NCBI GenBank assembly: GCA_019359505.1
Contig: JAHHHD010000023.1
Span: forward strand, 1 to 64,000
Source: Drouetiella hepatica Uher 2000/2452
Lineage (GTDB): Bacteria; Cyanobacteriota; Cyanobacteriia; Elainellales; Elainellaceae
Reading direction: 5' to 3'
DNA: 64,000 nucleotides
Below are positions 1-64,000 of the stretch, piece after piece (within the stretch, counting starts at the first letter, position 1; each line of letters begins with the position of its first letter). The notes beneath the pieces are model-generated. The model did no database searches. It was not told where the DNA came from and saw only the letters and a program-made list of their open reading frames with translations. A program made the position numbers and the translations under genes.

Positions 1-32
1 CGATATTGTTATAGACATCGGGTGTCACCCGC

Positions 33-278
33 TTGGAAAGTCGTCACCCGCTTCCTCCGAGTCTTGAAATCGAGTGTACTACTCAATTTCAGCCCCGTAC
101 CCCCATAATTCGCTTGGAGCGGACTGCTGAAAGATCTCGGTGCATTGCAAAGGTTATTGGCAGCCGCTCAAACGAACAGTTGTACTGCGTTGATTTTCCA
201 GAGAACTACGATTTAGAGTTATTCTATGAGGCGTTTCTGAAAGATTACCTATGGATCAGTCAACTCAACCAACATTGA
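33..278 (+). CDS. Hypothetical protein, possibly a gene fragment
   Basis: An 81-residue reading frame that I do not recognise. The C-terminal half (about residue 35 on) has ordinary globular composition, with a run resembling a domain end (CVDFPENYDLELFYEAFL), while the first 25 residues are proline-rich and look like translated non-coding DNA. It may be the 3' end of a decayed gene whose start lies left of the window or has been lost. No ribosome binding site is evident in front of the ATG. Confidence 0.3.
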   Translation: MESRHPLPPSLEIECTTQFQPRTPIIRLERTAERSRCIAKVIGSRSNEQLYCVDFPENYDLELFYEAFLKDYLWISQLNQH

Positions 279-457
279 CATCGCATCAACCCTAGTACCC
301 AAATCTCGTAGGGTGCATTGCAGCTAAGCAAACGCACCATTTTTATGAGAATTTTAATGCCGCTCCGCGTAGAATTCTCAATGTTCCTGATGAGGGCTGC
401 TCTGAGATTAATCAGGGCGGCAATTTACAATAGATAGGGAGTTACTGGGAAAGGCTG
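279..457. other. Intergenic stretch with a decayed short repeat
   Basis: No gene seen. Around 309-336 the sequence (TAGGGTGCATTGCAG ... GCACC) resembles the common cyanobacterial repeat built on TAGGGTGCGTTA / TAACGCACC, but the arms are imperfect, so this is probably an old degenerate copy. Confidence 0.35.
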
Positions 458-565
458 ATGACGTTGCCAGAATTACAAAATCAGGCATTGCGGTTGCCAA
501 CTGGCGATCGGGTCAAAACCTCCCCTTATCCCTGCCCTGCCGATTCACTAGGAACTGACTCATAA
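458..565 (+). pseudogene. Truncated antitoxin-like small ORF coupled to the Uma2 gene
   Basis: A 35-residue ORF starting MTLPELQNQALRLPTGDR and then running into unrelated residues before stopping. The opening resembles the short helical proteins (M-T-x-x-E-L-Q-x-Q-A-x-x-L-P-x-x-D-R-W) often encoded immediately upstream of Uma2 genes in cyanobacteria. The usual continuation is missing after GDR, so it looks like a deletion remnant. Its stop overlaps the Uma2 start in the arrangement TAATG, so it could still act by translational coupling even if the product is dead. The family assignment rests on recall of the N-terminal pattern only. Confidence 0.4.
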
Positions 566-1161
566 TGATTGCAGTGAAAAAGAACTTCCCACAGCTCACC
601 CCCAAAGAATACTTTGCCTGGGAAGAAAAGCAGCTAGAAAAGCATGAATACATTGATGGTCAAGTCTATGCGATGGGCGGCGGCAGTGTAAATCATGGTC
701 GCATTGCTATCCGGCTCACTGCCCTGTTCGACACCCATTTAGACAGTAGCGGTTGCATAACAGGCAATTCTGATATCAAGGTTAATATTGCCGAAACCAA
801 TAGCTACACCTATCCAGACGCTAGCGTAACTTGCGACAAACGAGACAAAAACACGTCTCAATATTTTACTTACCCCTGTCTGATCGTTGAGGTTTTATCA
901 GAGAGTACAGAGGCGTATGACCGAGGGGGTAAGTTCAGAATGTATCGAAACAACCCCGTCTTACAAGATTATTTATTAGTGAGTTCCACCCGCATTGAAA
1001 TGGATCTGTATCACAAAAAAGATACTGGCGAATGGATTATTCTTAATTACAAGGCAGGAGATCTCATAGAACTAAAAAGCATTAATCTCAGCTTTCCGAT
1101 CGAGCAAGTCTACCGCAATCTTGTTCTAACGCCAGAAAATCTACCACCAGAATCTGAGTAA
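565..1161 (+). CDS. Uma2 family endonuclease-like protein (DUF820)
   Basis: A 198-residue protein of the Uma2/DUF820 family, very abundant in cyanobacteria and predicted from fold to be a PD-(D/E)XK restriction-type nuclease; the biological role is unknown. Typical features are the opening TPKEYFAWEEKQ with HEYIDGQVYAMGGGS, the acidic YPDASV strand (about residues 83-88) and the core strand LIVEVLSEST (about 107-116), which carry the presumed metal-binding Asp and Glu. Length is normal (about 190-200). It starts inside the stop of a short antitoxin-like ORF (TAATG), and a 102-bp palindromic repeat follows it. Such genes are often mobile or duplicated. The family call is secure; nuclease activity is inference. 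Confidence 0.85.
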   Translation: MIAVKKNFPQLTPKEYFAWEEKQLEKHEYIDGQVYAMGGGSVNHGRIAIRLTALFDTHLDSSGCITGNSDIKVNIAETNSYTYPDASVTCDKRDKNTSQYFTYPCLIVEVLSESTEAYDRGGKFRMYRNNPVLQDYLLVSSTRIEMDLYHKKDTGEWIILNYKAGDLIELKSINLSFPIEQVYRNLVLTPENLPPESE

Positions 1162-1249
1162 ATTAGACGGGATCTATTCGTCAGATTGGGATAATGGCAA
1201 TAGTGGCAGTCTTTGAAAGAATGGGCGATACGAATAGCTTGTTGAGTTG

Positions 1250-1351
1250 TATAGCGCTACGCGCTTAGATCCAATGAGTTATTTTTTGAGAGCCGCGCTC
1301 CGCGCGGCTCTCAAAAAATAACTCGTCCTAACTCAATTACGTAGGGCTATA
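1250..1351. repeat. 102-bp palindromic repeat, family A copy 1
   Basis: Begins TATAGC and ends GCTATA. The core is a perfect 23-bp inverted repeat (1276-1298 with 1302-1324) around the loop TCC, ending in GCGC on each side. Three other copies in this window, at 39804, 42868 and 51874, are also exactly 102 bp. The remaining bases of the 1162-1470 gap hold nothing else I can support. It resembles a non-coding miniature mobile element; I know of no named family for it. Confidence 0.85.
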
Positions 1352-1470
1352 ATGCTCAAGCAAGTCTTGATTCTTGGTAAAGTATGCATTGGAATTCTTG
1401 GTGGGTTGAGCTTGCTGTTGAGTTAGTAGTGTATCCAAAAAATAGGAAAGATGATTTGGATTAAAGCCCT

Positions 1471-1938
1471 ATGAACAAAGAGCAATTAGAACAATACTGG
1501 CAAGCCTATTTAGCGACGCTTCCAAATGCTGCATCCAGTGTCGAAACTTATGACGCGGGTCAATTTGGCGATCACTCTGAAATGGCAGATGAACTGGGAA
1601 ATTTAATCTTAAAAGGAGTTAAAACTGCAACCTGTTCAGCTTTATGGGAATGGGAAGCAGAGGGAAGCGAGCTTCCTAAAGTGGGATCAAAATCTATTGT
1701 GCTTGATGGGAATGACAACCCACTTTGCATTATTGAAACAACGGAAGTGGTAATCCGAGCATTTAATGAAGTGGACACCAAGTTTGCTTATGAAGAAGGT
1801 GAGGACGATCGTTCCTTAGAATCTTGGAGAGAGGAACATTGGAAGTTCTTCTGGCGAATATTACCTAAAATTGCTAAGAAGCCAACCCCTGAGATGCTTT
1901 TAGTTTGCGAGCGTTTTCATGTCGTGTATAGGCAGTAA
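1471..1938 (+). CDS. ASCH domain-containing protein
   Basis: A 155-residue protein made almost entirely of one ASCH (ASC-1 homology) domain, a beta-barrel related to PUA that is predicted to bind RNA; some members hydrolyse N4-acetylcytidine. Family marks are the opening amphipathic helix, the segment KGVKTATCSALWEWE (about residues 49-63), the strand CIIETTEVVIRAFNEVD, and the closing acidic GEDDRSLESWREEHWKFF stretch. Length is typical. It stands alone, between a palindromic repeat and a converging DUF1802 gene, so context gives no clue to a substrate. Cytoplasmic. The family is clear, the function is not. Confidence 0.85.
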   Translation: MNKEQLEQYWQAYLATLPNAASSVETYDAGQFGDHSEMADELGNLILKGVKTATCSALWEWEAEGSELPKVGSKSIVLDGNDNPLCIIETTEVVIRAFNEVDTKFAYEEGEDDRSLESWREEHWKFFWRILPKIAKKPTPEMLLVCERFHVVYRQ

Positions 1939-2086
1939 CTATTGGTGCAGTGCGGACTCACAACTCCTATGCACATCGACTGTCGAGAGTCGATCGAGGA
2001 TGACGCAAAAATTATTTGCGGAGTGAATCACAATGCTATTGCAGCAGGTTTTAAGTGCGATCGCGGCTACTCCTTGCCAATCAGCT

Positions 2087-2671
2087 TCAAGGGATAGTTT
2101 CTTGAGTGAATGAGGAAACAATTGAAGCGATCGCTTCCACTTGCTCCCAATATTCTTCATCGGTCAATACAGGTTTCGCCACCTCTGGCAAAAGTTCAGC
2201 TTGCAAATCAATCCAAGACTTGCAGCCGCCATAATCAGGACGATAGAGAATGGATTGAGGCTGGGGCAAAGCATAAACCCTCAGCAGCAGCAACGAGAGG
2301 GGCGATCGCGCTTTCCACTTTAGCCGTTCTGAGACAAATGCCTCATTCCAAACATGGAACGGCAACAGAGAAGCGATCGCCTCCGCCTCGCTCACTTCAA
2401 AAGTATGGGTAATCTCTGCCCAAGACTGAATCGGCACCGTTTCAGGATGCCAGCCCGACGCAATAGGCACCACCTGACTGGCATATTCAGGTTTTAGTAG
2501 GCGGGGCTGCTGATGCTCGTAGGTCGGGTAGAGCCAGACTTGGGAATGGGCGATCGCAAAAGACTGTTCTCGAATGCCGCCTTTGCGCAACAGCAAAATA
2601 GTGCTGCCACGGGTCAAAGCATTCACGGCGATCGCCCATTCTTTCAGGGCTGCGGTGAGAAAAAGCGGCAT
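2087..2671 (-). CDS. DUF1802 family protein
   Basis: A 194-residue protein matching the DUF1802 family of uncharacterised cyanobacterial and other bacterial proteins. Recognisable segments are the start ALKEWAIAVNAL followed by a glycine-rich turn with LLLRKGGIRE (about residues 26-35), FWLYPTYEHQ-like WLYPTYEHQQ (about 46-55), and LPFHVWNEAFVSERLKWK (about 103-120). No transmembrane segment and no catalytic motif are evident. The gene converges with the ASCH gene. I cannot assign a function. Confidence 0.75.
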   Translation of the reverse strand: MPLFLTAALKEWAIAVNALTRGSTILLLRKGGIREQSFAIAHSQVWLYPTYEHQQPRLLKPEYASQVVPIASGWHPETVPIQSWAEITHTFEVSEAEAIASLLPFHVWNEAFVSERLKWKARSPLSLLLLRVYALPQPQSILYRPDYGGCKSWIDLQAELLPEVAKPVLTDEEYWEQVEAIASIVSSFTQETIP

Positions 2672-2933
2672 GATTTCTCTCGCGGGTTAGATAAAAAAGC
2701 TGACCCATTGTTGAGTCAGCCCAGATCGTTATTGTAATTTCTTTGTTCTCTCAAATGCTGCTTCTCACGTCAGCATTACTCTCTCAATCAGACAGTTGGA
2801 AGAAACCCAAACTGCGCGTTCCCAAATCGGCAGGTAGGCTCAAGGATAGCTACAAAACTTAAATATCCTTTTCCAGAAAATAGCTTAGCAGTTGGCGTGA
2901 CCTTTTGTAACTCATCTGGACGGCAAAAATAAA

Positions 2934-3917
2934 TTAGCTGTGCGCTTCAACAACGGCTCCTGCCAGATCAATCTCCAAAATTCGAGTCTGGACGCTAATG
3001 CCCTGAGCCACCCAAGCCGCCGCCATTGCCGTCTCTACTGCCACCATTTGGTCAGGGTGAGTCAATGCCAAAAGGGTCGGGCCAGAGCCACTAATCACCA
3101 ATCCATGCGCCCCAGCATCCAAAGCTGCCGTCTGCACCTGCTCAAATCCTTGAATTAGAGTCTGACGATAGGGCTGATGAATCCGGTCTTGTAAAGCAGT
3201 CCGGAGCCAGTCCGATCGCCCCGTCTGCACACCGCGCAGCAGCATTCCCAAATGAGCCACGTTAAACACGGCATCGGCACGGCTGTACTGAGCAGGCAAA
3301 ACTTGCCGCGCTGCTGCCGTGGAAAGTTCAAAATTGGGAATAGCAATCACAGGCACCACCTCTTCATGCCAGGGAATATCGCAAATTGTCCAGGACTGAC
3401 CTGCGCCTGATTGCCCCCCCGATCGCCCGTCCGATCGCCCAGCCGATGCCGACAGCCGACAGCCGCCCAGTAAAGCTGGAACCACGTTATCTGGATGTCC
3501 CTCTAGTCCGATCGCCAGATCCATCACCTGTTCTAGCGATAGCGGCGATCCTGCTAGGGCATTTGCCCCGACTAATCCCCCCACGATCGCCGTTGCCGAA
3601 CTGCCTAACCCCCTTGCTAGCGGCACCTGAAGCACAATCTCTAAATGCACTGGCGGAGGAGTTTTCCCAATCTGCTGATATAGCTTGAGAAACGCCTGAT
3701 ATGCCAAATTGCTTGTGTTGGTAGCAACTCGCTCTGCCTCTAAACCCGTTGCCTCAATTGCGAACGATCGCTCCTGATTCGATCGCTTCTGGTCTCCAGC
3801 AAAGTGCGAAAACACGAACTGGTTGTGCAAGCTTAGGGCGGCTCCTAGGCAATCAAACCCTGCACCCAAGTTGGCAGTTGTGGCGGGAACGGTAACGGTG
3901 AGGGTGGGCGATCGCAT
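2934..3917 (-). CDS. thrB: Homoserine kinase
   Basis: GHMP-family kinase that phosphorylates L-homoserine with ATP to O-phosphohomoserine, the branch step to threonine; cytosolic. The N-terminus VTVPATTANLGAGFDCLG is diagnostic, the ATP-binding GHMP motif PLARGLGSSATA lies near residues 99-110, and the C-terminal motif GLVISGSGPTLLAL is present. At 327 residues it is slightly longer than usual (about 300-310), because a Gly/Ser/Arg-rich insertion (about residues 156-176) built from short tandem DNA repeats at roughly 3396-3470 interrupts the loop after GGCRLSA. The insertion is probably surface-exposed and tolerated. It is a single gene, with the next minus-strand gene 61 bp downstream of none of its pathway partners. 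Confidence 0.95.
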   Translation of the reverse strand: MRSPTLTVTVPATTANLGAGFDCLGAALSLHNQFVFSHFAGDQKRSNQERSFAIEATGLEAERVATNTSNLAYQAFLKLYQQIGKTPPPVHLEIVLQVPLARGLGSSATAIVGGLVGANALAGSPLSLEQVMDLAIGLEGHPDNVVPALLGGCRLSASAGRSDGRSGGQSGAGQSWTICDIPWHEEVVPVIAIPNFELSTAAARQVLPAQYSRADAVFNVAHLGMLLRGVQTGRSDWLRTALQDRIHQPYRQTLIQGFEQVQTAALDAGAHGLVISGSGPTLLALTHPDQMVAVETAMAAAWVAQGISVQTRILEIDLAGAVVEAHS

Positions 3918-3978
3918 AGCGGCGGTTCAGTTCAAGAAATATCAGGTTTAGAGAGAAGCAATTGGGGCAAGTCGAAGT

Positions 3979-4917
3979 TTAGAACCTCACCCCCGAACCT
4001 GACAAGTATTTTTTGAGGAATGGCAAAATTCCGGCTGCCAAATGCTCTGGATATTCCTCGTGCAGACCCAGAGAACCGGGCATCCGATAAACCTGCAACC
4101 CCACTCCAGAAAAATGCACCAGCATTTCCATTTCCTCTAGAGACTTAGGCGGCGTTTGCTCCCCAATCACCACCAGTACGGGCACCGCCAGCGGCGGCTG
4201 GAAATACTCAAAGAAATGCTTGCGGCGATGGACTGGATCAAGTGCCCCTGTCACAAAAGCCGCCGAAGCAAACCTGGCTCCCCGCTTTTGGGTCGTGCGC
4301 CATTTTTGAGCCATCAGCGCTGGCGTCAGATGAGCGCGATCGCCCACCACATGCCGACCATACATCCAGCCTAATATGGGCGGCAGGGTGTTGAGCCAAT
4401 AGAGAAACTGCCCTAGCAGCGGCAGGCGAATCAGAAAACGCAGAACGCTGTAGCTTTTACGATGATCGCCCATTGCTGTCGGCAGAGGTCCCCGCCAAGT
4501 AGGAGCCACCAGCACAATCCAGGAGACGGGCAGCACCACGCCCCGTTGCGCGCCCGCCACCATCTGCATGGCATATCCCGCCGCATGTCCAGCCGCAATG
4601 ATGACTACAGGTTCTGTAAAAACAGACTGGATAAAGTCTTTCAGGAAGTTGTGATAGAGCGCAGGGCGATAGTCAAATGCAGGGCGATCGGATTGTCCAA
4701 ACCCCACCCAGTCAGGAATCACAACCTGGTAGTATTGCGCCAACTGCCCAGCTAAGCCGTACATTTCGCTGCGGCTAGAAACGCTGCTGAGGGCGGGCAG
4801 AAGCAAAATCGGCTTACCCGTCCCAAAGGTTTCATAGGCAACGGTGACAGGCTTTTTTTGCCAATTCCACTGAAATTCTCGAATTGTGCCAGCAGCAGAG
4901 CCGTCGGTAGAAATCAT
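3979..4917 (-). CDS. Alpha/beta hydrolase-fold protein lacking the nucleophile serine
   Basis: A 312-residue alpha/beta-hydrolase-fold protein of a type common in cyanobacteria. I chose the ATG at 4917; a TTG 7 codons upstream is also in frame. The fold is shown by GKPILLLPALSSVS (oxyanion strand), PDWVGFGQSDRP, and the late LHEEYPEHL with the presumed catalytic His (about residue 289). The nucleophile elbow, normally G-x-S-x-G, reads GHAAG (about residues 110-114), so the serine is replaced by alanine (codon GCG). If the sequence is right the protein should lack ordinary hydrolase activity. Substrate unknown; a binding or scaffolding role is possible. Confidence 0.8.
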   Translation of the reverse strand: MISTDGSAAGTIREFQWNWQKKPVTVAYETFGTGKPILLLPALSSVSSRSEMYGLAGQLAQYYQVVIPDWVGFGQSDRPAFDYRPALYHNFLKDFIQSVFTEPVVIIAAGHAAGYAMQMVAGAQRGVVLPVSWIVLVAPTWRGPLPTAMGDHRKSYSVLRFLIRLPLLGQFLYWLNTLPPILGWMYGRHVVGDRAHLTPALMAQKWRTTQKRGARFASAAFVTGALDPVHRRKHFFEYFQPPLAVPVLVVIGEQTPPKSLEEMEMLVHFSGVGLQVYRMPGSLGLHEEYPEHLAAGILPFLKKYLSGSGVRF

Positions 4918-5027
4918 CTCAGCTTTAACCCAGAGCAAACTCTAATTCACTACTAGGGTACATGGCTGTGATGGTCGAGAACATACTTTTCCTTGAAACT
5001 ATCTTTTTCTGAAGCCATGATGAAGCC

Positions 5028-5606
5028 ATGAACATTTTCCTGGAGACAGAGCGCTTAATTTTGCGGCAGTTTACCTCTGCCGATGTTGAGAATCTCGTGT
5101 TACTGGATAGCGATCGCCAGGTGATGCGCTTTATTAACGGCGGCACCCCAACCCCGACCGAGGTGATTCAAAATCAACTTCTGCCCAAAATTCTGAGCTA
5201 CTACGCCAAATATCCACACTTTGGGTTTTGGGCAGTTGATGAAAAGATGAGTCAGGAATTTATCGGCTGGTTTCATTTTTATCCGGCGATCGAAAATCAG
5301 TTTGCGGTTGAATTAAATCTGGTTACGCCAGGGGAAATTGCTCTGGGCTATCGACTGCGGCAAGGAGCCTGGGGCAAAGGCTATGGCACCGAAGGCTCAA
5401 AGGCGCTGATTCACAAGGGCTTCACAGAGCTTCAGGTGCAGCGAGTAGTAGTCTGGGCGCTTGCCGAAAACCTGGCTTCCATTCGGGTAATGCAGAAGGT
5501 TGGATTGCAGTTTGAAAGAGCATTTTCTTTCACAGAGCAGCAGTTGCCCAACGTTAGCCAGCGTCAAGCCGTGAAATATGGGGTAATGTCTCCAATATAT
5601 TGTTGA
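5028..5606 (+). CDS. GNAT family N-acetyltransferase (RimJ/RimL-like)
   Basis: A 192-residue acetyltransferase using acetyl-CoA. It opens IFLETERLILRQFTSADVENLV, typical of the RimJ/RimL branch, and carries the CoA-binding loop GYRLRQGAWGKGYGTEGSKAL (about residues 109-129, pattern Q/R-x-x-G-x-G/A) followed by VVWALAENLASIRVMQKVGLQFE, the conserved motif B. The acceptor (protein N-terminus, antibiotic or small amine) cannot be read from sequence. It stands alone between a divergent hydrolase and a palindromic repeat remnant at 5616-5680. Confidence 0.88.
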   Translation: MNIFLETERLILRQFTSADVENLVLLDSDRQVMRFINGGTPTPTEVIQNQLLPKILSYYAKYPHFGFWAVDEKMSQEFIGWFHFYPAIENQFAVELNLVTPGEIALGYRLRQGAWGKGYGTEGSKALIHKGFTELQVQRVVVWALAENLASIRVMQKVGLQFERAFSFTEQQLPNVSQRQAVKYGVMSPIYC

Positions 5607-5615
5607 TGTGTTGTT

Positions 5616-5680
5616 GATTTTTTGAAAGGGGCGCTCCGCGCCCCACCCTAAATGTCCTAAGCAAGCTGGCGACAGCTCTA
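5616..5680. repeat. Partial palindromic repeat (family B right half)
   Basis: A GGGGCGC-TCC-GCGCCCC core with the right arm of family B attached (ACCCTAAATGTCCTAAGC...). The left arm instead reads like that of the repeat at 24898 (TTTTTGAAAG), so this copy looks chimeric or rearranged. It lies just downstream of the GNAT gene. Confidence 0.6.
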
Positions 5681-5806
5681 CATCCAGAACATCACCGAAA
5701 TATGGCAGCGATCGCCTTCCCGCAGTTTCGCAAGAGACGCTAGGCTAGAAGGCGGTTCTGTGTTTTATCAACCCAGTTTCTTCAAGTCTCTCTAAACTAA
5801 GCCGTC

Positions 5807-6889
5807 ATGTCTGAGCCTATGACTCCCTCGCCTGAACCGGAAATTCCTTTGGTGCCCTCCGAAGCTGCCAGCGTCCCTGCCGACGGATCTGTCAGTGCAG
5901 GCGATTCTCTCAGTGCAAGCGATTCTCTCAGTGCAAGCGATCGCAATGCCAAAACCCGACAGCTTCTGGGCATGAAGGGGGCGCAATCCGGCGAGACTTC
6001 CATCTGGAAAATCCGCTTGCAGTTGATGAAGCCCATTACCTGGATTCCGCTGATTTGGGGCGTGGTATGTGGCGCAGCTTCTTCAGGAAACTACACCTGG
6101 ACGCTAGAAAACACCCTAATTGCCGCCGCCTGTATGCTGCTGTCTGGGCCTTTGCTGACGGGCTACACCCAAACCATGAACGACTTTTACGATCGCGACA
6201 TTGATGCCATTAACGAACCTTACCGCCCGATTCCCTCTGGCGCGATTTCCATCCCGCAGGTGACAGCGCAAATTTTGGTGCTGCTGTTTGCGGGTCTTGG
6301 TATTGCCTTTGCGCTCGATCGGTGGGCAGGTCACAGCTTCCCGACCATTACGGCACTGGCGCTTGGCGGCTCGCTGCTGTCCTACATCTATTCCGCTCCG
6401 CCGCTGAAACTCAAGCAAAACGGCTGGTTGGGCAACTACGCCTTGGGAGCCAGCTATATTGCTTTGCCCTGGTGGGCGGGTCATGCGCTGTTTGGAGAAC
6501 TCAACACCACGATCGTTGTCTTGACGCTGTTCTACAGCATGGCGGGTTTGGGCATTGCGGTGGTGAATGACTTCAAAAGTGTGGAGGGCGATCGCCAGCT
6601 GGGTCTAGATTCTCTGCCCGTTATGTTTGGTGTGGGCACAGCCGCCTGGATTTGTGTACTGATGATTGACATCTTTCAGTCGGGTATCGCGGCATTCTTA
6701 GTCAATATCCATCAGAATCTCTCTGCTGTACTGCTGGTGCTGCTAATTGTCCCCCAGATTACGTTTCAGGATATGTATTTCCTGCGCGACCCGCTCAAAA
6801 ATGATGTGAAATATCAGGCAAGCGCTCAGCCTTTTTTGGTGTTGGGAATGCTAGTAACAGCTCTGGCGCTGGGTCACGCAGGCGTGTAG
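5807..6889 (+). CDS. chlG: Chlorophyll synthase (chlorophyll a synthase ChlG)
   Basis: Membrane prenyltransferase that esterifies chlorophyllide a with phytyl or geranylgeranyl diphosphate, the last step of chlorophyll a synthesis, in thylakoid membranes. The UbiA-type motif NDFYDRDIDAINEPYRPIPSG (about residues 125-145) supplies the Asp residues that hold Mg-diphosphate; a second motif VNDFKSVEGDRQLGLDSLPV lies near 255-275, and about eight hydrophobic helices are visible. The length, 360, exceeds the usual 330 or so because of an N-terminal Ser/Asp-rich extension containing three 18-nt tandem units (5894-5947). The extension is probably cytoplasmic and not essential. Upstream is a repeat remnant and presumed promoter. 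Confidence 0.95.
   Translation: MSEPMTPSPEPEIPLVPSEAASVPADGSVSAGDSLSASDSLSASDRNAKTRQLLGMKGAQSGETSIWKIRLQLMKPITWIPLIWGVVCGAASSGNYTWTLENTLIAAACMLLSGPLLTGYTQTMNDFYDRDIDAINEPYRPIPSGAISIPQVTAQILVLLFAGLGIAFALDRWAGHSFPTITALALGGSLLSYIYSAPPLKLKQNGWLGNYALGASYIALPWWAGHALFGELNTTIVVLTLFYSMAGLGIAVVNDFKSVEGDRQLGLDSLPVMFGVGTAAWICVLMIDIFQSGIAAFLVNIHQNLSAVLLVLLIVPQITFQDMYFLRDPLKNDVKYQASAQPFLVLGMLVTALALGHAGV
5894..5947 (+). repeat. 18-nt tandem repeat inside chlG
   Basis: Three in-frame 18-nt units (5894-5911, 5912-5929, 5930-5947) encoding SAGDSL, SASDSL and SASDRN. The third unit has diverged so that it contains a HIP1 octamer. Confidence 0.85.
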
Positions 6890-7094
6890 AGTTAAGCGGC
6901 ATGCACAGCGGCATACAAAGCGTATTTCGCAACACTGCCTTGTACTTTGCCTCAAAAAAGACTAAGTTTAGGTGAAGTTAAATAAAGCTAAAGCTAAGCT
7001 GTTCATAGACAGTCTAAATAGCAATTGCCAACTTGCCCTTGGTATCTGCCAGTAAGAACAACGTTCTATCTGTGGTGGTTTGTGAGGAAGTACC

Positions 7095-9509
7095 GTGACT
7101 GATTTTCTTGCCAGGTTCAGAGCTATGTCTAGCAGACAGGACAAATCGAATAGGACTGCTGGACATCCATCGCATGACCGTAATGGCAAAACTGATTCCA
7201 AAACTCCTGAATTCACGATTTTGGAAAAAGTCACTGCAACAGCGCCTCGTAGAAGGCGCAAAACCTCGCCCAACGGCGCAAAACCACCTCGCCGAGCGAT
7301 CTATCAAACCTGGTGGGCATGGGGAATTGTGGGTCTAGCTCTGGGGACAGGGGGGTTGGCGATCGCTAGCGTCAACCGCCTCACTGCCCTTGAAAAAGAC
7401 CTGCCTGACATGAAGGATGTCCTGACTTACACCCGTGCTGGCTCGCTGACGCTCAAATCTTCTGACGGTACGGTGTTGCAGCAGATTGGCTCGGCAACTC
7501 GTCAGAAAGTGACGATTACCCAAATGCCGCCCCACTTACCGGAAGCTTTTGTAGCCTCAGAAGATCAGGGCTTTTATCAGCACACAGGGGTGGATTATGT
7601 GGCGATCGTCCGTGCTTCTCTCGCCAACGTCATGTCTGGGCAGGTCAAGGAAGGCGGCAGCACGATTACTCAACAGCTTGCCCGAATTGTCTTCCTCGAC
7701 CAGCAGCGCAGTCTGGGACGCAAAGTGCGGGAGGCGCTGCTGGCGCAAAAAATGGAGTCAGAGCTAGATAAAAAGCAGATTCTAGAGCAATATCTTAACT
7801 TGGTGTATCTGGGTTCAGGGGCTTACGGGGTTGCCGATGCCGCCTGGATTTTCTTTAGCAAGCCTGTCAATAAGTTGACGTTAGGAGAGATGGCATTAAT
7901 TGCGGGCATGGCTCCGGCTCCTAGCGCCTATTCTCCGCTCGTCAATCTAGAATTTGCCCGTGAGCGCCGGGACGTAGTGCTGAAGCGGATGATTGATGTG
8001 GGCTTCATCACCGAGGCTGAAGGCAATGCCGCGATCGCCACTCCCATCAAACTCAAGCCGGGTGCAGTCAAAAATACGACGAGTCCGGTGCCCTATTTTA
8101 CGTCCTACGTGCAGCAGCAGTTGCCGCGTTTAGTCTCCAAAGATGAGCTAGAGGTGGGCGGCTTGACGGTGGAAACAACGCTGAACCTGAAGTGGCAAAA
8201 ACAGGCTCAGGCGGTCGTGAAAAATGCGATCGCCTATTACGGCGCGAGTGAAGGGTTTGAGCAAGCCTCTCTGGCATCTGTCGATCCGCGCAACGGTGAA
8301 ATCAAGGCGCTGGTGGGGGGAGATGACTTTGGCAAGAGCCAGTTTAACCGAGCCACCCAAGCCCAACGTCAGCCCGGTTCTACGTTTAAGGCATTTGTCT
8401 ATGCAACGGCGGTTGCAGCAGGCTTCTCCCCCTATCGCGGCTACATTGATGCCAAATATATTGTGGACGGCTATGAGCCGCGCAACTATGGCAAAAACTA
8501 TCGTGGCTCGGTCAGCATGAAGGATGCTTTGACTTCTTCGATTAACATCGTGGCGGTCAAGACCCTGGTAGATGTCGGGTTTACGCCTGTGGTCAAAATG
8601 GCGCAGCGGATGGGCATCAAGTCGAAGCTGTTGCCGGCCTACTCTCTGGCGCTAGGTAGCTCTGAGGTGAATCTGCTGGAGCTAACCAGCGCCTATGGCA
8701 CCCTGGCAAACAAAGGCAATCACGTAGAAGTTCATGCGGTAACGCGTATTCTTAACCGATTTGGCAAGGTGATTTACCAGGCAGACTTTAAGCCGCAGCG
8801 GGCGATCGATGCTGACAGCGCTGCAATCACCACCTGGATGCTAGAGGGCGTAGTGCAAGGCGGTACGGGCGGAGAGGCGGCTCTCCCCGATCGATCGGTG
8901 GCTGGGAAAACGGGCACGTCTGAAAAGAAGCGCGATTTGTGGTTTGTGGGCTACATTCCTCAGCTTGTAACGGGTGTCTGGCTAGGTAATGATGATAGCA
9001 GCCCTACCTATGGAGCCAGCAGCACTGCTGCCGCCACCTGGTATGACTATATGAGCAAGCTAACGGGCGATATTCCGGTGGAGGAATTCCCTGATATTCC
9101 GAATGACGTAGACTACCGAGATGGATCGATAAAGGCGGAACCCGTCCGTCCGGGTCGTGTTTATGCAGATACTAACACCGCTCCTGGCCGCGAAAGTGGG
9201 GAAGGAGAACCAAGCCGCAGTTGGAGCGATTCTGACAGCTATTCCAATGATTCTTACAGCGGCTCCTCAGAGCCTAGCTCTAGCAGCAGCGAGCCTGCGC
9301 CCGAACCTGCGCCCGAACCTGCGCCTGTCGAACCTGAGGCACCTGCCAGCGCTGTCCCTACTGAGCCTGAGCCTCCCGTCATGACTGCTCCTGAGCCTCC
9401 CGTGATTGAGCCTCCATCTGAACCGATTTCTGAGCCTCCTCCAGTCGTAGTGCCTACTGAACCTGAACCGCCTCAACTTATCTTGCCTGAAGCCTCTCCT
9501 TCTCCCTAA
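7095..9509 (+). CDS. Class A penicillin-binding protein (PBP1A family)
   Basis: Bifunctional peptidoglycan synthase, anchored in the plasma membrane by one helix near residues 72-92 after a basic cytoplasmic tail. The glycosyltransferase (GT51) domain has the catalytic Glu in SEDQGFYQHTG (about 156) and GGSTITQQLARIVFL (about 187-201). The transpeptidase domain has SxxK in RQPGSTFKAF (about 426-435), SSINI, and KTGTSEKKRD (about 603-612). The last 110 or so residues form a Ser-rich then Pro/Glu-rich tail with PEPA repeats, probably a flexible periplasmic region. The start is GTG at 7095, supported by GAGGAAG five bases upstream. Total 804 residues. The next gene starts at the very next base after the stop. 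Confidence 0.93.
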   Translation: MTDFLARFRAMSSRQDKSNRTAGHPSHDRNGKTDSKTPEFTILEKVTATAPRRRRKTSPNGAKPPRRAIYQTWWAWGIVGLALGTGGLAIASVNRLTALEKDLPDMKDVLTYTRAGSLTLKSSDGTVLQQIGSATRQKVTITQMPPHLPEAFVASEDQGFYQHTGVDYVAIVRASLANVMSGQVKEGGSTITQQLARIVFLDQQRSLGRKVREALLAQKMESELDKKQILEQYLNLVYLGSGAYGVADAAWIFFSKPVNKLTLGEMALIAGMAPAPSAYSPLVNLEFARERRDVVLKRMIDVGFITEAEGNAAIATPIKLKPGAVKNTTSPVPYFTSYVQQQLPRLVSKDELEVGGLTVETTLNLKWQKQAQAVVKNAIAYYGASEGFEQASLASVDPRNGEIKALVGGDDFGKSQFNRATQAQRQPGSTFKAFVYATAVAAGFSPYRGYIDAKYIVDGYEPRNYGKNYRGSVSMKDALTSSINIVAVKTLVDVGFTPVVKMAQRMGIKSKLLPAYSLALGSSEVNLLELTSAYGTLANKGNHVEVHAVTRILNRFGKVIYQADFKPQRAIDADSAAITTWMLEGVVQGGTGGEAALPDRSVAGKTGTSEKKRDLWFVGYIPQLVTGVWLGNDDSSPTYGASSTAAATWYDYMSKLTGDIPVEEFPDIPNDVDYRDGSIKAEPVRPGRVYADTNTAPGRESGEGEPSRSWSDSDSYSNDSYSGSSEPSSSSSEPAPEPAPEPAPVEPEAPASAVPTEPEPPVMTAPEPPVIEPPSEPISEPPPVVVPTEPEPPQLILPEASPSP

Positions 9510-10148
9510 ATGAATGTTTTTATTCAGGCCTATGAATATGCGGTCAGCAACTTTGCTGAAGTCTCAACTGCGCTGCGGCAGCATTTGGTTTTGGTTTTGG
9601 TTCCTTTAGCGATCGGTCTTTTTGTCGGCTTGCCTCTGGGACTCTGGAGCGCTCGATCGCGTCTAGCTTCCATCGTCCTGATTAACGGCTTTAACGCCCT
9701 GCGCGTCATTCCTAGCTTGGCAATCTTGTTTCTGGCAATTCCCTACTTTGGGTTGAGCTTTCAGTCAGCAGCGATCGCCCTCACCCTGCTAGTCATGCCG
9801 CCCATCCTGATCAACACTGACGTTGCCTTTCGCACGATCGATCCGATGATCCGTGAGGCGGCTTTTGGCATGGGCATGAGTCCGGGGCAGGTTTTGCGTC
9901 AGGTCGAAATTCCTTTGGCGCTGCCCGTGGTGATTGCCGGAGTCAAAATTGCCCTAGTTGAAGTGATTGCCAGCGCTACCTTGGCGGCGTTTATTGGGGC
10001 GGGCGGCTTAGGCAGCTTCATCGTGCGGGGATTTGCGCTCTATGATATCCCTACCTTGCTGGTCGGGGCTATTCCCGTGGCGATTCTGGCGCTTTTGGCT
10101 GAAGTGAGTTTGAGCGCGGCACAGCGATCGCTTCAGCCACCTCGATGA
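9510..10148 (+). CDS. Osmoprotectant-type ABC transporter permease (OpuC/YehW-like)
   Basis: Inner-membrane permease of the glycine betaine/choline ABC importer class. About six hydrophobic helices are visible, and the EAA loop that docks to the ATPase is clear (IREAAFGMGMSPGQVLRQVE, about residues 116-135). Typical OpuC segments include NALRVIPSLAILFLAIPYFG and FIGAGGLGSFI. The ATG directly abuts the stop of the penicillin-binding protein gene, suggesting translational coupling or readthrough. A second, related permease converges on it 9 bp away. No ATPase or substrate-binding protein gene is in the window, so the rest of the transporter must be elsewhere. The ligand is unproven. Confidence 0.85.
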   Translation: MNVFIQAYEYAVSNFAEVSTALRQHLVLVLVPLAIGLFVGLPLGLWSARSRLASIVLINGFNALRVIPSLAILFLAIPYFGLSFQSAAIALTLLVMPPILINTDVAFRTIDPMIREAAFGMGMSPGQVLRQVEIPLALPVVIAGVKIALVEVIASATLAAFIGAGGLGSFIVRGFALYDIPTLLVGAIPVAILALLAEVSLSAAQRSLQPPR

Positions 10149-10157
10149 GGGCTGGGG

Positions 10158-10832
10158 CTAGATCTGCGGTAGATTTTTCGCGGAGATACGGCGCACCCGT
10201 CTTGCTGGATTAGCCGCCCACTCTAATGCTAGGAGCGCTCCATTGATGATGAACGCTAGGAGCGCTACGGCGATCGCCCCTGCCCAAATTTTGTCATAGC
10301 GACCTGATTGGGCAATGCCTTCAAACAGTAGCGTTCCTAGCCCACCTGCCCCAAACTTGGCGCCGATTGCGGCAATGGCGATCGCCACAATGGCTGCCAC
10401 CCGCAAACTCGCCAAGAAGATGGCTAGAATCAGCGGCACTTGCACCTGCCACCAGCGTTGCCAGAGGTTCATGCCCATGCCCCTAGCCGCCTCTAATACT
10501 GCGGGGGCGATCGACTGTAGACCCACGACTAAGCCGCGTACCAAAATCACCTGTGTGTAAATCACCATTGCGACAATCACCGATCGCTGATTTAACCCAA
10601 AAATGGGAATCAACAAAATAATCAGTGCCAGACTAGGCAGAGTATACAGCACTCCCAATGTGCCCAGAATCGGGACATTTAGCCAGCGAAAGCGAGTCAC
10701 CAACAGCGCCAAAGGCAGCGCGATCAGCACGGCGATCACGAGGGTGAGGCTAGTCATTTGCAGATGCTCTAGGAGCAGTTTCCAGACAATGCCAGGATTT
10801 TTGAGGATATAGCTCATGAGTTTGTGATGCAA
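10158..10832 (-). CDS. Osmoprotectant-type ABC transporter permease (OpuC/YehY-like)
   Basis: Second permease of the same class, 224 residues, with about six membrane helices, the segment GVLYTLPSLALIILLIPIFG, and the EAA loop VLEAARGMGMNLWQRWWQVQ (about residues 111-130). In this transporter family two different permeases make a heterodimer, so this gene and the one ending at 10148 are plausible partners. Here they are convergent, with stops 9 bp apart, instead of in one operon. An ATG five codons downstream (10817) is an alternative start. Glycine betaine or a similar compatible solute is the likely ligand by family only. Confidence 0.85.
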   Translation of the reverse strand: MHHKLMSYILKNPGIVWKLLLEHLQMTSLTLVIAVLIALPLALLVTRFRWLNVPILGTLGVLYTLPSLALIILLIPIFGLNQRSVIVAMVIYTQVILVRGLVVGLQSIAPAVLEAARGMGMNLWQRWWQVQVPLILAIFLASLRVAAIVAIAIAAIGAKFGAGGLGTLLFEGIAQSGRYDKIWAGAIAVALLAFIINGALLALEWAANPARRVRRISAKNLPQI

Positions 10833-10914
10833 ATGATGCTTGGGGAGCGGTTGGGTTGGAGGAGCGGTTGGGTCGAGAGTGCGATCGCCTAAATAAACCT
10901 ATCTAGACAAATCC

Positions 10915-11060
10915 AGTAGATCGCAAAGCTTACACTTGATCCCCCCAACTCCCTTTTTAAGGGGGCTTCAGAACTCAAAGTCCCCCTTTTGAAGGGGGAT
11001 TTAGGGGGATCAGACACAAGTATTTCTAGCGTGAGTGTGAGCATTGGTTTGCGATCTACT
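10915..11060. repeat. Nested palindromic element upstream of the ATP-grasp gene
   Basis: Outer 13-bp inverted repeats (AGTAGATCGCAAA at 10915-10927 and its complement at 11048-11060) enclose an inner GATCCCCCC ... GGGGGATC palindrome (10938-11011) with two AAGGGGG/CCCCCTT arms. The inner part matches a widespread cyanobacterial GGGGGATTTAGGGGG repeat type. The 146-bp unit could be a miniature element. Confidence 0.7.
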
Positions 11061-11178
11061 GAGACCTAATTTAAGCTTAAACTCGACAGATTTTTTGTTG
11101 GGGCAGGGGTCTAATGCTGTGCAGCTCTTGTTTCGTATCTTAAGTTACAGTCAGGGGGTAATGCGAGAGACTATTGAT

Positions 11179-11226
11179 AGGCAATGCGTTTGATGGGCAG
11201 TGCGTTTGCAAGGCAGTGTGTTTGCA
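11179..11226 (+). repeat. 16-nt tandem repeat, three copies
   Basis: Three direct 16-nt units (11179-11194, 11195-11210, 11211-11226), consensus GGGCAGTGCGTTTGCA with 2-4 differences. It ends 62 bp before the GTG of the ATP-grasp gene, so it lies in the promoter or leader region. The rest of the 10833-11288 gap holds the nested palindrome at 10915 and no gene. Confidence 0.75.
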
Positions 11227-11288
11227 ATTTTGGACTCAAACGCTGATCCTAAAGATTAGAAGTGAAAGGCTAGAAGCGAGGCTGCATC

Positions 11289-12794
11289 GTGCAATTTCAG
11301 CATTACGATCCCGGTGATTTTTACGATGAGCTGTTTGTGGCGAAGGGGGAGCCTCGTCCCGAAGCCGCCGTGTTGATCGAGCGCATCAACGGACTCACCA
11401 TGAATGAATTGCAGCAGCGACAGAACGCGGCTCAAAATGCTCTGTTCAAAGTGGGAGTCACCTTTAACGTTTACAGCGACAATGAAGGTACTGAGCGGAT
11501 TTTGCCTTTCGACATTATTCCTCGGATTTTGCCCTTGCGGGAATGGGAGATTCTGGAAAAGGGCTTGAAGCAGCGGATTCAGGCGCTCAATCTGTTTCTG
11601 GACGATATTTACGGCGAGCAAAAAATTCTCAAAGATAAAGTCATTCCGCGCGAGCTAGTGGAATCGGCAACCGGATTTCTCAAGCCCTGCATAGGTTTGA
11701 AACCCCCTCAAGGCATTTGGTGTCATATCACTGGAACAGATCTGGTGCGCGATCGCTCTGGTGCTTGGTACGTCCTAGAAGACAATATGCGCTGCCCGTC
11801 AGGCGTTTCCTATGTGCTGGAAAACCGCCGCGTTATGAAGACGACCTTTCCGCTGGTCTTCAACAAAATGTCGATTCGAGCCGTGGATGACTACGCCAGT
11901 AAACTGCTGGAAACCCTGTTAAATCTAGCTCCGACAGGCTTTCCCGACCCGACAGTGGTCGTGCTAACCCCCGGAATCTATAACTCTGCCTACTTCGAGC
12001 ATTCGTTTCTGGCGCAGCAAATGGGCGTAGAACTGGTGGAAGGTCGTGATTTGACGATCGTAGACGGCTACCTGCAAATGCGCACCACCAAAGGGCTGAA
12101 GCGCGTTGATGTCGTCTACCGCCGCATTGACGATGACTTTATCGATCCGGTGGCTTTTCGTCCTGACTCGCTGCTGGGCATTCCAGGGCTGATGGAGGTC
12201 TACCGCGCTGGGCGGGTTGCCCTAGCGAACGCTCTGGGGACAGGTATTGCCGACGATAAAGTGATCTATGCCTACGTGCCGCAGATGATTAAGTATTATT
12301 TAGGCGAGGATCAGCTCTTGGCAAATGTGCCGACTTACCTCTGCTGGGAAGCCGATCAGCAGTCCCATGTGTTGGCAAATCTAGACAAACTTGTGGTCAA
12401 ATCAGCCGATGAGTCAGGCGGCTATGGTATGCTCGTCGGCCCCCATGCAACTCAGGCAGAGCGCGAAGATTTTGCTGGACGCATCAGAGCCAATCCTCGA
12501 AAATACATTGCCCAGCCCACGCTGAATCTCTCTAGAGTGCCGACGCTATTTGAAAATCAGATTGATGGCTGCCATGTCGATTTGCGTCCCTACATTCTCT
12601 ACGGCAAGGAAATCTATATCAATCCAGGTGGCTTGACCCGCGTGGCGTTGAAGAAAGGCTCTTTAGTGGTCAATTCTTCTCAGGGAGGGGGCAGCAAAGA
12701 TACTTGGGTCGTAGCTGAATCTGTTCCAGGTCAGTCTCAAAACCAGTCTCAAAACCAGTCTCAAAACCAGAGCCAAAACCAGTCTCAAAGCTAG
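11289..12794 (+). CDS. Circularly permuted type 2 ATP-grasp protein (COG2308)
   Basis: A 501-residue protein of the circularly permuted ATP-grasp type 2 family, predicted to use ATP to join a carboxylate to an amine, perhaps modifying or making short peptides; the actual reaction is not established. Family landmarks are [11 protein letters not shown] at the start, [34 protein letters not shown] (about residues 112-131), [44 protein letters not shown] and [18 protein letters not shown] is the only good start. The tail ends in five Asn/Gln/Ser repeats encoded by a 12-nt tandem repeat. It is followed 31 bp later by an alpha-E protein, its nearly universal partner, so the two form an operon. Confidence 0.92.
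12732..12791 (+). repeat. 12-nt tandem repeat at the 3' end of the ATP-grasp gene
   Basis: Five 12-nt units (consensus CAGTCTCAAAAC; the fourth and fifth diverged) encode a run of Q-S-Q-N peptides just before the stop. An in-frame expansion at a C-terminus is likely harmless. Confidence 0.9.
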
Positions 12795-12825
12795 GCTTTA
12801 TTTGTTATTTATCTATTCTTAAATC

Positions 12826-13782
12826 ATGCTTAGCCGTGTTGCACATTCTATTTACTGGCTCAATCGCTATGTGGAACGAGCGGAAAACATTGCGCGGTTC
12901 ATTGATGTAAACCTCAATCTACTGCTAGATTCTCCCACGGTAATGACCCAACAGTGGGAGCCGATCGTTTCCACGACGGGCGATCGCCCTCTCTTCAAGT
13001 CTCGCTATGGTGACGCGACTGCCGATAACGTCATCCAGTTTCTCACGTTCGATCAGGCGTATCCCAACTCGATTTTGTCTTGTCTGACTGCCGCTAGGGA
13101 GAATGCGCGATCGGTGCGCGAAGTCATCTCTTCAGAGATGTGGGAGCAGGTCAACCTATTCTATCTAATGGTGAAAGAGGCTTCGCAGCAGCGACACCTG
13201 ACCTTAACGCAGTTGCCCAGCTTTTTCGCAGAGGTAAAAACCGCCAGCCACCTGTTTGCAGGAGTGATGGATGCCACCATGTCGCACAACGAGGGCTGGC
13301 ACTTCGGGCGCGTCGGACGGCTCTTGGAACGAGCAGACAAAACGGCGCGGATTCTCGACGTGAAGTATTTCATTTTGCTGCCGTCCCCCAGCGATGTGGG
13401 GACGGCTCTGGATGAGCTTCAGTGGATTGCCCTGCTCAAGTCGGCTAGCGGCTACGAAATGTATCGCAAGCGCCAGCGGCTGATTAGCCCAGACGGCATC
13501 GCCAATTTTCTGATACTCGATCGCGAGTTTCCCCGCTCGATCGCCTATTGTCTTTTGCAGGCAGAGCGATCGATGCATGAGATTAGCAGCACGACTCTAG
13601 GAAGCTGGAACAATTCGGCAGAGCGATCGCTAGGCAAGGTGCGATCGGAGCTAGATTTCATCACGATCGAAGAAATTATTCAGCAAGGCTTGCATGAGTT
13701 TCTCGATCACATCCAGACTCAGCTCAACTGCGTCGGCGCATCGATTTTTGAAACTTTCTTTGCGTTAGAGCCTGTGGGCTAA
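12826..13782 (+). CDS. Alpha-E domain-containing protein (COG2307)
   Basis: A 318-residue all-helical alpha-E protein of unknown biochemical function that nearly always accompanies the circularly permuted ATP-grasp protein encoded just upstream. The start MLSRVAHSIYWLNRYVERAENIARFIDVNLNL-type segment is diagnostic (first 32 residues), and other marks are WEQVNLFYLMVKE, HNEGWHFGRVGRLLERADKTARILDVKY (about 165-190) and FLILDREFPRSIAYCLLQAE. In other bacteria this pair occurs with transglutaminase-like and proteasome-like peptidase genes, which are absent here. Co-transcription with the ATP-grasp gene is inferred from the 31-bp gap. Confidence 0.93.
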   Translation: MLSRVAHSIYWLNRYVERAENIARFIDVNLNLLLDSPTVMTQQWEPIVSTTGDRPLFKSRYGDATADNVIQFLTFDQAYPNSILSCLTAARENARSVREVISSEMWEQVNLFYLMVKEASQQRHLTLTQLPSFFAEVKTASHLFAGVMDATMSHNEGWHFGRVGRLLERADKTARILDVKYFILLPSPSDVGTALDELQWIALLKSASGYEMYRKRQRLISPDGIANFLILDREFPRSIAYCLLQAERSMHEISSTTLGSWNNSAERSLGKVRSELDFITIEEIIQQGLHEFLDHIQTQLNCVGASIFETFFALEPVG

Positions 13783-14165
13783 TGAGTCGGAACTCTGCCC
13801 AAAATTAGCAAAGCCTCGAAGCTCAGCTCATGTCACTAGATGCTGACAAACCTGTTCGCTCTGTTACAGACTGCTAGAAGCTTCTGCAAGGTGTCATAAG
13901 ATAGAAGTTTGGCTTTGTTGGTTTATCTATCCTTAATGGCTGAAATGGCTGAATTGAGGTATGGCAAAATCTGCCCTCGCCCTCTTCTAGAAGGAGAGAA
14001 CAAGAGATCTGGCTCTCTTCTTGGGGAAAAAGACTGGGGAGGAGATAAATCATCTTTGCATTCAGCAACGCCGATTATTCGAGAGTCCGAAGCTTGGCCT
14101 CTTCCCATAAAACATTGTCTGCAAACTCGCAGCATCTATCTTCCACTGACACAACTAGGTTTCTT
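13783..14165. other. 383-bp intergenic region with a degenerate repeat
   Basis: No gene supported. A TAAGAT box near 13896 could be a -10 element for the downstream arginine dihydrolase gene. From about 13971 to 14045 there is a stretch (GCCCTCGCCCTCTTCTAGAAGGAGAG...) related to the repeat at about 63650-63745. I see no NtcA-type GTA-N8-TAC site. Confidence 0.4.
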
Positions 14166-16292
14166 ATGAGTGCTTCAATTCGCTTTCTCATGTGTGCCCC
14201 CGACCATTACGACGTGGATTATGTCATTAATCCCTGGATGGAGGGAAACGTCCACAAATCCTCCCGCGATCGCGCCGTTCAGCAATGGACGGGACTTTTT
14301 CATATTCTCAAGGAAAACGCCACGGTTGATCTGGTGCAGCCCGAAAAAGGCGTTCCGGACATGGTGTTTACTGCCAACGCAGGTTTGGTTTTGGACAATA
14401 CGGTGGTGTTGAGCCGCTTTTTCCACAAAGAGCGTCAGGGGGAAGAGCCGTTTTTCCAGAAATGGTTTGAAGATCAGGGATTCACAGTGCATGTGCTGCC
14501 CAAGGATCTGCCGTTTGAAGGGGCAGGAGATGCCCTGCTCGACCGCGAGGGTCGCTGGCTATGGGCGGGCTATGGCTTTCGATCAGAGCTAGACTCTCAT
14601 CCGTATCTGGCAAAATGGCTGGATATTGAGGTGTTGTCGCTGCGGCTGATGGATGAGCGGTTCTATCACCTAGACACCTGCTTTTGTCCCTTGGCGGAAG
14701 GTTATTTGCTGTATTACCCGCCTGCCTTTGATGCCTACTCAAACCGGATGATTGAAATGCGGGTGCCCGAAGCCAAGCGGATCGCGGTGGATGAAGCGGA
14801 CGCGGTCAACTTTGCCTGTAATGCGGTGAATATCGATCGCCTGATTGTGATGAATAAGGTCAGCGAAGATCTCAAAGCTCGTCTTGGCGAAGCCGGATTT
14901 CAGATCATCGAAACGCCTTTGACAGAATTCCTCAAGGCTGGAGGAGCAGCAAAATGCTTGACCCTGAGAACGACTGAGCCGTTGGAGCCTCTGCATCAGG
15001 CGGTGGCGACGATCGAAACTCGCACGATTCAGCTTGCAGGGCATCTGCTGGATTCTGGGCTGATCAATCGCGCGCTGGATCTGATCGTCGAAGGCGGGGG
15101 CACTTTCCAGGTCTTGAATTTTAATTTGGGCGAACGCCGCCAAAGCACCTCGTCGGCTGATATTCGCGTCACGGCTCCTTCCCACGACGTGATGGAAAAT
15201 ATCATGGCGCAGCTGATTGACATGGGTGCAGTTGCCGCTCCCGAAGAAGTCTGTGACAACCCCCTAGAGTTGGTTTTGCAAGATGGCGTAGCACCTGACG
15301 ACTTCTATGTATCGACTATTTATCCGACTGAGGTGCGGGTTCAGTGCCAGTGGGTGCGGGTGCAAAATCAGCGAATGGATGGGGCGATCGTCGTTTCTCC
15401 CCTGCCTACAGGGGCTTCTGCCAGCTTTATTGCCGAGTGCAAACTGCTCCGCGACCTGAAGAAAGGCGACAAGGTGATTGTCGGGGTAGAGGGCATCCGC
15501 ACGGTGCGTAAGGCTGAAGCTCGCGAAAGCCGAGCGGACAAGGAGTTTGGCTTCATGGGTTCTGGGGTTTCCAGCGAACGCCGGGTAGAGTTAGTCGTAG
15601 AGCAGATTGCCTGGGATTTGCGCCGGATTCGCGATCAGGGTGGCAAGGTTGTAGTCGTAGGCGGCCCGGTCGTGATCCACACGGGTGGCGTAGAGCATCT
15701 GTCGCACCTGATCCGCGAGGGCTATGTGCAGGCGCTCTTGGGCGGCAATGCGATCGCCGTTCACGACATTGAGCAGTCGATGATGGGCACGTCGTTGGGT
15801 ATGGACATGAAGCGCGGCGTTTCTGTGCGCGGCGGACATCGCCACCATCTCAAGGCAATCAACACGATTCGGCGCTATGGCAGTATTGCTCAGGCGGTCG
15901 AGCAAGGCGGGTTAACCAGCGGCATTTTCTATGAATGCGTCAAGCATCATGTGCCGTTCTCGCTAGCTGGCTCCATCCGAGATGATGGTCCCCTACCCGA
16001 CACCAAGATGAACCTGATTGAAGCGCAGGAAGACTATGCAAGGCTGATTGAAGGAGCCGATCTGATCCTGATGCTATCCTCAATGCTGCACTCGATTGGC
16101 GTGGGCAACATGACTCCGGCAGGTGTGAAGATGGTTTGCGTGGATATTAATCCGGCGGTTGTCACGAAGCTAAGCGATCGCGGTTCTGTAGAGTCGATCG
16201 GCGTGGTGACGGATGTGGGTCTGTTCTTGAGTATGCTGGTGCAGCAGTTGGGTCGGCTGACTAGCGCTTATAAGGTGGTTCAGAAGGTTTAG
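14166..16292 (+). CDS. argZ: Bifunctional arginine dihydrolase / ornithine cyclodeaminase (ArgZ/AgrE type)
   Basis: A 708-residue two-domain enzyme of cyanobacterial arginine catabolism. The N-terminal pentein-fold arginine dihydrolase converts arginine to ornithine, ammonia and CO2; the C-terminal part (TIGR00300, about residues 280-708) is the LOR/SDH and Rossmann-type ornithine cyclodeaminase domain that, in AgrE, gives proline. Asn22, Asn71, His168 and Cys264 fall exactly at the positions I recall as active-site residues of Synechocystis ArgZ. The C-terminal part has VVVGGPVVIHTGG and VCVDINPAVVTKLSDRGSVESIGVVTD-type nucleotide-binding segments. I start at ATG 14166, which gives those positions; an in-frame ATG 24 codons upstream is less likely. 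It feeds nitrogen from cyanophycin-derived arginine to central metabolism. Confidence 0.93.
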   Translation: MSASIRFLMCAPDHYDVDYVINPWMEGNVHKSSRDRAVQQWTGLFHILKENATVDLVQPEKGVPDMVFTANAGLVLDNTVVLSRFFHKERQGEEPFFQKWFEDQGFTVHVLPKDLPFEGAGDALLDREGRWLWAGYGFRSELDSHPYLAKWLDIEVLSLRLMDERFYHLDTCFCPLAEGYLLYYPPAFDAYSNRMIEMRVPEAKRIAVDEADAVNFACNAVNIDRLIVMNKVSEDLKARLGEAGFQIIETPLTEFLKAGGAAKCLTLRTTEPLEPLHQAVATIETRTIQLAGHLLDSGLINRALDLIVEGGGTFQVLNFNLGERRQSTSSADIRVTAPSHDVMENIMAQLIDMGAVAAPEEVCDNPLELVLQDGVAPDDFYVSTIYPTEVRVQCQWVRVQNQRMDGAIVVSPLPTGASASFIAECKLLRDLKKGDKVIVGVEGIRTVRKAEARESRADKEFGFMGSGVSSERRVELVVEQIAWDLRRIRDQGGKVVVVGGPVVIHTGGVEHLSHLIREGYVQALLGGNAIAVHDIEQSMMGTSLGMDMKRGVSVRGGHRHHLKAINTIRRYGSIAQAVEQGGLTSGIFYECVKHHVPFSLAGSIRDDGPLPDTKMNLIEAQEDYARLIEGADLILMLSSMLHSIGVGNMTPAGVKMVCVDINPAVVTKLSDRGSVESIGVVTDVGLFLSMLVQQLGRLTSAYKVVQKV

Positions 16293-16328
16293 ATCTTTGA
16301 ACTCTTCTGGCGTGTAAACGAGGTTATG

Positions 16329-16423
16329 TGTAGCAACCGCCAAGGCGGTTAGGACGGGGACATTTTTAGTGGAGCGCTTCGCGCTCCACTAAAAATGTCC
16401 TAAGCAAATTGGCGGTTGCTATG
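16329..16423. repeat. 95-bp palindromic repeat, family B copy 1
   Basis: Contains GCAACCGCCAAGGCGGTTAG, then a near-perfect hairpin (GACATTTTTAGTGGAGCGC, loop TTC, complementary arm), then CCTAAGCAAATTGGCGGTTGCTAT. It sits between the converging argZ and thiD genes and could serve as a transcription stop for both. Confidence 0.85.
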
Positions 16424-16458
16424 AAAAGGTTGACAGCGCTAACGATCGTAGTCCCTAA

Positions 16459-17271
16459 TCACTTCTGCAACAGCGGGAAAAAGTGCCCTACAGGTCCCTG
16501 ACCCTTGCCAATTCGTAGGGCATACCGCAGTGCCATCGTCACATAATCCTTGGCGTTTTTCACCGCCTCAAACGGCTCCTGCCCGATCGCTAAATTTGCC
16601 GCGATCGCAGCCGATAGCGTGCAGCCCGTGCCGTGAGTGTCGGTCGTGTCAATGGTTTCGGTATGTAAGACCTCCATGCGATCGCCATCAAACCAGATGT
16701 CCACGCCGCGCAGATCTGCCGCCATGCCGCCCCCTTTGACCAGCACCGCCTTTGAACCCAGCGTCAGAATTTTTTGTGCGGCTGCCTGCATGTCTTGCTG
16801 AGTGTTGATTTCCATGCCGCTGAGAATTTGGGCTTCATAGCGGTTGGGTGTCAGCACGGCAGCTAGAGGAATGAGGCGATCGCGCAAGGTGGCAATGGCG
16901 GCATCATCAATTAGCTGTGCCCCCGTTCGAGACACCATCACCGGATCGACAACGAGTGAAGAGAGGGCGATCGCCTCCATCTGTTCGGCAACGGTGGCGA
17001 TGATTGCCTGGTTCAGCAGCATTCCGGTTTTTGCCGCCTGAATGCCGATATCTTCTGCCACAGCCATAATCTGCGCCGTCACAGATTCGGATGGCAGCGC
17101 ATCTACTCGCGTCACGCCCAGGGTATTTTGAGCCGTGACGCAGGTAATGGCGCAGGTGCCATGCACTTGATGAAAGGCAAACGTGCGCAGGTCTGCCTGA
17201 ATTCCGGCTCCGCCGCCGCTGTCAGAACCCGCGATCGTCAGAGCAACCGGAATAGAGATGAGGCTGGACAT
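16459..17271 (-). CDS. thiD: Hydroxymethylpyrimidine / phosphomethylpyrimidine kinase
   Basis: Cytosolic kinase of thiamine biosynthesis that phosphorylates HMP and then HMP-phosphate to the diphosphate. The 270-residue length is typical. Diagnostic segments are VALTIAGSDSGGGAGIQADLRTF (first 30 residues), VDPVMVSRTGAQLI (about 106-119), LTPNRYEAQILSG, and the ATP-site loop DTTDTHGTGCTLSAAIAANLA (about 207-227) with the catalytic Asp/His/Gly-Cys region. It is the last gene of a minus-strand run, 37 bp after the OHCU decarboxylase gene, although it has no obvious metabolic link to purine breakdown. No TPP riboswitch is seen. Confidence 0.95.
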   Translation of the reverse strand: MSSLISIPVALTIAGSDSGGGAGIQADLRTFAFHQVHGTCAITCVTAQNTLGVTRVDALPSESVTAQIMAVAEDIGIQAAKTGMLLNQAIIATVAEQMEAIALSSLVVDPVMVSRTGAQLIDDAAIATLRDRLIPLAAVLTPNRYEAQILSGMEINTQQDMQAAAQKILTLGSKAVLVKGGGMAADLRGVDIWFDGDRMEVLHTETIDTTDTHGTGCTLSAAIAANLAIGQEPFEAVKNAKDYVTMALRYALRIGKGQGPVGHFFPLLQK

Positions 17272-17308
17272 GATTTATCAAGTCGCGAGTTTATCAAGTC
17301 ACAATTTA

Positions 17309-17833
17309 TCAAGGAGCGGAAGTTGATGCCTCTTCATTCTCCAACAAATCCAGTAATCGCAGCCGCGCAATCTGGGCAATTTCTGCCAAGGCTTGCTGAG
17401 TTTCAGCTTCGACAGTATTTTGCAATCGGCGATCGAAGGCTGCAAAGATACTGGCTTTGGTCTGAGTTCTGACGGTGGTGATAAAGGGAAAGCCAAACTT
17501 ATCTTTGTACGCCTGATTCAGAGCCTGAATGCGATTGTATTCTTCAGACGTGAGCTGATTCAACCCCGCCCCAGCTTGCTCTTTCACAGAAGCTTCTGCC
17601 ATCTTGGCTTTGCTGCCCAGATCGGGGTGGGCTGTGATTAAAGCAAGCTGGGCTGCTGGACTCATTTGCTGAACGATCTGCACCATTCTTTGATGCAGGT
17701 CAGAGAGATCCGCGAAGGGGCGATCGCGCCAGACTTGATGGGCGATCGTGGGCGTATCTTCAAAAATTGCGCCTAAGACACCCGTGAAGGTATCCTGACT
17801 CATCTGATTCAGTTCAAAAATTGAGTAAGCCAT
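17309..17833 (-). CDS. uraD: OHCU decarboxylase (2-oxo-4-hydroxy-4-carboxy-5-ureidoimidazoline decarboxylase)
   Basis: Third enzyme of urate breakdown: decarboxylates OHCU to S-allantoin. At 174 residues it is a single-domain UraD. Key family segments are ALITAHPDLGSKAKMAEASVKEQAGAGL (about residues 62-89; the His of AHPDLG is the catalytic residue), LTSEEYNRIQALNQAYKDKFGFPFI and VRTQTKASIFAAFDRRLQN. It is encoded 31 bp after the urate hydroxylase gene, in the order the reactions run. The intervening enzyme, 5-hydroxyisourate hydrolase, is not seen in the window; it may be encoded elsewhere, or the hydrolysis may occur spontaneously. Confidence 0.93.
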   Translation of the reverse strand: MAYSIFELNQMSQDTFTGVLGAIFEDTPTIAHQVWRDRPFADLSDLHQRMVQIVQQMSPAAQLALITAHPDLGSKAKMAEASVKEQAGAGLNQLTSEEYNRIQALNQAYKDKFGFPFITTVRTQTKASIFAAFDRRLQNTVEAETQQALAEIAQIARLRLLDLLENEEASTSAP

Positions 17834-17864
17834 GATCGCAAGCTAAGTTTTCTTCAGGAGATCC

Positions 17865-19025
17865 TCAATTCAGCGGCCCTGCCAAAATCGTTTTACAGAT
17901 AGCATTCATGATGTCAGTACCATCTTCTTTTTTGAGATCGGCATACCACTGCTGAGTTTTTTCTGGATCTTTGCCATGGGTCACATCCGATCGCTTTCGA
18001 GCTTTGTTCACGACATCCGCCGCCCGATCTTTGCGAATCATCTCATAGCGTTTTAAGGAATCCTCAACGCTAATATTATTGGTCACCAGCGAGTTCGCCA
18101 GCACCCAGGCATCCTCCATTGCCTGACATCCGCCCTGTCCCAGATCAGGAGCGGTGCTGTGTCCAGCATCCCCCAACAGCGTCACGCGACCCTTTGTCCA
18201 GGCTGGGAGCGCCTCAACGTCATGAATTTCGACGCGATTTGTCTTTAGCGGATCGAGGCGCTGAATGAGAGTCTGTACGGGGTCAGCCCAGCCCTCAAAA
18301 AATCCGCTGAGTTCCGTCTGATAGTTTTCTGGCTTGGGGGTGCCTTTGGGTAATGGCACGTCAAAAAAGAAATAGAAGCGATCGTTTGCAATGGGCATCA
18401 AAGACACGCGTTTGTGATCGCCTACGTAGATGACCCAACTGTCTTTGGGAGCCAGATCTTCGCTAGCGGGGACGAGTCCATTCCAGTTGACATAGCCGAC
18501 GTACTGCCGCTCGACCGCATACCCCAATACATACTGACGGATGACGGAATGGGTGCCATCTGCTCCAATAATGAGATCGCCTGTTGCTCTGCGTCCATCC
18601 TCAAAAACGGCGGTGGCGCTGTCGGCATCCTGCTCGATCGCCACACATTTTGAGTTAAGCTGCACCCGGTCTACCCCTAGAGCCTCTAGCAACATTCCCT
18701 GTAGCTCCGTTCGCGCTACTGGATAGGGACGTTGCCCCACCTGCTCAATCAGGGGTGACAGGCTAAAATCCGTGAGCGGTTCCCCAGTGCTGCTATAGTA
18801 TGCCATGCGATCCATCTGTCCGCCGATGCTGGCAATCTCTTTACCTAAACCCAGGCGATTGAGGACTTTGACTCCATTCGACCAGAGGGAAATAGCGGCT
18901 CCAGCCGGACGCAATTCACTGACGCGATCGTAGATTTCTACTTCATAACCGCTCTGCCGTAGCGCAATCCCGGTCGCCAGCCCACCCATACCCGCGCCAA
19001 TAATAATGGCTTTTAAGTGATTCAT
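17865..19025 (-). CDS. hpxO: FAD-dependent urate hydroxylase (HpxO-like)
   Basis: Flavoprotein monooxygenase, 386 residues, of the PHBH-like class. It binds FAD through IIIGAGMGGLATGIALRQSGYEVEIYDR-type dinucleotide fold (first 35 residues), DG motif in LIIGADGTHSVIRQYVLG (about 151-168), and GD motif VTLLGDAGHSTAPDLGQGGCQAMEDA (about 275-300). The sequence pattern resembles Klebsiella HpxO, which hydroxylates urate to 5-hydroxyisourate with NADH and O2. The assignment to urate rather than another aromatic substrate is strengthened by its neighbours, an 8-oxoguanine deaminase 11 bp upstream and UraD 31 bp downstream. Cytosolic. Confidence 0.9.
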   Translation of the reverse strand: MNHLKAIIIGAGMGGLATGIALRQSGYEVEIYDRVSELRPAGAAISLWSNGVKVLNRLGLGKEIASIGGQMDRMAYYSSTGEPLTDFSLSPLIEQVGQRPYPVARTELQGMLLEALGVDRVQLNSKCVAIEQDADSATAVFEDGRRATGDLIIGADGTHSVIRQYVLGYAVERQYVGYVNWNGLVPASEDLAPKDSWVIYVGDHKRVSLMPIANDRFYFFFDVPLPKGTPKPENYQTELSGFFEGWADPVQTLIQRLDPLKTNRVEIHDVEALPAWTKGRVTLLGDAGHSTAPDLGQGGCQAMEDAWVLANSLVTNNISVEDSLKRYEMIRKDRAADVVNKARKRSDVTHGKDPEKTQQWYADLKKEDGTDIMNAICKTILAGPLN

Positions 19026-19036
19026 TATCTCTACCT

Positions 19037-20398
19037 CTATGCTTTTGTTAACTGAGCTGCCAGCCGATTATGTTTCTCAATGAGGGCAGGGAGATCGATC
19101 GTCGTTAGATGCCCTCGATCCACCACCTTTCTACCGTTGATAAAACTGTAGTCAACAGCATCGACATAGCAAAAAATCAGGGCTGCTACCAGGTCATGAT
19201 GTGCCCCTGCCAACTGAGGGCGATCGATATTCACCGCAATGAAATCTGCCGACATCCCAGGAGCCAGATAGCCGACATCTTCTCGACCCAGAACTCTAGC
19301 GCCCCCCAGAGTTGCCACTTCCAAAATCTGCCGCGCCGTCATGCTAGCCGCATCGCAGTCTCGCACACGCGCCAGCAAAAAAGCCGTTCGGGCTTCCTGA
19401 AGCAGATTGCTACCATCATTGGATGCTGAGCCATCCACACCCAACCCTACGGGCACGCCCTGATCTAGCATCTTCCGAATCGGCGCGATGCCGCTTGCCA
19501 GCCGCATATTGCTACAAGGACAGTGGGCGACTCCCGTTCCCGTCCTGCCAAACTTCAAGATTGAGTCATCGCTGAGCTGCACGCAATGGGCATGCCAGAC
19601 ATCCTCACCCAGCCAGCCGACCGATTCGGCATAGTCACCCGGAGTCATGCCAAAGTTCTCTAGGCTGTAGGTGACATCAGACTGATTTTCTGCCAAATGT
19701 GTATGCAGCCGTACTCCTGCATAGGAACGTGCCATCGCTGCCGATTCTCGCATCAGATCCTGCGAGACGGTAAAGGGTGAGCAGGGGGCAAGCGTAATCC
19801 GCAGCATGGCATGGCGAGAATTGTCGTGATATTGCTCAATTAATCGCTGAGAGTCTTTGAGAATATCGACCTCTTTTTCCACCAGCGCGTCGGGTGGCAG
19901 TCCTCCTAGGCTTACCCCTAGGCTCATGCTGCCTCGACTAGCGTGAAACCGCAGACCGATCGCCGCGATCGCCTCAATCTCATCATCCAATCGACAGCCG
20001 TTGACGTAGAGATAAAGATGGTCGCTAGCCGTTGTGCAACCCGACAGCATTAGCTCCGCCGCCGCCATTTGGGAACTAACATAGACCCCTTCGGGTGTCA
20101 GCTTTGACCAAAACGGGTAGTGCGCATACAGCCAGTCGAACAAATCGCAATTCTGCGCTGCCGGAACCGCCCGCGTTAGCGTTTGGAAAAAATGATGGTG
20201 CGTGTTGATCAAGCCAGGGAGAACAATGTGGCGATCGCCCAAATCTAGCACTTCATCTGCCGTGGGAGGCAGCTCTGCGGTAGTGCCAATCTGCTCAATC
20301 ACGTTGTCTCGAACCAGGATGGCAGCTCCACGAATTTCTCGTCTGCCAGCATCCATCGTAACTAGGGTATGAATATTTTTGACCAGTAAAGTCGCCAT
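19037..20398 (-). CDS. 8-oxoguanine deaminase
   Basis: Zinc amidohydrolase of the cytidine-deaminase-like/ATZ class, 453 residues. It has the metal motif LPGLINTHHHFFQTLTR (about residues 60-76), VRLHTHLAEN (about 227-236), HAHCVQLSDD (about 266-275) and VGLGVDGSASNDGSNLLQEAR (about 316-336). The overall pattern (start LLVKNIHTLVTMD, CNLFDWLY-like CDLFDWLYAHYPFW) is that of the 8-oxoguanine deaminases rather than guanine deaminase. The product of 8-oxoguanine deamination is urate, exactly the substrate of the next gene. It is the first gene of the operon. Alternative annotations in databases would be TRZ/ATZ hydrolase or atrazine-chlorohydrolase-like. Confidence 0.88.
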   Translation of the reverse strand: MATLLVKNIHTLVTMDAGRREIRGAAILVRDNVIEQIGTTAELPPTADEVLDLGDRHIVLPGLINTHHHFFQTLTRAVPAAQNCDLFDWLYAHYPFWSKLTPEGVYVSSQMAAAELMLSGCTTASDHLYLYVNGCRLDDEIEAIAAIGLRFHASRGSMSLGVSLGGLPPDALVEKEVDILKDSQRLIEQYHDNSRHAMLRITLAPCSPFTVSQDLMRESAAMARSYAGVRLHTHLAENQSDVTYSLENFGMTPGDYAESVGWLGEDVWHAHCVQLSDDSILKFGRTGTGVAHCPCSNMRLASGIAPIRKMLDQGVPVGLGVDGSASNDGSNLLQEARTAFLLARVRDCDAASMTARQILEVATLGGARVLGREDVGYLAPGMSADFIAVNIDRPQLAGAHHDLVAALIFCYVDAVDYSFINGRKVVDRGHLTTIDLPALIEKHNRLAAQLTKA

Positions 20399-20738
20399 CT
20401 TAATGCAGCCTGTAGAATTTCCCCTCAGGAATGAGTCACTTAACTCTCATAATGCTGCCATTAGAATAACGTTGAAACTCTCCGCCAGAAGACCATAGAG
20501 AACTTTTCACCTAAAATTCCATATGCTTCTGTGGATTGTGGCAGCTCTCACCTGATTTCTCCTCATTTGAAAGCGCTGCTTCCCTGAAGCGCATTCCTCG
20601 AAGCGCATTCCTCGAAGCCCATTCCTCGAAGCCCATTCCTTGAAGCCAAGATGTGGGGTTGCTTTGGCTAATGCTTTGCATCACTATGGTGAAACTGCAA
20701 AAATTGAAGCAGGCTTAATCAGAGGGCAGGAGAATACC
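20399..20738. other. 340-bp divergent intergenic region with tandem repeat
   Basis: It separates the purine operon (minus) from the DUF2127 gene (plus), so both promoters should lie here. Nothing else recognisable apart from a 14-nt tandem repeat. An ATG-less in-frame extension of the DUF2127 gene runs back through it but has no coding character. Confidence 0.5.
20586..20647 (+). repeat. 14-nt tandem repeat
   Basis: Four direct 14-nt units (20586-20641, consensus GAAGCSCATTCCTC) plus a 6-nt partial unit. Non-coding, between divergent promoters; the 14-nt period could affect spacing of binding sites. Confidence 0.9.
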
Positions 20739-21242
20739 GTGAGGTCAACCGATACTGTGAAGAAACGTCCGGCTGGACTCATTGCTATTGTGGCGTACAA
20801 AGCTTGTGTGGCTTTGCTGCTCATCATCACATCGATCGCTTTACTTTTGGCGCTTAAGAATCATCAGGCATTAGCGGCATTCTCGGCTTCTTATGTGTTG
20901 GAAGGCAAGGCGGCAATTATTGATCGAGTCCTAGATCGGGTGCTGAAGATTGAGCCTAGAACATTGAAATTTAGCGGCATTACGGTCGGCGTCTATGCGG
21001 GCATCACGGCGATCGAGGCAGTGGGACTGTGGTACGAAAAGGTCTGGGCAGAATTTTTGGTTCTGGGGCTGACGGGCATTGGCATTCCTTTAGAAATCGT
21101 TGAACTGTCACGCGGTATTTCACCGCTCAAGCTCGCCATCTTTATGATTAACACGATCGTGTTTGTATATTTCTTTCAGCGTGTACTGACAGAAATCAAC
21201 ATAAGAAATAAGCGCAAGGAAACAGATATGAATTCTCTGTGA
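20739..21242 (+). CDS. DUF2127 domain-containing membrane protein
   Basis: A 167-residue integral membrane protein of the DUF2127 family with four hydrophobic helices (about residues 12-35, 72-92, 98-115, 125-143). The GTG at 20739 is preferred because a purine-rich site (GGGCAGGAG) precedes it, and because the longer frame back to 20640 has unlikely residues. The C-terminus is basic and cytoplasmic. No function is known for the family; it is often near genes of cell-envelope type. The plus-strand neighbour downstream is a secreted ThuA-like protein 84 bp away. Confidence 0.75.
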   Translation: MRSTDTVKKRPAGLIAIVAYKACVALLLIITSIALLLALKNHQALAAFSASYVLEGKAAIIDRVLDRVLKIEPRTLKFSGITVGVYAGITAIEAVGLWYEKVWAEFLVLGLTGIGIPLEIVELSRGISPLKLAIFMINTIVFVYFFQRVLTEINIRNKRKETDMNSL

Positions 21243-21326
21243 ATTTGTGTAGCCTAGACACAAAAAGACGGGGAGATTACCTGATGATCCGCCTACCATG
21301 GGTCTGAATTATCAGCCCGATTAGCC

Positions 21327-22190
21327 ATGAGATTTTTCCTCCGGATCTCGATTATTTCCTGCTTAGGTTTCCTGCTTCTGGGAGTTTTCACAAAACTCAA
21401 CTCAGAATTCAATCACTCAGTGATTCAGGTGACGCCATCTGCTTTAACTTCATTAAGTTCTACAGACCCGGCTGCCTCGCTCCCTGCTAAGCAAAATGAA
21501 GCCTTTTCAGAGAACGACCTGATTCGGGCGCTCCTGGTTACAGGGGGCTGCTGTCATGACTACTCATTTCAGATGCAGGCATTGCCAGAGGCGGTCAAAA
21601 AATTTGCCTCTGTAGAATGGGATGTGGTGAATGCAGGTGGAACGGCAAAGCAAGCTCGAATTTCACTCTACGATAACCCTAACTGGGCAGTAGGCTACGA
21701 TGTCGTGGTATACAACACCTGCTTTGCCAATACTCAAGACCCAGAGTACATTCGCAAGATCACCAATGTTCACAAAGCGGGTGTCCCAGCAGTTGTCATT
21801 CATTGTGCTGCGCACACCTACTGCACCGCAGAAATTGATGACTGGCGGCAGTTTCTGGGTGTCACGAGTTGCAGCCATGACCCTAAAGACCAAAATTCGG
21901 TGCAAAAAATAGTTAAGCATCCCATATTGCAGAGTATGCCCGATCAGTGGACAACGCCTCCCGATGAGCTATATGTGATTAATAAACTGTGGCCAACTGC
22001 CCAAGCGATCGCCACTTCAGTCAGCAAAGTCAATGGTCAAACCTATCCGATCGCCTGGGTGAATCAATTTGGGTCAGCTAGAGTTTTCGGCACAACCTAT
22101 GGTCATTCAGCTGAAACTTTTCAAGATCCGGTGTACTTAGATATGCTGGGACGAGGCATCCTGTGGGCGGTCGGACGATTAGAGGAATGA
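21327..22190 (+). CDS. Secreted ThuA domain-containing protein
   Basis: A 287-residue protein with a signal peptide or N-terminal anchor (FLRISIISCLGFLLLGVF), then a ThuA-like domain of glutamine-amidotransferase fold. Family marks are IRALLVTGGCCHDYSFQ (about residues 67-83), VVYNTC (about 129-134), VVIHCAAHTY (about 154-163), and near the end RVFGTTYGHSAETFQDPVYLDMLGRGILWAVGR (about 252-284), where the GTTYGH and Trp-Ala-Val segments are typical. ThuA proteins act in disaccharide metabolism in some bacteria; the precise substrate here is unknown. Likely periplasmic. Confidence 0.85.
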   Translation: MRFFLRISIISCLGFLLLGVFTKLNSEFNHSVIQVTPSALTSLSSTDPAASLPAKQNEAFSENDLIRALLVTGGCCHDYSFQMQALPEAVKKFASVEWDVVNAGGTAKQARISLYDNPNWAVGYDVVVYNTCFANTQDPEYIRKITNVHKAGVPAVVIHCAAHTYCTAEIDDWRQFLGVTSCSHDPKDQNSVQKIVKHPILQSMPDQWTTPPDELYVINKLWPTAQAIATSVSKVNGQTYPIAWVNQFGSARVFGTTYGHSAETFQDPVYLDMLGRGILWAVGRLEE

Positions 22191-22211
22191 TAGGCTCTTA
22201 CTGAATCTCCT

Positions 22212-22610
22212 TTATCTCCAGAGCGAAGAAGGGCAGACCTGCGAGATCTGCCACAGCTCCACTAACAGTGACTCCAGATCAGGAGTGAGCAGCGTCACAA
22301 AGACGCCTTCTGCCTCGGCCAGATTTGTGACGTCAGACGTGATCCAGGTGCCTCGTAGACTAACTTCTACATAATCGGCATCGCAACGGCAAAGGGCGAT
22401 CGCCCCTTCCGTTTCTTGATGGGTTAGCTCCTCAAGTAAGAAAAGATTGGCTAGATCCGATCGCAGCAATAGGGTTGCTGTACTAGACTCAACGATGAGC
22501 CGTTGCGCCGTTCTCATCGCCAGCAGCACGCGCACTCCAATCCACTCCTCTGGGGATTGAGTCAACGGCTCCAAGAGCGAACCTGTTTCCATGAAAGTAA
22601 CTTTCAGCAT
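22212..22610 (-). CDS. Conserved cyanobacterial protein, alr0857-like
   Basis: A 132-residue protein that resembles a small family restricted to cyanobacteria (annotated alr0857 family). It has the pattern MLKVTFMETGSLLEPLTQS followed by EEWIGVRVLLAMR (about residues 21-33), which I recognise as the family start. No membrane segment, signal peptide or catalytic motif is visible. Function unknown. It converges with the ThuA gene, 21 bp away. Confidence 0.65.
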   Translation of the reverse strand: MLKVTFMETGSLLEPLTQSPEEWIGVRVLLAMRTAQRLIVESSTATLLLRSDLANLFLLEELTHQETEGAIALCRCDADYVEVSLRGTWITSDVTNLAEAEGVFVTLLTPDLESLLVELWQISQVCPSSLWR

Positions 22611-22772
22611 GCTGAAAAACTCCGGTGGTGATGCTTCGGTTTTGGATGCCTAAGCGAGGGCGCTTAGTATAAAGATCAAGTGCAATTGCCGATTTTACGC
22701 AATGGGAAGTCTTGCCTTTTCTCGGTCAACAGGGTTAAACACGGGTCTAAGCTCAGGTCTAAAAACAGGCTG

Positions 22773-22827
22773 AACCCCCGCTTTCGTAGAGTTGAAGCGG
22801 GGGTTAGAAAACTCAATGAGGTTTTCT
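22773..22827 (-). terminator. Paired hairpins downstream of the 22833-23180 ORF
   Basis: An 11-bp stem (AACCCCCGCTT 22773-22783 with 22795-22805) sits next to a 7-bp stem (AGAAAAC 22806-22812 with 22821-22827). On the minus strand these follow the stop of the 115-residue ORF; a T-run is only weakly placed, so this is a possible terminator. Confidence 0.45.
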
Positions 22828-22832
22828 AAATC

Positions 22833-23180
22833 CTAAATCGGTACAGCTATTTCTAACCTGTACCTCCCGCTAAACTGCTTTGGGTGATCTCCGTCTAACT
22901 GGTATCCAGCGACTGCATCGCCGACACTGGGCAGATAAATCCCCTGTACCCATTGATCAAAACTTGCGAGCAACGGCAGTACGCTTCCCTGGACGACAAA
23001 CTTCCGAACAGGCAGAATTGTGGCGCGATCGCCCAGTCCTGTACTCCATTCTGCAATAGCGCCCTGGTCTGCAACGGCTTGAGGACTGAGCTTGCCGAAT
23101 TCGCTATGAGCCAGCCCGCCGAGAATTGCGTGGCGGAGCCATAAACATCTGAAGAGTAGGTTCTGCATCGTCACGTCCAA
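22833..23180 (-). CDS. Hypothetical protein
   Basis: A 115-residue frame that I cannot assign. The C-terminal half (LPLLASFDQWVQGIYLPSVGDAVAGYQ and on to RYRLEIAVPI) has the composition of a real folded domain, with alternating hydrophobics suggesting beta structure. A second ATG at 23168 is a possible start. A strong hairpin follows the stop on its own strand. No partner genes in an operon. It could be a lineage-specific gene. Confidence 0.4.
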   Translation of the reverse strand: MDVTMQNLLFRCLWLRHAILGGLAHSEFGKLSPQAVADQGAIAEWSTGLGDRATILPVRKFVVQGSVLPLLASFDQWVQGIYLPSVGDAVAGYQLDGDHPKQFSGRYRLEIAVPI

Positions 23181-23322
23181 CGCATGGGGCTGAGTCTGTT
23201 CGCTAAGGTTGCGCCAAGTTCAAGTTTGCTGATTTCGAGAAGCGTAAAACTTGCATCTGACAATTAAGATACTACACTTGTAATATGAGTGTCTAGTCTT
23301 TGAGTGAGTTTTGGTTAGGCTA

Positions 23323-23350
23323 TGTTCAATAAGCTGTGTTCAATGAGCTG
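23323..23350 (+). repeat. 14-nt tandem duplication upstream of the RHH-like gene
   Basis: TGTTCAATAAGCTG followed directly by TGTTCAATGAGCTG, with a weaker third copy after it. It lies in the 302-bp gap 23181-23482, which otherwise holds only the presumed promoter of the gene at 23483. Confidence 0.7.
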
Positions 23351-23482
23351 TTTAGTAAGCTGGTTACCAAACTGCCTAATCAGTTGAATAGGCTCCCACA
23401 GCCTATCCCTACTCTTGCCCAAGACCTCACCACTCAGATCTCACTTAAACCTTGTAACGGTAAACCTTCGGAGGATTTTGTA

Positions 23483-23818
23483 ATGTACGCAATTAATCGC
23501 ACCGCCACCACGGACATGGAAGTCACCAGCATTCGCCTAGAGCGCGAACTGAAAGAGAAGCTGAAGGATTTGTCAGGCAATCAGGGCTATCAGGCTTTGA
23601 TCCGCGATATATTGTGGAACTATGTGCAGCAAAAATCTGGAGACTATCAGCCTTTGTTTTCCCGGAGCGACATTCGTGCCAGCATTGAGGCGATCGCCCA
23701 ACGAGAAGAGCGCTGCACGCTCACAGGCGCAATGATTCGTCCCCAAGAGCAGATGTTATTAGGATTAACCAGCAATGGCGACATGGTTCCCCTCAGTGTC
23801 GGCAGCTTAAAGAATTAG
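23483..23818 (+). CDS. Small ribbon-helix-helix-like conserved protein
   Basis: A 111-residue cytosolic protein. The N-terminus (MEVTSIRLERELKEKLKDLS, about residues 11-30) is a beta strand followed by a helix, as in CopG/MetJ-type ribbon-helix-helix DNA-binding proteins, and a second helix YQALIRDILWNYVQQ follows. The C-terminal half (EERCTLTGAMIRPQEQMLLGL) looks like a separate small domain. The start is chosen at 23483 because GGAGG lies 9 bases upstream; the frame extends 49 codons further back without coding character. It could be a transcription regulator; target unknown. The cofG gene follows after 102 bp. Confidence 0.65.
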   Translation: MYAINRTATTDMEVTSIRLERELKEKLKDLSGNQGYQALIRDILWNYVQQKSGDYQPLFSRSDIRASIEAIAQREERCTLTGAMIRPQEQMLLGLTSNGDMVPLSVGSLKN

Positions 23819-23920
23819 CAGCAATGGGGCGATGGGCACCGCTGCTTTTTGCCTGTCGCCCTGTCAACTTGTTAGGTCGATCAACATTTTGTATTGGCTC
23901 CTAAGCTATGCGCGCTCCTC

Positions 23921-24886
23921 ATGTCTACTCCTTCGGTCATTACCTATAGTCCTGCCTATACGCTTGTTCCTACCTACGAGTGCTTCAATCGCTGCACTTA
24001 CTGCAATTTCCGCACCGATCCGGGACAGGATGAATGGATGACTTTGGAGAGGGCAGAGAGTATATTGCGATCGCTGCAACCGCAGGGCGTTATTGAAATC
24101 CTGATTTTGAGCGGCGAGGTTCACCCCAGCCATCCTCAGCGATCGACCTGGTTTCAGCGCATCTTTGAGCTTTGCCAGATGGCGATCGCTCTGGGATTCC
24201 TGCCCCACACCAATGTGGGGATCTTGAGCTATGACGAAATGGCGCAGCTCAAAACGGTGAATGTTTCAATGGGATTGATGCTAGAGCAGCTCACGCCCAA
24301 GCTATTGCAGACCGTTCATCGCCATGCGCCCAGCAAAATCCCGGAAGTGAGGCTTCAGCAGCTTCAGTGGGCTGGCGAACTGCAAATTCCTTTCACTACA
24401 GGGCTGCTCCTAGGTCTTGGTGAGACTCGGCAAGACTGGGTGGATACGCTGGAGGCGATCGCCCATCTCCATCAGCAGCACCGCCACATTCAAGAAGTCA
24501 TCCTTCAGCCCCACAGTCCCGGAACTCACCAGACGCAAACTGGACAGGCTTTTCAGATCAAGCAGCTTGTGGAAGTGGTGACGATCGCTCGTCAAATTTT
24601 GCCCCACAGCATCGCCCTACAGATTCCCCCGAATCTGATTCCAACCTCCGAAGAGCTTTTCGCCTGTCTCGAAGCAGGTGCGAGTGACTTGGGGGGCATT
24701 AGTCCCAAAGATGAGGTGAATCCTGACTATCCCCACCCACAGGATCAAAAGCTTGCGGCGACCTTAACGCGATCGGGTTGGCACCTCCATCCTCGTCTGC
24801 CTATTTATCCACAGTACGATTCTTGGCTGCCGTCCTCGCTTCAGCAATCCGTTCAGCATTGGCGAAAAAAATTAGGCATTGCTTAA
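23921..24886 (+). CDS. cofG: 7,8-didemethyl-8-hydroxy-5-deazariboflavin (F0) synthase subunit CofG
   Basis: Radical-SAM enzyme, 321 residues, that with CofH joins tyrosine and a ribityl-pyrimidine to make F0, the deazaflavin used in cyanobacteria as antenna pigment of some photolyases. The [4Fe-4S] motif C-x3-C-x2-C is in YECFNRCTYCNFRTDPG (about residues 16-32). Further CofG marks are LILSGEVHP, LPHTNVGILSYDEM, FTTGLLLGLGETRQD and LGGISPKDEVNP (about 251-262). The partner cofH is not in the window. Start chosen at ATG 23921. It precedes a palindromic repeat. An FeS-type photolyase is encoded 32 kb away. Confidence 0.92.
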   Translation: MSTPSVITYSPAYTLVPTYECFNRCTYCNFRTDPGQDEWMTLERAESILRSLQPQGVIEILILSGEVHPSHPQRSTWFQRIFELCQMAIALGFLPHTNVGILSYDEMAQLKTVNVSMGLMLEQLTPKLLQTVHRHAPSKIPEVRLQQLQWAGELQIPFTTGLLLGLGETRQDWVDTLEAIAHLHQQHRHIQEVILQPHSPGTHQTQTGQAFQIKQLVEVVTIARQILPHSIALQIPPNLIPTSEELFACLEAGASDLGGISPKDEVNPDYPHPQDQKLAATLTRSGWHLHPRLPIYPQYDSWLPSSLQQSVQHWRKKLGIA

Positions 24887-24897
24887 TCTGGGTATGA

Positions 24898-24967
24898 ATT
24901 TTTTTGAAAGGGGCGCTCCGCGCCCCTTTCAAAAAAATCATATAGCTGCCGCCAAGGCGGTTGCCAT
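24898..24967. repeat. Palindromic repeat with family B end
   Basis: A perfect 19-bp inverted repeat (24898-24916 with 24920-24938, loop TCC) made of an A/T-rich outer part and GAAAGGGGCGC inner part, followed by TATAGCTGCCGCCAAGGCGGTTGCCA, which is the end module of family B. It lies between the convergent cofG and cobB genes. Confidence 0.8.
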
Positions 24968-25006
24968 ACATGAAATCAGCAAGGTCAAAAATTAAAGCTC
25001 CAGGCT

Positions 25007-26380
25007 TTAGGAATTGCGTAGAGCAAGCCCTGCTTCTAGGTTGCGCTGCCAGACTGCGCAGTGCTGCAAAAATCGCTCTGCCAGGTGGGGCTGTGCGCCA
25101 AAGTGAAGATGCACATAGGAAGCATGAACTTGATGGCGCTGCCAGCCTTCGGGTGGAAATTGCAGATGGGAGTCATAGCCTTGAAGAGACAATAGAGAAC
25201 GATCGCTTTTCTCACTCAAGCTCGATCGATGAAACTCGTGTCCCCAAAAGCGATCGCCCACCTGCACCAGAGGACTGTTTTGCAGCGCCGTTGCCTGACG
25301 GTAGCCCAAGGTGAGCCGCTTGCCCATCGTTGCTGTCGCTGGAAAAATGCCCACCATCGGGTAAGCGTTTTCGTCAAAGTCCACGATTTGCTCACAAAGA
25401 TACATCAGTCCGCCGCACTCTGCGTAGGTTGGCATTCCCGATTCGATCGCCCGTTGCACCGATCGCCTCGCTGACCCATTTTCCGCCAGCGCTCTGGCAA
25501 ATACCTCTGGAAAGCCCCCTCCCAGGTACAGCCCTTGCACATTTTCGGGAAGTTCGCGATCGCGCATCGGACTCCAAGGCACCAGTTCTGCCCCAAGCTG
25601 CCGCAGCAAATCCAAATTATCGGCGTAGTAGAAGCTGAAGGCTTGGTCTTGCGCGATCGCCAGCCGCACCTTTGCCATAGGCGGTGCTGTGGCTATCCCC
25701 CCGCTACGATACGCTAACAACGGCAATAACTTCTCCCAGTCGAAGCAGGTTTTGCCCAGGTGCGCCAACCGATCGATCGCTTCATCTAAATCACTTAGCT
25801 CAGCCGTGGGGACAAGACCAAGATGGCGATCGGGAATGGCAATGTTATCCTGACGACGCAGTACGCCCAAGATTGGCAAATTTAGCGGTTCAAGTGCCTG
25901 AGTTAAAAGCTCTAAGTGGCGATCGCTGCCTACCCGATTGAGAATAACGCCCGCCACATGAATACGCGGATCAAAGCTGCGGTAGCCGTGGGCAATGGCA
26001 GCGATCGATCGGGAGGTGCTGCTGCAATTGAGAATCAGGGCGATCGGCAGATTCAGCAGTCGGGCAATATGAGCGGTACTTGCCGTGTCGTCTTTGCCAG
26101 AAGCTCCGTCAAATAGCCCCATTACGCCTTCAATCAGCGCATATTGGGCGCCATGACGCGCAAAGCACTCCTGCACATAAGCTTCTGAGGTCAGAACTGG
26201 ATCAAGATTACGGCAGGCTCGCCCCGTAACGTAGCTGTGAAACATCGGGTCGATGTAATCTGGCCCAACTTTGAAGGACTGCACTGAAGCAGAAGGCGAT
26301 CGCCCCAACGCTGCCAGCAGTGCCAAAGTGACGGTGGTTTTGCCCACGCCACTGCGTTCACCTGCAATAATGAGAGCCAT
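25007..26380 (-). CDS. cobB: Cobyrinate a,c-diamide synthase
   Basis: ATP- and glutamine-dependent amidotransferase that amidates side chains a and c of cobyrinic acid in B12 synthesis. It has the P-loop IIAGERSGVGKTTVTLALLAALG (first 25 residues), a DTB synthetase-like first domain with LIEGVMGLFDGASGKDDTAST (about 82-102), and a C-terminal class I glutaminase domain with GLYLGGGFPEVFA and the catalytic Cys in YAECGGLMYL (about 326-335). At 457 residues it is of normal length. Its ATG lies only 21 bp from that of the divergent cobN gene, and AGGAG precedes it. It belongs with cobN to the cobalamin pathway. Confidence 0.95.
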   Translation of the reverse strand: MALIIAGERSGVGKTTVTLALLAALGRSPSASVQSFKVGPDYIDPMFHSYVTGRACRNLDPVLTSEAYVQECFARHGAQYALIEGVMGLFDGASGKDDTASTAHIARLLNLPIALILNCSSTSRSIAAIAHGYRSFDPRIHVAGVILNRVGSDRHLELLTQALEPLNLPILGVLRRQDNIAIPDRHLGLVPTAELSDLDEAIDRLAHLGKTCFDWEKLLPLLAYRSGGIATAPPMAKVRLAIAQDQAFSFYYADNLDLLRQLGAELVPWSPMRDRELPENVQGLYLGGGFPEVFARALAENGSARRSVQRAIESGMPTYAECGGLMYLCEQIVDFDENAYPMVGIFPATATMGKRLTLGYRQATALQNSPLVQVGDRFWGHEFHRSSLSEKSDRSLLSLQGYDSHLQFPPEGWQRHQVHASYVHLHFGAQPHLAERFLQHCAVWQRNLEAGLALRNS

Positions 26381-26401
26381 TGCCCGTTACTCCTATCCGC
26401 C

Positions 26402-29400
26402 ATGCATCGTCTTGCCACTATACCAGGAGGCTGGAATCCGTCCGCTGAGGGCGTGATTTTTGTTGAGCAGCAGCCTGCCCCAATGGTTGTAATTACGGCA
26501 GCCGATACAGATATCCAGACTCTTGCCGCAGCCGCAGCCCACCTGCCTCCAGATTTCCCAGCATTGCGAGTGGTGAATTTGCTGCAACTTCAGCAACAGC
26601 TGACGATCGATACCTATGCCGACGAGGTGTTGGCAAGTGCTCAGGTGATTATTGTGCGGCTGATTGGCGGACAGTCTTACTGGAGCTATGGGCTAGAAGT
26701 GGTTAAGGAAGTCGTCGCGCGATCGGGTGCGGTTCTGATCGTGCTGCCGGGAGATGAGCGTCCTGATCCCACGCTGGTTAGCCACTCTACGGCAGCTTTA
26801 AGCCGAGTCAATCAGGTGTGGCAATATTTCATTGAGGCGGGCGTAGAGAACTATCAGAATCTGCTGAAGTTTGTCGCTACCGAATTTCTGGCGCACCCGA
26901 TCGCCCATCAGCCGCCCCAGCCTGTGCCGCGCGTGGGAATTTATGGGAGTTTCCGCCAGCCGATCGCCTCAGGCGTAGGCATCCTCTTCTATCGAGCGCA
27001 TTACCTGTCCGGGAATACGATGGCGATCGATGCTCTCTGCCATGCTTTGAGTGCGCGTGACCTTACTCCCGTACCTATCTTTGTGTCGTCGCTCAAAGAG
27101 CCAGATGTGCAGTCTGAGCTGATTCGTTATTGTCAAGGTACAAAGTGCCAAAGGGCTGAATGTCAGCTCCTCAAATGTCAAAAAGCTGAGTGCAAAGGCG
27201 TGGAGCTGTTGCTGAATACCACCAGCTTTGCCCTCGCCAGCCTCAAAACCGACACGCCCCAGGTTGATTTGTGGGAAACCTTGAATCTGCCCGTCTTTCA
27301 GGTGATTTTGAGCGGCGGCACAAAAGCAGCTTGGGAATCAGGCTCTCAGGGTTTAACGCCTCGCGATATGGCGATGAATGTGGCGCTACCAGAGGTGGAC
27401 GGCAGGATTATTACAAGGGCGGTTTCATTTAAAGCAGTGCAGACTCAGAACTCCGAGCTGCAAACGGATGTCGTGGTCTACGAACCAGAGCGATCGCGCA
27501 TCAATTTCGTGGCGGATCTGGCGGCAAAATGGGTGAAGCTGCGCCAAACTCCAGTTGCCGATCGCAAAATTGCGCTGATTCTTGCCAACTATCCTAATCG
27601 AGATGGCAGATTAGCCAATGGCGTAGGCTTAGATACGCCCGCAAGCTGTATCGAAATTCTCAAAACCCTCCAGCAAGCCGGATACACCGTTGGGGACATT
27701 CCTGAAACGAGCGATGCTTTGATGCAGCAGCTCATCGCGGGTGTGACAAATGATCCAGAAGCCATAGGAATGCGATCGCTCAGACAATCATTGTCCCTTG
27801 ATGAGTACCAGACGCACTTCCAGAAATTACCCCTCGCAGTGCAAACAGGTATCCAAACTCGGTGGGGAGTCCCTGAAGAAACGGATGATTTCCCGATCGC
27901 CGGAATTCAGTTTGGCAATGTTTTTGTCGGTATCCAGCCTGCACGAGGATACGATCGCGATCCTGCTCTTAACTATCACGCGCCCGATCTGGAACCGCCC
28001 CATTTCTATCTCGCTTTCTATCACTGGATTAATACTCAATTTGCGGCTAATGCGATCGTTCATGTGGGTAAACATGGCAATTTGGAGTGGCTGCCGGGAA
28101 AAAGCGTGGCGTTGTCGGAAAACTGCTATCCAGAGGCAGTATTTGGCGCAATGCCTCACTTCTATCCGTTTATTGTCAACGATCCGGGGGAAGGTTCTCA
28201 GGCAAAGCGACGATCGCAAGCCGTCATCCTTGACCACCTCACGCCTCCCATGACTCGCGCCGAACTCTACGGCAGTTTACACCAGCTAGAGGGCTTAATT
28301 GACGAATACTACGAGGCGCAAACCCTCGATCCGGGACGGGTTGAATTGATCCGCGATCGCCTGACCCAACTCATCCGCCAGGAAAATCTTCACAAGGATT
28401 TAGGCATTGAAACTGAACTATCGGACGAAGCGATCGCCGCAGTGCTGACTGCCGCCGACGGCTATTTGTGTGAGCTAAAGGAATCCCAAATTCGAGATGG
28501 ATTGCACATCTTTGGGCAATGTCCTGCCGCGCGGCAGCTGCGTGATTTAGTGGTGGCGATCGCCCGCAATCCCAATGCCGATCGGCTAGGCTTAACTCGC
28601 GCCATTGCCCAGGACTGGCAGCTAGACTTTGATCCGCTTACTGCTAGCTTGGGTGACTTGCTTCAAACACAGCATCCTAAACTGCAAGCCTGTCGCATTA
28701 TTGGGGATGCTGTTGAAGTCATTGAAGAGTATGCCGCAGAACTTGTTGAGGCAATCATTCAAGACAATAGAGTGAACGCAATTGGGGATAAGACGCGACA
28801 AGAATTGCTATGGGTAGGCGATCGCCTCCTCCCCGCTTTGCGTCAGACCGATCGAGAGCTAATCAATCTCTTGCGCGGCTTGGACGGAGAGTATATTCCA
28901 AGCGGCGCATCTGGTGCGCCTACGCGGGGCAGACCAGAGGTTTTGCCCACCGGACGCAATTTCTACTCAGTGGATATTCGCGCCATTCCGACCGAAACTG
29001 CCTGGGATATCGGACGCAAAGCCGCTGAAGTGTTGGTCGATCGCTACACCCAAGAGCAGGGCGAATACCCCAAAACTCTCGGACTCTCTATCTGGGGCAC
29101 TTCCACCATGCGAACGGGTGGCGATGATTTGGCGCAGGCATTGGCGCTGTTGGGGGTGCAGCCCGTCTGGGATGGCGTGTCTCGGCGCGTGGTGGATTTT
29201 GAGATTCTACCGCTGTCTTTGCTGGGTCGTCCGCGTGTGGATGTCACCCTACGGATCTCCGGCTTTTTCCGAGATGCATTTCCCAATCTGATCGACTTAT
29301 TTGACAGCGCGGTGAATGCTATTGCGAATCTAGATGAACCAGCCGATCAGAATCCTTTAGCGGCACAGGTACAGCAGGAGACTCAGCGCTGGCAATCCGA

Positions 29401-30178
29401 AGGACTGACAAAGGAACAGGCAGAGGGGCGATCGCGTTACCGCATTTTTGGCTCTAAACCCAGCGCCTACGGAGCTGGATTACAAGGGCTGATTGAATCC
29501 CAAAATTGGGAGAGCGATGACGATTTAGCGCGTGCTTACATTAATTGGAGTGCCTATGCCTACACGGGAAATGCTGAAGGAAAATCAGCTCCAGAGGCTT
29601 TTACTCAACGGCTGGGCACCCTGCAAATCGTCCTGCAAAATCAGGACAACCGCGAACATGACCTGCTCGATTCCGATGATTACTACCAGTTTCAAGGTGG
29701 TTTAACGGCGGCAGTCAAATCCGTCTCTGGTGCTGCACCCGAAGTTTACTTTGGCGATAATTCCTGCGTGGCACAGCCCAAAGTCCGCAAGCTTAGCGAA
29801 GAAATTTCCCGCGTCTATCGCTCCAGAGTCGTTAACCCCAAGTGGATTACGGGAGCAATGCGGCATGGCTACAAAGGCGCATTTGAACTCTCAGCAACGA
29901 TCGACTATTTGTTTGCCTACGATGCCACGACCCACTGCGTCGAAGACTTCATGTATACAGGCGTTGCTGAAGCCTATCTCTTTGATCCGGCAGTGCAGGA
30001 TTTCATCCGGCAGAGCAATCCTTGGGCGTTGCGCGACATGGCAGAGCGCCTGCTGGAGGCAAATCAGCGTGGCTTATGGGCACAGGCAGCTCCAGAGATG
30101 CTGGAGAGATTGCGATCGCTCGTCAACGAAACCGAAGGCGTGATTGAATCACAGCATCCCGGCGACAGCTTATTTTGA
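26402..30178 (+). CDS. cobN: Cobaltochelatase large subunit
   Basis: A 1258-residue subunit that binds the corrin ring and inserts cobalt, with an AAA+ motor (CobST or, in cyanobacteria, perhaps ChlI/ChlD) supplying ATP hydrolysis. It is closely related to magnesium chelatase ChlH. The start MHRLATIPGGWNPSAEGVIF is characteristic, as are NAIVHVGKHGNLEWLPGKS (about 545-563), PPMTRAELYGSLHQLEGLIDEYYEAQ and the C-terminal NPKWITGAMRHGYKGAFELSATIDYLFAYDA (about 1145-1175). An unusual segment at residues 244-268 carries five cysteines at exact five-residue intervals. Divergent from cobB. Confidence 0.95.
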   Translation: MHRLATIPGGWNPSAEGVIFVEQQPAPMVVITAADTDIQTLAAAAAHLPPDFPALRVVNLLQLQQQLTIDTYADEVLASAQVIIVRLIGGQSYWSYGLEVVKEVVARSGAVLIVLPGDERPDPTLVSHSTAALSRVNQVWQYFIEAGVENYQNLLKFVATEFLAHPIAHQPPQPVPRVGIYGSFRQPIASGVGILFYRAHYLSGNTMAIDALCHALSARDLTPVPIFVSSLKEPDVQSELIRYCQGTKCQRAECQLLKCQKAECKGVELLLNTTSFALASLKTDTPQVDLWETLNLPVFQVILSGGTKAAWESGSQGLTPRDMAMNVALPEVDGRIITRAVSFKAVQTQNSELQTDVVVYEPERSRINFVADLAAKWVKLRQTPVADRKIALILANYPNRDGRLANGVGLDTPASCIEILKTLQQAGYTVGDIPETSDALMQQLIAGVTNDPEAIGMRSLRQSLSLDEYQTHFQKLPLAVQTGIQTRWGVPEETDDFPIAGIQFGNVFVGIQPARGYDRDPALNYHAPDLEPPHFYLAFYHWINTQFAANAIVHVGKHGNLEWLPGKSVALSENCYPEAVFGAMPHFYPFIVNDPGEGSQAKRRSQAVILDHLTPPMTRAELYGSLHQLEGLIDEYYEAQTLDPGRVELIRDRLTQLIRQENLHKDLGIETELSDEAIAAVLTAADGYLCELKESQIRDGLHIFGQCPAARQLRDLVVAIARNPNADRLGLTRAIAQDWQLDFDPLTASLGDLLQTQHPKLQACRIIGDAVEVIEEYAAELVEAIIQDNRVNAIGDKTRQELLWVGDRLLPALRQTDRELINLLRGLDGEYIPSGASGAPTRGRPEVLPTGRNFYSVDIRAIPTETAWDIGRKAAEVLVDRYTQEQGEYPKTLGLSIWGTSTMRTGGDDLAQALALLGVQPVWDGVSRRVVDFEILPLSLLGRPRVDVTLRISGFFRDAFPNLIDLFDSAVNAIANLDEPADQNPLAAQVQQETQRWQSEGLTKEQAEGRSRYRIFGSKPSAYGAGLQGLIESQNWESDDDLARAYINWSAYAYTGNAEGKSAPEAFTQRLGTLQIVLQNQDNREHDLLDSDDYYQFQGGLTAAVKSVSGAAPEVYFGDNSCVAQPKVRKLSEEISRVYRSRVVNPKWITGAMRHGYKGAFELSATIDYLFAYDATTHCVEDFMYTGVAEAYLFDPAVQDFIRQSNPWALRDMAERLLEANQRGLWAQAAPEMLERLRSLVNETEGVIESQHPGDSLF
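27131..27205 (+). repeat. 15-nt tandem repeat in cobN encoding a Cys-x4 pentapeptide
   Basis: Five consecutive 15-nt units, each starting TGT or TGC, encode five-residue repeats with Cys at residues 244, 249, 254, 259 and 264. Four of them begin Cys-Gln. It lies between the IRYC strand and ELLLNTTSFALA, where most CobN proteins that I recall have only a short loop. Confidence 0.8.
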
Positions 30179-30189
30179 GCTTGCCCACC

Positions 30190-31812
30190 TTACCAAAGAC
30201 CGCGTTTGCCGCTGGGATGAATGGTAGACCAGTTGGTGCGTGCCATAGACAGCTGCTCGTCAGAAACTTTTGCTCCCGTTAGGTCGGCTCCACAAAGATT
30301 GGCTCCGCGCAAATTGGCATTGCTGAGATAGGCATAGCTCAAGTCTGCTCCGCGCAAATCGGCTCCGGCTAAATCAGCATGGCTAAGGTATGCCCTGGCA
30401 AGGTTGGCGTTGCGAAGCACTGCCTGACTGAGACTAGCGCGACCAAAGTCAGCATTGGTTAGAGTTGCATTTTGTAGGTTGACCTTGTGTAGCTTAGCCT
30501 GGTTAAAGTTGGCTCCTGATAAGTTAGTTCTAGGCAAGTTGAGTAAACTCAAATCATGACAGGTAAAGTCCCGTTTGCCTTTCGCGTAAGTGGCTAGCAG
30601 ATCCTCTGCATTCGGCTTAGCCATCACCGATCCTGATCTTGAAGCTGATTCGCCGCTAGAGCCAAGCCCCGTGTTGCGGGTTGCCGTTGCAGCAGGCGTA
30701 CTTTGCGCGGTTCGTCGTTTTGAGGAACCCGTTTGCAGATCTGTGGAATCCAATCGTGTCGTCTCTGACTTATTGGCGCGGGCACGAATTGCCGCTGCCA
30801 TGCGCGCAGTCGGCGAGGAGGGCATTGAAGGAAGTTCCTCTGCGCGATCGCCTCTATTACGGACGTTACCTCGATTGGGCTGATTCACCATGCTTCTTGC
30901 CAAGCTATCAAGGTACGGCTCCAGATCAAGCGCCCGCAAAACCTCATTAGAGCTTTGGTAACGGTGGCGTACCGACACTTCCAGCATTTTTTTCAAGACT
31001 TCCGCAAAGTGATCGCTAATGTGAACCTGCTGCCGCCACAAAATTTCGCCCGTTGCCGGGTCGTAGTCCATGTCTTTGGGAGATTTTGCCGTCAGCAAAT
31101 AGAGGCAGGTCACGCCTAAAGCATAGATATCGCTGGCATAAACAGGGCGCATAGCCATCTGCTCTGGGGGCGCATAGCCCGGAGTACCGATCGCATATTG
31201 CGTCAGCGCCGTTTGGTCAGAAGCGGCTGCACGGCTCGGATCAACCTGATCTTTGACGGCTCCAAAGTCAATCAGCACCAGCTTTTTGTCTTGCGATCGC
31301 CGAATCAGGTTGGCGGGCTTAATGTCTCGGTGAATCACCTGCTGCCCGTGAATGTATTGCAGCATTGGCAGCACTTCGCTGAGAAACTGCTTTACCCCCG
31401 CCTCACTAAAAGGTCCCGATCGCTTCACCTCTTGTTGAAGGGTTGAACCGCTGATGTACTCTTGAACCAGATAAAACTCTTTGTTAACTTCAAAATAATC
31501 TAGCAGACGCGGCACTTGGGGGTGATTGCCTACCTTTCCCAGCGTCTTTGCCTCTCGCTGAAACAAGTCTCGCGCCATTTGCAAGACATGAGCCGAAGAG
31601 GTGACTGGACGGAGCTGTTTGATGACGCAGTAAGGAATCCCCGGCAGAGACTCATCTTTCGCCAGGAAGGTCGCTCCAAACCCTCCTTGCCCCAGACCCT
31701 GGACAACTCTGTAGCGACCTTGCAACAGCAACTTTGAGCCACAAGATTGACAGATCTCAGTGTGGGTCAAGTTTTCAGGGCTTTTACAGCCTGGATTTAA
31801 GCAGTAGCTCAT
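30190..31812 (-). CDS. Serine/threonine protein kinase with zinc-ribbon and pentapeptide repeats (SpkB-like)
   Basis: A 540-residue eukaryotic-type kinase. The N-terminus has four cysteines (4, 9, 21, 24), a probable zinc ribbon. The kinase domain has the glycine loop GLGQGGFGATF (about 39-49), Lys in VIKQL, VIHRDIKPANLI (about 159-170), IDFGAVKD (about 178-185) and GTPGYAPPEQ (about 208-217). A Ser/Thr/Arg-rich linker (about 310-415) follows, then pentapeptide repeats of A(D/N)LxxA type (about 425-520) that form a right-handed beta helix. The architecture is that of Synechocystis SpkB, implicated in oxidative stress and motility. It is transcribed toward cobN's 3' end, 11 bp apart. Confidence 0.93.
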   Translation of the reverse strand: MSYCLNPGCKSPENLTHTEICQSCGSKLLLQGRYRVVQGLGQGGFGATFLAKDESLPGIPYCVIKQLRPVTSSAHVLQMARDLFQREAKTLGKVGNHPQVPRLLDYFEVNKEFYLVQEYISGSTLQQEVKRSGPFSEAGVKQFLSEVLPMLQYIHGQQVIHRDIKPANLIRRSQDKKLVLIDFGAVKDQVDPSRAAASDQTALTQYAIGTPGYAPPEQMAMRPVYASDIYALGVTCLYLLTAKSPKDMDYDPATGEILWRQQVHISDHFAEVLKKMLEVSVRHRYQSSNEVLRALDLEPYLDSLARSMVNQPNRGNVRNRGDRAEELPSMPSSPTARMAAAIRARANKSETTRLDSTDLQTGSSKRRTAQSTPAATATRNTGLGSSGESASRSGSVMAKPNAEDLLATYAKGKRDFTCHDLSLLNLPRTNLSGANFNQAKLHKVNLQNATLTNADFGRASLSQAVLRNANLARAYLSHADLAGADLRGADLSYAYLSNANLRGANLCGADLTGAKVSDEQLSMARTNWSTIHPSGKRGLW

Positions 31813-32339
31813 TAGGGCATCACTCGCTTGATCGATCGCTGGGTGTTACAACCTCTACGCCTACTCAGGCTCGAAATTGCAGGTTTGGAATTGGACACCC
31901 CATTACCTTCAATTATCTTTCCAACATTTGTAGAATAGAGCGCCATTCTTGCTGGAAATCTCTTGAAGAGTTGCTAAAGTTCGACTCGTTTTGCTTCAAA
32001 TTTGGATAAAAGTCCATAGATACACGGGCGAGGCGGAGTAGCAATGCTGCTACAGACTCTAAAAGGTGTAGTCTATGACGAGAGAAACCCTTTTCATCTC
32101 AAGCCTCACGATCGCTGCCGCATTCGTTCTAACTCAAATTTCTGGCTGCAATAGTGAGGGGTAATGCCCCTCATGTAAACTAGCTGCTTCGTTTCTCAAG
32201 AAAAGAAAAGACTTTCATGGGAAAAGAAGACCTCGTCTAGCAATGTTACCGGGTAGCTGCGTTAGTCTTTCTACTCATTAGTCTTCACCACTATAGTTTA
32301 GGTTCTCGAAGGATAGTTAAAAGTTTAAACTTTGAAGAT
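31813..32339. other. 527-bp intergenic region with a possible micro-lipoprotein gene
   Basis: Between the kinase start and the end of the thioredoxin gene (both minus). Apart from the short ORF at 32075-32164 I see no gene. The A/T-rich part near 32295-32340 probably terminates the thioredoxin transcript. Confidence 0.5.
32075..32164 (+). CDS. Possible 29-residue micro-lipoprotein
   Basis: A short ORF, MTRETLFISSLTIAAAFVLT then QISGCNSEG, ending in TAA. It has the three parts of a lipoprotein signal peptide: short basic start, hydrophobic core, and lipobox-like ISGC. AAAGGTG lies about 9 bases before the ATG, a usable ribosome binding site. The mature peptide would be only five residues (CNSEG), as in very small entericidin-like lipoproteins, or this may be the start of a gene that has lost its body. 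No homology evidence is available, so this is a candidate only. Confidence 0.35.
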   Translation: MTRETLFISSLTIAAAFVLTQISGCNSEG

Positions 32340-33161
32340 TTAGTAAAGTGTCTGCGTAAGCTGCTTGCGGTAGAGCTTCGTCAAGGGATTATCATCTCCG
32401 ATCAAATCAAAAATCATAACCATAGCTTTACGAGCACCATCATTGCGATACTTACGGTTTTTGCCAACAATTTCTAAAAAGCCTTGAAGCGCGGCTTCGT
32501 AGTTTTCAGATAGCGTCTGCTGCACGGCTCGAAAAAATGACCCGTCTAGCTCATGCTTCAGAATTGGGTCGATGCTCTCTAGCTTGAGCTGCATTAGCTC
32601 CCGTAATGCTCTAGCGACACTGGAATACTCTCGATCGCTCTCATCAATGAACACCAGCAGCTTCTCGGCAGCGTCCAACCGATCTTGGCTAATGAGAAAT
32701 TTGGCAGCAGCGATCGCCAACTGCTGATTCTGAGGATATTTTTCCATCAACTCTGAAAATCCGGCTTTGGCATCCTCCAGATTGCCTGCCCGAATCGCGG
32801 TCTGAACCGCTTCCAACTTTAGATCTAGCTCCGACTTAAGATTGAGCTGAGCCAAGAACTGCCGTAGCTTTGGTTCTGGCAAAGCGCCGACAAATCCGGG
32901 CTGCATTTGTCCTTGGTTGACCACCCGCACATCTGGAACGCCCTCAATGCCATAAGTGCTGGCCAACTCTGGGTTCTGATCAATATCAACTTTTGCCAGC
33001 ACAAAGTCATATTCCTGCGCCAGCTTTTCCAGAAGAGGTTTCAGCAATTGACAAGGGCCACACCACTGAGCAAAAAAGTCTACGACGACCGGGCGCTGAA
33101 AGGAGGCTTGCATCACGTTGCTATCAAAGTTACTGCCGTTTACCTCAACTGAAACTCCCAT
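32340..33161 (-). CDS. Thioredoxin with TPR-like tail (YbbN/CnoX type)
   Basis: A 273-residue protein with an N-terminal thioredoxin domain (WCGPC active site at about residues 33-37, with FDSNV, VVDFFAQWCGPC and GIEGVPDVRVVNQGQ typical) and a C-terminal helical repeat domain (about 120-273) as in YbbN/CnoX chaperedoxins. Those hold unfolded proteins and transfer them to GroEL, and can protect cysteines. Start at 33161 is supported by AGGAGG 10 bases before it; the frame continues 31 codons upstream without coding character. A perfect palindrome at 33221-33277 lies in its leader. Cytosolic. Confidence 0.9.
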   Translation of the reverse strand: MGVSVEVNGSNFDSNVMQASFQRPVVVDFFAQWCGPCQLLKPLLEKLAQEYDFVLAKVDIDQNPELASTYGIEGVPDVRVVNQGQMQPGFVGALPEPKLRQFLAQLNLKSELDLKLEAVQTAIRAGNLEDAKAGFSELMEKYPQNQQLAIAAAKFLISQDRLDAAEKLLVFIDESDREYSSVARALRELMQLKLESIDPILKHELDGSFFRAVQQTLSENYEAALQGFLEIVGKNRKYRNDGARKAMVMIFDLIGDDNPLTKLYRKQLTQTLY

Positions 33162-33220
33162 CTTGACGAACCTCCTGATGTGCGATCGGGCTGCGTGGCT
33201 TTCTAGGTATGTCTTAACAG

Positions 33221-33277
33221 GGGATGAATTTCGATGGAGAGGCTCGCAGAGCAAGCCTCTCCATCAAAATTCATCCC
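33221..33277. repeat. Palindrome in the leader of the thioredoxin gene
   Basis: Near-perfect inverted repeat GGGATGAATTT ... AATTCATCCC with an inner GGAGAGGCT / AGCCTCTCC part around a loop. It has the same layered design as families A and B but different arm sequences. It lies 60 bp upstream of the chosen start. Confidence 0.75.
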
Positions 33278-33392
33278 AGAGGTCAGCAACGCTGCTCCTT
33301 ATTCTAGATCAAATAACAAAGCCCCTAGCTAGGCTGGGGCTTCGGAGAAAGTAACTTAAGGAACATGGATTTGACAAGATGTAATTCTTGGG

Positions 33393-33432
33393 GTAGGGGC
33401 TTAGCATTGCTAAGCTCCTACTAAGCCCCTAC
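33393..33432. repeat. GTAGGGGCTTAG hairpin repeat, copy 1
   Basis: Reads GGTAGGGGCTTAGCATTGCT then AAGCTCCTACTAAGCCCCTACC, forming a hairpin. A similar copy is at 47841-47873. It follows the stop of the cytochrome oxidase subunit III gene, so it may act as its terminator. Confidence 0.65.
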
Positions 33433-33476
33433 CGCAGATCGGTTATGCAGGTTACTTGATCCATGATCCTAAGCAT

Positions 33477-34097
33477 TTACAAAAGGTAGAGCAGGATGAA
33501 TAGCACAATCCAAACCACATCCACAAAGTGCCAGTAAAGTTCGGCAGCTTCTACCCCAAAGTGTTCCTGATCAGAATAATGTCCTGCTTTTTGAGCGCGC
33601 CACAGCACTGCCAGAATCAGGCAAACTCCCAGAAAAACATGCAGCCCGTGAAATCCTGTCAGCACATAAAAGGTGCTGGCATAGAGATTGGTCGTCAAAC
33701 CAAACTCTAGCTTGCTGTACTCATAAAGCTGACCCATCAGGAAAACAGCACCCATAATGGCGGTAATTGAAAACCAGGTGCGCAGACCCTTGACATCATT
33801 CTTCTTAATTGCCGTGTCAGCGTTATGAATGATAAAGCTGCTGGCAATTAGAATCACCGTATTGATAGCGGGCAGAACTAGCTCCCGTTCTGGAGTGCCT
33901 TCGGGCGGCCAGCTTGGGTAGACGGCACGGAAAGTGAGATAGGCAACAAACAGTCCCAGAAAGATCATGCTTTCTGCACCCAGAAAAACCAGCAGCCCAA
34001 AGAGTCGAAGGTCAGGATGCTCCTCATGATGGGGAGCCGCTATCTCTTCATTGTGATAGTTTAGGGCTGCTTTGTTTGGATCGACAGTACCTTGCAT
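33477..34097 (-). CDS. ctaE: Cytochrome c oxidase subunit III
   Basis: Subunit III of the aa3-type respiratory terminal oxidase, 206 residues with five membrane helices (the short cyanobacterial form without the first two helices). Marks are FGLLVFLGAESMIFLGLFVAYLTFR (about 33-57), the FYVLTGFHGLHVFLGVCLIL segment (about 142-161) and the last WHFVDVVWIVLFILLYLL. It is the third gene of ctaCDE, 39 bp after ctaD. In cyanobacteria the oxidase sits in thylakoid and plasma membranes and accepts electrons from plastocyanin or cytochrome c6. Confidence 0.96.
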   Translation of the reverse strand: MQGTVDPNKAALNYHNEEIAAPHHEEHPDLRLFGLLVFLGAESMIFLGLFVAYLTFRAVYPSWPPEGTPERELVLPAINTVILIASSFIIHNADTAIKKNDVKGLRTWFSITAIMGAVFLMGQLYEYSKLEFGLTTNLYASTFYVLTGFHGLHVFLGVCLILAVLWRAQKAGHYSDQEHFGVEAAELYWHFVDVVWIVLFILLYLL

Positions 34098-34136
34098 AGC
34101 GGTTTAGTTGCTAGAGGAGAAAAGACGTTGGAGGGA

Positions 34137-35810
34137 TCAAGAGCCAGAAGAACTGCCGCTGAGAACGGGTGAAGCGCCTGGAGGCAATTCGCTCTCTTCA
34201 GACGGGTGCTCGCCGTAATCATAGGGACCTGTGGTCAAGACAGGTAGAACCTCAAAGTTTTCGATCGCCGGAGGAGAAGAAGTCTGCCACTCTAAAGTCA
34301 AGGCATTCCAAGGGTTGTCAGTAGCCTTGGCTCCTTTCATCCAGCTCCAGACGGCATTGATCAAAAACGGAACTGTAGAAACCGCCAGAATATATGATCC
34401 CACGGTTGCCATCTGATTGAGTGATGTGAACCGGGCATCATAGAAGGCAATGCGGCGGTTCATCCCCATTAGACCCAGTTCATGCATGGGCATAAAGGTG
34501 AGGTTCATGCCAATGAAAGTCAGGACGAAGTGAATTTGTCCTAGCGTTTCGTTGACCATGCGGCCCGTGATTTTGGGGAACCAGTGGTAAATTGCTGCAT
34601 AGATGCCAAACACCGAGCCGCCAAACAGCACATAGTGCAGGTGCGCCACCACAAAGTACGTGTCATGGACGTGAATATCGAACGGCACCGCCGCCAACAT
34701 CACGCCCGTAATGCCGCCGATTACAAACACCGCAATGAAACCCATAGCAAACAGCATGGCGCTATTGTAGGAAATCTTGCCGCCCCAGATGGTTGCCAGC
34801 CAGCCAAACACTTTGATTCCAGTTGGCACGGCAATAATCATTGTCGTGATCATAAAGAACATCCGTAGCCATGCTGGGGTGCCGCTGGTAAACATATGGT
34901 GCGCCCAAACAATTAGACCCAGAAAGGAGATAACCAGACTGGAATAGGCGATCGCCTTATAGCCAAAAATTGGCTTGCGGGCGTGGACAGGCAAAATCTC
35001 TGAAATGGCTCCAAACAGCGGCAGCACCATGATGTAGACCGCCGGATGGGAATAGAACCAGAACATATGTTGATAGACGATCGGATCGCCACCGCCCATG
35101 GGGTTAAAGAAGGAAGTGCCTGCCAGTAGATCAAAGGCTAACAGGATTAAGGCTCCTGCTAAAACCGGAGTTCCTACAAGAATGAGTCCTGCTGTTGCCA
35201 GCATTGACCAGCAAAACAGCGGCATCTTGTGGATAGTCATGGTTGGCACCCGCATCTTGAGGATCGTCACCAAAAAGTTGATCGCGCCCAAGATCGAGGA
35301 AGTCCCAGAAATCAGCAAGCTAAAAATCCAGATCCCTTCTCCGACTTTGCCTGTCATTAGGCTGAGGGGCGGATAGGAAGTCCATCCGGCTTGAGGAGAC
35401 TCTAGAAAAAAGCTCAGCACCAGCATTAGCCCTGCGGGCGGCACCATCCAAAACGCCATGGCATTCATTTTGGGGAAAGCCATGTCTCGTGCCCCAACCA
35501 TGAGGGGAATCAAATAGTTGGCGAGTCCAGCCCCGGCAGGAATGATCCACAGAAAGATCATGATCGTGCCGTGCAGGGTGAGCAAACTGTTGTAGGTATT
35601 GGGGCTAACAAAGTCAGATGCGGGGGTTGCTAACTCGGTGCGGATAGCAGTCGCCAGCGCTCCGCCTATGGCATAAAAGAAAAAGGCGGTTACGAGATAT
35701 TGCAGTCCAATAACCTTATGGTCTTCGCAAAAGGTAAAATAGTGCCACCACTTGCGCTCTGCATGAGCGTGGGCGCTTGGAGCAATAGACATTTCTGCTT
35801 GAGTCGTCAT
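34137..35810 (-). CDS. ctaD: Cytochrome c oxidase subunit I
   Basis: Catalytic subunit with heme a, heme a3 and CuB, 557 residues and 12 membrane helices. The heme and copper ligands are seen in LTLHGTIMIFLW (His for heme a), FWFYSHPAVYIMVLP (CuB His and cross-linked Tyr region), VWAHHMFTSG (two CuB His) and DTYFVVAHLHYVLFGG (heme a3 and heme a His). Reduces O2 to water and pumps protons. It lies between ctaC (90 bp upstream) and ctaE. The C-terminal 30 residues are Pro/Ser-rich and may be flexible. Confidence 0.97.
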   Translation of the reverse strand: MTTQAEMSIAPSAHAHAERKWWHYFTFCEDHKVIGLQYLVTAFFFYAIGGALATAIRTELATPASDFVSPNTYNSLLTLHGTIMIFLWIIPAGAGLANYLIPLMVGARDMAFPKMNAMAFWMVPPAGLMLVLSFFLESPQAGWTSYPPLSLMTGKVGEGIWIFSLLISGTSSILGAINFLVTILKMRVPTMTIHKMPLFCWSMLATAGLILVGTPVLAGALILLAFDLLAGTSFFNPMGGGDPIVYQHMFWFYSHPAVYIMVLPLFGAISEILPVHARKPIFGYKAIAYSSLVISFLGLIVWAHHMFTSGTPAWLRMFFMITTMIIAVPTGIKVFGWLATIWGGKISYNSAMLFAMGFIAVFVIGGITGVMLAAVPFDIHVHDTYFVVAHLHYVLFGGSVFGIYAAIYHWFPKITGRMVNETLGQIHFVLTFIGMNLTFMPMHELGLMGMNRRIAFYDARFTSLNQMATVGSYILAVSTVPFLINAVWSWMKGAKATDNPWNALTLEWQTSSPPAIENFEVLPVLTTGPYDYGEHPSEESELPPGASPVLSGSSSGS

Positions 35811-35899
35811 ATCGGGTTCAACAGACTTGGGGGTTCAACGGGATTAAGCTTTTGAGAGGCTTAAGGTAGCACACAGCGATCGATTCAAGAGATCTGAAT

Positions 35900-36940
35900 T
35901 CAGAGTGAGGCATGCAGTCCAGAGTCGTGAGGCATTGCAGGGTGCAATTGCTCTAATGCCTGAGGATCAAGCCCCATTTGATGAGCCGCAGAAACCAGGT
36001 AATCTGCGTCAGAGCGATTTTTCCCGACCTCTGCGCTTCCTGCCAGCTTGTCTAGATCAGCTGCGGTTTGAGAAGCGTTTTCCACTACTGGCATCGACTC
36101 TTGCACCCACTTGTCGTAATCTTCAGAGGATTGAACATACAAGCGGCTAGCCATGCCACCGTGGTAGGCTCCGCACAGTTCAGCGCAAATGATCGGGTAG
36201 TCTCCTACGCGGGTGGGGGTAAAGCGCAGCTCAGATTCCATCCCTGGAATGGTGTCTTGCTTGATGCGAAATTCCGGCAGCCAAAACGCGTGAATCACAT
36301 CTTGCGCCTTCAGATTCAGCCGAACATTTTTATTGGCGGGCAAATGTAGCTCGCCTGAGGTAATGCCCAACTCAGGATAGGTAAAGATCCAGGCGTACTG
36401 CATTCCCAAAACATTGACGGTGACATCGGGAGTAATACCTATCTCATCGGGTGAGGCACCAATACCCAGCGCCATGTGGTTGTGTCGCGCTTTTTTGGGT
36501 GCGCCAGCATCCATCAGGGGCATCGCCGAACCTCCCTCTGAAAGCATTGCCACCTGAACGCCGGGGTCGCCCGCAGCATCTGGATCAAAGCCACCCATGC
36601 TGTTGTAAACGTCAAAGCTATAGATGCCCAGTACAAGGACGATCGCCACCGGGATGGCAGTCCAGACAATTTCGAGAGGGATATTGCCTTCGATCGCTGG
36701 ACCATCGGTTTCATCGCCCGGTTTGCGGCGAAACTTGAACAGACAGATGATCAGTACGCCCCAGACCAACAGGAAAATGGCGGTGCCGATCATCATCATG
36801 GTGTCAAACAACCCATCTACTAGAGCGGCATCACTGGAGGCCTCAACAGGCATCAGACCATGATTTTTTCCGTACCACAAGCTAGCCAGAGTCAGGGTGA
36901 TGCCTGCCAGCATCGTTAGGATATTACTTGGGATTTTCAC
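35900..36940 (-). CDS. ctaC: Cytochrome c oxidase subunit II
   Basis: Membrane-anchored subunit with the binuclear CuA site that receives electrons from the donor protein. At 346 residues it has a signal/first helix, a second helix (TMMMIGTAIFLLVWGVLIICLFKFRR, about 47-72), and a cupredoxin domain with CuA ligands in DVIHAFWLPEFRIKQD and CAELCGAYHGGM (about 262-273). An insertion rich in Gly/Ala/Met lies between the second helix and the cupredoxin domain (about 115-160), which is larger than in most relatives. It heads the minus-strand ctaCDE operon; a 707-bp region separates it from the divergent ctaA. Confidence 0.96.
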   Translation of the reverse strand: MKIPSNILTMLAGITLTLASLWYGKNHGLMPVEASSDAALVDGLFDTMMMIGTAIFLLVWGVLIICLFKFRRKPGDETDGPAIEGNIPLEIVWTAIPVAIVLVLGIYSFDVYNSMGGFDPDAAGDPGVQVAMLSEGGSAMPLMDAGAPKKARHNHMALGIGASPDEIGITPDVTVNVLGMQYAWIFTYPELGITSGELHLPANKNVRLNLKAQDVIHAFWLPEFRIKQDTIPGMESELRFTPTRVGDYPIICAELCGAYHGGMASRLYVQSSEDYDKWVQESMPVVENASQTAADLDKLAGSAEVGKNRSDADYLVSAAHQMGLDPQALEQLHPAMPHDSGLHASL

Positions 36941-37647
36941 AGTTAATCAGAATTGGGGGAGTAGAGATTTAGAGCAGATGGTTCACTTTAAGCGCTGTCC
37001 ACTTCATTTAAGAGTGCGAAAGGCTGCTAGAAGATAAATTCCAGAAAGAGTTAAGAGAGTTAGATATCTTATTAGGCAATCTTAAAAGAGCGATGTCAGT
37101 ACCAGTCTGTAGAAATCTGGCAGCCCTAAAAATTAAAAGATCCTTTAGTAAAGTTAGCGATCGCAATGGTTTCGAGAGATTTGGCTTCAAGGCTCTCCTT
37201 GTTGATGCTCGGTTTATCTCCGTCCATCTAACACGTTAAACCAATCAACCTGATTCAACCAGGTTTTACAGGTCGCTAAAAACTGAATTTATCTGCATTC
37301 TGACAATCCTTAAGCATATTTTTGGGATCGAAAAGAGGTTATGTATTAATGAATACCAAGCTAGTGCTGACATTCATAAATTTTGTTAGATGGACGATGC
37401 TGTATTTGAAGGCAAGCCTTACTGTATCGCCTACAAGTCCGTGTCGCCCATAAGTCCCCTGTAAACCATTTGCTGAATAATCCTAAGAAATTGCTAAGGC
37501 TTTCTGCATTAATTGAGTGTATTCACTAGAGTAAAGACATGATCTGTTGTAAAGAAGTTGTAAGAGAACTCGGTTTTAGCTTGAAGCACAAGTTGCAATG
37601 CATTTGAATCAATTATGTCAACCAACGGCTTAAAGAGGGTGTGAAGC
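36941..37647. promoter_or_regulatory. 707-bp divergent control region between ctaC and ctaA
   Basis: No gene seen in either strand. It should hold promoters for ctaCDE (minus) and ctaA-ctaB (plus). A perfect 13-bp inverted repeat (37221-37233, CGTCCATCTAACA, and 37384-37396) encloses 150 bp. I do not recognise a regulator site, and I found no tRNA-like structure here. Confidence 0.5.
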
Positions 37648-38619
37648 ATGGCTGACTCCAGTATTCGTCGTGATTTACCTGTCCCATCTCAGATTGCTGT
37701 TCCGGCTTTTAATCCTCTAGCTCTTGATCCGCACACTTTTGACCCCAAAGCTTTAGTCCGATCGCTCATTTGGAAAACTGCGATCGCTACCCTGATTTTG
37801 ATGGCGATCGGCAGTGCCACCCGCGTCATGAATGCTGGGCTTGCCTGTCCCGATTGGCCGCTCTGCTATGGCACCCTGATTCCCAGCCAGCAAATGAATC
37901 TTCAGGTATTTCTAGAGTGGTTTCATCGGCTGGACGCGGCTCTCATCGGTATTTCTACCCTGAGCCTTGTGGGTCTGACGGTGTGGTATCGACGAGCTTT
38001 GCCCTCCTGGACTCCCTGGATGGCGCTGCTGGCTCTGGGGCTGATTCTGTTTCAGGGCATTCTGGGCGGACTCACCGTAACGCAGCTTTTGCGCTTCGAT
38101 ATCGTGACGGCGCATTTGGGCACGGCGCTGCTGTTCTTCGCAACGCTGCTGACCATGGGCACACTTTTACGCCCCTATCAGGCGACTGGGACGACAGGCA
38201 AGCTCCCTTGGCTCAGCCTAACTGCGGTCTTGCTGGTATATTTGCAGAGTTTGTCGGGCGGGCTAGTTGGCTCACAGTGGGCAGTCCACCAGTGCTTGCT
38301 CGTCTCACAGCTTTGCCGTGTGATGAACACGCACCTGTTTGGGGTCGTGCCTGCTAGTTTGGCGACTTTAGCGATCGTCATTGCCACCCGCCGAACAGCC
38401 GCCCTCAGCGCCTCCTTCCGAAATCTGGCAAAGCTGGCAGGGTTTTTGCTGCTGCTTCAGATAATGTTGGGCATGGCGACATTTCGTTTGCGTCTGCAAG
38501 TAGAGCTGTTGACTGTGAGCCATCAGGCGATCGGGGCATCTTTACTCGGAACTCTAGTGTGCTTTACTGTTCTGGCATGGCGCGATCGCTATCTTTCAAA
38601 TCTCGCTCCTGAAGGCTAA
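37648..38619 (+). CDS. ctaA: Heme A synthase
   Basis: Membrane enzyme, 323 residues, that oxidises the methyl group of heme O to formyl, giving heme A for cytochrome oxidase. About eight helices; marks are ATRVMNAGLACPDWPLCYGTLIP (Cys pair in the first loop, about 58-80), FLEWFHRLDAALIG (heme His), TAHLGTALLFFATLL, and the second-half loop with two Cys (HQCLLVSQLC, about 215-224). It precedes ctaB by 90 bp, as usual in cyanobacteria, and it is divergent from ctaCDE, whose product needs heme A. Confidence 0.95.
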   Translation: MADSSIRRDLPVPSQIAVPAFNPLALDPHTFDPKALVRSLIWKTAIATLILMAIGSATRVMNAGLACPDWPLCYGTLIPSQQMNLQVFLEWFHRLDAALIGISTLSLVGLTVWYRRALPSWTPWMALLALGLILFQGILGGLTVTQLLRFDIVTAHLGTALLFFATLLTMGTLLRPYQATGTTGKLPWLSLTAVLLVYLQSLSGGLVGSQWAVHQCLLVSQLCRVMNTHLFGVVPASLATLAIVIATRRTAALSASFRNLAKLAGFLLLLQIMLGMATFRLRLQVELLTVSHQAIGASLLGTLVCFTVLAWRDRYLSNLAPEG

Positions 38620-38709
38620 TTCCTGAAGGCTGATTCTTAAAGGAATTGACTAAGCTCCCTAACTTTCCGTTCAGTTTTCCCGCTCAACCGTTTTAAGACG
38701 AGAATCCCA

Positions 38710-39702
38710 ATGCACGAAACCAGCTGGATTGAAGCGAATCGCCATCACCAAAACGTTTGGCAGGTGATTCAGAGCTATTGGCAACTCACGAAGCCCCGCA
38801 TCATTATTCTGCTGCTCGTCACGACGGCTGGCAGTATGTGGATTGCCTCTGCGGGAAAGGTTGATCCCTTCCTGGTATTGATTACGCTGTTCAGCGGTGC
38901 ACTGGCTTCTGCCTCCGCTAACGCAATTAACTGTTTGTACGATCGCGATATTGATTACGACATGGAGCGTACTCGTCATCGTCCGCTGCCATCGGGTCGC
39001 ATTCAGCCGCGAGATGGCTGGGTATTTGCCATTTTGTTGGCAGGGCTTTCTTTCACGCTGCTGACGGTATTTGCCAACTTACTGAGCGCCTGTCTGGCAA
39101 TGTCAGGCATTGTCACCTATGTGGTGGTTTACACCCACTGGCTAAAGCGGCATAGCACCCAAAACATCGTGATTGGCGGTGCAGCAGGGGCAATTCCGCC
39201 GCTCGTAGGCTGGGCAGCCGTCACGGGTGAGCTAAGTTGGGCAGCCTGGGCATATTTTGCCATCATTTTCCTCTGGACTCCGCCCCACTTCTGGGCGCTG
39301 GCAATGATGATTCGAGAAGACTATGCCAAAGTGGGCGTGCCTATGCTGCCAGTGGTTGTAGGCGAAGTAGAAACCGCTCGGCAAATCTGGATTTACACGC
39401 TGCTGCTAATTCCCATGACGCTAGTTATGGTCTATCCGCTCCATGTCATGGGTGCGGTGTATGCAGCGATCGCTCTCTTCCTAGGCGGTATCTTTGTAGC
39501 AAAGGCCTGGGCACTGCTGCAAACGCCTGCGGACTTAACGGTTGCCCGATCGCTCTTCAAGTATTCCATCCTGTACATGATGCTGCTGTCGGCAGGGATG
39601 GCGATCGACAGTTTGCCCATTACCCAGACGCTAACGGCGGCTGTCGGTGAGAATTTGGCTGAAAATTTAGCTGTGGTGTTGAGTTATTTGCCTGTGATGT
39701 GA
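38710..39702 (+). CDS. ctaB: Heme O synthase (protoheme IX farnesyltransferase)
   Basis: UbiA-family membrane prenyltransferase, 330 residues, that adds a farnesyl group to heme B, producing heme O, the substrate of CtaA encoded just upstream. Nine or so helices; the Asp-rich motif [25 protein letters not shown] (about 76-100) binds the prenyl diphosphate and [27 protein letters not shown] (about 195-221) is diagnostic. A GC-rich hairpin with T-rich tail follows. Confidence 0.96.
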
Positions 39703-39745
39703 TGGCTCAGCGCTCAGTTTAAGAAGAGTTTAAAAAAGTTTGAGA

Positions 39746-39777
39746 AGAGAGGGAGCGATCGCCCCTCTCTTTCTTTT
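39746..39777 (+). terminator. Terminator downstream of ctaB
   Basis: Stem AGAGAGGG (39746-39753) with CCCTCTCT (39763-39770) around a loop that contains a HIP1 octamer, followed by TTCTTTT. Typical rho-independent form on the plus strand. Confidence 0.7.
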
Positions 39778-39803
39778 GGCTTTAGGGGACTGAATCTATG
39801 CGA

Positions 39804-39905
39804 TATAGCCCTACGTAATTGAGTTAGGACGAATTATTTTTTGAGAGCCGCGCGGAGCGCGGCTCTCAAAAAATAACTCATTGGATCTAAGCGCATAGCG
39901 CTATA
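39804..39905. repeat. 102-bp palindromic repeat, family A copy 2
   Basis: Same element as at 1250, in the opposite orientation (TATAGCCCTACGTAATTGAG ... GCGCATAGCGCTATA). The core pairs GAGAGCCGCGC with GCGCGGCTCTC around GGA. It lies between ctaB and the ABC exporter gene. Confidence 0.88.
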
Positions 39906-39978
39906 TTTTTGGTTGAGCCTGTTTTGAAGGATTTACAATAAAGGTTGAGATTTGTTGCGTAGGCTCAAGAAAGCAATT

Positions 39979-41001
39979 ATGGCCCCGGCGGTTTCGATCG
40001 AAAACCTTCAAAAACGCTTCGGCTCGGTCGAGGCGGTCAAAGACGTATCCCTACAGATAGAACCCGGAGAGATTTTTGGTTTGCTGGGGCCTAACGGCGC
40101 GGGAAAAACTACAACGCTGCGATGCCTTTGCACGCTGGCAATGCCTGACTCTGGCACGATCGAGATTTCTGGTGTTTCGGTGTTAGCCCACCCGAAGCTG
40201 GCACGGCAAAAGCTGGGCTATGTAGCGCAGGAAGTGGCGCTAGACAAAGTGCTGACCGGACGAGAGCTGTTACAGCTCCAGGCAGCAATCTATCATCTGC
40301 CCCGTGGCTCAGTCAAAGCACAAATTGAGCAAGCGATCGCCCTTCTAGGGCTGCAAGAGTGGGCAGACCAGAAAACTGGGAGCTATTCGGGCGGGCTAAA
40401 AAAGCGGCTGGACTTGGCGGCAGGTCTGCTACACAAGCCTGATGTGCTGGTGCTAGACGAACCGACCGTTGGGCTAGACATCGAGAGCCGCCTGATTGTC
40501 TGGAACTTTTTGCGGCAGCTACGGGATGGCGGCACCACGATTTTGGTGACAAGCCACTACCTAGAAGAGGTGGATGCTTTAGCCGATCGCGTTGCCATTA
40601 TCGATCGCGGTGTAGTGATCGCCTCCGGTACACCTTCAGAACTCAAGGATAGGGTGGGGGGCGATCGGGTAACGCTGCGCATCCGAGAGTTTACGCCACT
40701 GGAAGAAGCCGATCGCGCCAAGGCAATGCTCCAGATGATGCCATTTGTGCAAGATGTGATCATTAATGCTGCTCAAGGCAACTCGCTCAACTTGGTAATA
40801 GCTGCCCAGAGTGACAATGCCCTGACGACAATTCAGCAGACGCTCAAAGCCGCTGGATTGCCTACCTTTGGCATTTCGCAGTCTCGCCCTAGCCTAGATG
40901 ATGTCTATCTGGCGGCGACCGGACAAACGCTCATGGATGCCGAAATGGCGGCTTCTAGCCAGCGCGATCTCAAGGCAGAGCGAAAGCAGAACATGCGCTA
41001 G
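39979..41001 (+). CDS. ABC transporter ATP-binding protein (ABC-2 exporter)
   Basis: A 340-residue ATPase of the DrrA/CcmA-like class. Walker A LLGPNGAGKTTTLR (about 36-49), signature YSGGLKKRLDLAAGL (about 132-146) and Walker B VLVLDEPTVGLD (about 151-162) are intact, with His-loop TSHYLEE. The C-terminal 100 residues form the usual extra domain. ATG at 39979 is chosen over a TTG nine codons earlier. It is followed 73 bp later by a matching permease, so together they form an exporter of unknown substrate. In cyanobacteria this pair commonly follows ctaA-ctaB, so a link with heme or respiratory function is possible but unproven. Confidence 0.92.
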   Translation: MAPAVSIENLQKRFGSVEAVKDVSLQIEPGEIFGLLGPNGAGKTTTLRCLCTLAMPDSGTIEISGVSVLAHPKLARQKLGYVAQEVALDKVLTGRELLQLQAAIYHLPRGSVKAQIEQAIALLGLQEWADQKTGSYSGGLKKRLDLAAGLLHKPDVLVLDEPTVGLDIESRLIVWNFLRQLRDGGTTILVTSHYLEEVDALADRVAIIDRGVVIASGTPSELKDRVGGDRVTLRIREFTPLEEADRAKAMLQMMPFVQDVIINAAQGNSLNLVIAAQSDNALTTIQQTLKAAGLPTFGISQSRPSLDDVYLAATGQTLMDAEMAASSQRDLKAERKQNMR

Positions 41002-41074
41002 GCTAAAGAAAGCTATTGAAAAATTCTAGTTAAAAGTTTAGTTAAAAGCCCCTGATATTCAGAGGAATTGATTT

Positions 41075-41962
41075 ATGAGCCAAACCATTACTCCCGCTAA
41101 TGTTCTGAATGGGGCAAAGTCGCCCAGTCCAGCGATCGCCCCTGCCGATTTTAGCCTTGCTGAATTTGTGCAGGAAACCCTGGCACTCACTCGCCGCCTG
41201 TTTATCCAGCTCCAGCGCCGCCCTTCAACGCTGATCGCAGGCATTATTCAGCCTGTTATGTGGCTGCTGCTGTTTGGCGCGCTGTTTCAAAATATGCCCA
41301 GAGGGCTGTTTGGCACCAGCCAAAACTATGGGCAGTTTTTGGCGGCAGGTGTGATTGTGTTTACGGCGTTTAGCGGTGCCCTAAACGCCGGACTGCCCGT
41401 GATGTTCGATCGCGAGTTTGGTTTCCTCAATCGTCTTCTGGTTGCGCCCCTTGCCTCTCGCTTCTCGATCGTCTTGGCTTCTGCCATATTTATTGCCACT
41501 TTGAGTCTGGTGCAGACCTCTGTGATTATCGCCATGAGCGCGTTTCTAGGAGCAGGATTGCCCAATGTTCTGAGCTTAGGACTGGTGGCAGCGATCGTCT
41601 TAGTATTAGTGCTGGGCGTGACGGCGTTGAGTCTGGGGCTTGCCTTTGCCCTGCCGGGACATATCGAGTTGATTGCGGTCATTTTTGTCTCCAGTCTGCC
41701 CTTGCTGTTTGCCAGCACAGCCCTAGCTCCGTTGACTTTTATGCCCAATTGGCTCAAGATTATTGCCAGCTTGAATCCCTTGAGCTACGCGATCGAGCCA
41801 ATCCGATACATCTACACCCATGAGCACTGGGTCTTGAGCAATGTAGTCATGGAATCCCCGTTTGGCTCTGTGACCCTGGGACTGTCGCTCCTGATTTTGA
41901 CAGGATTCAGCGCGATCGCTCTTCTCTCTATTCGCCCGTTGTTGCGACGCTCTTTTGCATAG
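41075..41962 (+). CDS. ABC-2 type transporter permease
   Basis: A 295-residue membrane permease with six helices: a first one in the IIQPVMWLLLFGALFQ segment (about 64-79), then GQFLAAGVIVFTAFSGALNAG, and the family-typical LIAVIFVSSLPLLFASTALAPLTFMPNWLKIIASLNPLSYAIEPIRY region (about 198-245). It pairs with the upstream ATPase. Exported substrate unknown; members of the class export drugs, lipids or polysaccharides. Confidence 0.92.
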   Translation: MSQTITPANVLNGAKSPSPAIAPADFSLAEFVQETLALTRRLFIQLQRRPSTLIAGIIQPVMWLLLFGALFQNMPRGLFGTSQNYGQFLAAGVIVFTAFSGALNAGLPVMFDREFGFLNRLLVAPLASRFSIVLASAIFIATLSLVQTSVIIAMSAFLGAGLPNVLSLGLVAAIVLVLVLGVTALSLGLAFALPGHIELIAVIFVSSLPLLFASTALAPLTFMPNWLKIIASLNPLSYAIEPIRYIYTHEHWVLSNVVMESPFGSVTLGLSLLILTGFSAIALLSIRPLLRRSFA

Positions 41963-42061
41963 TCACAAAAGATCTTGCTAACTTCTGGGAGCAATGTTGC
42001 ACTAAACCTCGTCTTCGTTACGATAAGAATCTATAGTTGGATACTTGAATCAAAAAGCTTT

Positions 42062-42448
42062 ATGAAAGTAGCCATTCCATCTCGCCCTGTTTCCAAATCT
42101 TCTATTTGGGTCATGCTGAGCCTGTTTGCAGGCTCTCTCGCCGCACTCACAGCTTTTGTTCAACCAGTGCAAGCTCAGACTAGCGCCGATCTCCAGACCC
42201 CCGTGGGAACCAGCGACCAGAATTCCAACACCAACGGTGATTTTGGTAGCGTCAATAATTTGTTTGATCTGATGCATCGCGTTCAGCAGGGTAGCATCCG
42301 TGATCCTTATCAATTTAGTCAAGAGCAGCAGCAAAGTATCAATTCCGAAGCTTCAGCCTTTCGACAACGGCAGGCTGACCTACTGAAGCAACAGGAGCAG
42401 ACAGGAGCAGCGTCTTCCAACCAAATTGTTGCACCCAATTCTCAGTAA
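42062..42448 (+). CDS. Small exported protein of unknown function
   Basis: A 128-residue protein with a signal peptide ending near QPVQAQT (cleavage expected after VQAQ-like residue about 39-40). The mature part is hydrophilic, Gln/Ser/Asn-rich (EQQQSINSEASAFRQRQADLLKQQEQ), and probably helical. The start is ATG 42062; the frame runs 29 codons further upstream without coding character. I do not recognise a domain. It is likely cyanobacteria-specific and periplasmic or lumenal. Confidence 0.65.
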   Translation: MKVAIPSRPVSKSSIWVMLSLFAGSLAALTAFVQPVQAQTSADLQTPVGTSDQNSNTNGDFGSVNNLFDLMHRVQQGSIRDPYQFSQEQQQSINSEASAFRQRQADLLKQQEQTGAASSNQIVAPNSQ

Positions 42449-42666
42449 ATCCGATAAGCTGAAAGCCTTGGCACTGCCTAATCTGGAGATGATTTTTTTT
42501 GAAGGGAGACACTTCCAGACATCAGCAAAGCCAGATTTTTAGCTATTTCGGGTTGCATACCTTTTGAGGTTTCCCCCTGTTTGAAATACTGAAAAAGAGA
42601 GACGCTCAATTCTAAACTTGGCTCTATATTAGGGAACAGTATCCTATAAATTTGGAGTGAAGAATA

Positions 42667-42858
42667 ATGATATTGATGGAAGCCGCTCAGGCAGGTTCTT
42701 TTCCCTGGGCATTTACCGCTGTCTATGTTGTCGGCTTTATTGCTGCGGTGGCGATCGGATCAGTTGCCTGGTATAACTCCAAGCGTCCGCCCGGTTGGGA
42801 AAACAAAGAACGCCCTGATGTAGTGCCTGAGGTCAATGCAGAAGACCCAAACGTATAA
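42667..42858 (+). CDS. Small one-helix thylakoid-type protein, Psb35-like
   Basis: A 63-residue protein with one membrane helix (FPWAFTAVYVVGFIAAVAIGSVAWY, about 13-37) followed by a basic, Trp-containing motif (NSKRPPGWENKERPDVVPEV). The pattern closely resembles the cyanobacterial Psb35 protein (Ssl2148 of Synechocystis), reported to associate with CP47 in photosystem II. I make that link from memory of the motif, so it needs checking. GGAGTG precedes the ATG. A 102-bp palindrome begins 9 bp after the stop. Confidence 0.6.
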   Translation: MILMEAAQAGSFPWAFTAVYVVGFIAAVAIGSVAWYNSKRPPGWENKERPDVVPEVNAEDPNV

Positions 42859-42867
42859 ATTTTTTGA

Positions 42868-42969
42868 TATAGCATTACGTAATTGAGTTAGGACGGGTTG
42901 TTTTCTGAGAGCCGCGCGGAGCACGGCTCTCAGAAAACAACTCACTGGATCTAAGCGCTTAGCGCCATA
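42868..42969. repeat. 102-bp palindromic repeat, family A copy 3
   Basis: Same orientation as copy 2. Here the inner arms carry changes: GTTGTTTTCTGAGAGCC on one side and GGCTCTCAGAAAACAAC on the other, so both sides have changed together and pairing is kept. One unpaired change lies in the core (GCACGG). Confidence 0.88.
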
Positions 42970-42991
42970 CTACAAATTTGATAGTTTGTGT

Positions 42992-43020
42992 AGGGGTGAA
43001 GTGACTTCACCCCTATTTTT
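42992..43020 (+). terminator. Terminator between psb35-like gene and sulfiredoxin gene
   Basis: A perfect 10-bp stem (AGGGGTGAAG 42992-43001 with 43005-43014), loop TGA, followed by ATTTTT on the plus strand. It sits between convergent genes. Confidence 0.75.
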
Positions 43021-43056
43021 GTAAGCCTATTTTTGTAAGCCAAATTTATAGATGCA

Positions 43057-43317
43057 CTATGCCAGATGCATATTGAGAACCGATTTGGGTGCCCGTCTGA
43101 CATTGCAAAGAATGGTTTCGTGACCCAAGCGCAAGCAGGCTTCGTAGCGATGACAGCCAGAGAAACCATAATACTGCCCTTCGACTTCTAGAATATCGAT
43201 CGGCTCCTGCAGCCCAATTTGTTGAATGGATGCCATTAGAGCAGCTACTTTATCAGAATCATTTTGGCGAAAGAGCGGACGGCGGATTTCGTGAATTGGA
43301 ACAGCTTGAATTTTCAT
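43057..43317 (-). CDS. srx: Sulfiredoxin
   Basis: An 86-residue ParB-fold enzyme that uses ATP to reduce the cysteine sulfinic acid of over-oxidised 2-Cys peroxiredoxins. The catalytic Cys lies in FSGCHRYEA (about 52-60), the signature of the family; IHEIRRPLF at the start and DILEVEGQYYG are also typical. Short length is normal. It stands alone, convergent with the Psb35-like gene. In cyanobacteria it helps recovery from light-driven oxidative stress. Confidence 0.93.
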   Translation of the reverse strand: MKIQAVPIHEIRRPLFRQNDSDKVAALMASIQQIGLQEPIDILEVEGQYYGFSGCHRYEACLRLGHETILCNVRRAPKSVLNMHLA

Positions 43318-43499
43318 TACTCAAAAGGTCATAACGCATATCTCTATATCATACTCGTTATGATTATGAGTTGCGAACTCAGCCATGCTGGCGATCGAAT
43401 AGGTGACTTCAATCAAGTGACTTTAACTTTCATTTGCCCAGACATGCTCCTAAAAAGCCTAGAGCGGTAAATGCTGGAGTGGCGAGAGAAGATCCCGAA

Positions 43500-44591
43500 C
43501 TAGACGTTAAACCGGAACAGCAGCACATCTCCCTCCTGCACCACATATTCCTTACCCTCACTGCGCACCAGACCTTTCTCTTTGGCAGCACTCATTGAGC
43601 CTGTAGCCACCAGATCCTTATAGGCGACCGTTTCAGCGCGAATGAAGCCGCGTTCAAAATCTGTGTGGATTACCCCCGCCGCTTGGGGAGCTAGCATTCC
43701 CGATCGAATTGTCCAAGCGCGCGTTTCCTTTGGGCCTGTGGTGAAGTAGGTTCTTAGCCCCAAAAGCTCATAGGTGGCTCGAATCAGAGATTTTAGCCCC
43801 CCTTCCTCGACACCCAACGACGAGAGAAAATCTGCCTGATCTTCGGGGGGCAACTCGACTAATTCTGCCTCAACTTGAGCAGATACTACCACCACCTGGG
43901 CGTTGTCCTGAAGGGCGATCGCTCTCACTTGCTCGACCCACTCATTGCCCGTCGCTAGATCGTTCTCAGAGACATTTGCCGCGTAGATCACGGGCTTGCG
44001 GGTCATCAGCCCCAACGGCTTCAGCAACAGCTCCTCCTCTTCGTTCAGCGTCACTTGACGAGAGGGCTGCCCCAGGTTGAGGACTGCCGCAATTTGTTCC
44101 AATGCCGTTAGCTCTACCTGAGCTTCTTTGCTCGTGCGAACCTGCTTGCGCGTCCGCTCAATCCGCTTCTCTACCTGCGATAGGTCAGCCAGCACTAACT
44201 CCAAGTTAATAATCTCGATATCGCGCACCGGATCAATCGAGCCAGAGACGTGAATAATGTCATCATCCTCAAAGCAGCGCACAACATGAACGATCGCATC
44301 GACTTCCCGAATATTGGCGAGAAACTGGTTGCCTAAGCCTTCTCCTTGGCTGGCACCCTTCACCAATCCAGCAATATCCACAAACTCGACTCTCGCTGGA
44401 ACTGTATCTGCCGAGCCAGAGATTTTGACCAGAGTCGCCAGCCGTTCGTCGGGGACTGCGACGATGCCCACATTTGGCTCGATCGTACAAAAGGGAAAAT
44501 TGGCTGCCTGGGCTTTGGCATTGGAAACAACGGCATTAAACAGGGTCGATTTGCCTACGTTCGGCAGTCCCACAATTCCAGCTCTTAGCAT
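43500..44591 (-). CDS. ychF: Redox-regulated ATPase YchF
   Basis: Obg-family P-loop protein, 363 residues, that hydrolyses ATP rather than GTP and associates with ribosomes. It starts MLRAGIVGLPNVGKSTLFNAV (P-loop), has FCTIEPNVGIVAVPD (switch I region), VDIAGLVKGASQGEGLGNQFL (about 70-90), and the C-terminal TGS domain with TYFTTGPKETRAW and the closing VQEGDVLLFRFNV. The normal NKxD position is altered (YAANVSEND), as expected in YchF. 83 bp downstream of the marC-like gene on the same strand. Confidence 0.96.
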   Translation of the reverse strand: MLRAGIVGLPNVGKSTLFNAVVSNAKAQAANFPFCTIEPNVGIVAVPDERLATLVKISGSADTVPARVEFVDIAGLVKGASQGEGLGNQFLANIREVDAIVHVVRCFEDDDIIHVSGSIDPVRDIEIINLELVLADLSQVEKRIERTRKQVRTSKEAQVELTALEQIAAVLNLGQPSRQVTLNEEEELLLKPLGLMTRKPVIYAANVSENDLATGNEWVEQVRAIALQDNAQVVVVSAQVEAELVELPPEDQADFLSSLGVEEGGLKSLIRATYELLGLRTYFTTGPKETRAWTIRSGMLAPQAAGVIHTDFERGFIRAETVAYKDLVATGSMSAAKEKGLVRSEGKEYVVQEGDVLLFRFNV

Positions 44592-44674
44592 GACAGTTTT
44601 TTTAGCATCACAAGTGAGTAACGAAGCAATAACTATTCTAGGTTACAAACGGCTTCTGCCACTTTCAAACCGGG

Positions 44675-45277
44675 CTAGGTCAAAAACAGCGTTTTAATTC
44701 CAGCGCTGCTAATCTCTACTGCTAAAGCCGCCAGCAAAAAGCCCAGCAGTTTTGTAGCAATTTGCGCCCCTTCTTGCCCAATAAAGTCTGCGACGCGGTT
44801 CGCCTGCCGAAAGATAAACCAGGTGACAATCATGGCTCCGACAATGCCGATCGCCACACTGAGATGGGCATCGGGAGACTTAGACACCAGCAGCATCACC
44901 GTGGTGAGGGTGCCGGGTCCTGCCAACAGCGGCAAAGCCAGAGGCGTGATTGCAATATCCCGTCCCTGCTCAGTAATCGGTTCATCCAGCTCGCCCCGCA
45001 GCATATCTAAGGCAATCAGCAGCAGCAGCAGCCCCCCGGCAATTTGTAATGAAGCGATGCTGATTTCCAGATAGTCCAGAATAGTCTGCCCAATGTAAGA
45101 AAAGACAAGCAGAACCGCTGTAGCAATGAGGGTGGCGCGATCGACAATACGATTGCGCTCATTGATATCCATTCCTTTGGTGAGCGCCAGCACAACTGGG
45201 GCATTGCCCAGAGCGTCGGCCAAGACAAATACTGCAATAAACGTACGGGTCAAAACCGAGATGTCCAAGAAATCCAT
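44675..45277 (-). CDS. MarC family membrane protein
   Basis: A 200-residue membrane protein of the MarC/UPF0056 family with six helices. It begins with the helix TRTFIAVFVLADALGNAPVVLALT (about 10-33) and contains GGLLLLLIALDMLRG (about 81-95) and PLALPLLAGPGTLTTVMLL (about 111-129), the most conserved part. Once linked to multiple antibiotic resistance, MarC has no known function. Same strand as ychF. Confidence 0.9.
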   Translation of the reverse strand: MDFLDISVLTRTFIAVFVLADALGNAPVVLALTKGMDINERNRIVDRATLIATAVLLVFSYIGQTILDYLEISIASLQIAGGLLLLLIALDMLRGELDEPITEQGRDIAITPLALPLLAGPGTLTTVMLLVSKSPDAHLSVAIGIVGAMIVTWFIFRQANRVADFIGQEGAQIATKLLGFLLAALAVEISSAGIKTLFLT

Positions 45278-45514
45278 CGGATACCTTGATGAGAACAGGG
45301 CAAAACTCTTTTCTACCCTAACGTGATCCGTAAACCAATAGGGTCATGACTTCCGTATCTACAGCAGAGATAGCCCAATTGGGTTGGGCTAAGTTATCTG
45401 AACAATAGTCCTTAAGAAGTAAAATTTATGATAACTTCACAAAAAAATACTAAAAGAGATACACTTGTCCAGGTAAAGCGCAAACGAGCGCAAAACAAGG
45501 AGAGATTGCACCCA

Positions 45515-45751
45515 ATGAGTCTTCAACAAATTAAGGCAAAGTTGTTGGCGGTCGGTATTCTTGCAGTGTCTGCTAGTGGCACCTTCGCACTCTTTGGCTC
45601 TGTTCCAGTGGTCGCTAAAATTGCGGTTAACCCCCCATTCTCGATCGACAAAATTGAGGCTTTTCTAATCCAACAAGCCGATTTTTCCGCAGAACCAGAG
45701 GCTGTTAAGCAATCGTTTACTGCCAAGCCTGCATCCAGTGGCGATCGCTAA
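45515..45751 (+). CDS. Small exported hypothetical protein
   Basis: A 78-residue protein with a clear signal peptide (basic start, core LLAVGILAVSASGTFALFG, about 10-28). The mature part is about 45 residues, hydrophilic, without recognised motifs. The start at 45515 is supported by AAGGAGAG about 9 bases upstream; the open frame extends 29 codons back. It converges with the DUF3352 gene, 10 bp away. Function unknown. Confidence 0.6.
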   Translation: MSLQQIKAKLLAVGILAVSASGTFALFGSVPVVAKIAVNPPFSIDKIEAFLIQQADFSAEPEAVKQSFTAKPASSGDR

Positions 45752-45761
45752 TCTTCGCCCT

Positions 45762-47585
45762 TCAAGGTTCCACAATCTGCAATGAAATTGCCCCGGTCGC
45801 CATTGATTCACTCTGTCCGTAGCTGCTAAAGGTTGCAAACTGCAAACGATCGAGGAGGCGATTTAAGGAAGGATTTCCAGCTTCTTGACCTAGGGACTGG
45901 GCAATTAAGTCCCGAAGTGTGGATTGATTCAGATATAAGTAGCCCTGACTATTCTTCTTCAAAGCAGCGATCGCGCCTCGAAAATCTGCTTTGTTGAGCA
46001 GCGATCGCTCAGGGGACTGAAGCGCTAGATTTATTGCTTCCAGAGAGGTGGCGAAAATCTCATAGTCTCCCATCGTGGTGCGAATGCCTTGAACTTTCGC
46101 TTCCAAGGACAGTGTAGGGATTTCGGATTGGGAAGGCTTGAGTGGTCGAGGCGAGAATTTTGTCCAGGCAGAAATTTCTTGATTACCCGCAGGGGTTTCT
46201 AGCGTAAAAGAACTGAGGGTCGCATTGTGGCTCTGGGCGATCGCGTCCAGTTTCTCCAGTCCTGCCAAGGCTTCTGGCGATCGTTCTGTAACGAATACCC
46301 AGTCGGGGACGCTGTTGCCGTGGGGCAGCATTGCCAGAGCATACTCTCCAGTAATCCAGCTAGCCGCATCTTCTGGCAGCGAGATTTGGCGTTTTGATAA
46401 AGAGGCTAGCGATCGCTGCACACCTGGATAAGCATTGCCAGAAATATTGCTGAAGCCGTTTATCCATGGGCTTTCTAGCTGACGCTGCAAATCAGCTCCA
46501 CTTACAACAAAGGCGCTGTCTGCCGGGACAAACCGCAGCACACCGACCGGAGCCGTCTGAGTGGCTTGGTCGAGCAAAAAAGACTGACCCACCGCAGGTA
46601 AAAGCTGCACATCAGCGACGAAGCCCTGTGATTCTAAGCTCTGTGATTTTAAGCTCTGTGATTTTAAGCCCTGTGATTCTAAGCTCCATGTTGCTAAAAG
46701 GCTGGACGCAGCCTTGTCCTCGGTGCCGTTCTTTACCCCAGCCACCTCCGCTTTAACCATCTTCGCTTTAGCCAAGAGCTGAGGCAAGTTGACCCAGGCT
46801 AAACCGATCGCTCTTGGAGGCAATTTACCTAGCGCCTGCTGATAGGCATCGTTGTTCTCTAAATTCAGCTCTGCTGCCTGAACATTGTTGATCGCATCCC
46901 GCAATACCTTAGGCGAGTTTGCCAACAGCACGAAGCGATCGCCCACTACGGCTGTCGCTAGCGTTAGTGCATCCGAAAAACCTGTCTCGTCCCCTTTTTT
47001 CCTGCTCCGTTTGGGCGAGTCTCGATACACAATCTCGACCCCTGCGTAAGGCTCAGAGATCCGATCTCTAGCGCGGCTGTGACGTTGCCAAAAGGCTTGT
47101 AACTTGCGCTGGGCAAGGGCTGGATCGGTAGTCGTCATAGCAACTAGATAACCAAGCTGAGAGCCGTTAGCGCTATCTCGGTCAAAATCCGCCATGGTGA
47201 TCGCCAGCGTGATTTCATCCCCTAGCCAAGGCTGAATATCTCGCGAGTAGTTCAGTTGAGCGTCAGGCAAAAAAGCTTGCTGGAGCTGATAGAAATTCTC
47301 CTGAATGCTTTGCCGATGGGCGGGAGTCGTGAGCAGTTTTGCGGCTAGCAGGCGATCGGGATTAACTCGTAGCGAGGCGACAAACGGAGACTGCCGAGAA
47401 ATAAAGATAGCGGTTTCAGGACTAGCGCTGTTCTTGTCGCTATGGATAAAACTTTCTGTAGCGATCGCCGATTGCAGCCTAGTGACAGGGCTGTTGGCAA
47501 AAATCCAGGCAGCACCCGCACCTGCCGTCAGCAGCAGCATGAAGACAACTACCGCTAGAGAAATGATAAAAGTGCGAAACTTCAT
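45762..47585 (-). CDS. DUF3352 domain-containing protein
   Basis: A 607-residue protein with a single N-terminal helix (FIISLAVVVFMLLLTAGAGAAWIFA, about 5-29) and a large extracytoplasmic part that matches DUF3352, a cyanobacterial family without known function. Marks are AIFISRQSPFVASLRVNPDRLL (about 59-80), PWLGDEITLAITMADFD, VGDRFVLLANSPKVLRDAI, FVPADSAFVVSGADL and SWITGEYALAMLP. Around residues 302-321 a Ser/Gln/Leu repeat encoded by a 15-nt tandem repeat interrupts it. Probably lumenal or periplasmic. Confidence 0.85.
   Translation of the reverse strand: MKFRTFIISLAVVVFMLLLTAGAGAAWIFANSPVTRLQSAIATESFIHSDKNSASPETAIFISRQSPFVASLRVNPDRLLAAKLLTTPAHRQSIQENFYQLQQAFLPDAQLNYSRDIQPWLGDEITLAITMADFDRDSANGSQLGYLVAMTTTDPALAQRKLQAFWQRHSRARDRISEPYAGVEIVYRDSPKRSRKKGDETGFSDALTLATAVVGDRFVLLANSPKVLRDAINNVQAAELNLENNDAYQQALGKLPPRAIGLAWVNLPQLLAKAKMVKAEVAGVKNGTEDKAASSLLATWSLESQGLKSQSLKSQSLESQGFVADVQLLPAVGQSFLLDQATQTAPVGVLRFVPADSAFVVSGADLQRQLESPWINGFSNISGNAYPGVQRSLASLSKRQISLPEDAASWITGEYALAMLPHGNSVPDWVFVTERSPEALAGLEKLDAIAQSHNATLSSFTLETPAGNQEISAWTKFSPRPLKPSQSEIPTLSLEAKVQGIRTTMGDYEIFATSLEAINLALQSPERSLLNKADFRGAIAALKKNSQGYLYLNQSTLRDLIAQSLGQEAGNPSLNRLLDRLQFATFSSYGQSESMATGAISLQIVEP
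46621..46680 (-). repeat. 15-nt tandem repeat in the DUF3352 gene
   Basis: Four exact-period 15-nt units (AAGCYCTGTGATTYT on the plus strand) that encode five-residue repeats of the L-K/E-S-Q-S/G type on the minus strand. The second and third units are identical. Confidence 0.92.
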
Positions 47586-47728
47586 GGTGGGCTGAACTCA
47601 TTCAGATGAACTCACAGTGGGTCGCCAAAGTTCAGTTTATCCTCAAACGCCTCTCCAGAATGGGGCATCTGAGCTTTGCTTACCCTGTTTTAAAGTCCAA
47701 ACGGATCTAAAGCTCTCAACGGAGCAGA

Positions 47729-47805
47729 TATAGTAACCGCCAAGGCGGTTAGGACGGGGAAATTTTTGGTGGGGCGCTTCGCGCCCCACCAAAAATTTCC
47801 GTAGG
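47729..47805. repeat. Palindromic repeat, family B copy 2, right end missing
   Basis: Starts TATAGTAACCGCCAAGGCGG and has a perfect core AAATTTTTGGTGGGGCGC, loop TTC, complementary arm. In the outer core GAAATTTTT replaces GACATTTTT of the other copies, and the opposite arm has AAAAATTTC in place of AAAAATGTC, so both arms changed together. Confidence 0.82.
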
Positions 47806-47840
47806 ATCGTGGATTAAATAACCTGTACAACTGATCTACT

Positions 47841-47873
47841 GTAGGGGCTTATCAATGCTAAGCCCCTACCCCA
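47841..47873. repeat. GTAGGGGCTTA hairpin repeat, copy 2
   Basis: GTAGGGGCTTA, loop TCAATGC, TAAGCCCCTAC. Related to the hairpin at 33393. It lies downstream of the minus-strand gene ending at 47917 and may terminate it. Confidence 0.65.
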
Positions 47874-47916
47874 AGCATTACTGGCTGCCGCCAGCCATAA
47901 ATCAGAATAAATTAGG

Positions 47917-49038
47917 CTAGTTCACCTTGACCTTCAAATTACCGCTAGTGTCGTTATATCCAGAAACAAAGCCATTGCGTAGCTCAACGACGCTGTTGTT
48001 GTATTGCAGCGTTTCAGTGCAGGAAGTGTTATCGAGTGCCACCTGAGTTGGCGTACCCTGCACTTTGAAAATATCGTCTCTCGGAGAATCGATCGTCCAG
48101 GCATTGACTGAGGCATCGGGCGTACCGTTAGGCGCAACCGTAACTCTAAGATTGCGATCTAAATTATCGTACCCAGCAACGCGATCGTTGGTTAGATAAA
48201 CCAGGCTATTGCCGTAATACAGAACATCCTTCTGGGAAGCGTCATAGCGAATAATCCGAGAAGGCGTACCTTGAATTTTAAACACCTCTTCCTTGGGAGA
48301 ATCCAGCGTCCAGGCTGCATCGCCGACAACGGTAATAATCGGGCTTTTACTCGCAATGGCTCTCAAGTTGCGATCGTTGTCGTCATAGCGCACCACAATG
48401 CCATTACTCAGCTCTACGGTACTGCGACCAAAATACAGCGTTTCCTTACACAATGAATCGTAGCGCTCTATCTGAGTAGGTTTGCCCTGAATCCTCGTCA
48501 CGTCCGCTCTGCGTAGACCTTTCGACCACAAAGCTCTAGAGACAAGAGAGTCTGATGCCTCCGAGGCTTTTCGCTGGGCATAGCTCCAGTTGCGCTGATA
48601 GTCTGGCACTCTAGACTGGGCGATCGCATAGTGAGGGCTAGAGGAGGGCACCCGTTTCATCAAATCCACTGCCTCTTGCCACCAGGTAGCAACTGCCTCC
48701 CACTCAGCCTTAGAGACAGCCGACTGCGTGACTTCAGCCGCATTCTCAGCCTGGTTGACCGCTAGCCGGAAGGCTTCAGCTTGAGGCACCGGAGAAGCTT
48801 GGGGAATGGGAATGAGTTCGTCCTGAGATGCGATCGCCAAAATCACGCCCGTCAAAGCTAAGATGCTGACCACTAGAAAAGCGGGTAGGTAAGGCGATGA
48901 GCGGCGTATGGTAATCCGCCCTGGCGCTCGGCGCACTGGCTCAACTTGCAAATACGATCTTTTGCCGTTGCCGTTACCGTTGCCATTACCGTTGGCATCT
49001 CCTTTTCCGTTTGTTTCAGCGCCGGGGCGTTTGTTCAT
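47917..49038 (-). CDS. Membrane-anchored protein with three beta-type repeats
   Basis: A 373-residue protein. Its cytoplasmic N-terminus has a Gly/Asn hexanucleotide-repeat run (about 13-25), followed by one membrane helix (PYLPAFLVVSILALTGVILAIAS, about 49-71), a helical region (about 80-165) and three similar repeats of about 65 residues (about 175-240, 241-305, 306-373). Each repeat has the plan F/RIQGTPTQI, Y-x-x-x-x-x-x-E/D-x-L-x-Y-G/N-x-S-x-V-x-L, N-G-x-V-x-x-Y-D and N-L-x-V. Similar repeats occur in many cyanobacterial proteins of unknown function. I have no functional assignment. Confidence 0.7.
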   Translation of the reverse strand: MNKRPGAETNGKGDANGNGNGNGNGKRSYLQVEPVRRAPGRITIRRSSPYLPAFLVVSILALTGVILAIASQDELIPIPQASPVPQAEAFRLAVNQAENAAEVTQSAVSKAEWEAVATWWQEAVDLMKRVPSSSPHYAIAQSRVPDYQRNWSYAQRKASEASDSLVSRALWSKGLRRADVTRIQGKPTQIERYDSLCKETLYFGRSTVELSNGIVVRYDDNDRNLRAIASKSPIITVVGDAAWTLDSPKEEVFKIQGTPSRIIRYDASQKDVLYYGNSLVYLTNDRVAGYDNLDRNLRVTVAPNGTPDASVNAWTIDSPRDDIFKVQGTPTQVALDNTSCTETLQYNNSVVELRNGFVSGYNDTSGNLKVKVN

Positions 49039-49231
49039 GCTGACCTCAAGAGATGACGTTAAGCGATCAATTCGAAAATGATTCCCCCAATATTTTCATA
49101 GCGCTCAAATAGGGCGGCGGCAATTCTAATTAGGGAATAAGTCACGCTTATTCAGGGTATCCTACTGGCGGATTATTCAATCTTTATGGAAAGCCGGACT
49201 TTATGTAAAGCTTTAGCGATGAAAGTCTAGC

Positions 49232-49852
49232 TCAAATAGGACTTACGCCTCTGCCCCCTGAGTCTCCTAGTTCTGGGGGACTTTGAACTCCGGCTCCCCC
49301 AGAATTTAAGGTTGAGCTGTGTAATAAAGCAAGAATAAATTTTGAGGCAGTGATAGCGATGCGATCGCCCTCTAGGTGCCTAACCCATTGCCCAGAGACG
49401 GTTTGAGGCGATCGCCACAGGTCTAAATGTCCTACCGCCGGGTCGGCATAAAAGCCGTCTTGACCTGCTCCCAGCCCTGCTGAAGTCCAGTGGGTGAAAA
49501 AGTCGTGGCTGATGCGGTGGATGGGAAAGCCTCCGTATAGCGGCACCCCCCAGCCATCGATCGCAATTACTGCACCGACTCGTCCACCTGCGCGATGCCA
49601 AAGCCTTGCTGCACCGATCGCTCCCACCACCCCCGCACTAAAGGCAATAAAAAATAGCGGAGCTGCCTTTTGGGGTTCATTCAGCCGCTTTTCTTCCGAC
49701 TCTTGAATAAACTCTAAAATATGCAGTGCAGAGTAGGCGGGCAATTGATGGGCAGGAAACACCAGAGCTTCGCAAAAGGTTTGTCCAAATCCTGCCAAAA
49801 ACTGATTTGTGAGTTCTACTGAATGTATTCCAGGACAAATGATGACGCTCAT
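49232..49852 (-). CDS. Conserved protein with alpha/beta-hydrolase-like motif
   Basis: A 206-residue protein. MSVIICPGIHSVELTNQFL at the start and FIAFSAGVVGAIGAA (about 68-82, with a G-x-S-x-G-like F-S-A-G elbow) suggest an alpha/beta hydrolase fold, with DGWGVPLYGGFPIHRISHDFFTHW (about 97-120) as the other conserved part. The protein is short for the fold, and the C-terminal 25 residues (after LLHSSTLNS) are low-complexity and may be translated junk past the original end. ATG 49852 is preferred over a TTG two codons earlier. Function unknown; probably a cyanobacterial family. Confidence 0.6.
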   Translation of the reverse strand: MSVIICPGIHSVELTNQFLAGFGQTFCEALVFPAHQLPAYSALHILEFIQESEEKRLNEPQKAAPLFFIAFSAGVVGAIGAARLWHRAGGRVGAVIAIDGWGVPLYGGFPIHRISHDFFTHWTSAGLGAGQDGFYADPAVGHLDLWRSPQTVSGQWVRHLEGDRIAITASKFILALLHSSTLNSGGAGVQSPPELGDSGGRGVSPI

Positions 49853-50079
49853 GGGCAATTCTATTGTGTTCCAAAGCCATTAAATCTCTTGCAGATTAGG
49901 ATTCCAGATTGGGGTGAATCTAAAACCCAAAATGCGCGGTGGGAGATTGCGACTCCCTTGGTACGGTTTTAAGGCTGTCTTCCTTGAGTTTCTCCGAGTA
50001 TTGTCGTTATAGGGAAGTATTCGTGAGCCAGCGCTTGCGAAATCGGCGCAATTTAGATGGGTTTCTGTAGGTAAAGGCT

Positions 50080-51810
50080 GTGTATAAATGGTATTTGCCA
50101 ACGCTGAGTGAAATTATTGCCTTGGGTGAGATCATCCCAGGGAATCATTCTGGGCTAGAAGGCGTAAGACTGGAAAATATTGATGCAGATAGTGTTGATG
50201 TAGACATTGATCCACGAGAGCAAGACTCTAGAGCCGCCCATCGAAATTTTCGATCGCCAGCCCAGCAACAGTTGCGAGCCGAACGAGAGTGGAGTGGTGC
50301 GATCGCCGCTCTAAAGCGTCTCCTACAGCAGACCTTGGAAGTCAATCCCTTAGCAGCAGAAATGCGATCGGCGGGTGCTAGAGCAGCGAAACCTACCCGA
50401 CTGATTAGATCCATGAAACGAGCTAAATCTGCTCGATTAGCTCAGCCGAGCGCACCCTCTACGCAGGGAATTGTTCTGTCGGGGCCGTTTCCCATTTTGG
50501 ATCAGCCCGAACTGCTGGCTAACTTTTCTGCCTGGACTTTTACCATTGGCACGCCCGGTGAAATGCCGCTTCAGCTTTTGCCCTCCCCCCACGGAACTGC
50601 CGTCACCAATGTGCCCATTCCAACCCTGCCCCTGCTCTCTAGCGATCCGCTAGCTGCTGAGCAGTTTTGTCTGGCGCTGACGGCGACCTTTGGCGTGGTG
50701 CTAGTGCTGGGAGAAACGCCCCAAGGCGAACCCGCCTTTCTATTTTCGTTTGATCCCAACGTTGTGCAACAGGCTTGGCGATCGCTCCAGGCTCGTCTAA
50801 GAATGGTGGCTCCCTATGCTCTCCCGGCTCTGGATAGCTTAGTAGAACAGTTCGTGCCTAAAGCACCAGACTTTCGCATTGTTTCGCAGTTCAGTCGCCT
50901 CATGCTAGACGCTTTGCCCCATCCCTCTGATTTAGAGGAGCGATCGCAGACCGTCAGCCAGTCTTTGCAAGGAGTAGCGCAGTCGATCGGGCAAGCAGCA
51001 CTGCCCAACATCCCTGCTTTCTCTCAGGCAGTGCGCCAACCTGGAAAACCTCAGGGAGTACAGCCTGAAAAACGATCGCCCGCTGATTCAGGTTCTGATA
51101 CAGAGCTATTGCAGGCGATCGCCCATGAGGTGCGCACACCCCTGACCACCATTCGAACACTGACTCGATTGCTCTTGCGCCGTAAAGACCTCAATCCAGA
51201 TGTGCTCAAGCGGCTAGAGGTCATCGATCGAGAATGTACGGAGCAGATCGATCGGTTTAGTCTGATCTTTCGGGCTGTTGAGCTAGAGACGGATCAGGGC
51301 AAAAAATCTTTAGCATCCTTGGCTCCCATCTCGCTAGCCCAAGTGCTGCAACAGACAGTGCCCCGGTGGCAGCAGCAAGCACAGCAGCACAGCCACACGT
51401 TAGAAGTAGAGTGGCCCCAAAAGCTGCCGATGGTTGTTACCGATCCCACCATGCTGGATCAGGTGTTGACAGGATTGGTCGATCGCTTTACCCATAGTCT
51501 GCCCCCCGGTAGCCACATTCAAATGCAGGTGAGTCAGGCAGGGCATCAAATCAAGCTTCAGCTAGAATCTCATCCGCAGGTCAATACAGCCGAGATCCAG
51601 GGCAAAGCTAAGTTTGGCTTTAGTCCAGCGCTGAAGTCTTTGGGGCAATTGTTGATGTTTCAGCCTGAGACAGGCAATCTTAGCCTCAGCATGGCGGTAA
51701 CAAAAAACCTGTTCCAGGCATTGGGCGGCAAGATGATTGTGAAGCAAAGCCCTCACCAAGGCGAGGTGCTGACTATTTTCTTGCCCATCCTAGATAAGCC
51801 TGTAGGCTAA
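50080..51810 (+). CDS. Histidine kinase with degenerate ATP-binding domain
   Basis: A 576-residue cytoplasmic protein with no membrane helix. The middle (about 130-260) resembles a DICT/GAF-like sensory part, followed by a His-phosphorylation domain with the intact H-box LLQAIAHEVRTPLTTIRTLTRLLLR (about 343-367, His349). In the ATPase domain the N-box reads QVLTGLVDRF (about 461-470), where two asparagines expected are Gly and Arg; no D-x-G-x-G G1 box is found, and the G2 region is TGNLSLSMA (about 531-539) in place of G-T-G-L-G-L. It starts with GTG. The protein could be a phosphoacceptor or a kinase partner rather than an active kinase. Confidence 0.8.
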   Translation: MYKWYLPTLSEIIALGEIIPGNHSGLEGVRLENIDADSVDVDIDPREQDSRAAHRNFRSPAQQQLRAEREWSGAIAALKRLLQQTLEVNPLAAEMRSAGARAAKPTRLIRSMKRAKSARLAQPSAPSTQGIVLSGPFPILDQPELLANFSAWTFTIGTPGEMPLQLLPSPHGTAVTNVPIPTLPLLSSDPLAAEQFCLALTATFGVVLVLGETPQGEPAFLFSFDPNVVQQAWRSLQARLRMVAPYALPALDSLVEQFVPKAPDFRIVSQFSRLMLDALPHPSDLEERSQTVSQSLQGVAQSIGQAALPNIPAFSQAVRQPGKPQGVQPEKRSPADSGSDTELLQAIAHEVRTPLTTIRTLTRLLLRRKDLNPDVLKRLEVIDRECTEQIDRFSLIFRAVELETDQGKKSLASLAPISLAQVLQQTVPRWQQQAQQHSHTLEVEWPQKLPMVVTDPTMLDQVLTGLVDRFTHSLPPGSHIQMQVSQAGHQIKLQLESHPQVNTAEIQGKAKFGFSPALKSLGQLLMFQPETGNLSLSMAVTKNLFQALGGKMIVKQSPHQGEVLTIFLPILDKPVG

Positions 51811-51873
51811 AATCTGCAACGCCCCCAATTGCCCCACCTTAGCTATGTCCATTTACCACCTTGGCAGGTGCTA

Positions 51874-51975
51874 CGTAGCGCCACGCGCTCAGATCTAATG
51901 AATTATTTTTTGAGAGCTTTGCTCTGCGCGGCTCTCAAAAAATAATTCGTCCTAACTCAATTACGTAACGCTATC
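51874..51975. repeat. 102-bp palindromic repeat, family A copy 4
   Basis: Same orientation as copy 1, with more changes (CGTAGCGCCACGCGCTCAGA at the left end, GAGCTTTGCTC in the core). The A/T part of the arms still pairs (AATTATTTTTTGAGAGC with GCTCTCAAAAAATAATT). It lies between the degenerate kinase gene and cysH. Confidence 0.85.
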
Positions 51976-52018
51976 CAAAAGGGTGAGGGATGAGGAAAGT
52001 TGCGTCTGCCCACGGGAG

Positions 52019-52753
52019 CTAATGGATACCGCACTCGGTTTTGCCTGTGCCCCGCCAGCGACCTGCCCGCTCATCTTCACCTTCGCCGATGGGAGTCGTG
52101 ATGGGTTCATCGCCAATGCTGGGATAACCCTGATCGTGCAAAGGATTGTAGATCACCTTGTGTTCGGCGGCATATGCCCAAGAGTCTTTGCGAGTCCAGG
52201 CAGCAAGGGGATTGATTTTGAGGCGCTGCTGATTGTCTAGCTCAAAGACGGGCATATTAGCGCGGGTAACGGCTTGGTCACGGCGACGACCTGTAATCCA
52301 GGCGATCGTATTTAACTCATCTAGCCCGCGATGCAGCGGCTCAATTTTGGTGACATGGTGAAACTGCTGAATGTCAGTATCCCAGAGAGCCTCGCCGTAG
52401 CGAGCAGTGAACTCCTCACGGGTATTGACATCGGGCATTTTGTAAGTTTTGAGATTGAGGTGGTAGAGGTCTTTGGCTTTTGCCACTAGCTCTAACGTTT
52501 GTGGAAAGTGATACAGCGTGTCCAAAAAGATGACGGGCACGGGCTGAGGCGAGGGATGCTGACGGTAGAGAATGTCAGTAATCACTAAGTCATCAATGTT
52601 GAAGGCGCTGGTTTGCACCAGACCCGTGGGAATATTTTCGACGCTCCAGGCGAGAATTTCGCTGGGATGGGCAGTGTCAAACCGCTGATTCAGTTCGTCT
52701 AGGTCAAAGCTGCTAACACTAACACCTTGGGGTTCTACCGAGTAGCTCATCAT
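52019..52753 (-). CDS. cysH: Phosphoadenylyl-sulfate (PAPS) reductase
   Basis: Cytosolic enzyme, 244 residues, of assimilatory sulfate reduction: PAPS to sulfite with electrons from thioredoxin. The PP-loop region is altered as in the family (TDILYRQHPSPQPVPVIFLDTLYHFPQTLEL, about 58-88), TGRRRDQAVTR is seen (about 156-166), and the catalytic Cys is in the closing ECGIH. The paired Cys of the iron-sulfur APS-type reductases are absent, which indicates the PAPS-specific, cluster-free type. The protein ends immediately after ECGIH, a little short. The 323-bp region upstream (52754-53076) holds its presumed promoter and nothing else I can name. Confidence 0.93.
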   Translation of the reverse strand: MMSYSVEPQGVSVSSFDLDELNQRFDTAHPSEILAWSVENIPTGLVQTSAFNIDDLVITDILYRQHPSPQPVPVIFLDTLYHFPQTLELVAKAKDLYHLNLKTYKMPDVNTREEFTARYGEALWDTDIQQFHHVTKIEPLHRGLDELNTIAWITGRRRDQAVTRANMPVFELDNQQRLKINPLAAWTRKDSWAYAAEHKVIYNPLHDQGYPSIGDEPITTPIGEGEDERAGRWRGTGKTECGIH

Positions 52754-53076
52754 GCGCGTATCGCCTAATCTAAATTTCTAATAGGTTAATACACCTAATT
52801 TTATCTCGAAAGGCGCATAAGCCGATGGGGAATTGTGGAGATAGGATCGTCTCTGAACCGATGCACCCGGCAGAATGGCACTGTCTTCTCAACGGTCTTT
52901 CAAGGCTTGCGGCTTGCCAGCGCCCATTGTTTGCCTGAACCTAGAGAAACGCCAGATTTTTTTGAAAAGCGTCATCGTTTCTTAACGATCGCCCTTTCCA
53001 GGTTTGCTCTATTTCCTTGGCATTTTCTGCTGATGTCTGTGCTGCCCAGCTCTTTCCTACCTATATTTTTGGTGAG

Positions 53077-53295
53077 TCAGTGGGCAATTGTTGCCAGTTC
53101 GGTCTGCTTCATTCCTAGAAGCTTCTTGCGGATAATGAAGGGTAAGACCGCAAACCATAATGAAGCTCCCAAGAAGACGATCGCCCAGGAGCGTCTGTCT
53201 GTATTGGCAGTTGAGGAATCTTTGAGGAACGCACTGATCAAGATCACAGCAGTGAAAAGGCTTCCAACAGTGTAGGTTGTCATAAAGTGGCTCAT
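53077..53295 (-). CDS. Small two-helix membrane protein
   Basis: A 72-residue protein with two hydrophobic segments (TVGSLFTAVILISAFL, about 9-24, and WAIVFLGASLWFAVLPFII, about 37-55), separated by a polar Ser/Thr/Asp/Arg loop and ending in a short basic tail. A second ATG (53283) would remove four residues. The composition is that of a real membrane protein and similar small proteins occur in cyanobacteria, but I cannot name it. The overlapping plus-strand frame 52835-53275 has no coding character. Confidence 0.6.
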   Translation of the reverse strand: MSHFMTTYTVGSLFTAVILISAFLKDSSTANTDRRSWAIVFLGASLWFAVLPFIIRKKLLGMKQTELATIAH

Positions 53296-53488
53296 CGCAA
53301 ATGTAAACGGTTGCTACCATTCATATTTACAGCCTGCTTTGTGAAGCTCCGGTAAATTTAACTTTTAGCTCAGCTTATTTTTGTAGGTCAGCCGCTCAAC
53401 CAAGCTGTATGACAGAGGCATTAACTACAGAGGCATTGACTTTGCGCTGGATGCCGTTGAGTTGGTTTAGGAGCCTCAAATCTCGTTT

Positions 53489-53583
53489 TATAGCAACCGC
53501 CAAGGCGGTTGGGACGGGGACATTTTTGGTGGGGCGCTTTGCGCCCCACCAAAAATGTCCTAATCAAACTGGCCATAGCTATA
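53489..53583. repeat. 95-bp palindromic repeat, family B copy 3
   Basis: Full copy from TATAGC to GCTATA with a core GGACATTTTTGGTGGGGCGC, loop TTT, and complementary arm. It ends 13 bp before the stop of the photoreceptor kinase gene (minus strand). The rest of the 53296-53595 gap holds a 12-nt direct repeat (GAGGCATTAACT / GAGGCATTGACT near 53415) and no gene. Confidence 0.88.
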
Positions 53584-53595
53584 ACTCGCTTTAAG

Positions 53596-56500
53596 CTAAG
53601 ACCGGACTGTTGTTTGATGAATTGGCAGTTCGATGACAAATTCTGCCCCTTGACCAGGCTCTGAGTAGCAAGCAAGCTTACCGTTGTGTTTCTCAGTAAT
53701 AATTTGATAGCTGATAGACAATCCAAGTCCTGTCCCTTTTCCCACACTTTTTGTAGTAAAAAACGGGTCGAACAAACGCTGTTGCAGCGCCTCTGGAATG
53801 CCAACGCCATTATCAGCAATATGAATAACAATCCACTCTGAGATACTCAGCTCAGTCCAGATCCGAATGATCCCAGGCTTTGCCTTGCTTTCTGCCGTTG
53901 ACCGCTGCTGATCATGCTCTTCTAAGGCATCGATCGCATTGGCAATTAAGTTCATAAATACCTGATTGAGTTGACCGGGGTAACATTCTACCAGTGGCAA
54001 TGAATCATAGTCTTTTTCAATTTGAATGCCGGGATGGGTTGGAGAGGGCTTAAGCCGATGGGACAGAATCATCAGTGTGCTATCAATGCCTTCATGAATG
54101 TTCACCAGTTTGAACGCTGCTTCATCCAAACGAGAAAAGTTGCGGAGTGACAAAACAATTTCTTGAATGCGATCTGTGCCATTTTGCATCGAGCTTACTA
54201 CTTTCTTCAAATCTTCGACTAGAAACTCAAGGTCGGCTTTTTGTAGTGCCTCTTCAATTTCTGGTACAGGTGGGCAGTGCTGCTGGTAGAGTTTGATCAG
54301 TTTCAGAAGTTCATTCGTGTATTCTTCGGCATGGGTGAGATTGCCATGAATGAAATTAATTGGGTTGTTAATTTCATGAGCTACCCCAGCAACTAACTGT
54401 CCTAAGCTCGCCAATTTCTCCGCCTGGACGATTTGAAGTTGGGTGTTTTGTAAATCTTGCAGTGCGATCGCCAGTTGATCTGCCTGAGTTTTGGTCTGAG
54501 CTAACAGATCGGATTGTTGCAACGCAATGCTGAGTTGATCAGCAACTTGCTTCACAAATTGCACTTCAATTTCTTCCCATTCACGCGGTTGAGTACATTG
54601 GTGGACACAGAGCAGTCCCCAAAGTTGATTACCTTTGACAATGGGAGCAACAAGCAGTGCTCGAATGCCGAACTGTTCCAGTGTCGCTCGATAACAGGCT
54701 TGAATTTCGGCTTGATCTAAATCTGTGAGCGTGTGAATGCGCCCTTTGATATATTCATCAACATAATTTTCACCAAAGCAGTGATCGTGAATTTTAGCGT
54801 TGAGCGCCGAGGGAAATCCAGCGACCACATCTTCTACAACAAACTCGCCATAATCAACGCCTAACTCTGGTTCAAAGCGATAGATGCCTACTCGATCGGC
54901 TTTGAGCGATCGGCGCACCCTAGTTGATATGTTGTTAAAAATGGTATCTAAGTCCAGCGAATCGCGGATTTTGGCAACCACCTCAAAGAGAATTTGGCGC
55001 TGCTCCGCCGCTTTTTGCAACTCCTCGGCTCGCTGGGTAGCAGACAAAAGCTCGGCGCTGTGAATGGCTACCCCAAGCTGTGCGCCAATTTGAGCTAAAA
55101 ATTCGACATCGACCGTTGCCCAGGCGCGGGGAGCCGAGTGTTGATAGGCAGCGAGTAAGCCCCACAGCCGCCGTCCCACAAAAATGGGGGCGATCGCGTA
55201 GGCGCAAATCTGATACTCTTCCAGAATTGCCATGTGACACCGAGAATGCCCGCTTTGGGAAACATCTGCGACCGCGAACGTTTCGTTCCGGCGATAGCGT
55301 CCGCCCTGAGTTTCCTGAAGATGAGTATCTTCCCAGACTAAATCTTTGCCAAAGGGGGCAATATGCTTCCACCCCGGCACCACCGTACCAAACTGCGCAA
55401 CAAACTCACCGCTCCAGTCTTCGTTAAATTGATAGACCGCAACTCGTTCCACTTCTAGCAGGTGGCGGGCTTCCTGACAGGTCGTTTGCAAAATTAAATT
55501 TACATCTAAAGAGGAACGAATGCGGCTGACGATTTCTGTGAGTGCTCGTTGGCGGGCGATCGAATTATTTAAGGCTTGAGTTCGCTGTTTCGATTCATCG
55601 AGTAGGGCGGTTTGCTGCACTGCAACCCCCAGTTGAGTGGCGGCTTGCGCCATGAATTGCACTTCGATCGCTTCCCACTGACGCGGTGCAGAATGCTGAT
55701 ACGCACCCAGCAATCCCCACAATTTCCGTCCCACAAAAATCGGAACCAAGGCATAGGATCGAATCTTAAATTGCCTGAGAATATCGAGGTGGCATTGAGA
55801 ATGTCCGGCTTGTTCTACATCAGCTACCGCAAAACTTTCATTGCGGCGATAGCGCCCCCCCTGAGTTTCTTGAAGGTGTGTGTCTTCCCACACGAGTTTT
55901 TTGCCAAACGGTGCGGTTTGTTCCCACTGATCGTCAGCCGCCCCAAAATGGCTAATAAACTCACCGCTCCAATCCAGGTTGAACTGATACACGGCGACAC
56001 GCTCCACGTTCAATAGCTGCCGCAGTTCTCGACAAGTTGTGTGAAAGATTGATGACATATCCAGTTCGGAACGGATCTTCGTCACTACTTCTGCCAGTGC
56101 CTGCTGCCGCGCTAAAGATTCCTTCAGGGCAAGGGATTGGGTTTGTAGCTGCCTAAATAATTCCGAGTGCTGCATTGCTACACCCAGATGGCTAGCAACT
56201 TGAGCCAGAAACTCAACTTCTGTTGCTTCCCATTGACGCGGTGCAGAATGCTGGTAGGCAGCCAGAAGCCCCCAAAGTTTCAGTCCATTGAAGATGGGAG
56301 CGATCGCATACGCCCGAATTTTAAATTGCTCCAGGATATCGATGTGACACCGAGAATGTCCGGCTTCATAGATGTCCGCCACGGCAAATGTTTCATTCGC
56401 ACGGTAGCGACCGCCTTTGGTTTCTTGCAGATAGGTGTCTTCCCACACCAGTTTTCTGCCAAACGGCGCAATCTGATCCCAATTGTGTTGAGCAAAGCCA

Positions 56501-56790
56501 AAACTGCTGACAAATTCTCCGCTGTAATCTGTATGGAAGCGATACACGGCAACGCGCTCCACATGCAGCAGTTGGCAGGTTTCTTGAGTGGTGGTAGCGA
56601 AGAGGCTGTCGAGATCGAGGGAGGCGCGAATTTTGCCAATCACATTGGCAAGGGCGGCATGTTGCTCTCGCGTTCGCTGAATCGTCTCACGTTCTCGCTT
56701 GATTTCTCCTCTCAAGCTGTCTACATCAGGCTGCCCTAAAGCTTGGTTGAGGCGCTTTCCCAGCCAACGAGCGATCGCTTTAGATTTCAT
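53596..56790 (-). CDS. Four-GAF cyanobacteriochrome histidine kinase
   Basis: A 1064-residue soluble light-sensor kinase. Three N-terminal GAF domains carry the red/green cyanobacteriochrome signature: L-V-W-E-D-T-x-L-Q-E-T (WED at 116-118, 301-303, 486-488) and bilin-binding Cys-His (148-149, 333-334, 518-519), the Cys spaced exactly 185 residues. A fourth GAF has DHCF (669-672, the DXCF second-cysteine motif) and Cys-Tyr at 699-700. Then come a coiled coil and a kinase core: H-box AHEINNPINFIHG with His805, N-box NLIANAIDAL (947-956), DNGVGI and GKGTGLGLSI (1017-1026), all intact. No receiver domain, PAS domain or membrane helix. I use ATG 56790; a TTG lies four codons upstream. Partner response regulator unknown. 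Confidence 0.93.
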   Translation of the reverse strand: MKSKAIARWLGKRLNQALGQPDVDSLRGEIKRERETIQRTREQHAALANVIGKIRASLDLDSLFATTTQETCQLLHVERVAVYRFHTDYSGEFVSSFGFAQHNWDQIAPFGRKLVWEDTYLQETKGGRYRANETFAVADIYEAGHSRCHIDILEQFKIRAYAIAPIFNGLKLWGLLAAYQHSAPRQWEATEVEFLAQVASHLGVAMQHSELFRQLQTQSLALKESLARQQALAEVVTKIRSELDMSSIFHTTCRELRQLLNVERVAVYQFNLDWSGEFISHFGAADDQWEQTAPFGKKLVWEDTHLQETQGGRYRRNESFAVADVEQAGHSQCHLDILRQFKIRSYALVPIFVGRKLWGLLGAYQHSAPRQWEAIEVQFMAQAATQLGVAVQQTALLDESKQRTQALNNSIARQRALTEIVSRIRSSLDVNLILQTTCQEARHLLEVERVAVYQFNEDWSGEFVAQFGTVVPGWKHIAPFGKDLVWEDTHLQETQGGRYRRNETFAVADVSQSGHSRCHMAILEEYQICAYAIAPIFVGRRLWGLLAAYQHSAPRAWATVDVEFLAQIGAQLGVAIHSAELLSATQRAEELQKAAEQRQILFEVVAKIRDSLDLDTIFNNISTRVRRSLKADRVGIYRFEPELGVDYGEFVVEDVVAGFPSALNAKIHDHCFGENYVDEYIKGRIHTLTDLDQAEIQACYRATLEQFGIRALLVAPIVKGNQLWGLLCVHQCTQPREWEEIEVQFVKQVADQLSIALQQSDLLAQTKTQADQLAIALQDLQNTQLQIVQAEKLASLGQLVAGVAHEINNPINFIHGNLTHAEEYTNELLKLIKLYQQHCPPVPEIEEALQKADLEFLVEDLKKVVSSMQNGTDRIQEIVLSLRNFSRLDEAAFKLVNIHEGIDSTLMILSHRLKPSPTHPGIQIEKDYDSLPLVECYPGQLNQVFMNLIANAIDALEEHDQQRSTAESKAKPGIIRIWTELSISEWIVIHIADNGVGIPEALQQRLFDPFFTTKSVGKGTGLGLSISYQIITEKHNGKLACYSEPGQGAEFVIELPIHQTTVRS

Positions 56791-57041
56791 AAAGATTCTC
56801 AATTTGGTGTACGAGACCGTACAACGCAGGCAATAATTTTAATAGTTCCCAAACTTTGAGCAAAGCTAAGGTTTGGCTACCAGGATAAACAGGTTGTGTG
56901 GATGAGTAAATTTAGCAAACCATCCACTAGGCGATCGCGCTCCAATAGGGAATCTTCTGCACCATTACAAAGCGAATCAGCTTTCCTACAAGGGTTTGGG
57001 CTGCGACTTCAGGATCGGTAAGCTGAGCATGGGCTACAAAA

Positions 57042-57118
57042 TATAGCAACTGCCAAGGCGGTTAGGATGGGGACATTTAGGGTGGGGCGGGAAGCGCTCC
57101 ACACCAAATGTCCTAAGC
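57042..57118. repeat. Degenerate palindromic repeat, family B copy 4
   Basis: Starts TATAGCAACTGCCAAGGCGG and keeps GGACATTTAGGGTGGGGCG and a partly matching right arm (GCTCCACACCAAATGTCC), but the core is mispaired and the right end is missing. It lies in the 354-bp gap (56803-57156) between the photoreceptor gene and the photolyase gene; that gap also should hold the promoter for the photoreceptor gene. Confidence 0.7.
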
Positions 57119-57156
57119 TGAGCGGATGAATAAATGGAGCAATAGTAAAATCAGGC

Positions 57157-58656
57157 TCATCGACTTTGCTCATGCCACTGGCGCGATCGCTCCCTGATCT
57201 CTGCCAATTCCCAGTCCGGCATTTTGTCCAGGTTTTTGAGGATGAAGCTCATGCGACCTTGAGATTGCAGGCTAGAACGGTGGCGATCGAGAAAATCCCA
57301 GTAGAAAAAGTTGAAGGGGCAGGCTTTTTCACCCGTGCGATCGGTGGGCTTGTAGCAGCAGCCTTTGCAGTAATCGCTCATCTTATTAATGTAGTTAGCA
57401 GAGGCGGCGTAGGGTTTGGAGGCAAGAATGCCGCCATCGGCAAACTGACCCATGCCAATGACGTTGGTTTGCATCACCCAGTCGTAGGCATCAATGAATG
57501 CCGCATGAAACCAATTCTCGACTTCTTGGGGCGACAGTCCGGCGATCAGCGCAAAGTTGCTCAAAATCATCAGCCGCTGAATGTGGTGAGCATAGGCTAT
57601 TTTTTCTGTCTGTTTTAAGGTCTGGTGTAGACAGTTCATGTCGGTGTCAGCATTCCAGAAAAACTCTGGCAAAGGCTGCGTGTGGTTGAAATGGTTGCGC
57701 TGCGGATAGTCTTCATCGACATAGTGATAGAGACCATGCATATATTCTCGCCAGCCCAAGACCTGCCGAATGAAGCCCTCGACGCTGCTGAGATCGAGCT
57801 GTTGCTGATGATAAGCCGCCTCAGCTGCCCGAATCACCTCCAGCGGATGCAGCAAGCCTAAGTTTAGATAGGGCGACAGCATGGCGTGCCACAGGGTTTC
57901 TTCGCCCGTTACCATCGCGTCTTGGTAGGGGCCAAACGCGGGGAGCCGCGTCTCAACGAAGTGTTGCAAAACCTGTAGAGCCTGCGATCGCCCTACTCCC
58001 CACCGAAACGGCTCCACCTCTCCATAGTCTGAGAAATCGCCTGACTTGACGAAATCAATCACCTCTTGCGTGATCGCATCTGGCTCAAACCACAGCGGCT
58101 CTGGCGTGTTGAGCTTGCCTTTTGGGGGCTTGCGGTTATCTTTATCAAAATTCCAGGTGCCGCCCACAGGATGCTTGCCCTCCATCAAAACCTGATCTCG
58201 CTGCCGCCCTTCTCGATAGAAATATTCCATTACCAGGCTCTTGCGACCCTTTGCCCAAGTTTGAAATTCCTCAGCCGTCCAGAGAAACTGGTTGTTCGGC
58301 ACCAAGGTGATTTTGCAGGGCAAATTGAGCGATCGAATCAGCTGGGCAAACGGGCGATCGCTGGGCTGCATTACTCGTAGCTCTGTAATGCCCTGGGTTT
58401 TAATCCAGTCTTGTAGCGCCGAGTCAAAATCGGGGGCGATCGCATACTCTACTGTCCAGCCTGACTGCCGCAGTTCTTCAGCAAAATGCCGCATTGCCGA
58501 CCAGACCAGCACTATTTTTTGCCGATGATAGGAGCGCGCCTGAACGTGCTGCATGGACTCGATCAGAATCACAGGCGCGTTCTGAGCAGTGACGCTTCTA
58601 AGAGCCGCCTGGTTAGCCGAAAGCTGATCGCCTAGTATCCAAACACCGATCGTCAT
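57157..58656 (-). CDS. FeS-type bacterial photolyase/cryptochrome (COG3046)
   Basis: A 499-residue flavoprotein of the FeS-BCP group, which includes the prokaryotic (6-4) photolyases PhrB and CryB. It starts with VWILGDQLSANQAAL, has KHPVGGTWNFDKDNRKPPK (about 161-179) and the FAD-binding region with GWREYMHGLYHY (about 298-309), NALIAGLSP-like NFALIAGLSPQEVENWFHAAFIDAYDWVMQTNVIGMGQFADGG, and four cysteines fitting the [4Fe-4S] ligands (NCLHQ, DYCKGC, KACPF). It repairs or senses UV lesions with light. In relatives a lumazine acts as antenna; F0 is an alternative. Same strand as the photoreceptor kinase but the genes are 354 bp apart. Confidence 0.93.
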   Translation of the reverse strand: MTIGVWILGDQLSANQAALRSVTAQNAPVILIESMQHVQARSYHRQKIVLVWSAMRHFAEELRQSGWTVEYAIAPDFDSALQDWIKTQGITELRVMQPSDRPFAQLIRSLNLPCKITLVPNNQFLWTAEEFQTWAKGRKSLVMEYFYREGRQRDQVLMEGKHPVGGTWNFDKDNRKPPKGKLNTPEPLWFEPDAITQEVIDFVKSGDFSDYGEVEPFRWGVGRSQALQVLQHFVETRLPAFGPYQDAMVTGEETLWHAMLSPYLNLGLLHPLEVIRAAEAAYHQQQLDLSSVEGFIRQVLGWREYMHGLYHYVDEDYPQRNHFNHTQPLPEFFWNADTDMNCLHQTLKQTEKIAYAHHIQRLMILSNFALIAGLSPQEVENWFHAAFIDAYDWVMQTNVIGMGQFADGGILASKPYAASANYINKMSDYCKGCCYKPTDRTGEKACPFNFFYWDFLDRHRSSLQSQGRMSFILKNLDKMPDWELAEIRERSRQWHEQSR

Positions 58657-58663
58657 AGGTAGG

Positions 58664-58700
58664 GCGCTATGTAATTAAGTGAGGACAAGCAATTTTTGGT
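58664..58700. repeat. Remnant of a family A end
   Basis: GGGCGCTATGTAATTAAGTGAGGACAAGC resembles the CTACGTAATTGAGTTAGGACG end of family A, but without a core or second arm. It lies just upstream of the photolyase start. Confidence 0.45.
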
Positions 58701-58863
58701 TGCCTGAATCAGGCATGGAGCACCCATCGATTCTAAAGGCATTTGGCTTGCTCCAATATTTTCGACATTAATTCCAGTCCTGTTAAAACTTTGTTAAAGT
58801 TGGTCTGGATGTTAATTTTTTTATCCTTCCCATGATCGCTCTCAACTCTCAAGGAGAATTTTG

Positions 58864-60582
58864 ATGCTGCGGCTAGAACACATCAGCAAAATTTATCCAA
58901 CGGGCGAAGTGCTTAAGGACGTGAGCTGGGAAGTTAAACCTGGCGATCGCATTGGCTTAGTCGGCGTGAACGGAGCCGGGAAATCCACGCAGCTCAAGAT
59001 TATTGCGGGTGAAATGGAGCCAACCTCTGGCGAAATTATCCGACCCAACAGTCTGCATATTGCTTTCCTCAATCAAGAGTTTGATGTCGATCTAGAGCGC
59101 ACGGTTCGAGACGAGTTTTGGCGCGCTTTTGAAGAAGCCAATCAGGTGCATCATGCGCTGGAAGCCGTGCAGCATGAGATGCAGACCGCTTCTATGGAAG
59201 AGCTGGATAGCCTGATCCATAAGCTCGATCGCTTTCAGCGGCAGTATGAGGCGCTGGACGGCTATGGCTTAGAGTCGCGGATTGAGAAGATTTTGCCCGA
59301 AATGGGATTTGAGGCGGATGCTGGCGATCGCCTGGTTAGCTCCTTTAGCGGCGGCTGGCAAATGCGAATGGGTTTAGGAAAAATCCTGCTGCAATCGCCC
59401 GATCTGCTGCTGCTGGACGAGCCGACCAACCATTTGGATTTGGAAACAATCGAATGGCTGGAGAACTATCTGCGGGGCATCGATACGCCGATGGTGATTG
59501 TCTCCCATGACCGGGAGTTCCTTGATCGCCTCTGTACGCAAATCGTGGAAACCGAGCGGGGAGTTTCTTCCACTTATCTGGGCAACTATACCGCCTATCT
59601 GGAGCAAAAAGCCGAGGCGCAAATGGCGCAACTTAGCGCTTTTGAGCGGCAGCAAAAAGAAATCGAGAAGCAGCAAACCTTTGTCGATCGCTTCCGAGCC
59701 AGCGCCACCCGTAGCACTCAGGCAAAAAGCCGTGAGAAGCAGCTCGACAAAATTGAGCGCATTGAGGCTCCTACCGGCAGCGTTCGGACGCTGCATTTCC
59801 GCTTTCCGCCTGCACCTCGTAGCGGACGCGACGTGGTAATCATCAAAGATTTGACCCACTTCTACGGTGAAAAGCTGCTGTTCTTAGGCGCAGACTTGCT
59901 GATCGAACGGGGCGATCGCATTGCCTTCCTGGGGCCTAACGGTTCAGGCAAATCCACGTTGCTGAAGCTCATGATGGGAGTCGAAAAGCCTGCTGAGGGC
60001 AGCATTACTTTGGGCGATCACAACGTCATTCCTGGATACTTTGAGCAGAATCAGGCGGAAGCGCTCGATTTGAATAAGACTGTGATGGAGACGATTCACG
60101 ACGAAGTTCCTGACTGGAAGAATGAGGAAGTTCGTACGTTACTAGGGCGATTTTTGTTTAGCTCTGATACCGTTCGCAAAAAAGTATCTTCCCTTAGCGG
60201 AGGTGAAAAGGCGCGACTGGCTCTGGCAAAAATGCTGCTAGCTCCCGTGAATCTGATGATTCTAGATGAGCCGACCAATCACCTGGATATTCCGGCGAAA
60301 GAAATGCTGGAGGAAGCGCTAACTAACTTTGACGGTACGGCAATTTTGGTGTCGCACGATCGCTACTTTATTTCTCAGGTCGCTAATAAGATCGTAGAGA
60401 TTCGAGATGGCGAACTGCGGCTCTACCGAGGCGACTACGATTATTACCTGGAAAAAATTGCCGAGGAGAAAGAGCGGGCAAAGCTGGAACTAATCGAAGC
60501 AGAAAAAGCTGAGAAAGTGACTGCTAAAAGAGATAAGCAGAAAGAAAAGCAAAAGCAGAAAACAAAGGCAAAGGTCGAATAA
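58864..60582 (+). CDS. ABC-F family ATP-binding protein
   Basis: A 572-residue soluble protein with two ATPase domains and no membrane part, as in ABC-F translation factors such as Uup and EttA. First domain: Walker A GVNGAGKST (about 34-42), signature SFSGGWQMRMGLGKIL, Walker B LLLLDEPTNHLDLET. A charged linker helix (about 235-300) follows, then second domain: Walker A GPNGSGKST (about 359-367), signature SLSGGEKARLALAKML, LMILDEPTNHLDIPAKE. The Lys/Glu-rich C-terminal tail (last 40 residues) is a coiled coil. AAGGAG lies eight bases before ATG 58864. It likely acts on stalled or specialised ribosomes. Confidence 0.94.
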   Translation: MLRLEHISKIYPTGEVLKDVSWEVKPGDRIGLVGVNGAGKSTQLKIIAGEMEPTSGEIIRPNSLHIAFLNQEFDVDLERTVRDEFWRAFEEANQVHHALEAVQHEMQTASMEELDSLIHKLDRFQRQYEALDGYGLESRIEKILPEMGFEADAGDRLVSSFSGGWQMRMGLGKILLQSPDLLLLDEPTNHLDLETIEWLENYLRGIDTPMVIVSHDREFLDRLCTQIVETERGVSSTYLGNYTAYLEQKAEAQMAQLSAFERQQKEIEKQQTFVDRFRASATRSTQAKSREKQLDKIERIEAPTGSVRTLHFRFPPAPRSGRDVVIIKDLTHFYGEKLLFLGADLLIERGDRIAFLGPNGSGKSTLLKLMMGVEKPAEGSITLGDHNVIPGYFEQNQAEALDLNKTVMETIHDEVPDWKNEEVRTLLGRFLFSSDTVRKKVSSLSGGEKARLALAKMLLAPVNLMILDEPTNHLDIPAKEMLEEALTNFDGTAILVSHDRYFISQVANKIVEIRDGELRLYRGDYDYYLEKIAEEKERAKLELIEAEKAEKVTAKRDKQKEKQKQKTKAKVE

Positions 60583-60690
60583 ATTAACGCTGGGTTGAAC
60601 GCTTGGCTAACTGCGCCAAAGAGTTTTCGTCTAGCCAGCTATCTACCTCTAGTTCCTGTCTATATCTGATACCCATTTAAGACTCAAATA

Positions 60691-60745
60691 GGGCAGATGA
60701 TTTTCGGAAGCCGCGCGGAGCGCGGCTTCCGAAAATCATCTGCCC
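60691..60745. terminator. Perfect 26-bp hairpin after the ABC-F gene
   Basis: Arms 60691-60716 and 60720-60745 pair perfectly around the loop GGA. The inner part GGAAGCCGCGC resembles the family A core (GAGAGCCGCGC), but the outer arms are unrelated. It could end transcription of the ABC-F gene, but there is no T-run, so it may be a member of the palindrome set. Confidence 0.55.
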
Positions 60746-60851
60746 CCTCATCAATCTAAAAGGGTATGAATACTTCCTGTTTGAATAGTAGGGTGTTGAA
60801 AAACTGAATGGTATCATTGCTGAGAAATTGATAAATTAAGGGGCTGTTCAC

Positions 60852-62450
60852 ATGGCACAGACTTTAATCTCCCCAGTGGTGCTAGTGATTTTGGATGGTT
60901 GGGGCTATCGAGATAGTCAAGATGGCAATGCGATCGCCAACGCTAGCCTCCCGGTGATGAATAGCCTCTGGGCTGCCTATCCTCACACGCTTATTCAAGC
61001 TTCTGGCAAAAGCGTAGGGCTACCTGACGGTCAGATGGGGAACTCTGAGGTAGGGCATCTCAATATCGGGTCAGGGCGCATCGTGCCTCAAGAGCTAGTT
61101 CGAATCAGCGATGCGGTCGAAGACGGTACCATTTTGAGCAACTCCGCGCTGCTCCAGGTTTGTGAGGCAGTGCGCCAGCACAAGGGCAAGCTGCATCTGG
61201 TCGGGCTATGCTCTGAGGGCGGCGTCCACTCCCACCTCTCCCATCTTTCGGGCTTGCTAGAGCTGGCGAAAGAGCAGGGGATTCCAGAGGTTTGCATCCA
61301 CGCCATTACCGACGGACGAGATACTCGCCCTAAGGACGGCATCAAAGAAATTGGGCTAGTCGAGCAGTACATCGAAAAGTTTGGCGTGGGTCGAATTGTG
61401 ACGCTGAGCGGTCGCTATTACGCCATGGATCGAGACAACCGCTGGGAGCGAGAACAGCCAGTCTATGAGCTGATGACGACTAATGGTACGGGAGATGGGC
61501 GATCGGCTACAGAAGTTTTGCAGGCTTCCTACGATGCTGACATCAATGATGAGTTTGTGCTGCCGACTCGAATCGCGCCGGGAGCCGTGGAGTCAGGAGA
61601 TGGGGTCATCTTCTTCAACTTTCGTCCCGATCGCGCCCGTCAGCTAACCCAAGCCTTCGTCGATCCCAGCTTTGATAGCTTCGATCGCACCCTGATTGCG
61701 CCTCTAGCTTTTGCCACCTTCACTCAGTACGATCCGCACTTCCCGGTTTTGGTGGCTTTTCCGCCCAACAATCTGGACAACATTTTAGGCGAAGTCGTGG
61801 CTGCCCACGGGCTGAAGCAGCTCCGCACGGCTGAAACCGAGAAATACGCTCACGTCACCTATTTCTTTAACGGTGGACGCGAAGATCCTTTTGAGGGCGA
61901 AGATCGAGAGATGGTGCCTAGCCCTATGGTTGCCACCTACGATCGCGCTCCAGCAATGTCGGCGGTTAAAGTGACAGATGGTGTCGTAAAGGCGATCGAG
62001 AAGGGTATCTATTCTCTAGTCGTGATCAACTATGCTAACCCTGACATGGTGGGGCATACGGGCAAGCTAGATGCCGCAGTTCAGGCGGTTCAGGCGGTAG
62101 ATACCTGTCTGGGTCGGCTGCTGGCAAGCGTCAGCAAAATGGGCGGCACGACCATCATCATTGCTGATCATGGCAATGCGGAAGTGATGTGGGATGAGCA
62201 GGGCAACCCCTGGACAGCGCACACCACCAACCCGGTGCCGTTTATCTTAGTGGAAGGCGAGAAACGCAGAATTCCCGGACATGGCACTGAGGTGGCACTA
62301 CGTCAGGACGGTCGCCTATCAGACATTGCCCCCACGATTCTGGAGATTTTGGGCTTACCACAGCCGCCAGAAATGACCGGGCGATCGATGATTCTCTCGG
62401 CAGACATTGAGACTAAGGCAAACCGCACACCCATTCGAGTCTCTCTATAA
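60852..62450 (+). CDS. gpmI: 2,3-bisphosphoglycerate-independent phosphoglycerate mutase
   Basis: Glycolytic enzyme, 532 residues, interconverting 3- and 2-phosphoglycerate with two Mn ions and a Ser phosphate intermediate. It begins with PVVLVILDGWGYRDSQDGNAI (metal Asp), has the Ser loop GQMGNSEVGHLNIGSGR (about 57-73), AITDGRDTRP (about 152-161), YAMDRDNRWER and the C-terminal metal ligands IADHGNAEVMWDE and AHTTNPVPFI. At 532 residues it is typical for cyanobacteria. The secG gene follows 50 bp later in what is probably an operon. Confidence 0.97.
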   Translation: MAQTLISPVVLVILDGWGYRDSQDGNAIANASLPVMNSLWAAYPHTLIQASGKSVGLPDGQMGNSEVGHLNIGSGRIVPQELVRISDAVEDGTILSNSALLQVCEAVRQHKGKLHLVGLCSEGGVHSHLSHLSGLLELAKEQGIPEVCIHAITDGRDTRPKDGIKEIGLVEQYIEKFGVGRIVTLSGRYYAMDRDNRWEREQPVYELMTTNGTGDGRSATEVLQASYDADINDEFVLPTRIAPGAVESGDGVIFFNFRPDRARQLTQAFVDPSFDSFDRTLIAPLAFATFTQYDPHFPVLVAFPPNNLDNILGEVVAAHGLKQLRTAETEKYAHVTYFFNGGREDPFEGEDREMVPSPMVATYDRAPAMSAVKVTDGVVKAIEKGIYSLVVINYANPDMVGHTGKLDAAVQAVQAVDTCLGRLLASVSKMGGTTIIIADHGNAEVMWDEQGNPWTAHTTNPVPFILVEGEKRRIPGHGTEVALRQDGRLSDIAPTILEILGLPQPPEMTGRSMILSADIETKANRTPIRVSL

Positions 62451-62500
62451 GCTTGAGTCACCCTGTAGAATAGACAGAAGATATTAGAGATCGAGTCACT

Positions 62501-62752
62501 ATGACATTATTGAATGCTGTCCATGTTCTTTGGGGATTTTCTGCGGTTGGCTTGATCATCATGGTGCTACTGCATAGCCCCAAGGGAGATGGTCTGGGAG
62601 GTCTGGGTGGACAGGCGCAGCTCTTTACCAGCACCAAAAGCGCGGAATTAACCCTTAACCGAGTTGCCTGGACTTTGACAATTCTATTCATGGGATTGAC
62701 AGTTGTTTTGAGTGCTGGCTGGCTAGAAACGCCGCCTGTGCCACCTGCCTAG
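62501..62752 (+). CDS. secG: Preprotein translocase subunit SecG
   Basis: An 83-residue protein with two membrane helices (AVHVLWGFSAVGLIIMVLLH, about 6-25, and LTILFMGLTVVLSAGWL, about 59-75) and the glycine-rich loop GDGLGGLGGQAQLFTSTKSAELTLNR (about 29-54) that is diagnostic for SecG. It stimulates SecYE-dependent export. The gpmI-secG order is common in cyanobacteria. Confidence 0.95.
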   Translation: MTLLNAVHVLWGFSAVGLIIMVLLHSPKGDGLGGLGGQAQLFTSTKSAELTLNRVAWTLTILFMGLTVVLSAGWLETPPVPPA

Positions 62753-62780
62753 CGATTTGCCATCGTTGAAGCAGAACAGC

Positions 62781-63608
62781 ATGAAGCGAAAGGGAAGGCG
62801 AAGGATGCAGCATCCTTCGCTCATTTTCATGGGATTTCTCATAGCTTGTGGAATCTGGTTAGGAAGTTATCTAGCGACGATCGCCCCTGCACTCTCTCAG
62901 GTTGCTCCGCCTGCTGCTACCTCAGATTCCTTGCCAGAAATCTTGCCGCCTTTGCAAGCACACCCCTTACCGCCAACCCTGGCTCAGTGGCAACCAGACA
63001 GTCTAGAGGACTACTTCACAGCAGTGCAGCCTACGGACTTTGGATACTTAGTGTGGTCAAATTTTCCGGTGAAAGTCTATGTTGAGCCTGTTCCTCAAGC
63101 AGCGACTGGGTATGAACGCGATCGCGCTCAGGCTTGGGTAACAGCAGTAACAAAAGCCGTTCAGGACTGGAACATTTACCTGCCGCTGGAAATAGTTTCC
63201 TCTTCAGACGCAGATATTCAAGTTCAGCGCCGTGCGCCGCCTCTACGGTCTGTTCATGCAGCAAATGTATTGCCCCGCGTCCGATCGGCAGAGACTCGGT
63301 ATCAGGTGTTTGTTGATCGATCTAGAGATTCTAGCCCCAGAGATTCTAGCAATTCGGAGAACGCCTCAGCCCTACTGTCCCATCGGTTTACGGTGTATCT
63401 GAGCGCTAACCAAACGGCTGCTTACACGGAAGCTACAGCTCGTCATGAGTTGGGTCATGCGCTGGGCATTTGGGGGCATAGCCCAGTGCAGACGGACGTT
63501 CTATATTTTTCTCAAGTTCGCAATTCGCCGCCAATCTCTCATCGAGATATCAACACTTTGAAACAAATTTATCAGCAGCCAACTCGCTTGGGATGGAGTA
63601 TTGAATAG
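62781..63608 (+). CDS. Exported matrixin-like zinc metalloprotease
   Basis: A 275-residue protein with a basic start and signal peptide (FMGFLIACGIWLGSYLATIAPALS). Near the C-terminus TARHELGHALGIWGHSP contains the zinc motif H-E-x-x-H-x-x-G-x-x-x-H, so the catalytic Glu and three His ligands are all present, as in matrixin/M10-type peptidases. The middle (about 90-200) carries VKVYVEPVP and ITVYLSANQ-like strands that build the metzincin core; a Ser/Asp repeat (RDSSPRDSSNS, 15-nt duplication) lies about 180-190. ATG 62781 is chosen; ATG 62805 is also possible. Substrate unknown. Confidence 0.8.
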   Translation: MKRKGRRRMQHPSLIFMGFLIACGIWLGSYLATIAPALSQVAPPAATSDSLPEILPPLQAHPLPPTLAQWQPDSLEDYFTAVQPTDFGYLVWSNFPVKVYVEPVPQAATGYERDRAQAWVTAVTKAVQDWNIYLPLEIVSSSDADIQVQRRAPPLRSVHAANVLPRVRSAETRYQVFVDRSRDSSPRDSSNSENASALLSHRFTVYLSANQTAAYTEATARHELGHALGIWGHSPVQTDVLYFSQVRNSPPISHRDINTLKQIYQQPTRLGWSIE

Positions 63609-63644
63609 CGAATCTACGCAATGTGCAGCTTTCCTGAAACACCG

Positions 63645-63745
63645 TAAAGACAGCCCTTGCCCTCTCCCAGCAGGAGAGGAGATCGGAAATGTCTGAAAGC
63701 TCTTCTCCTTCAGGATAAAGGGTTAGGATGAGGGTCAATGAGCTG
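63645..63745. repeat. GCCCTCTCCCAGCAGGAGAG-type repeat
   Basis: The left part (GCCCTTGCCCTCTCCCAGCAG) and right part (AGGGTTAGGATGAGGGTCAA) are imperfect inverted complements, with an inner GCTCTTCTCCTTC pairing. It matches a repeat type found in many cyanobacteria, and a relative lies at about 13971-14045. Confidence 0.5.
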
Positions 63746-63884
63746 CACATCGCGTGAATAAATAGCAAATTTCAAATTTATAGATTTGCTCTCCTGAAGC
63801 CTATTCATTCAATCTCAGTGCATCCATATCTCCTATAAATCCGTACTACCTGATGAACATTCACCGTTTACACCGGATGACCTT

Positions 63885-64000
63885 ATGAAAAAGACTCATC
63901 GAACTCTATCGAATTTTCTCTTGGGTACAATCACCTGCTTGCTGATGGTTGTCGTTGCCTCAATGTCATCCTTCAGCGCTGCGACCGTCCCAACCCAGTC
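63885..64000 (+). CDS. Start of an exported protein, cut by the window end
   Basis: The first 38 residues of a gene that continues past the window. The sequence is a signal peptide: basic MKKTHRTLSN, hydrophobic core FLLGTITCLLMVVVAS, then a Ser/Ala-rich cleavage region (SSFSAATV). The mature part is not visible, so I cannot name it. Confidence 0.6.
   Translation, partial: MKKTHRTLSNFLLGTITCLLMVVVASMSSFSAATVPTQ

Follow-up and report, generated by a model that had tools for sequence, protein, structure and literature searches.

The window, the whole 64,000-nucleotide stretch of Drouetiella hepatica DNA analysed here, carries on its minus strand a gene that probably encodes a tandem cyanobacteriochrome sensor histidine kinase, in which three XRG-type GAF domains are followed by one DXCF-type GAF domain, and which represents a form that we label type A (Table 1). 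The 1064-residue open frame runs from an ATG at 56790 to a TAG ending at 53596, and the opposite strand over these positions, read in one frame, contains many stops. Pfam matched four GAF stretches, HisKA (27.5 bits, cut-off 26.9) and HATPase_c (92.8 bits), and the motifs HEINNP, DNGVGIP and GTGLGL are complete downstream of GAF4, as in a HisKA-type sensor histidine kinase. Hydropathy indicated no membrane helix in the kinase (highest 19-residue value 1.47), and the description of the protein as soluble in an earlier sequence-only reading, which did not give the strand, is thus plausible.

Table 1. Features of the four-GAF kinase gene in the window.
Feature	Positions	Strand	Residues and sites	Basis
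Four-GAF cyanobacteriochrome histidine kinase gene	53596..56790	-	1064 aa	Open frame, Pfam
GAF1, XRG	56176..56655	-	about 46-205; WEDT 116-119, Cys148-His149, beta2 Phe93, helix Phe156	Motifs, Pfam, GAF tree; site residues from family alignment counts
Helix joining GAF1 and GAF2	56068..56226	-	189-241; spacing kept in 57/59 family members	AlphaFold2, lengths
GAF2, XRG	55621..56100	-	about 231-390; WEDT 301-304, Cys333-His334, beta2 Phe278, helix Phe341	As GAF1
Helix joining GAF2 and GAF3	55516..55671	-	374-425; spacing kept in 59/59	AlphaFold2, lengths
GAF3, XRG	55066..55545	-	about 416-575; WEDT 486-489, Cys518-His519, beta2 Phe463, helix Tyr526	As GAF1
Helices joining GAF3 and GAF4	54961..55116	-	559-610; break near 585-587	AlphaFold2, lengths
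GAF4, DXCF	54511..54996	-	about 599-760; DHCF 669-672 with Cys671, canonical Cys699-Tyr700	Motifs, Pfam, GAF tree
Long helix from GAF4 through linker to kinase dimerisation/phospho-acceptor helix	54277..54573	-	740-838	AlphaFold2, lengths
HisKA match	54322..54405	-	796-823; phospho-acceptor His805 in HEINNP	Pfam, motif
HATPase_c	53620..53973	-	940-1057; DNGVGIP and GTGLGL boxes	Pfam, motif

Homologues and gene context

The three-module arrangement of GAF1-3 is present in 58 named homologues, 50 of them from Nostocales, which together with the window protein make up the family considered below. The scan for relatives kept 80 of 321 and used patterns taken from the XRG part, so that all family counts are lower bounds biased towards XRG-GAF proteins. 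Among the 80 named loci, 22 fell short of 1000 bits and were excluded as orthologues; a recognisable His box was present in 12 of the 18 of these that were inspected and absent from six. The family is old and widespread, and its members are tandem cyanobacteriochrome kinases without conserved gene neighbours: no conserved response regulator or other neighbour was found, the largest neighbour cluster comprising 9 of up to 62 loci, and synteny thus points to no operon or partner. Promoter-like sites (two) were fewer than in shuffled sequence (mean 4.6), and terminator-like sites (six) were near the shuffle mean of 4.8.

The sensor domains

GAF1-3 carry the WEDTxLQET and Cys-His signatures that had been proposed for them, with both steps between the cysteines exactly 185 residues long. 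Each contains the WXDXXL motif of XRG domains (WEDTYL and WEDTHL, at 116, 301 and 486) and the canonical cysteine while lacking a DXCF second cysteine, the sole D-x-C-F of the frame being that of GAF4 (XRG and DXCF as defined in PMC11284453). In DNA, the WEDTxLQET pattern occurs three times in the window, always on the minus strand, and in none of 100 shuffles. In GAF1, GAF2 and GAF3 alike, the XRG residues W, D and C are present in 59/59 family members, and the final L of WXDXXL is present in 57, 57 and 59 of 59, respectively; at the helix site of GAF3, where the window protein has Tyr526, all 58 homologues have Phe. A GAF tree of 17 of the 81 proteins, from which two short GAF matches of locus L094 were dropped, placed GAF1-3 in a single clade with the four PDB XRG chains 6bhn, AnPixJg2, Slr1393g3 and JSC1_58120g3 (support 100/99), in agreement with the proposed red/green type.

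GAF4 combines the second cysteine of its DHCF motif with the canonical cysteine, as in two-cysteine DXCF domains, and both the Cys-Tyr pair and the retention of all four predicted chromophore-attachment cysteines (Cys148, Cys333, Cys518 and Cys699) are as the sequence-only reading had them. Tyr instead of His after the canonical cysteine is common to 7 of the 10 two-cysteine family members, the window protein included, and also occurs in the chain of miRFP670nano (6mgh), a fluorescent bilin protein. The tree placed GAF4 in a separate clade of 16 GAFs, mostly D-x-C-F carriers (99/95), in line with the DXCF assignment, though TePixJ, the tree's DXCF reference of known colour, falls outside on a long branch; its joining the clade was not rejected (p 0.49). 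The GAF4-kinase half is also found alone in relatives, with 7 of 21 aligned GAF-kinase paralogues lying in frames of 518-588 aa. These paralogues (21 of the 26 loci L005-L030, the other five being L013, L016 and L023, which have an internal stop, and L020 and L028, which match a different part) have the canonical cysteine and a 67-residue spacing to the phospho-acceptor histidine in 21/21 cases and DHCF in 18/21.

Duplication history of GAF1-3

The three XRG modules had been described as near-identical and recently duplicated in tandem, neither of which holds. Their pairwise identity is 58-64% in protein and 59-65% in bases, and identical codons at shared residues (53/114, 36/103 and 44/106) are near the numbers expected under independence (43.3, 38.5 and 39.8), GAF1/GAF2 being the only pair slightly above expectation. 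Moreover, the same modules occur in the 58 homologues and predate the spread of the family in the tree. A triplication of GAF1-3 confined to the window protein was weakly rejected (AU p 0.034), and positional orthology was not rejected in AU tests (p 0.35, 0.29 and 0.42). A parallel triplication was first suggested by the position of GAF1-3 of the window protein outside the positional clades of other species. Since orthology by position stands unrejected, GAF1 of the window protein and of locus L086 group weakly with other GAF1 rows (53/28) and the pairing of GAF2 with GAF3 in the window protein has low support (79/55), we dropped the claim of a parallel expansion.

Linkers and the two types of the family

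In the AlphaFold2 model (pLDDT 74), long helices bear the four GAFs, but the full-model pTM of 0.31 is too low for domain packing to be read; the single GAFs match 3w2z and 5dfx structurally. Compared with every one of the 58 homologues, the GAF3-GAF4 linker lacks one residue. Trp738 and His805 lie 67 residues apart, and most of the remaining indels of the family are located after the first strand and before WEDT.

Loss of the customary pigment attachment point in the final sensor seems to have affected many family members. At the position of the canonical GAF4 cysteine, 45/59 members, L038 for example, have Pro (type B) and 14/59, including the window protein, have Cys. Of the Pro proteins, 35 retain the DXCF cysteine in a GAF4 that is still conserved, and 10 lack both cysteines. 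The helix that leads from GAF4 to the phospho-acceptor histidine carries six inserted residues in 45/45 Pro proteins, in 0/14 Cys proteins and in none of 33 further GAF-kinase junctions measured. On a quick LG+G4 tree, in which the window protein has a long branch and an unsure placement within the family, the Cys-to-Pro change and the insertion map as one event each to the same branch (0.152 of a total branch length of 10.28), so that their link is suggestive and not a statistical association. Within type B, a loss-only history of the DXCF cysteine needs four losses; Fitch parsimony needs two changes inside the clade, with no cysteine at the base and hence a regain.

These patterns lead us to regard the window kinase as the ancestral type with four chromophores, and type B looks like a sister in which the last sensor and its coupling to the kinase were rewired. 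It is possible, though less likely than not, that on a single branch type B exchanged the canonical bilin cysteine of GAF4 for an invariant Pro and gained six coiled-coil residues (a shift of -1 in the heptad register), that its GAF4 holds bilin through the DXCF cysteine alone or acts as a non-canonical relay, and that the register shift altered, in sign or gain, how the kinase responds to its three upstream red/green sensors. If this were true, the unshifted window protein compared with type B would be a natural experiment in light-kinase inversion.

Proposed mechanism and alternatives

In the mechanism that we infer for the window kinase, from chromophore binding and colours to signal route and output, three red/green XRG GAFs and a blue-range DXCF GAF adjoining the kinase would each hold a bilin at their own canonical cysteine. 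Photo-isomerisation in any GAF would twist or shift a continuous coiled coil through the linkers, the XRG array would act on the DXCF-GAF/kinase unit, and this unit would determine how kinase and phosphatase activity are balanced at His805. Tandem GAFs with regular spacing, and signalling through coiled coils, have been described (PMC6798134). A bilin pathway is represented in the genome by three matches to ferredoxin-dependent bilin reductases, which fits bilin binding by the kinase. Since the three XRG sensors are near-equivalent, the output is likely a red/green ratio or intensity together with a blue-range reading and not four separate colours. The earlier suggestion that several light colours might be integrated is weakened: with the first three sensors predicted to be of the same red/green kind, the protein may register two colour channels, or intensity, instead of four colours.

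The XRG array could instead sense light alone, with GAF4 as a relay between sensors and kinase, as is apparently the case in much of the family, where the canonical GAF4 cysteine is so often absent and those of GAF1-3 are invariant. For the window protein this is unlikely, as its GAF4 keeps both cysteines, Asp669 and Phe672, and the GAF-kinase paralogues retain the canonical cysteine throughout. A possible, if doubtful, alternative is that the XRG GAFs do not integrate colours and instead serve as three redundant sensors of intensity ('power') with different dark-reversion rates. Their motifs are the same, fast-reverting red/green GAFs have been described as likely power sensors (PMC6121604), and only GAF3 among the window GAFs has Tyr at the helix-Phe site, loss of this Phe accompanying red-shifted photoproducts (PMC6121604); however, conservation by itself cannot separate this reading from colour integration. 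Finally, some XRG GAFs might carry phycoerythrobilin in the cell and read other colours or fail to switch. We consider this very improbable given that the motifs of GAF1-3 fit phycocyanobilin binding, even though the genome has three ferredoxin-dependent bilin reductase matches, two of them adjacent to each other, and binding of phycoerythrobilin was very efficient in SPI1085g2, which is a red/green GAF from a different four-GAF kinase (PMC9705869).

Tandem cyanobacteriochrome kinases are already known, and the question is how serial light sensors address one kinase. Since engineered light kinases can invert upon a change in linker length (PMC6798134, PMC11164954), type A and type B pairs would allow a test on natural proteins: the family provides such pairs, differing in the last bilin anchor and in kinase-helix length, and both types occur together in two genomes, one of them a metagenome bin. 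Calothrix parasitica NIES-267 is a cultured strain that has both. The 35 homologues with only the DXCF cysteine in GAF4 further pose the question whether bilin can be held by the second cysteine of a cyanobacteriochrome alone. Neither a natural GAF of this kind nor the present family was recognised in searches of the open-licence PMC literature, which leaves subscription journals mostly outside and is weak evidence of absence.

Comparison with known systems

Among solved structures, GAF1 and GAF3 match best to NpR6012g4 (6bhn) and AnPixJg2 (3w2z); they have WEDTHLQET and Cys-His in common with the window protein, and the names of both chains assign them to methyl-accepting chemotaxis proteins and not to kinases. 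Slr1393g3 (5dfx), with 51-54% identity in the structural match, is an XRG GAF that does come from a histidine kinase, but only GAF3 of Slr1393 is known to bind bilin, unlike the four predicted sites of the window protein. GAF4 shares D-x-C-F and the canonical cysteine with the TePixJ GAF (3vv4, 4glq) and other DXCF GAFs, and differs from their Cys-His in its Cys-Tyr. NpR1597 of Nostoc punctiforme was dropped as an orthologue, since PMC5240096 assigns GAF1 of this protein to the teal-DXCF type and GAF2 to the insert-Cys type.

SPI1085 of Spirulina subsalsa also has four cyanobacteriochrome GAFs in a row followed by a histidine kinase, and its GAF2 and GAF3 bind phycocyanobilin (PMC6121604, PMC9705869); according to PMC6121604 it has a receiver domain as well. 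Locus L092 of S. subsalsa FACHB-351, the source strain of the cloned SPI1085 DNA, is probably the SPI1085 gene. Its 1049-aa frame shows 44% identity in the best segment and has the same 67-residue GAF-to-His spacing as the window protein. However, the D-x-C-F GAF comes first in L092 and last in the window protein, and the GAF adjoining the kinase of L092 is XRG-like, with an insert and without the Trp of the motif.

Domain layout and sensor classes

The kinase gene proposed in the sequence-only reading was found on the minus strand, running from an ATG at 56790 to a stop that ends at 53596 and encoding 1064 aa; the plus strand of the same span carries many stops. Pfam matches in the protein comprise four GAF domains, HisKA and HATPase_c. 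The cysteine signatures ascribed to it were likewise recovered, with Cys148, Cys333 and Cys518 of GAF1-3 each followed by His and lying 185 residues apart, Cys671 contained in the DHCF motif of GAF4 and a Tyr following Cys699, and the DNA pattern for the WEDTxLQET signature of GAF1-3 occurred three times in the window and in 0/100 shuffles. A photolyase-related protein (PF04244) is encoded directly upstream on the same strand, and this neighbor was not found next to the other loci of the family. No conserved gene neighbor emerged among up to 62 loci, the largest neighbor cluster holding 9.

In a tree of 80 GAFs, anchored by eight solved chains, GAF1-3 fell, as anticipated, into one clade with 6bhn, AnPixJg2, Slr1393g3 and JSC1_58120g3 (100/99). 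The expected placement of GAF4 held in part: it joined a separate clade of mostly D-x-C-F GAFs (99/95), with TePixJ outside on a long branch, and a tree in which TePixJ joins this clade was not rejected (p 0.49). The best solved sequence matches were 6bhn, which we take to be NpR6012g4, and 3w2z for GAF1 and GAF3, and 6oap and 8k9o (RcaE) for GAF4. At the beta2 and helix Phe sites, located in the alignment via what we take to be the NpR6012g4 numbering, GAF1 and GAF2 of the window protein both carry Phe, and the helix site of GAF3 is occupied by Tyr526, where 58/58 homologues have Phe. The two Phe residues are described as holding the twisted photoproduct (PMC6121604), and a shifted photoproduct of GAF3 is a prediction. 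In the published classification, extended red/green (XRG) GAFs are defined by WXDXXL, and DXCF GAFs by the canonical Cys and a second Cys together (PMC11284453); judged by sequence motifs, GAF1-3 fall under the former definition and GAF4 under the latter. Two further cysteines of GAF4, Cys728 and Cys732 (LLCVHQC), are kept in 55/55 proteins of three compared groups, and ten proteins lacking either bilin Cys in GAF4 still have them.

Coordinates of features in the window and in the Drouetiella hepatica genome, and members of type B
Feature	Location	Strand	Remark
GAF4	window 54511-54996	-	contains Cys728 and Cys732
GAF3-GAF4 linker	window 54961-55116	-	
Tyr526 of GAF3	window 55213-55215	-	helix-Phe site
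Photolyase-related protein	window 57157-58656	-	PF04244
Kinase-like protein	window 50080-51810	+	Pfam HisKA match without HATPase_c match
Bilin reductase matches	contigs C85:27499-28943, C37:168358-169026		PF05996; three matches, two adjacent
Type B homologues	L035, L037-L041, L043-L057, L060-L067, L069, L072-L074, L076, L078-L085, L087, L091, L093		GAF4 Pro and 6-residue insertion before kinase

Family distribution and age of the repeats

When named genomes were scanned with four aligned homologues as query, 321 relatives came up; the best 80 were retained, and 58 of them are full-length homologues scoring above 1000 bits (50 from Nostocales, 3 from Leptolyngbyales, 1 from Pseudanabaenales and 4 lacking an assigned order). 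The 117 genomes sampled around that of Drouetiella, its own included, contained only two more near-full-length matches (approximately 60% identity) and a shorter one, from the taxonomic family of the window, whose GAFs are limited to one XRG and one DXCF domain. A short version with one GAF of each class lies in Oculatellaceae Prado106 (L086, on the contig of L004), its N-terminus resembling the start of GAF1 and its linker the end of GAF3. Homologues L089 and L090, in frames of just 654 and 693 aa and devoid of the kinase His box, are broken genes or assembly errors. Across the 59 proteins, window protein included, the Cys of GAF1, GAF2 and GAF3 is kept in 59/59 each, as are W and D of WXDXXL; linker length is constant between GAF1 and GAF2 in 57/59 and between GAF2 and GAF3 in 59/59, the remaining indels of the XRG part lying mostly between the first strand and WEDT.

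The view of GAF1-3 as near-identical products of recent tandem duplication had to be abandoned. The modules share only 58-64% of residues (no gaps) and 59-65% of bases, and where two modules agree in residue they also agree in codon in 53/114, 36/103 and 44/106 cases vs 43.3, 38.5 and 39.8 expected under independent choice from the gene's own codon usage. In the 80-GAF tree, the first, second and third GAFs from ten further members of the family grouped by position into separate clades (99/94, 100/99 and 96/89) nested in one family clade (100/99), supporting that the duplications are old, and constraining the three window GAFs to a single clade cost 21.7 log units (p 0.034).

A sister type with altered GAF4 and linker

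Both GAF4 cysteines are present in 10/59 proteins, the canonical one only in 4/59, the DXCF Cys only in 35/59 and neither in 10/59. All 45 proteins without the canonical Cys carry Pro at that site and form one clade (support 100) in a tree built without GAF4; we term them type B, and the 14 others, among them the window protein, type A. Type B has kept the DXCF Cys in 35/45 and lost it in 10/45, with Asp669 kept in 45/45 and Phe672 in 43/45, and the Pro is followed by His in 35/35 members with the DXCF Cys vs 2/10 without. Mean pairwise identity in these 35 is 90.1% for GAF4 vs 87.9, 90.5 and 93.6% for GAF1-3; GAF4 is thus as conserved as its neighbors, which argues that it is under constraint despite the absent usual bilin anchor, a constraint read over limited divergence since Nostocaceae make up 31/45 of type B. 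A model of one type B GAF4 (pLDDT 84) has the bilin-GAF fold and matches 6oap_A with Z 23.6 and rmsd 1.7 over 173 aligned residues.

The distance from Trp738 to the phospho-acceptor His805 is 67 residues in 14/14 type A vs 73 in 45/45 type B proteins. Since 67 residues were also found in 21/21 GAF-kinase paralogues of relatives, which have the canonical Cys in 21/21, and in 12/12 further kinases from the set whose His box is recognizable (measured as 66, counted to the residue preceding His), the uninserted length is ancestral by outgroup comparison. The six inserted residues correspond to -1 in the seven-residue repeat. The light response of the LOV kinase YF1 is inverted when a single residue is added (PMC6798134), and altered linkers also have this effect in phytochrome kinases, in several registers, those shifted by +3 and +6 from the parent kinases being underrepresented in nature (PMC11164954); type B kinases may likewise be inverted or retuned. 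Because the Cys-to-Pro change and the insertion map to the same branch (0.152 of 10.28 tree length), one joint event is plausible, although not proved. Calothrix parasitica NIES-267 (L071 and L072) and one Calothrix metagenome bin (L068 and L087) carry both types, so that for at least one genome of good quality the two can be called sister copies.

Proposed working and comparison with known systems

Relatives have DXCF kinases with a single GAF that are similar to the GAF4-kinase half (7/21 aligned paralogues in 518-588 aa frames), leading us to read this half as a putative blue-range sensor kinase, the starting unit, upstream of which three red/green sensor GAFs would have been added as an array. 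The signal would then pass along a coiled coil formed by the linker helices, and the long helices drawn by AlphaFold2 (residues 189-241, 374-425, 559-584 plus 588-610, and 740-838) fit such a flow; the full model has a low pTM of 0.31, and the domain arrangement cannot be taken from it. The GAF3-GAF4 linker is one residue shorter than in 58/58 homologues, a deletion unique to the window protein among the 59 that coincides with the predicted helix break near 585. With three bilin reductase matches, the Drouetiella genome should be able to make bilins. It also has 70 GAF (PF01590) matches in 6.4 Mb, many within long frames.

Type B is the part for which no description was found in the open-licence PMC literature searched, weak evidence of absence given that subscription journals are mostly outside it. 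Cyanobacteriochrome GAFs in tandem at regular spacing have been noted in print before (PMC6798134), and SPI1085 of Spirulina subsalsa, the nearest studied case found, combines a kinase with four GAFs (PMC6121604; PMC9705869), so that this architecture is already known and the window protein adds a further example. Homologue L092, from the strain used in the SPI1085 work, is probably the SPI1085 gene; its D-x-C-F GAF comes first, whereas that of the window protein comes last.
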